Source: Allacma fusca (taxonomy: Eukaryota; Arthropoda; Collembola; Symphypleona; Sminthuridae). Taken from it: a stretch of DNA of 64,000 bases. The translations under genes and the position numbers were made by a program. Location: assembly GCA_947179485.1 (NCBI GenBank), contig OX359248.1:32869378-32933377 (forward strand), in the 5' to 3' direction. Every line of letters begins with the position of its first letter. Positions within the stretch are counted from its first letter, which is position 1. Below, piece after piece: positions 1 to 64,000 of this stretch. A model generated the notes under the pieces. That model was not told the DNA's origin. It saw only the letters and a list, made by a program, of their open reading frames with translations, and did no database searches.

Positions 1-1860
1 CTCCCATTTGAATCTCAACTCCTGGAAACTGACGTGGGCAAATACATAATTCACCGACATTTAAGGCTCCAAAAATACAAGAAGTACTTACGACTAGTAG
101 TACTCGTATAATTTATGAGTGAGAGAATATACATACATAGGTACCTAGAAATTACTGGATAAAACAAGTCTTCCCATAGTCCCATATAGTCTTTCGTCCT
201 TCAAAAACTTTTAACGTAAGGGACGTACAACACAACAACTATGTATTCAGATGAGTACTGCCTATATACATACATATAAAATTACTTATGTATGGAAGTA
301 GATATATTTGCGAGCACAAAAACCTCATCTCACATTTCCTTCGTATCAGAATTATTTTGCAAGAGAAAGGGAAAGCTGGAATGAAAAGAACTTTCCAAGC
401 AAAGTAAAGAGGATGGACAAGCTTACAATGTGTAGGCAATTCCTTGGAGGAACTGAAATTAAATAGCTTCGCCTATTTAATTTATATACAGAACATTGAT
501 TTTCTCTTGAACATCTCTCCCACTAAAAATAAATCTCGTGTTGGTTCCTTTCGTGTTTGGGTGTGCGTGTAACCTTATTATTCCTAAATCTTTCCTCTGC
601 TATGGATTACGAAAACTTGAACTCCCCAAACTTTCCTTGTCAAAATCTCCGAACAAATACATCAAATAATAAGTTATGTTTGGAATTGTTGGAGAAGATT
701 GCAAAAAATAATAGATAGATTATTGGATTTCAAACAAGCAGGAGCCTCTCAGTAGAGTGAGCTTTAATTAGTAGAATGATCCAATGGATAACTGAGATCG
801 GAAATGTAAGAAAGAAAAAAAAATCAAAATAGATACATACATATATACACAGGCTGTAAAAATACATTTGTTCCTCCTTCCAGCTAATTTTTGTATAAGA
901 GCCCTTAAAGCAGACATAATATACAATTTCTCTTCATTTCTCACATTTTCAAGGGAACTACCAAAGGATTTTTCAAACATACAAAAAAGATTGACCTAGG
1001 TCAACAAATAAATTCAAAACGGTTAAATTGACCGAGGCAAAGACGGGATACTACCCAGAAAATCAATAACAAACGTCATCCCAAAATTTGTGTGTGTGTG
1101 TGTGTGTGTCTTTCGTCATGGAAAGTTTTGGTTGCTAAAAAAAGTTTGTACTGTCGAAAACTCTGCAAGACAACTCTCTTTAAAATAGGGGAATTCAAGT
1201 TTGTATAGATATACCATACCTATTCCTGAATACTGATTATTAAAATTCTGGAAAAAATAGCATCGTATTTGTGTTACGAAATGACGTCCTTATAATTTCA
1301 CACGCAAGAATCCCCGTTATTAATAAAAACTGACGAATATTATTTTAGAAACTTTGATTATTACAGTGAGTCAATAATGGCTACTTCAGTTCAGAAGTAG
1401 TGTCAATAAAGTCTTACACTTATACAAAATATTTTATACATAGGTATAAGCAAGAGGGGGGACCAATGCTTTGTAACATCTTATTGATACTCTTGCCTAC
1501 CCCACACTTACACGTACACACTACACACTACACACTTACATATGTACACAGATTTGTAAGATTACATTGAACTGATTATAGAGTGAACTCAGAATTGTTT
1601 GGATATACGATTATTGTTTCGTTAACTAGCCTAACACTCACATACACAAAAAGGTCTTTCACCCACACACATCAACTTGAAGAGGTAAAAATCGTGCACG
1701 TCTCTATATGGGAACAATCTAAAAGAACAAATGGGCTGACATCAAAGCATCAATACTTCCATGTTCTCTTTCATCCTTCTTTCAGCTCTCAGCGCAAAAA
1801 CCCTATATGTACGTACATAGGTACGCTTACCGGAGAAAATGCACATTATGCAAAAACACA

Positions 1861-1890
1861 GGGAGAGAGAGACAGAGAGAGAGAGAGAGA
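1861..1890. repeat. (GA)n microsatellite
   Basis: Near-pure GA dinucleotide run with one CA interruption. Confidence 0.95.
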
Positions 1891-2266
1891 CATAGGCTGC
1901 TAAACAAATAAAAAGTGTTAGATTTTACATGCCTACATACATAAGATACATGCATATGTGTACAAACCAAACCCATTTACAAAAAAAAAGTAGCCTCTTT
2001 GCTCCTGACGCTTGAAAGATAAAGAAATGAGAAAAAAGGCAAAAAAAAATCTATTCCTTACAGTATTTTATCCTCTAACAATAAGTCATGTTCGTAAACG
2101 TGAAATCATTGTGAGTGTGATATTGACAGATGCTGTGCGCGAGAGCAGTCTCTTCTTGGTCTTGGACTTTCAACCCACCATCATTTGTATGTACGTACAA
2201 CACAACAGTGCAGCTCTCTCAAACATCTCTTCTCCACACCTAACAAGGGCCAAGAAGAACTCAAAA

Positions 2267-2269
2267 AGA

Positions 2270-2311
<42 letters not shown>
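2267..2311. repeat. (AG)n microsatellite
   Basis: About 45 bp of AG repeats with one GG interruption, followed by more GA-rich sequence to about 2330. Confidence 0.95.
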
Positions 2312-2315
<4 letters not shown>

Positions 2316-2798
2316 GTAGAAAGAGAGAGAATTTAAACAATCTCAAGACGAAAATACATTAGCACTCTAAAGTATAAAAAAAATATGTAAGGTGTACGCT
2401 CTTCGCCTGACATTGAAGGATACTTTGTAGGTAAAATAAATAAAATATGAAAACATTTTAAGTGAAAGAGTAGGAACGTCCGGCATGCTCTCACATTGTT
2501 GCTAAACACACAAACATGAAAAGTAGCTTCTGTCCAACCGGAGACGACTATTTTCAACTGTATTATTACTGATTAGCGTCAATGCGTTAAGTGTAAATAA
2601 ATCAACTTGTTTACAAATACCCCTAAGAAAGAAACCTCTATATTTCTGCCAAATACTAATTCATCCAGAAAATTTTGCTTGGAAAAACTTCTAAAGACCT
2701 TTTTGTAACCACAATTCTTTTTCCCTGACAATGATACATTTAAATCCTCATCATAACTCAAGTTCCCTCAACCTCAACCTATTTTTTTCCCCTTAACA

Positions 2799-2824
2799 TA
2801 TGTATATGTATATACATATACATA
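2799..2824. repeat. 26-bp perfect TATGTA/TACATA palindrome
   Basis: The sequence equals its own reverse complement over 26 bp, formed by a TATGTA run meeting a TACATA run. Confidence 0.9.
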
Positions 2825-5800
2825 GGAGCAGACCAAAGTGTATATATAGTCCTTTCACACAGGATTATTATTACATACAGATACTCAGGAGCTTTTCTAT
2901 TATATAATTTGTATACATTGCAGAGATAGAGAGACGCATTTCAAAAATCGCTACTCCTAACTTACAATATATAAAAGTACATACATACATACTTATGAGT
3001 AAGTACTACACGCTCGGAACATCCACGGACCACACACCGCCTATCCCAACGTAAATAAACAAGAGAGTCCAAGCAAGAGCAAGCCTTCCTAATATTTTTC
3101 TGCCAATGAAAACAAAACTGTCCTTCCAGAAAAACGGATGAGAACGGGGGAAACCACACGAGCATGCAACAATGCTAAGTTTTCTTCTCCCATGTTACGA
3201 TGTTACACTCCACGTACTCCACTCCTTTAAGTAAGTGTCTACATACATATGCCGGTATGCAGATAGAAGAATGAAGAACAGTATTATACTAAAACGCCAG
3301 AGCAGAGCACCCTAATATAATTACATAAACACACTCTTCTTCTTTGAAGCATTCTTCCATGAAATCCCTGCCTTAAGGTTAGAAAATTAATTTTATACAC
3401 AAACTACACATGTACTATCCCTCCTTTCCCTATTAATGTTAACACACATAATTACCCATATACATGATGTGGATTAGATTTTGCATACTTATATAAAATA
3501 CAGCTGATATTCCAGCACCACCATTGCCTCCAACATCATCTCACACAAAACGTAACTTCTTATTTCACAACAATGCTTGCCTTTCTAACGCCCTCATTTT
3601 ATTGAGTACGTATTTTGTGTATAGACATACATATGTATCTCTACTGTATCTACATGCATGCATCATGCATTGCGCACTTGAACACTTATTACACGAAACC
3701 AGTGTAAACATTTATCATCAAAAAACGGAATGGGTGCCACTACGCCTCGCTCACTCAGTCATTCCTGAAACCTCTGCAATGTCATTATTCAGACAACATG
3801 GAATTAACGTATACTTGGGCGCGGTAATCCGACCTTAGGCTCAGTCTCCATTGCGATTAGATAGATTTTCATCGAAACGATAAGTATGTACACAGATGCG
3901 TAATGCCTGACAAATAGGGTACATGCTGAGTGTGATTATGGAATAATTCAACATTTACAGAGATACACATCAAATTGTGGAACAATTTCAAGTATTTCCA
4001 TGAGGAGACCTCATATATCCAGAATTAGTAATATTAGATATCAGTAAGTAAGCATATGATACATGTATAGTACCTATATAAACAGTTGTGACGTTCTAAG
4101 AGTAGCGGTATTATTCTATACATACATACATACGTACATATCTATGTATGTATGTATATGTACTGCAGAGCAAACAGTAAAGGACAAATAAATGAACCGC
4201 ACACAAACACAATTTTACTAGTACCGCAGAGCAGCATGAGCTGCTTTCTCGCTCTCTCGAGGAATTAAATTTTCTCCCAAAATCTATGTAGGGATCTGTA
4301 AGTGAATGTAAAACAGTACTATATAATTTGTTTACTGCAGATACATTGTATTTAGCTTATAAAATCGCCTCAAATATCTGACTGATGGATTCAAAAACAA
4401 TTCCAAAAACTACATAACATAACAAGACCCCATCCGAGGAGGAAATGGCGCAACAGTAAAACACTTTTCTGCGAAAATAAACCCACTGTTGCCTTATATC
4501 TGTACTTACATAAACACTCATACACTCCACTTCATGTTTTTTAAGATGAGACTATAGATACGAGAAGCATATCTCACAAACTAGGAAAATACATTTTGAG
4601 ATCATGTAAATTTACAATTTGAGTCAATTCTTATGCCAGGGAACCTCCAGAGGATGTTCCCCTTGAGGTTAAAAGTCACTAGGTCTACGCTACGTAATTT
4701 TTCTATATCTATAATTAATACTCACAAAGATATAGATATACAATTACGTAAATAGAATAAGTATAACTTCCAACGATTCTCCACCCGACGCTCTACTTCA
4801 AAAATGCACCTCTACTCAAATAAGGCCAAATATCTGCATGGATTTTGTTTACAAATGGTTGTATAGAGGTATATCTGTACATACAACTCATCATGTACCC
4901 AAACATGAGAATACTTATACGTAAAGTACAGTATCTATAGTAGTAGTCAAGGACATAATACCGGTAGAGTGGTATCAGTATCATCTGGACACACTTATGT
5001 ACTCTGTACATACATTCTAAAAAAAATTCAACGGTTACTACACACACACACACACTCAAGTACGACGAGCAAATAAATGACTCCCCACTTATAGTTCCCG
5101 CATACTTCGGAATAAATGGACAGATGCTTTCTCTTATAATCAAGATCCATATTTTCAAGTACTACTGTTGTTGCTTCTTTTTTTTTTTTGGCAAAGAGCC
5201 TTCTGCCTGCATCATTTGAGCAAGCAACAGTATACAATGTGGACGAGAACACATATATCCCTTACTTCATTAAGCCTTATATGCATACTTGCTCCAAATT
5301 GGTTATCAACCCTGACCACCAATTATCTCCAGAGCCACAATATATCTGTAGTAGCTACTGGGTCTGTGCATACATACGTGCAATCCCTATATACTTATAC
5401 TTATAGAATAATGCACACGGACAGTTTCTGCAATTCAAGCCTTGAAAATCTACATGACGTCGCAGTAGCAATTAATTTCAATGCAGCCCAACGTATTGTT
5501 AATTTGTCTTGATAACTATCGTCAAATGGAATCAAATTCACTACTCCGTAAAGCTAAGAGATTAGCGCTCGTTCTCTTGGAGGACACACACGTTCTCCAA
5601 CCAGGACTACTTACTAAAACCAGTTAGCTTTAGATACCTACTAATATATGTGCAGGAGGTCTTCCGATCCCAACTACAATTTTCTATAATAGGGAACATG
5701 GACTTTCAAGTAAAACTTCCTTCTTTATGTATCGAAGCCACTCAAAAACCACAGTATTCAGTTTGGATCACTCACTGCGGGTGCAACAGGAGCCGAAAAT

Positions 5801-6423
5801 TTAGCCTATTAATCAATTCAATGTTGAAATGGTAATACCCTAGAATTCCGAAGCCCAGCTGTCGTCGGGGGACTGTTCATTTGTCCAAATAATAATAATT
5901 ATCCCTTTTCATTTAGCACTACATACATACATAGATACATACATACAAACTAATAAATGATACTGGTTGAGCTTATTGGTAGCAATGTACATAATTATGT
6001 ACATATTGTACATATATATAATTATGTGCAGATGCAGACGTTCGAACTTCGAACACAACTTTCAAAAATCGCTGCTGCCTAATTTTATTGTAATTTTGAA
6101 GAAACTTTCTGCCCTAACAATCTGTGCTTATGGACACGTCCCTCAAGACAAAAGTTGACTGTCACACTACTCTGCCATGCTGTAAATAAATGGATACTGC
6201 TCATTACAAAACTTAGAATCAACTTGATCCAATGGAAATACATAAATCTAAAAACAAATAAAACTTTTGACAAAATCTTCGCCCCCTGCTTGTTGTCACG
6301 GTTCTATGTAAAATAATACTACGCGGGTAGTAAGTATGATGAAAGATGAAATGAAGAGTGGATGAAGAAAACTGGAAAACAAAACTATGTATAGGAAAAG
6401 GATTTCAAAGTTGAGTATCTTAC

Positions 6424-40036
<33,613 letters not shown>

Positions 40037-40594
40037 TCAGTGATTTCACTTGCAACACCGGTCACATCCATGAGGATGCTGCGTTACAAAATGAAACAAA
40101 ATAAACCACCCAAACTTCTTTTTTTTTCAACCTTGATCACCACAAGTCACAAAATTTGAAAACTCCAACTCCTCACACCAATTGCTCGATTTGACAGAAT
40201 CAAGAAGACAAAAATTCTCAGAACAAAAACACTATCCTTTACAATGCTGCGCCACTATTCACAATAATTTTTTTTCCAGAAACCATGCAATTTATCAGTT
40301 CACCAATAATCTTCGCATGCAATATCGACGACCTCAAAAACAAACGATCCCTCATAACCGAACCAGACGAAAGTAAAGAAAATTGTTAAGAATCAAAGGG
40401 AAAGAAACAAAAAATTCCACTCTTCAAAATTCCAAAGTCTTCCGCTGGACCCTTCCGAGCACTCCAACTCTACTACCGGATATTGCTCCACCGGATGAGT
40501 AACAACATGTGTATATATAAAAACAACACCAAAAACCAACCCAAACTCAAAGTAGTCTGACTGTAATGGGATATTATTATGCTTACACACAGAC

Positions 40595-40599
<5 letters not shown>

Positions 40600-40625
<26 letters not shown>

Positions 40626-40626
40626 G
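40600..40626. repeat. (GA)n microsatellite upstream of scrib
   Basis: GA repeat about 0.6 kb upstream of the scrib start codon, on the side where its promoter or 5' UTR would lie. Confidence 0.93.
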
Positions 40627-41487
40627 GGTACGACAAAACTTTAGGAAAAAAATCAATTCAAATGGAACTAAAATAAATAGTGCATGCAAATTTTATACGT
40701 CCACAACGTCAAATGTATAAAATGCCTTTGATTCTGGAGCTGTTATATCGTTATCCCAAAGTGTTTCCGTCACGGATGCACTCACTGAATCTCTACGACT
40801 GTGTAAACATGAGATTTCCAACCGAAATACCACAAGACGTTATATTATGGCTCACTCACACTACTTGAGTTGAGAGTTGAAGTTTTGAGGAGAGTGTACA
40901 AACGAGTAGAATAATAGTTCCGAGAGAGAGGAATATATACTTATACAACACGTCGAATATGAAGCGCATTCCAAATTTCGAATATTCAGTATTCCGCCAA
41001 AGTCAAGAGACTGATGGGATTCCAAAGCTCCAGGAAGCGACTGGTCCCCACTTGAAAAAAAAATCTCAAGTCCTTGTAGTATATGACACGGGGAAAAAAC
41101 ACCGACATGTGACTGACAACGGACTGTTCAAGGGAAATATTCCGAGACCGGAGGAATCAATTTTTTGACTTTGTATCCCCACAAAAATGAGTCACCACTT
41201 GAAACTCTCCAATTCTTTTTTTTTTCGAGACTGGATGAATATTTTAATCCTAGACGAAATGTCGTGACGACCCTTCTTCCAAGCTGCCCAGCCCTAAACT
41301 GAGAGTGAAACGCTAGCCCGTAACGTAGCGTAAAAGTCGAGAGAGTTATACATACATAGTGTCAACACGTCCCTGTGCTTATATATACTCAAATACAAGC
41401 CATAATATAAGCACGCTCACGCTTCTGAACGCTGCTGCTATGTGAGCATGGGAAAAACATGAGTGAGTGAGTGCGAGTTGCGAGTGC

Positions 41488-41490
<3 letters not shown>

Positions 41491-41517
<27 letters not shown>
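41491..41517. repeat. (AG)n microsatellite
   Basis: Pure AG run preceded by GAGT repeats. Confidence 0.93.
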
Positions 41518-41518
<1 letters not shown>

Positions 41519-42513
41519 CCCTAGCATTTAAGTAGAAGGTGCAGTTGACTATATTCACTTAACACTGATGGGCGCAGTTGGGAGTGGTGAGTGCTACTAC
41601 AGCATTCGAAATCTTACTCACGAGTGTAGACTCAAAAATGAAAGGAGAGGGCTGCCTATTCCGCGCTAATCACTGATTGTGAGTCTGAATAAAAAAATCC
41701 GTGGGGGTTTCGAGTTTTGAATGTACTTGATACTTGAGCATTAAGTTATTCAACTGTCCAGAGTCATGGATGAACTAGGAGCGATAAAATATCATTTAAA
41801 GTCAGTAAAAAAACTAGGTCAATAGTTCCAGTAGGTGCAAAGTAAAATAAGTTTAAACGTCAAATTGAAGGAAAATGAGATATCAATAAGCCCATGGCCA
41901 CTACTTGAAATTGTAAGTCCGAGTTCGTAGAGAAGAATGAATGGGGGAAAACATGCTCATGCGTCCCATGTTTTAAGATAATTCAATATTTGTTCAAGCA
42001 GTCACGGAAGTTGGGAAAAGTCAGGAAATGATGTTACAAATAATTTTAGAAATTTCTCTGAAGAAACGTTTTTCGTGTTCGCAATGACAGCAGTGAATGA
42101 ACAAATTGTTGGGAGGCAAAATAAATTCAATTACTCGTCAATTGTGTGCGCTACAAAAGAGTTGTAAAAGGACCTACAAAGTCCTAAATTAGCTAACCCG
42201 TTCAGATTAAATTATTTATCAATAAAAATAAAACGAATCATTATTTCAGAAAATATGTAAGAGTTACTTAACATTTTATCAACTTAATCTACCCAACACT
42301 GGCTTAATACAACAATGCATAATACTGCAGTGACAATAGGCTGAAATATTTATTTCCAACAAAATGAAAATGTTGTAATACAATCATGAACAAAAGTTAT
42401 TAGTCAAGGAATGGGACACACAGATAGAAGCCAGTGTGAAGAGAAAACTAACGTCTTAAGATAAGGACCCTCAGAAAGTGAGTTTCTCGTTTTCCAGGTC
42501 TTTTCCAGAGATT

Positions 42514-42649
42514 TATAGTAAAAACCCTAAACATGGCCGGGCTCTTAACGATAGCCTGGGTTTTAATCAATACATACAATAGCCGTCCTCTAAAGATAGC
42601 CGGGCCCTCAAATGTGGCCTGATATTTTATCTGATGGGGTTTTTCTATA
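42514..42649. repeat. MITE-like element, copy 1
   Basis: About 136 bp bounded by imperfect inverted ends: TATAGTAAAAACCC on the left and GGGGTTTTTCTATA on the right (one indel apart). The interior has GC-rich units of the type CTCTAAAGATAGCCGGGCC. Related units recur near 47,501-47,582, so this is a dispersed family. No target duplication was identified. Confidence 0.45.
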
Positions 42650-43481
42650 CATAGAATTGCAACATTGTGTGCATATAATGTTACATTTTAATCTATTGTT
42701 AAAAACAAACCAACACGTGCAGTTAGTGCATAATTTTGATTGTTGAGCATGAAATTCATGGCCACGGTTTGGCATTCACTCCGTGCTCATTATTAAATTA
42801 GGTTTAATTTAAGTAATCCTGTGAAGGTCATTTTATTTAAAGTTCAAGCTAGATGCAGTTAAAAAGGAAAATCCGGCGAATCATTTGTTGGACATTTTGA
42901 AGTCGATTCTTTAAGAATTCGTACTTTTAAAAGGCAAACAGAAAAGCTCCGTAACTTTTAGCATCGACGGGCTTTTTATTAAACATTTCATGTAAAATCG
43001 GAAAATACTTGGGGCAGAGGGTTTAAAGTAGGAAGCAATAAGCTTGATCATATGTGTTATTCTAAAGCTAGAATAATGTGCATACGTTAAGCTTCATCAC
43101 TTAAATAAAGAAATCATTGTAAATTGACAATTGAATTTTACTTACAATTTAGGAATGCCAGTAGCTACTAGTTGGAACGATGGAGGAACGAGGAGGATGG
43201 ACGAATGTGGAGCTAACTAAAGACTGGGTGTACATAGGTTAAAGATTGCATTTGCCACGCTGAGATCGTGTGCGTCTCTAAGGCTGGAATGAGCGTCGAA
43301 AAGAAGTGTTCATACAAGACAGCAACTTGAGTTCAGTGAGAAAAAAGCTGTAGAGCGAACGTATAGAGCCAGTGAAAGTATACGAATAGTGTGAAAAGCA
43401 GTTAGTGAAATTGTTTTAGGTGAATCGAAGGTGTTTCAACTGTCGGGACATCAGTTATCACAACAGATCAGTGCATCGCAC

Positions 43482-44340
43482 GGGTACAAAAATTCTGTAC
43501 CTGGACCCAAATAGTGGGTACAGGGGGAAATCGTACCCAAAACCCGTACCTGAATAAAAGTACCCATTAAATAAACGTTGGTACCAGGACCTGATTATTT
43601 TGCAAGTAGTGCGTACCTGTAGCTGAATTGTACCTGTACCTAAAATATACTCAAAATATGGACCTGTACCTGAAACATTTTCCTACGGACCTGTACCCAA
43701 TCAGGTACTTTAAAAAATTTCTGAAAACGATTCAACATTCGATGATTTACATCACACCAATTACAAACTAGAAAAAATTCTGCCTCGTCATAATTTTTGC
43801 AATACCAGACATCTTAATGGAACTATAACCTGTATACCAAATGAGGTATTGTCATCTCCAATTAAATCTTCCACTTCTAGATCATCCTCCATAACCACAG
43901 TATCATTTAACGCCATTTTTACTGGATCACAAGTGCAATTTGTAATTACACATACTTATTGCTGGCACGTTGAGCTAAGTCAACCATCTCTATTGCATAA
44001 ACGTATGCTTTTTCAAAAATTACGATGCACTCCTGTAAACACGCTAAATATCAAAATAAGAATGTAGGTCGGAGAGAAAGCCGTATTCTACTCCAGACGC
44101 CTCGTAAGATTTCTGTTTGTAAAAGTACCCACATTTTCAGGTATTAATTTGTCAGGTCCAGGTATATTGGTACCTGTTCCTGTCAGGTACAACCCAAAAA
44201 ATTCCAAGTTTGTACCTGTACCCAACACCTGGTTTTGTACCCAAAATTTTTGTACATATAGCTAGTACCCATAAAGTACCCATCCAGTTTGGGTACTTAA
44301 ATAGAGTGCCCATTTCGGACCTGGACCTGTACCCAAATAC
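43482..44340. repeat. GTACC-rich degenerate repeat region
   Basis: Two blocks (about 43,482-43,705 and 44,125-44,340) densely packed with GTACCC, GTACCT and GACCTG units in both orientations, around a roughly 420-bp centre without them. Such subterminal arrays are typical of some hAT-type DNA transposons, so this may be a decayed non-autonomous copy. That is inference; no terminal inverted repeat or 8-bp duplication was established. Confidence 0.55.
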
Positions 44341-44383
44341 TCTTAATAAGTTCTTTTTTTTTAAAAAAAAGGACTTATTAAGA
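44341..44383. repeat. 43-bp inverted repeat (hairpin-forming)
   Basis: Arms TCTTAATAAGTTC and GGACTTATTAAGA (one mismatch in 13) flank nine T followed by eight A, so the whole segment is a near-perfect palindrome. It directly abuts the GTACC-rich repeat. Confidence 0.85.
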
Positions 44384-44626
44384 CTGCAAAATAGGATTTT
44401 TTGAACTAAATAAGAAAACATATGCAGTCACAATTGACCGGAGAACACAAAGGCAACAGATGAAGTAGATTGGACCAAGTGTGCCTGTAAGTTCAAAGTA
44501 TAATTATTATGATAGTAATTATTTCATGTAGGTATACAAGTTTTTGCTAATATAATTGTAATAATATAATTTCAAAGTTTTGCAGGTTGGGTTATGAAAT
44601 TTGTGTAGACACCAACCGATGACTTC

Positions 44627-45068
44627 ATGGAAATGGTGAAGCTAGATTGGGAGGAAATTGAGTACCCAAAATTCACCAGGACCCGATTGTGCTCAAACAA
44701 AACTAATATCATTGAAATTGAGAAACGAGTACGAAATCTATTGCCCGTGTTTCGTGAATTAACTGGTTTGGGTTGCCCTACAGGAGAGTATTGCTAGACG
44801 TATTGAAGCTGTCATAACAACTGAGGATTGCAAGGTAAGTTTTATTATGTTATAATGACAATAATAATTTATTCTTTTCGCATCAAAAATTGTTTGTTGT
44901 TTTTAGTTCGGCTGCAAAATATGCGTTGGCAATGAAATCGCACATGTGTTTCCACATTTTGAGCATGCAACCTGCAGTATTTGTCTACCTTTGTTTTGGA
45001 TCGCTGTCACTTGTGCCGTTCTAGTATTGAAGTGTTTTATTGTAATATTAAAGAGGCCACAAGAATTT
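44627..45068 (+). pseudogene. Decayed RING-finger fragment, IAP-like
   Basis: Segment 44907-44993 reads CKICVGNEIAHVF, then HFEHATCSICLPLF. After a frame change comes RCHLCRSSIEV. Spacing resembles the C-terminal RING of inhibitor-of-apoptosis E3 ligases (CKIC, H, TC..C, C.LCR). The Cys expected just before the His is Phe and the frame is broken, so zinc binding and function are doubtful. Upstream, an open segment 44627-44795 and a possible intron (donor GTAAGT near 44836, acceptor TTTTTAG at 44906) suggest it was once a spliced gene. No BIR domain is visible. Confidence 0.35.
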
Positions 45069-45426
45069 ACAAATAATTGTGTCGACACATCATTATTTTT
45101 TATTATGAACTTAAATTAGTATTATTTATTATTTAAAACTCTGGGGAGTTCTTTTCTTCTTAACATAATAATCACGCATCGACTTTCATTTTTTCTGATA
45201 CCAAGCAGCTGTAAATCATAGAACATGTACAACTCATGTATTTTAATTTTTGTGACGTGCTTATTATCACTGAATTAGTATTGCCAGAGAATTCATATCG
45301 ACATGAAAATAAAGCGTAAACAAACAATTCCTCGTTCTCACCATCAAGTCCTTTCCCCATTGAAGAAGCGATTTGTTTCTACGCTCCCGATGCAACATTC
45401 CATGACTTGATTTGCATGACTTTATA

Positions 45427-45454
45427 CACTCAACAAACTAATTATCCGGACAGC
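45427..45454. repeat. Left terminal inverted repeat of the Tc1 element
   Basis: 28 bp (30 with flanking TA) exactly reverse-complementary to 47071-47098. Begins CACTCAACAAAC and contains TTATCCGGACAG. Confidence 0.96.
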
Positions 45455-45737
45455 ACCACCTGTATTCTTAAGTCACAATTATCTCAGGACTTGCTATACT
45501 TACAACAGTACAAAAGGATCCTTGACATCTACCCAATAAGAAAATAGTCAAAATTGTTGTAATAATAATGCTCAAAAGCCGCGAAAGTTAAATGAAGCGG
45601 GAGAGGCAGCTTTCGGGGCAAAGTAATTATCCGGACAGATACAAATTCCGAGGTTTTGGTCCAGGTAAGAGCTTTAATTTTAGATAATTTCTTAAAATTA
45701 CGCAAGCAAAGTATTTTTAGTAGCTTTTAGTAATTAA

Positions 45738-46817
<1,080 letters not shown>

Positions 46818-47070
46818 ATTTACTTTGTTTGTTTTTATTTTAACATTTTTATGTGAAAAAAATCATAAACCTAACTTTGTCCGGATATTTTTTTACCCTG
46901 TTTTTTGGACTTTCCGGCTGTTTAAATTTTTTAACCATACTAAATTAATTCTGACAAGCATAAAATTTAACATACTAATAGTGGATATACGTGGCAATCA
47001 TTTGAGTATTTTACTATAAAATTCTAGCAATTAGTTCCGAAATTAATTGAAGTCTTCTGTCACACGAACG

Positions 47071-47098
47071 GCTGTCCGGATAATTAGTTTGTTGAGTG
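47071..47098. repeat. Right terminal inverted repeat of the Tc1 element
   Basis: Perfect inverted copy of the left end, ending in GTTTGTTGAGTG before the TA duplication. Confidence 0.96.
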
Positions 47099-47500
47099 TA
47101 CTTTGAGTTCTGAAGACCGTAAGGAAACTTTTGACTTTCATACAAGAGAATTAACTCCGAGCATTCGTAGATGTCCCCTGGTTCCTGTTTCCCGAGTTGT
47201 TCCGTAGTTTGGTCTTCCTCCATAGTACAAATGCAATTTTAATTTAAAGCGCCGATGAAATGTTAAATTAAATAATTAATATAGAAATTCTTATTATAAT
47301 CAGCACACGTTCAGTATCGACGATTCCATCTCTAAGTTAAAACCAACTCTCATCCATGAGATATGAACTAGATATGACCTGTTCCATTCAAACTCTCGAT
47401 GAAGCTCTATTTGATAAAGCTTTCTTTTTTTCTGCCAGCGTGGCTACAATTTTCCTTGTCATGTTTCTGTCCTGTTCTAGTGTGAACTACATGACGACAA

Positions 47501-47582
47501 CGGCTCCTAAATGTAGCCGGGCCTCTAAAGATAGCCTGAGTTAATGTTTTAAAGTTGGCCGGGGGCCATTTGGGGTTTTTAC
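47501..47582. repeat. MITE-like repeat, copy 2 (partial)
   Basis: Contains TAGCCGGGCCTCTAAAGATA units and ends in GGGGTTTTTAC, matching the interior and end of the repeat at 42,514-42,649. Only one end is evident. Confidence 0.4.
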
Positions 47583-49665
47583 GGTACTTGTACTTTGGAC
47601 TCTTCCCAAAATTAAAGGTTAGCCGCATTGCAAATATTGGTTCCCGTGTAATGAGCGTGAAATAATTACTTTCGTGGGTTTTTGTTAAAAACCGAGCTTC
47701 CAGTTTTTGTCCAAAATCAGATTTTTTATTGCCGTCAAACCTGGGTTTCTTTACTTTTTATATTGTAAAGCTATAAACACTAAAGTTCTGTAAATTAAAA
47801 TGATCTGTAACATGTCATTTCAGATCTCAATAGGTTAGAATTTTTTCAGCCTTTCCATCAGTTGCCTGACTGATCACCGATTTTACCGCCGTGACTTTAT
47901 AGGTTTCCATTTGGGCAGCGTATGTAATTTTCAAGAATCTGAAAAAATATCTTCAAAACAATTAGCAAGTTTATTAGTTTTAACACCTTTGTTTTACATC
48001 TGAAGGAGGGAAATTATAATAATATTCTATTCGCACCCTCACCCCCTAAAATTGCATCTACTCGTACACACGGGTGGTACTCACTCATGAGTGCGGTTGG
48101 AAGGAATTGAAAATACACTCTCGGCATTAATTTGGAATTGAATACATGAGTTCGAGCCCTGGTCCTGGTAGTGCAGCACTAGTGAGTGGAATACTATGGG
48201 GCTATCCATGCCCATCAGTGTATTCACCATATAGAACCTTAAAAACCTACATTAAAGGAGCGAGGTATATATAAAGAGAGAGACGAAGCCAAAGAGTATC
48301 ACTCCGTTCCTCAGGAGAGTATATAGTTTAGTAAAAAAACAAGCTAAAAACTAAGCTTTTTTCACCTGTATATTTCTATACACTTTTTTACCTGAGTGTG
48401 TGTGTGTGTCTGTGTGTGCCCGCAACAGCGTTCAAAAGAGAAGCCAATGGACTATGCTCATACCTTACGGCATTTTTATTAAATAGCAACAAGCAAATAA
48501 GCAAGTCTCATGAAATATATGTCCATAGATGTATCCCCCCTTTTCATTTTATTTTAACGTTCCAGCCGAGATTCTCCACTAAAACATTATTGTTGTTTGT
48601 TGAGGGACTTTTGTTGTGTGGAAGTAAGTACTATACACATGGACGGGAGAGAAAGAGCTTTTTCAAAACAAATTCCATCATGATGTCATTCAACTGCATG
48701 AGCACACAGGTATTTAAATGAGTATACTGATTCTGACTGAGTGAGGTAACCTCAGCCAGTCAAAGATCACTATATGAGACAGAACTGAGGCTTGGTTATA
48801 GCCTCAAGCTCCACCAACTGGAAACAACTACTTCTATACGAACATGGCGCATAGATTTGAATTGCTTTTTATTCTCAAAAACAAAAAAAGACCTACAAAA
48901 TATGAAAGCTCCAAGGTTTTTTTCCACAAAAATATTTTACCCATGAATTTTTCTTCTCATTTTGTATGGACTCTTCTGCCCTATGATATGGTATGCAGTA
49001 CACTCTGACAACTAGGGCAGCCCTGTAAAAGGTGCTTCGACGCCAGTAAGGCCAAATGCTCTTAAAAGGAGACAAATTAAGTAGTTTAAAATAAACGAAA
49101 AATAAACGTATGTTTCGACTCTTGTATAGAGAAATTCCTCAAGTATATGGGCATCTCTTGTCTACAATGATAAATAGGGAGAATACTGTAGTATATGCTC
49201 CTTTATGTATGGAGGAGACAGGGAGAGAGAGAGAGAGAGGGGCACAAACATTGATGTATTATTAGAATTATGGAGAGAGGTGCACTTGAAGAAGATTTTT
49301 TTAACCCTTTTGGACCACGACAGGTGTCCCAGTAAGACAGTCCTGGGAGGATTAGCAAGGTGACTTCTATATTAGGAAGCTCTTCGTGGGACATGTTCTC
49401 ATGTGTTTGTATGGATATGGATGGCTCAAATGACAGGAAATGACCAGAGAAAATATTTCACCCCAAATGCATATATGCGAGACAACTTCCGCTCCATGGA
49501 AATAATACCTGTTAAATTGTTCTTGTTCAAAGAGAGTCTAATCTACCAGATATTTCCGAATCGTTAATAGTTTTGTGACAGGAAATCAAATGAAATTGAA
49601 TCAGGTGGAAATGCTCGTTAGCTCTATGGAATGTGAGAGGATTTTTCAAGGTTGGAGGGACGGAG

Positions 49666-49700
<35 letters not shown>

Positions 49701-52362
49701 GAGCAGGAAATAGTAGAAACCCAGTGTGATGAGAATCATCTTAATTTGAAAATTATTAGAGATTAACTAGAATCCGTTGTTTTGACGTTGAGGTCATGAT
49801 ATCGGTCATTGAGTCGGTCATGAGTATTGATATCTCAGTACTCATTGCTCTAAATTAACTTGTTTTTGTTCTCTTATCAACAAATCCTATGCATAACGTT
49901 CCCATAGGAAGGAAACAATGTAAATAAATTAGGGCGAAATAGCATACTCAAAGGGATTTTAAGTTACTGTAAATATCGAATTTGTTTGTTTTTCCCAAGG
50001 GTTTGTAGAATTTTCCTCGATGGGAGGAATACTCTGTGGAATTTAATTTCTCGGCGAAAAAGATCTCTATTCCAGCGTGTGGTTATGTAAGGCTGGGGTA
50101 CTCAGGCAATATTTTTAATTACAATTACTCGGAATTCCTAGAAAAATATAGGTAATTACGTAAGTGCATATACCATGGTTACATCAACTATGTACTGTGA
50201 AAATATACCGGAGCCTTATCGTATTGTTCATGTAAGAGAATGAACAGAATTGGATTCGTACATTGGTTTTGATGGGCTTCATCCGCAGTATCCTTTTTCC
50301 AAGTATAGTTGAGTATTTAGAACGGATGGGAAAGGCCCAGGGCTTTCTTTCATCTCGTATCTGCACATCTCATAAAATAAAAACCGCAAGAAGTGGCGAA
50401 ACTCTGAAACTCTTTAAAGCACTACTAGTATAGTGTATTATAGATAGTAGAAGGCATGTAATCACGTAATGTGCGGGAACGGAAAGATTACTAAGGCCCA
50501 TTGTCGACATCATATATTTTCATTTTGGAACCATTGTATACATCCCCTATCACCCATACAGCCTTACCTTTGTATGTGTACCGTTTGTATTTCCGCCATT
50601 TGACATTTTCCGGAATGTACCGATTTTCTTTCGGTGACTTTTTCCTCCCTTCCTCTCTGGAAGAATCTGGAGTCAACTGATTGTGACTGTTATCATTTGA
50701 CAGTACAATGGTCTGGATTCGGGCGCTTGTATATTACATTGAATTGTCAGGTTAGGGAGATTCCGGATCCAGGGAGACTTTTCTAAGCCCTCATGACAGG
50801 ATCTTCTCATATCAGTCTCTCCCGTATTTTATTTACTAAATAATGTATTTGTTTCCCCCTATAGGTAAAGTACAAATACAGAAAGCTTTCAGACTTTTCT
50901 TATTACCCAAGAAATAAGTAAACACTAACGTTTTGTATATTTACTTATCCTACTGTTCCTCGCATTCATAATGTATCCCACCTGAGATGATCCGTCAAGA
51001 TTTATCAAACAAAAATCCTTTTACTGTATTTATAGTTTACTATCTACGCTGACGTATCTACTTTTATATCCCAGCTCCCAGCTCTACATATTAGAAAACA
51101 GGAGAACAAGGAGGACTCAACGGATTCGGTTCACAATTCTGATAACAATTTCAACGGCTCTACTCTATCCATAATTATTTTGGCTTCCAAGCTAACCGTA
51201 TTATAGATTTAACCCAACATATGATTTCCAAGGGCTTTACTATTATTGTATTTACAATTATTATTGTCTTTACAATTTAATTCCTCCTAGACATTACTTC
51301 AGTATAAGTTACTTCCTTCCACTCACATTTTCTCATAAGCTAAGAATTTACGCTTTTGCAAGCAATAGCCATCTTCCCAGTCTGGACAACATTAAGAGTA
51401 CTCTTTAGCTAGAATAGCATGACAACACCACATCTATCCACTAAGTCAGTAGGTTTACTGGAATAGGTCTCTCACACACGTCCACAGTCCACACACGTCA
51501 TGAATTTTTGCGATATAGACTCAAGCAAATAAGCATGAAGCGATTTCATGCGTTTAAAAAACATATACATATAATAAGCACATGCTTACAGATACCTCTT
51601 ATTACATCTTACTCTCATTACAAGGACCCCCTTCCGAGAGGATGCTCTCTTTAAAGGGGCAAATATACCTCCATTTATTCCCCTTCAATGCATTTCCCTT
51701 ACTCATCTTAAGGAACAGTCTCTTTGTAGTAGACTCAAATTCTATCTTTACGGAGTACTAAATAAACGGGATGTACTGTCAGGGAGGATTTACGAAGGAC
51801 GAACGAAGAACTTGCTGACTGCTTTAATATTTCAGCAGCTGTGCAGTGTATGTGCATGAGCTGGCCTTATGGATGGAGCAGGAGCAAGGAGCAAGTGGCA
51901 AGTGAAAGCTGTAATAGCTAGGAAGGCATATGTATATACGTATAGTACACATAGGCTTTGAAAGGGGGAATGGCTTAACGACATGGTGTGAGCATGGAGT
52001 ACGGAATGGAACTGGGAATGGGAAGGAAAGCCGGAGTATTACCATCAAGCTCACACCTTGCCAATAATACAGCTGAATCAAATCAATGGTTCCGTGCTCT
52101 ATGGTGTGATCATTCAATTCCACTTTCTTTCTACTTATGTAAAGTTTGTAGTAGTGTACATATTCATAGTCAGTTCTTCTGCTGCTTAATTGTTCCCTAA
52201 TAATACTAATATTAATACTGAAGCGAACTCACAATCAGATACTAACTATCCGCACGAGTTCGCGTATTTTTAAGAACTCCCCAATAACCTTCCCTTGCTG
52301 AGGCCATAAATTTTGTCCTTTTTTGAAATATTGGAATTTAGAAATAGGACCTATCACTGAAA
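47583..52362. other. Intergenic region upstream of DLAT
   Basis: No gene recognised. Contains (TG)n near 48395-48418, (GA)n near 49215-49240 and 49673-49703, and otherwise AT-rich single-copy-looking DNA. The DLAT promoter should lie at its right end; no defensible core motif was identified. Confidence 0.5.
49673..49703. repeat. (GA)n microsatellite
   Basis: GA repeat of about 30 bp with one AA interruption near its start. Confidence 0.92.
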
Positions 52363-54780
52363 ATGAGTCGGACTTGCAGTGTTCTTAGAATTTATCTTAA
52401 AAATGCAATTAGTGCTGGAAGTAGAAAAACCGGTCGTGCTGCTGGACAGAGATTTTATAGTTGTGCCCTTGTAACTAATAGGTAAATTCAAATCTTATTT
52501 AAAGCTTAATTTTGTGTAATAGTTTTTAATTGTTTTTAAATTTAATTTAAATTGTTTTAACTAAAGTGAATTTATGGAATGGGATGATTCCATTTTGGAA
52601 GAAATAAAGAACGAAATGTTGGGGAGGGTGGAATATAATGAGGGAACATAAGTGTTAGGTACAATTTTTGGATTTCCAAGTACATAATGAAAATATAAAT
52701 AAAAAATGAATTTTCTGATTTGTAGATTAGCAAACCCGAGTCTCTGGGGAAAAAGTCAAGCATGTCGGGTTTTACTGGCTTCGAATTCTCAATCCCAGAG
52801 GTACTACTCATCCTTACCAGATCATATTGATGTGGCTTTGCCAGCTCTGTCGCCCACTATGGAATCGGGAACGATTATCAGCTGGGAAAAGAAAGAAGGT
52901 TAATTTTTTTGAGTTTAGTTGGTTTTTGGGTTGTGGGACGAGGGGGTGAGAGGAGGTTTTCATGTTTGGGGTGGTTTTTACGTATATTTTAGGAGATAAA
53001 CTGAATGAGGGAGATCTGCTGGCTGAGATCGAGACGGACAAGGCCACTATGGGTTTTGAGACTCCGGAGGAAGGGTATTTGGCGAAAATTTTGATTCCTG
53101 GTGGAAGCAAGGATATTCCTGTTGGAAAGGTTGGGAGTTGATGATTCATTTTTTGTGTGGGTTTTTTTTCCAGGGGGGGGGGGGGGGAAATTCTAGTGTT
53201 AGTAATAATTGATTTATTTTGGATTTGGATTATAGATGGTATGTGTCATCGTTTCAAATCAAGAAGACGTTGCTGCATTCTCTAATTACCAACCCACTGA
53301 CGGGGGACAAGCTAAAGCTGCACCTAAAGAGTCTGCTGCAGCTAAGGAATCTCCACCTGTACCATCATCCGCTCCAACACCGTCTGCTCCAGCAAGTGCA
53401 CCATCTATCTCTAGCTCATCTTCTGGGAGTCGTATTCTTGCTTCACCCTTTGCGAGACTATTAGCTTCAGATAAAGGAATTGATTTGACTGTAAGAATAT
53501 CGAACGAATGTTGTTTTCCGATTATGTAAATTATTGTTAATAAATTAATATTATTGGTTTGCTGTGCAGAGTATTTCTCAAGGATCGGGTTTTCTAGGGT
53601 CAGTCACTGCCAAGGATTTAGATTCTGCCAAGGCATCCGCGAAGAGTGGTTCTCGGGCTGCAGCTCCTCCTTCTGGAGCAAGTTCCCAGGATATTCCTGT
53701 TTCCAATATTCGAGGTGTCATTGCCAAGAGACTGCTGCAATCCAAACAGGTAGTTACAGCTACATAAGCAAAAAAACATTAAGCTGAAACACCATTTGTT
53801 TCAGATTTTGAAGTAAATTTGGTTTGAAAATATTTGAACGGGAAAATATTTTGTTTTCAGAGTATTCCTCATTATTATTTAACTTCAGAAATCGAAATGG
53901 ACGTTGTGCTGTCACTGAGGAAGCAGTTTAATAAGCTTCTAGAAAAACAAAAGGTGAAGCTATCTGTGAATGATTTTATTATTAAAGCTGCTGCCATGGC
54001 ATGTCTAAAAGTTCCCGAGGCTAACTCTTCATGGCAAGATACCGTCATTAGACAGTAAGTAAAGTGCAGAGCCTGGCCTGATCTTACGCATTTAATGCCA
54101 GACGACCTAATTTCTTGCTACATACTATACTAATAGCCTAAATTTGTCATATTTCGCAGATACAACACTGTTGATGTAAGTGTTGCTGTGAGCACAGAGC
54201 GAGGATTAATTACTCCGATTGTTTTTGGTGCTGAGAAGAAAGGTTTGATCGAAATCAGTAGCGATGTAAAAGAATTAGCTGCTCGAGCGAGGGAAGGAAA
54301 ATTGCAACCACATGAATTCCAGGTATATTGTTTTGTGACTGTAGCATTATTTTTAAAGTCCAACAATGAAATTTAAATCAAATGTTTGGCATTTTGCAGG
54401 GTGGAACCTTCTCCGTTTCTAATTTAGGTATGTACGGGATCCACCACTTTTCTGCCATTATTAACCCTCCTCAAGCCTGCATACTTGCGCTTGGTGGAAC
54501 AACGGAGAAAGTGATTCCTGCGGATAATGAACGAGGGTTAGTGAATGATTTTGCTCTTAATTCTCGCCTGAAAAAATCAATTCTATAATAAATCAATTTA
54601 AGTTGTGTTTTCACCGATATAAAATTTTTAAAATATTTATGAATTGACAGGTACAAATCTGTGACCGTAATGTATGCCACATTAAGTTGTGACCATCGGG
54701 TTGTGGATGGTGCAGTAGGAGCGCAGTGGTTGCAACATTTCAAGTCATACTTATCGAATCCAGCAGCCATGATAATGTAA
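52363..54780 (+). CDS. DLAT: Dihydrolipoyl acetyltransferase, PDH complex E2 (9 exons)
   Basis: Transfers acetyl groups from lipoyl-lysine to CoA and forms the core of the mitochondrial pyruvate dehydrogenase complex. Exons: 52363-52481, 52726-52898, 52993-53129, 53236-53490, 53570-53749, 53861-54054, 54160-54322, 54400-54536, 54651-54780; all phases agree and give 495 aa. An Arg/Ser-rich N-terminus fits a mitochondrial presequence. One lipoyl domain follows ([14 protein letters not shown], lipoylated K114 in [12 protein letters not shown]), then an Ala/Pro/Ser-rich linker, a peripheral-subunit-binding domain (about 208-245, [11 protein letters not shown]) and the catalytic domain with [36 protein letters not shown] and the active-site motif H468-R-V-V-D472-G. 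A single lipoyl domain is usual in invertebrates (two in vertebrates). The related E2 of the branched-chain complex is unlikely given the [10 protein letters not shown] and GMYGI signatures. Confidence 0.96.
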
Positions 54781-55380
54781 AAGTATCTAATCCGTATAAA
54801 ATATAATTTGGACCATAGCTGTGGTTAATAAGTCAATAATATAAAGACACGAGTCACCTGTTAGATCAAACGCTGCTGCTTTGTAGTATAAACAGGGATA
54901 ACGCCGTGCTGACTGGTATAGAAAGTGTGATCATAGGTATTTTGTTGATTCAACTCTATATAAATGTTCAGTACTTAATTATGTACAAGTTGGGTATTAG
55001 TTGAAGTTCACTTCAAGAGAATCGTTAGCAAGAAGTTGAACTTCTGAATAGATTTATTTTATTCGTCTTCGAAAATTATCGATGTCAGAATTGATGACTT
55101 ACGTTCATGTAAAACAGAAATCAATACCAAAGAAAATATCTGCAATAAAAATATTATTCAGAAGTTATAAAGAATCTCTTGTACCTCGAAGAACGGTATT
55201 TCAACGGTATTTAATAAAATTAAATAAATTAATCAATCCTTGAATACTAGGAGCAGCAGTAATAAAGTCAAAAACGTAATACAAATTCATTTATTCATCA
55301 ATTATTCTGCAATTATTCCCACAACAAATACACGTTTAAAATTAGCTGATTTCTACATTATAATACACAACTTCCCGAAT
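54781..55380. other. Convergent 3' region between DLAT and PRPF6
   Basis: 600 bp between the two stop codons, holding both 3' UTRs. On the minus strand AATAAA at 55290-55295 suits PRPF6. A clear signal for DLAT was not picked; AATAAT near 54834 is one weak candidate. No other feature seen. Confidence 0.6.
55290..55295 (-). terminator. PRPF6 polyadenylation signal AATAAA
   Basis: Canonical hexamer on the minus strand about 85 nt after the PRPF6 stop codon. Confidence 0.6.
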
Positions 55381-58300
55381 TTAAGTTGGAATAGGCAAAT
55401 CTTTTGCAACCAGAATTAAAATTTCATCTGTTTGTTTCTTCCAGTTCTTAATATTTTTGCTAACTTGGCACCAAGCTTCTCCATGATGAGGTTCGGCATG
55501 ACTACAACGCCGTAAAATTTCCTTTAAAGAGTCCTACAGAGTTAAGACATTATTTCATTATTTACTGACTGAATACCTAATTTATTTTCATCGTACCCCT
55601 TTATTTATAAGTCTAAAGTAATTTGGAAATATAACGTACCTCCGTGCCATGAAGAAGTTCAAATTTGTAATAGTACGCCCAAGCATCACCAAGATCAGGT
55701 TCAATTTTTAGAGTACGATTGAACCATTCTCGACATTTACTTAGTTTTCTCTCCACCCAGAATAACTTGGATACAGCTAGCAAAACATGAGGATCATGTT
55801 CACATTTCTTCAGAGCATCCACGCTTTTAGTCTTCCTCTGTGCTCTGCTCTCCATGAAAATTGCCTCAGCCCATAAAATACCTGACGTAGGACATTCTTG
55901 TAAAGCTGCAAGTTAAAAAAAATAAGCCGATTCATTGAGAGATACAGTTAGATATATTAATAGCGTGAGGTAGATGCATCTCCACAGACATACCTTTTGC
56001 CATTAGTTTCTCTGCAATATCTTTAAGCCCTGCTCTCCCTTCTATACGAATGGATTCCAGCCAAAGTCTGTCATTTTGTGGATTCCTAAGTCTCGCCTTA
56101 TCCAAAACTGATCTCGCCCTTATAAGTTGTCCTCGAGATTCTTCAATATTTGCATAAAGGATCCACAGTGCGATAGAATCCATACATTTTTTCACTCCTT
56201 CAGCATAAATATCTCGAGCTAAGTCCGACTTTCCAAGTTGATCATTGATTTGACCTTTCATCATCCATAATTTTGCACATTCTGGAAATGACTTCAGGCC
56301 TTCTTCAATTAACAGTAGAGCTTGGTGGAGTTCATTCAGCGCCCACTCCAGTTTCACACTTTTTACCATGACACTGAACAAGAAAGAATAAAAACTTTGA
56401 AACATATAAAATACCGTAATTACATATACGGTAGAACACGAAATGTTCATTTCGTAATTTCATTCGTTCGTTTATACTTTATTCTACTGTACTGAAATAT
56501 TGACACTTAATTCGTACCGTGGTGTAGGAGCAGAAGCTCTTGCCCTGGCAAGTAATTTTCTCGCACGTTCATATTCGGTATTTTCTGACTCCAACTTTAC
56601 GGCGGCCAACCAGATCTCTTCAGAATTAGGATTAGCTTTGAAAGCCCACGATAAGATGCTCCTGGCAGCTGGTACATCACCCTGAAATATTAATGCGACA
56701 CTACATATGTAGAAGTACACCATTGGTCTGTCAAAATATCTATGTTAGGAACTACTTTTGACATTCGTGAAAAGAATAAATAAATTTATTATCGTGGGGA
56801 TAAAATGTAGGCATACATACCGCCATCCACTTCGATTTCGCCCCCATCAACCATAAAACTTCAGCTTTAGGACAGTGCTGTACAGCTTTCTGAAGAAGAT
56901 TCTCCAAGCTATCACGATCGCCGTGTGTTTTCTCAAAATATGCAGCTTGCTTCCATATGCTCTTTTTAGTAGAAAAGATGCTTAGAGCATGTGAATAGAT
57001 AGCCCGAGCACATTCAATAGCTCCTTTTACGGCACAATTCTCTGCATCTTCCATCCACGTCTCCTTGCGTTCTTCATCTTCTAATCCGTGTCCAATCATG
57101 TGCTTAACTAGAGCTCTACACGTTAGGTACGAGCCAGCTTTATCACATTCAATAGCATCTTCGAGCCACTGGTCTCTGGTCAGCTCAACTCCGTTTGACG
57201 TTAATGAGCTGATGGCTCTCTCTACAATTTTATCTACCATGGCATCGTTGCCGTTAGCTTCTTCTAATTTCGCAGCTGTTATCCAAATAAGCCTATCAGT
57301 TGGGATGTTCTGACGGGCCTTGTTCAAGACCTTGCGAGCATTTTCATAAGTTTCCAACCTTACAAAATAACATCATAGATATTCAAAAAATTGTTGCGTG
57401 ATTATTTAATGGAACTTACACCAATTAAGGGTTCACAATAAATAATACACCTACCTTGCAAGAGCAAGCCATAGTTCAACACTGGTAGGACAGCATTCTA
57501 CAGCTCTGCCAAGTAAAATTCGAGCATCATCTGGTTCTTCCAGCTCCACTGCGGCTTTCCATAATCGTACACTGTTGGGGATATGCTCCAAGGCTTTACG
57601 ATATACTCTTTTCTTAGCTTTGGTTTCGATTTCTAAATCTGCGGCCTTTGCCCAAACTCTAACGGATGATGGGATGTGACGCACGGCTTGGGCTATAATG
57701 GCTTTACCCAGATCTGGAGGTTGCAGTCGAGCTGCCTCAAGCCATAAATCTTCTGAATTAGGATTCACTTCACACCCTTTCATAATGAGATTTCGAGCGT
57801 TTTGCAGTTTCCCTGTCACTTCTTCGAGACGAGCAGATGCAATCCAAGCTGGAGGATGGTTAGGATTTGTTTCACGAACGGATTTGAGGAGAAGTCGAGC
57901 TTTTTTGATGTCACTGTCAAGGTTAAAAAATAAATTATATTCTAGTTCTGTACAAATCTCATAAAAAAGAGTAGTAATAGGGTAAGAATTAGTTTACTTT
58001 ATATCTCCACCATAAGTCGGGATCATAGACTGTAAATCTGTTAGATAACCTTTAGGATCAACGACAGTTTGGCCCGACACGGAGTCTGATATTTGTTCTA
58101 GCTTCACACTCATTAAAGTATTACGAGCCTGACCAATTTTTCTCAAATCCAAATCTCCTGATGGAGTCGTAATTCCTAAAGCACGTTCCAAAAATTATTA
58201 ATACTTTATTATGATCGCAATTTATGCATATAATTCGTTGGACGTGAGTCTCGGTAGCCTTGTTTAACACAAGGGAAGTAAAGGTCATACCTGGTGTCAA

Positions 58301-59418
58301 CAAGCCAGAAGCAGGAAATGCTGAAGCAAGACCAGATTTAGGATCTAAAGACGAAACACTCTCTCCGCCCAAATTTGATGACAATACTGAATCCGGAAGA
58401 GGAGTAAATCTACACGATTATTAAAAATTCCATTCTTGTAATGTGCGCGCAAATTACGACTTTAAATAGTATTTCCGTGGAAATTATGACTATCCACACA
58501 TGAATGAAAATTTTCTTACTTTTCGGCTCGAGGGTTCCGCTGCTTTTTATTTCTGGAATCTCCCACTTCAGGAATATTATTCCAATCATCTTCTGTCACA
58601 TTGGACAAGTCCCTTCTCAGATCACTAAATTGTTGTTGGATTTTCGGTCTTTCCTGACGATATTTCTCTAGGACGGCTATAACGAAAAATCAAAATCAGA
58701 AGTTTATTTTCATTGATTCGCTAGAAACAAATTAGCAAGATTATCTTCACTATTAATTACCACTCAGTAAGTGCTATTCTAGCTCAACCACATACTAACC
58801 TTTCAATTTTTTCTCCCTGTAGTCCTTCCTTTTCTCATCCATTCGCTGGTCAATGGAGTCATAAATTTTGTCAGCTTCTTCATCATCTTTGTCATACGGA
58901 TCCTTGCTGAACAACGAACCCCCATATCCAGAAAACTGTAAAACAGGAGTATCTGTCAGTAATATGCATAAACAATTTTATCCTTAATTGTAATCTCATA
59001 AATTCCATCTAAACACTCACCTCATCGTAATTCGAGTCATTCAAATCTTCCTCATCATCATCCTCCTCCTCTTTCTGGTTACCCCCGGGACCTCCACCCG
59101 GCTTTTTCCGCTTATTGGGTGGAGCATGCCGATCATCCGACACATCATTTGCATCCCTCGCAGGACCGATATCCGATCGGGTAGTGAACCCAGTTGCACT
59201 ATAAAAATAACAAAAATCCCCTTGAAAAATTAAAATTTCCTGACAAACAATCAATAACCAAAATTTAACATCTCCTTACTAAAAACATATACATACGACT
59301 AAGAACAAAAAATTTACCCTCGTCCAACTCCAGCAACGTATCCAGCCGGAGCAGCAGCACCTAAGAAATGTTTTTTCGGCTTTGCCACCGGTGCGACCGG
59401 TATTGAAGGCACTGACAT
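55381..59418 (-). CDS. PRPF6: Pre-mRNA processing factor 6, U5/tri-snRNP protein (12 exons)
   Basis: Nuclear splicing factor that bridges U5 and U4/U6 snRNPs through HAT (half-a-TPR) repeats. Exons in transcript order: 59318-59418, 59021-59198, 58800-58935, 58520-58676, 58291-58409, 57998-58175, 57455-57913, 56821-57358, 56518-56681, 55994-56373, 55640-55905, 55381-55533. All junctions are GT/AG and in phase, giving 942 aa (human is 941). The N-terminal PRP1 domain has [36 protein letters not shown], an acidic LNDSNYDE segment and [11 protein letters not shown]. The linker has [16 protein letters not shown] and [20 protein letters not shown]. From about residue 290 HAT repeats run to the C-terminus ([69 protein letters not shown]). 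No break or missing part was seen. Confidence 0.98.
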
Positions 59419-60295
59419 AGTTTCACCTTCACTTCGTTAGCAACAACACCTGATCTGTAAAAATTAACAACTTTCAAACAACAAAATCAAAAGCCACATC
59501 CAAATCATTCCTTAATTACACACAAAGTATTAAACTCTCAAAGTTTACAAATCATGATATCACATATACATAAACCAGAAGTACACACAAGTACCTCAGC
59601 AGATCACTTAACAAACTTACTTCAAATCGCACTAAATTATTATTCTTCCTAATTACTGCAGACTTCAGCAAAGCTTCGGCTTTGAAAAAACGTCCGCATT
59701 TACGAATCACACAAATCTTGCCAGGGATTTAATTTCTTTCGAAATCTCTTTGATCCCTATTATAAAGTACGTAAACCAATGTTCTGAATTTCGGAAACGC
59801 AAAAAACCAAAACCACTCTGATATTAAGCACTGTGATCAATGATGTCTGAGTCCTGATTAAAAAATATTCCCCGACGTCGATACTTCCATTTTTTACTAA
59901 TATTCCCGCTTTACTGACACCAACAATAATTTTAAATGGCTTGTAGTGCCATCCAGTAACTAAAGTAGAAATTTGTGGATAATTTATATTCTGAACGCCT
60001 GGAAGCGTGTTGGAACATTGAAGTCTTTAAAGGCTCTAAGGTTTAAAGGCGTAAGGCATGCCTTCTTAAATTGCATGCAATAAGGCTTGAGCTTCAACAG
60101 CTCCACCGCAACTCCGATTGCAGGCGCTGGCTCCAATCCTGCTATGTATTCTATTGCAATGCACAAGCCTAGCTCTCTTGAACTAGACACACGAGGAGAG
60201 TCAGACATTAGCCGGACGGACGTGAGGTCGGAAGACTGTGGAAAGTGACGAGGAATTTGTAATTTACTGGTAGCAGAAGTTAATTAATTTAAAAA
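59419..60295. promoter_or_regulatory. Shared upstream region of PRPF6 and RPL22 (head to head)
   Basis: 877 bp separate the two divergent start codons, so both promoters and 5' UTRs must lie here unless further 5' exons exist. The part near 60,090-60,240 is richer in G and C than the surroundings. I see no convincing TATA box or a defensible oligopyrimidine start. A 74-codon minus-strand open frame at 59984-60208 looks spurious. Confidence 0.55.
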
Positions 60296-61869
60296 ATGGC
60301 CCCCGTAAGTACCAATTGTGATTGAATAACTAACTTAGTGTTTTGTTTTTTTCGTAATTAATTATTCCTAATAAAAGGATCATAATTTGAGACAAAATTG
60401 TGTCGCATGGCGTCGGCATATGACCATGCTGGTATTTTTTAGTCACTGTATATCGGTTGTAAATTTGTGTAGGTTTTAAAATTTGAAGTATTTAAGGTAG
60501 CCATTGGTTCATTTTGTTATTTGAAGTAAAATAATTATAATAGTAGAGTTGTATAGGAAGAATTAGGATTTAGGATTTTGAGTCAGGGATAGTCATGCAG
60601 TTGTAAGTGATGATAACCTCAAGCCAGAATTGCTCTGTTGGTACTTGTTTCAAGACGGGACTGATTACACTGCTTGGAAATGTTAATTTTGAAGGATGTT
60701 TTGTGGAGTTGTGTAAGTAAATAGTTTTGGGAATTATTATGTATTTCGTGTATTGCAGCCAGCAGATAAGAAGAAGGCCGGAGCAGCCAAGCCCGCAGCA
60801 GCAGCAGCAGCAGCTGGCGGAGCTAAGAAGGAGAATAAGGCTCCAGCGGCCGCCGCAGCAGCCAAGAAACCCGCCCCTGCCCCCGCGGCAGCTGCAGCCC
60901 CAAAGAAGGCGGAAGCTACTAAGACCAAAGCTGCTGCTCCCGCTGCCCCACCAAAGGCTGAGCCTAAGAAGGCAAAGGTCGAGCCTGTGAAGGCGCCCGC
61001 GGCGGCACCAGAAGCCAAACCAAAAGTTGAGGCTAAAGCAGAAAAAGCCCCAGCAGCACCCAAGAAAGAAGTGAAGAAAACACCGGCGAAGAAGCCTACT
61101 CCTAAGAAGACCCCTGCCAAGACCCCACTTCGGGGTAAGGGTGTCCCTGCCAAGAAGAAGAAGGTCGCGACAAAGTTCACCATCGACTGCTCTCTTCCCG
61201 CTGAAGATCAACTTTTGAATGCGAATGATTTCGTACGTAGATTTTATTTTTTGTTTGGGAGTTTAGTTTGATTTTTTTAGGTTTTCTTTTTGGGGGAGAA
61301 TCGATCAACCAGTGAAAGTAAATCACGCTCACTGATTTGACTTAGAGTTGTCTTCTCTAATGAATCAGTATTAGGGTTAACTTCCCTATACGGTTAATTA
61401 GGGTTTTCTTCCCTAATTAATATGAACTAGGGTTACCTTCCCTGGTTCAAAGGAATTAGGGTTACCTTCCCTAATTCTCATGGCGTGTTTATTTACTATC
61501 TCTAACAGGAGAAGTTCTTGAAGGAGAGAATAAAGATCGCAGGAAAGACCGGAAATCTTGGAAACGCCGTTACCCTTGAGCGAGGAGATAAACCATCGAA
61601 GGTCGTAGTTAATGCAAATGTCGCTTTCTCTAAGAGGTACAGTTATTTACATTACTGTTCTGCTATAATAATAAAGTTTTTTTATTTGGGCAACGTTAAT
61701 ATAATTCGTTTTTTAATTCAGATATTTGAAATACTTAACCAAGAAATACCTCAAGAAGAACTTGCTCCGTGATACCCTCCGTGTCATTTCTACGAGCAAG
61801 GATGGCTATGAATTGCGCTATTTCCAGATTGGAAATGAAGCCGATGATGATGAAGAAGACAACGAGTAA
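60296..61869 (+). CDS. RPL22: 60S ribosomal protein L22 (eL22) with H1-like N-terminal extension
   Basis: RNA-binding protein of the large ribosomal subunit. Exons: 60296-60304 (only ATG GCC CCC), 60759-61232, 61509-61636, 61722-61869; phases agree, giving 252 aa. Residues about 1-141 are an Ala/Lys/Pro-rich extension resembling histone H1 tails, as known for insect RpL22. Residues about 142-252 are the eL22 core: [63 protein letters not shown] and an acidic tail (DDDEEDNE). The canonical vertebrate protein is 128 aa. Intron 1 carries a C/D snoRNA and intron 2 a hairpin array (see separate entries). Divergently paired with PRPF6. The tiny first exon with the donor right after codon 3 is typical of ribosomal protein genes. 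Confidence 0.97.
60597..60673 (+). ncRNA. SNORD21-like: C/D box snoRNA, U21/SNORD21-like, in RPL22 intron 1
   Basis: C box GTGATGA at 60607-60613 and D box CTGA at 60661-60664. Flanks form a terminal stem: GCAG-TTGTAA (60597-60606) with TTACACTGC (60665-60673), nine pairs with one bulged T. The sequence just 5' of the D box (about 60646-60659, TGTTTCAAGACGGG) is complementary to the conserved 28S rRNA segment containing CCCGTCTTGAAACA. By the D+5 rule it would direct 2'-O-methylation of the G in CCCGTC. From memory the same guide-plus-D-box occurs in animal U21. Same strand as the host gene, as needed for processing from the intron. C' and D' boxes are not clear. Confidence 0.85.
61331..61478 (+). 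promoter_or_regulatory. Array of five intronic RNA hairpins in RPL22 intron 2
   Basis: Five diverged units start with AGRGTT at 61344, 61373, 61400, 61429 and 61458 (spacing 27-29 nt). Each folds as a stem with a 7-nt loop: TTGTCTT, TTAACTT, TTTTCTT, TTACCTT, TTACCTT. The loop is closed by G-C each time. Stems: TTAGAG/CTCTAA plus an outer ACTGATT/AATCAGT; TAGGG/CCCTA; TTAATTAGGG/CCCTAATTAA; TGAACTAGGG/CCCTGGTTCA (one G-U); GGAATTAGGG/CCCTAATTCT (one G-U). Stem sequences differ between units but keep pairing. The eL22 family binds stem-loops, so a role in autoregulation is inferred; a plain minisatellite with palindromic units is the alternative. Confidence 0.75.
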
Positions 61870-61935
61870 ACTTGACGAAATGTTTTAATATCTCAGTTTA
61901 ATCAATTTTACTCTTGTTTTCGAGTAATGGACACA

Positions 61936-61941
61936 AATAAA
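61936..61941 (+). terminator. RPL22 polyadenylation signal AATAAA
   Basis: Canonical hexamer 67 nt after the RPL22 stop codon. Confidence 0.8.
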
Positions 61942-62700
61942 ATCTGTGTTTTTGTTCAAGAATGATTATCGTTGCAACTTTTTATCTCACCTAGTCTACA
62001 CATAAATCGTGTGTTCACCTGAAATCAGTTGAGTTCGTATTTGTTCTCGTTTACATCCATGGTAAATTAAAATGGTTTTAAAGGTTATCCACGGACAAAG
62101 CATTTTCAATATTGAAGGTATTCTGCAAATGCACTTAATTATTCTCAGGATTCCCCCAGTAAAACCTTCCGTAGTCATGCATTTTTAGTGACAACTGTCG
62201 CCATATGATTTATACGCACCTAATTTGTACAATGATTAATGATATTGCATTCTGGTGACTATGGTTCGAAGGCTTACTGATAATCATGCCATTCATCATT
62301 GTTATTGTTACCCAGAGGTTGCATGTTCTTACGTTTCAACAAATAGATCACTACCTTGTTGGCGAGTTTCATGCTTGCGTCGACCGGAAATATCCCATTC
62401 AACGTAGAAATTCCAAGCAAAATACTAGGAGGAACTATTTAGCTCCTACAATAGGCATGCTAGGGTTAGACATCCATCAAACTAGTTGTAATCAGGACAA
62501 CGTCACTGGTAGTATGTGTAAGTTAAGCACCTTCACTAATTCTAAAAGGACATCAAAAAGTTAAATTACAATATCAGAATTTTGACGCAATAAGTGCAAA
62601 TTGATTTTTTTTTTGAACTATGCTGTAGCAAAACCGAGTCCATCTACGTGCCATTTTTGGTTTGTTGAGTATAAGCACTGAAAGATTAAATTCCAGAATT
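61942..62700. other. Region between RPL22 and the Ig-receptor gene
   Basis: Nothing coding recognised. TTCCAG at 62691-62696, five bases before the receptor's ATG, could be a splice acceptor from an upstream 5' UTR exon. Confidence 0.5.
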
Positions 62701-64000
62701 ATGCTGCCACTGCTGATAATTTTGGCTGCGAAGTTATTCGGGGATAATGGTGACCTGAAGCCTCCTAATATTTCGATCGGTGTTTGGTTGCCTACTGGCA
62801 CTTTATCGTGGTCCTATAATGATGTACCGGAAGGCGTCAAAATTGAGAACAACTCAATTTCGGTGCCGTCAAATATGGATGGTATAAGGTTTTTGTGTAA
62901 CGCCTCGTATCCCATCCAATGGGACTTTGCAGCGGATAGCGTATGTATTGCTTATTTCTTCCGTTCTATGTTGTATGATCATGATATTTCAGTTAAAAAC
63001 CTGGTTGCAGATAAACATCACTTGCTTAAATTTGTAGATAAATGACGATCGCCGGAGAAAGCACACAATGGACCATCTGGTGAAAAATATTAGACAGGCG
63101 GCCGACATTTTTAACAAATCTACTTATGAGTACATTGCAGAGCTTCAGTTATTTGGAGAGGATATCACATTAACCAGAAATTATTCATGCAGAAGCTCCG
63201 AGGACCCTTCACTTATGTCTTGGATTTACGTATTTTGGGAAGGTATAGTTGTCGAATAACCGCCGAACCCCTGGTGCATACACAACTTCGCACGTGTTGA
63301 GGAAACTATATTTATATTTTTTCCACAGGTAGTTCTCCTCCTTATCTCCTGGATTATAATGAAACAACGGTTGTCTACGTTGGATCTAACCCAGGTCATC
63401 GTTCCAAAGAAAATGAAATGGTGAAGGTTGTGCTGCCATGCCGAGTATCTGTTCGAACAGTTAATGTTCAACTTCAGAAAAGAAAGAATGGTGTATGGAT
63501 TTTATGTAAAAAATCATTCATTGGAACAAAATGCAAGCAGGAAGTCATGTGTTATTTGGTTTTGATTAGACATGGAGAAGTTTGGCTAATACGGAATTCG
63601 CAACCTACGATCCTTACACGGGTTTTACAGTTGAGACTTACCGAGAGACTGTTTTTGGGGTATATCAATGTGTTGTTCCGGACAGCCCTGTCGACGATCA
63701 GCGAATAGTCATTGTCAGAGAGGGAGAGCGTAAGTGTATTAAACTTCGGGCACCATATTAGAAAAATAATGATACAAATATGTATTAACAGCAGTAATAA
63801 TGTTTCTTAGCTCGTTCTCAACCACCGTTCCATGAGTTTGTCCAAGGCAACGCTTCATTTGCATATAATAACTACACCAATACATTCACTTGCTGCTCAG
63901 ATAATTGGCAACCACCGGCTATGCAAATAGTTTATTGTGATCATCCTACTCTTTGTGATACCAAGAAGAAGGTCTTGGACAGAGTTAGTGCCGTTTTCAG
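62701..64000 (+). CDS. Ig-domain receptor resembling PDGF/VEGF receptors, 5' part
   Basis: Exons: 62701-62940, 63038-63242, 63329-63492, 63570-63729, 63811 to beyond 64000; phases agree. A short hydrophobic start (LPLLIILAA) is a likely signal peptide. Ig1 shows FLCNASYPIQWDF and the partner Cys in RNYSCRSS. A linker with YVGSNPGH follows. Ig2 has VVLPCRVSVRTVNVQL, then TYDPYTGFTVE and VFGVYQCVVP, a pattern typical of the second Ig domain of VEGFR/PDGFR-type tyrosine kinase receptors (Pvr in flies). A third domain starts with FTCCSDN. Transmembrane and kinase parts are off the window, so the kinase is inferred. Between exons 1 and 2 the nearer AG at 63009-63010 leads to a stop, so the AG at 63036-63037 was used. 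The start Met lacks support from a promoter. Confidence 0.6.

Follow-up and report, generated by a model that had tools for sequence, protein, structure and literature searches.

The second intron of the RPL22 gene contained five hairpins in a row on the sense strand, at positions 61331-61478 of the window, and this location matched exactly the one given in the original prediction. The window is the whole 64-kb stretch of DNA analysed, corresponding to positions 32869378-32933377 of contig C12 in an assembly of 392.7 Mb and 91 contigs. All five loops consisted of seven nucleotides (UUGUCUU, UUAACUU, UUUUCUU, and UUACCUU twice) with the consensus UUNNCUU, and a G-C closing pair together with a U at the 3' end of the loop was found in 5 of 5 hairpins, as had likewise been predicted. 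We propose, with a probability of about 0.72, that the array is a five-site platform for the gene's own product, eL22, an excess of which would block the removal of intron 2 and lead to a premature stop. Judged by its likeness to the systems of yeasts and vertebrates, splicing feedback is the most likely function of the array.

RPL22 and the hairpins of its second intron

RPL22 occupied positions 60296-61871 on the plus strand and encoded a protein of 252 amino acids, its GT/AG junctions giving one open frame. A Pfam Ribosomal_L22e domain was detected in the product with an E value of 1.6e-42, preceded by a long Ala/Lys/Pro-rich N-terminal extension, and the core showed 64% identity over 110 columns with the eL22 chain 7o7y_BU, which we take to be that of a mammal. 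The product also contained the basic cluster KKYLKK, mutation of which abolishes RNA binding in human L22 according to the cited passages of PMC2668802 and PMC3750023 (published work is cited from such passages throughout). The parts of the gene were as follows.

60296-60304, plus strand: coding exon 1 (MAP), from the GT/AG junctions and the open frame
60305-60758, plus strand: intron 1, unremarkable in folding (z +1.27)
60759-61232, plus strand: exon 2, with the Ala/Lys/Pro-rich extension and the start of the L22e domain, from the junctions and Pfam
61233-61508, plus strand: intron 2, 276 nt, GTACGT...ACAG, between the codons for NDF and EKF, host of the array
61509-61636, plus strand: exon 3, from the open frame
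61637-61721, plus strand: intron 3, unremarkable in folding (z -0.11)
61722-61871, plus strand: exon 4, with KKYLKK, through the stop codon TAA, from the open frame and the alignment

A search of the genome with the 91-amino-acid part encoded by exons 3 and 4 gave two matches, both of them this gene, and no paralogue; the target of the array would thus be RPL22 itself. Scans for RPL22 in two sets of genome contigs outside this assembly gave no match, and those in two sets of viral contigs gave only two distant loci with 37% identity.

The hairpins H1-H5 had stems of 6 (with an additional outer stem of 8 bp), 5, 11, 10, and 10 bp, and were arranged as follows.

61331-61369, plus strand: H1, a core TTAGAG-TTGTCTT-CTCTAA within a separate 8-bp outer stem ACTGATTT/GAATCAGT
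61372-61388, plus strand: H2, TAGGG-TTAACTT-CCCTA, 5 bp, without an outer stem
61393-61421, plus strand: H3, GTTAATTAGGG-TTTTCTT-CCCTAATTAAT
61423-61449, plus strand: H4, TGAACTAGGG-TTACCTT-CCCTGGTTCA
61452-61478, plus strand: H5, GGAATTAGGG-TTACCTT-CCCTAATTCT

The distances between successive loop starts were 29, 27, 29, and 29 nt, and the end of H5 lay 30 nt from exon 3. The outer stem of H1 was unrelated in sequence to the stems of the other hairpins. Four G-U pairs were read from the sequence, located in the outer stem of H1 and in H3, H4, and H5.

The minimum free energy of the array was -59.7 kcal/mol, compared with a mean of -33.5 for shuffled sequences (z -7.31), and none of the 200 shuffles was equally stable; the reverse strand gave a z of -5.09. 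The z of the whole of intron 2 was -6.03, and the fold of the array was unchanged within the full intron, which confirmed for this one gene the folding that had been anticipated. The stems of H1-H5 had pair probabilities between 0.80 and 1.0 in the full intron and between 0.79 and 1.0 when two longer stretches of pre-mRNA were folded; the outer stem of H1 was less firm (0.68-0.87 in the longest stretch). Unusual folding by itself is not unique to the array: among 1,340 random windows of 148 nt, two had a z of -7 or below, namely -10.1 and -7.6, in a run with 30 shuffles each in which the array itself scored -9.0. One of these two was a long inverted repeat and the other a simple-sequence repeat, and neither was a row of separate hairpins. 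The inverted repeat (z about -10), in the sampled piece of locus L017 that starts at offset 6364, is near-perfect and is perhaps a small transposable element or a microRNA precursor.

We defined a consensus hairpin as one having a stem of at least 5 bp, a G-C closing pair, a 7-nt loop, and a 3' U. The window contained 17 such hairpins on the plus strand and 20 on the minus strand, with a mean of 13.2 per strand in 30 window shuffles, and a random sample of contig C12, 20 stretches of 10 kb each, contained 106 over both strands (400,000 strand-bases). The consensus is therefore loose, occurring about 0.27 times per kb by chance. Five of the 17 plus-strand hairpins sat within 137 nt, and the random stretches of contig C12 never held more than two per 250 nt. 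When intron 2 was shuffled 20,000 times with its dinucleotides preserved, zero, one, two, and three consensus hairpins were obtained in 17334, 2505, 152, and 9 shuffles, respectively, compared with the five observed. The pattern RGRGTTNNCTTCYCT, which was derived from the array hairpins themselves, had five matches in the 64-kb window, all of them in the array, with 0.02 expected.

Fit to the eL22 ligand and to known control systems

The L22 consensus is described as a stem-loop with G-C at the base of a loop of 5-7 nt and a U at the 3' end of the loop (PMC2668802); the loop is given as 5-9 nt in PMC4838235, and PMC5755908 words the consensus somewhat differently. All five hairpins fit the consensus as stated in PMC2668802 and PMC4838235 and are predicted ligands; the ligand type named in the original prediction, with a G-C neck and a 3' loop U, agreed with the consensus of PMC2668802. 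Since the loops of the complementary strand end in A, the reverse strand misses the consensus. Two mouse Alox12 oligonucleotides both fit the motif on paper, one of which was bound and the other unbound in the cited part of PMC12820725; the consensus is therefore a guide and no guarantee. Folding gave a G-C closing pair around UGUUUU for the bound oligonucleotide and an A-U closing pair around UGGAAU for the unbound one.

In the species' own 28S rRNA, the hairpin AGGUGG-UAAACU-CCAUCU was found in a stretch matching the printed primers for the SL7 ligand, as one of the 12 hairpins recorded at this locus with loops of 5-9 nt; part of the locus reads N. EBER1 and SL7 of 28S rRNA resemble the array as stem-loops that gave or fit the consensus with G-C and a 3' U, and EBER1 also in having more than one site per RNA (PMC2668802). 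They differ from it in being non-coding RNAs, and no common UUNNCUU loop is claimed.

Control of paralogue transcripts by L22 in yeasts and vertebrates had been put forward in the original prediction and is borne out by the cited passages of PMC4838235 and PMC11057873. In yeast, Rpl22p inhibits splicing of RPL22B via an intronic stem loop (PMC4838235), and RPL22 of K. lactis responds to its own protein (PMC5755908); both resemble the system proposed here in that eL22 represses the splicing of an RPL22 intron (PMC4838235, PMC5755908). The RPL22B element represses through an intronic stem structure, described in the cited passages as successive stems and internal loops; its apical loop is irrelevant, and it does not obviously resemble the SELEX motif. 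In the array, by contrast, the loop and the closing pair are the constant part. A general rule for hairpins close to a 3' splice site is contradicted by yeast RPL22A, in which a stable hairpin at such a place plays no part in regulation (PMC5755908). The human eL22 splice circuit acts on MDM4 and p53 (PMC12110047). The stem loops in MDM4 intron 6, which are bound by human RPL22 and change splicing, are intronic like the array but belong to another gene than eL22, and this likeness is drawn by description only (PMC12110047). Titles and abstracts gave no report of eL22 feedback in arthropods, crustaceans, insects, or Drosophila, which accords with the earlier statement that no arthropod description was known; as far as seen in the literature searched, reported eL22 feedback is confined to yeasts and vertebrates, and a multivalent array appears to be new.

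In vertebrates, RPL22 controls the splicing of RPL22L1, a gene of the eL22 family (PMC11057873, PMC12110047), and it also controls Rpl22l1 mRNA through a hairpin (PMC3750023). Loss of RPL22 raises RPL22L1a, in which exon 2 is joined to the distal 3' acceptor, RPL22L1b using the proximal one (PMC11057873). The RPL22L1b-specific reverse primer printed in PMC11057873 is the complement of GGTTCTCTTCCCTAGTTTTGCA, and a primer printed beside INHBA in PMC9334049 extends this sequence to GGGTTCTCTTCCCTAGTTTTGCAT. The primer in the INHBA row includes the RPL22L1b primer in full, and the reverse primers for INHBA and for RPL22L1 thus appear to have been exchanged in the primer list of PMC9334049. The human RPL22L1 stretch reads GGG-UUCUCUU-CCC, which is the 13-mer core GGGUUNNCUUCCC of H2-H5; the printed human primers have GGGTTCTCTTCCC and four of the five hairpins have GGGTTNNCTTCCC, H1 having GAG/CTC. 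This human hairpin is known from the printed primers, and its 5' flank lies outside them. Given the specificity of this primer for RPL22L1b, the human hairpin is expected in the stretch that separates the two acceptors, on the 5' side of the controlled distal 3' splice site. The RPL22L1a primer, with the reading NF-EQFLRE, should cross the exon junction, and the human intron thus seems to be at the same codon position, the primer-derived context being NF/EQFL in human and NDF/EKFL here.

Eleven fixed letters at a given place have a probability of 4^-11, or about 2.4e-7, which makes coincidence within this very gene and region unlikely even with dozens of printed sequences passed over. Some caution is called for: 17 papers printed one or more of four such strings, in most cases the 12-mer GGGAAGAGAACC, and words of this kind do occur elsewhere. 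We found no report of RPL22 binding to this RPL22L1 hairpin, and a published description of the hairpin may well exist. The vertebrate system differs in that one protein controls a paralogue, whereas the single gene found here would control itself; the printed human primers show one hairpin, compared with five here, and human RPL22L1 has alternative isoforms, whereas none is known for this gene, in which retention would give an early stop. Convergence on the preference of eL22 is as possible as common descent for the likeness of the cores. We give somewhat less than an even chance to the broader idea that the GGGUUNNCUUCCC hairpins of this gene and of human RPL22L1 are one ancient animal element, through which eL22 would have controlled the intron after the N-(D)-F codons since before the split of protostomes and vertebrates, vertebrates having turned to control of the paralogue and this lineage having multiplied the element to five sites for steep self-control. 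A five-site eL22 array in another lineage, with the human RPL22L1 core, would link the yeast and vertebrate cases. If true, it would narrow the loose consensus for L22 ligands to a target-predicting rule for the loop, UUNNCUU closed by G-C, and the array would be a natural multivalent RNA for asking how the number of sites sets the steepness of feedback.

Predicted feedback on intron 2 splicing

According to the proposed mechanism, eL22 exceeding the free rRNA sites would bind the UUNNCUU loops in the nuclear pre-mRNA, and the bound protein would hinder the branch point or the 3' splice site, both of which should lie within 30 nt after H5. Intron 2 would then be retained or mis-spliced, and with five sites the response would be steep. 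On retention, the frame would end 12 intron-encoded residues into the intron, and the message would probably be destroyed. Stop codons far upstream of an exon junction lead to message decay by the NMD rule; the retention stop lies more than 300 nt upstream of the exon 3/4 junction, so decay should be triggered. In addition, TTTTTTTAG/G (window 61270-61281, ending at 61280) is a candidate proximal 3' splice site giving a 48-nt intron. Splicing there would leave the array entire in the message, a parallel to human RPL22L1b, with a stop after 19 residues. The features concerned, including a predicted pairing of the two flanks of the array (the clamp), were as follows.

61269-61271, plus strand: premature stop TGA on retention of intron 2, from translation, with the position counted on the sequence
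61311-61329, plus strand: putative 5' arm of the clamp, predicted to pair with 61482-61497
61482-61497, plus strand: putative 3' arm of the clamp, from the predicted pairing, overlapping the branch-point region as placed by eye

The clamp comprised 24 flank-to-flank pairs. When both flanks were shuffled, 0 of 500 shuffles had as many pairs, and when the downstream flank was shuffled, 4 of 500 did. It is suggestive that the modelled clamp could add to the block by covering the branch-point region. The clamp would be the working part if the hairpins acted by structure alone, shortening the intron or hiding or presenting splice sites without eL22, and both the number of its pairs and the z of the whole intron (-6.03) are in keeping with such a role. 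However, shuffles matched its folding energy in 64 of 500 and 17 of 500 cases, respectively, and its longest unbroken run, of eight pairs, in 447 of 1000; since energy and run were so often reached, the clamp is weak evidence. Action by structure also leaves unexplained the constant UUNNCUU, the closing G-C, and the 3' U of all five hairpins, as well as the match to human RPL22L1, and we consider it improbable.

Lariat introns are normally short-lived, which argues against the excised or retained intron serving as a sponge that titrates eL22 like a multi-site viral RNA or tethers it in the nucleolus. Splicing control is likewise favoured by the closeness of the array to the 3' splice site (30 nt) and by the human parallel. 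The multivalency of the array would suit a sponge, a viral L22 ligand having three sites (PMC3750023, PMC2668802), and such a function seems to us rather unlikely.

Tandem duplication and copies elsewhere

H3-H5 formed a tandem array with a period of 29 bp and 79% matches, and from their sequences they look like tandem duplicates. The original prediction had held that a minisatellite would not keep pairing on both arms; this stood for the compensatory changes in H3-H5 and not for pairing as such, because a duplicated palindrome carries its pairs along and pairing alone is no proof of selection. The changes after duplication are better evidence for selection than the pairing itself. Seven stem substitutions in H3-H5 left all of the 30 pairs (30 of 30) intact, for which a neutral simulation with an assumed ancestral form gave a P of about 3.9e-5. 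Among them were three pairs of compensatory changes, of which one ended in G-U, together with a lone change to U-G. The claim that the stems vary and yet keep their pairs was upheld in these three hairpins, with the corrections that H2 has 5 bp and no outer stem and that four pairs of the array are G-U. When the five copies were aligned, both sides had changed in 4 of 10 pairs (equalled by 13 of 500 shuffles), and 84% of the cells were paired (reached by 20 of 500), compared with 37.5-62% when the alignment was slid by 1-3 columns, but the covariation score of 0.280 (reached by 19 of 500) was close to the 0.260 of a one-column slide, and the count of pair types was not unusual (reached by 313 of 500).

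No second copy of the array was found in the 393-Mb genome by a DNA search in which the best candidates were scored and common words were skipped. The exact-core pattern occurred at 12 places in the genome, four of them in the array, compared with 18 for a backward control. The other eight sites (L001-L008) scored 14.3-21.3 bits against 31.8-39.1 for the array, under a covariance model derived from the array, and held at most two consensus hairpins per 250 nt. Loci L011 and L012, scanned on one strand, held two and three scattered hairpins, respectively. A mobile or dispersed repeat was rejected because a second copy was not found in the genome and L001-L008 scored low, and a telomere-like TTAGGG repeat was rejected because the period of the array is 27-29 and its arms are self-complementary.

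A functionless palindromic minisatellite that happens to sit in intron 2 could account for the 29-bp tandem of H3-H5 and, through duplication of a palindrome, for their pairing, and two unrelated random stretches fold about as unusually. Against it stand the compensatory changes, the unrelated outer stem of H1, the second copy not found in the genome, the strand-specific fit to the ligand of a protein from the same gene, and the human core match, and we regard it as very unlikely. Binding by eL22 is itself predicted from the fit to its ligand, and the array might belong to another stem-loop binding protein or be a source of small RNAs, but no Rfam family reached the gathering threshold over the window, the seven matches of a permissive Rfam scan of intron 2 were far from threshold, and stems of 10-11 bp are short for microRNA precursors, so that we see hardly any chance for either.

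Several further observations were made in the window and the assembly. A Tc1-like transposase open frame was located at window positions 45777-46817 on the plus strand (PF01498, E 5.7e-17; PF13358, E 1.5e-11). A COX1 frame read with the invertebrate mitochondrial code would fit an animal, and the source species is probably one. No telomere repeat was recognisable at four contig ends, and the end of contig C12 (L042, 1-2500) consisted of a 12-bp satellite, GTTAAGCTTGTA, with about 209 copies in 2.5 kb. Besides contig C91, full-length or near full-length COX1 was present in contigs C5, C8, and C12, as nuclear mitochondrial copies or assembly joins.
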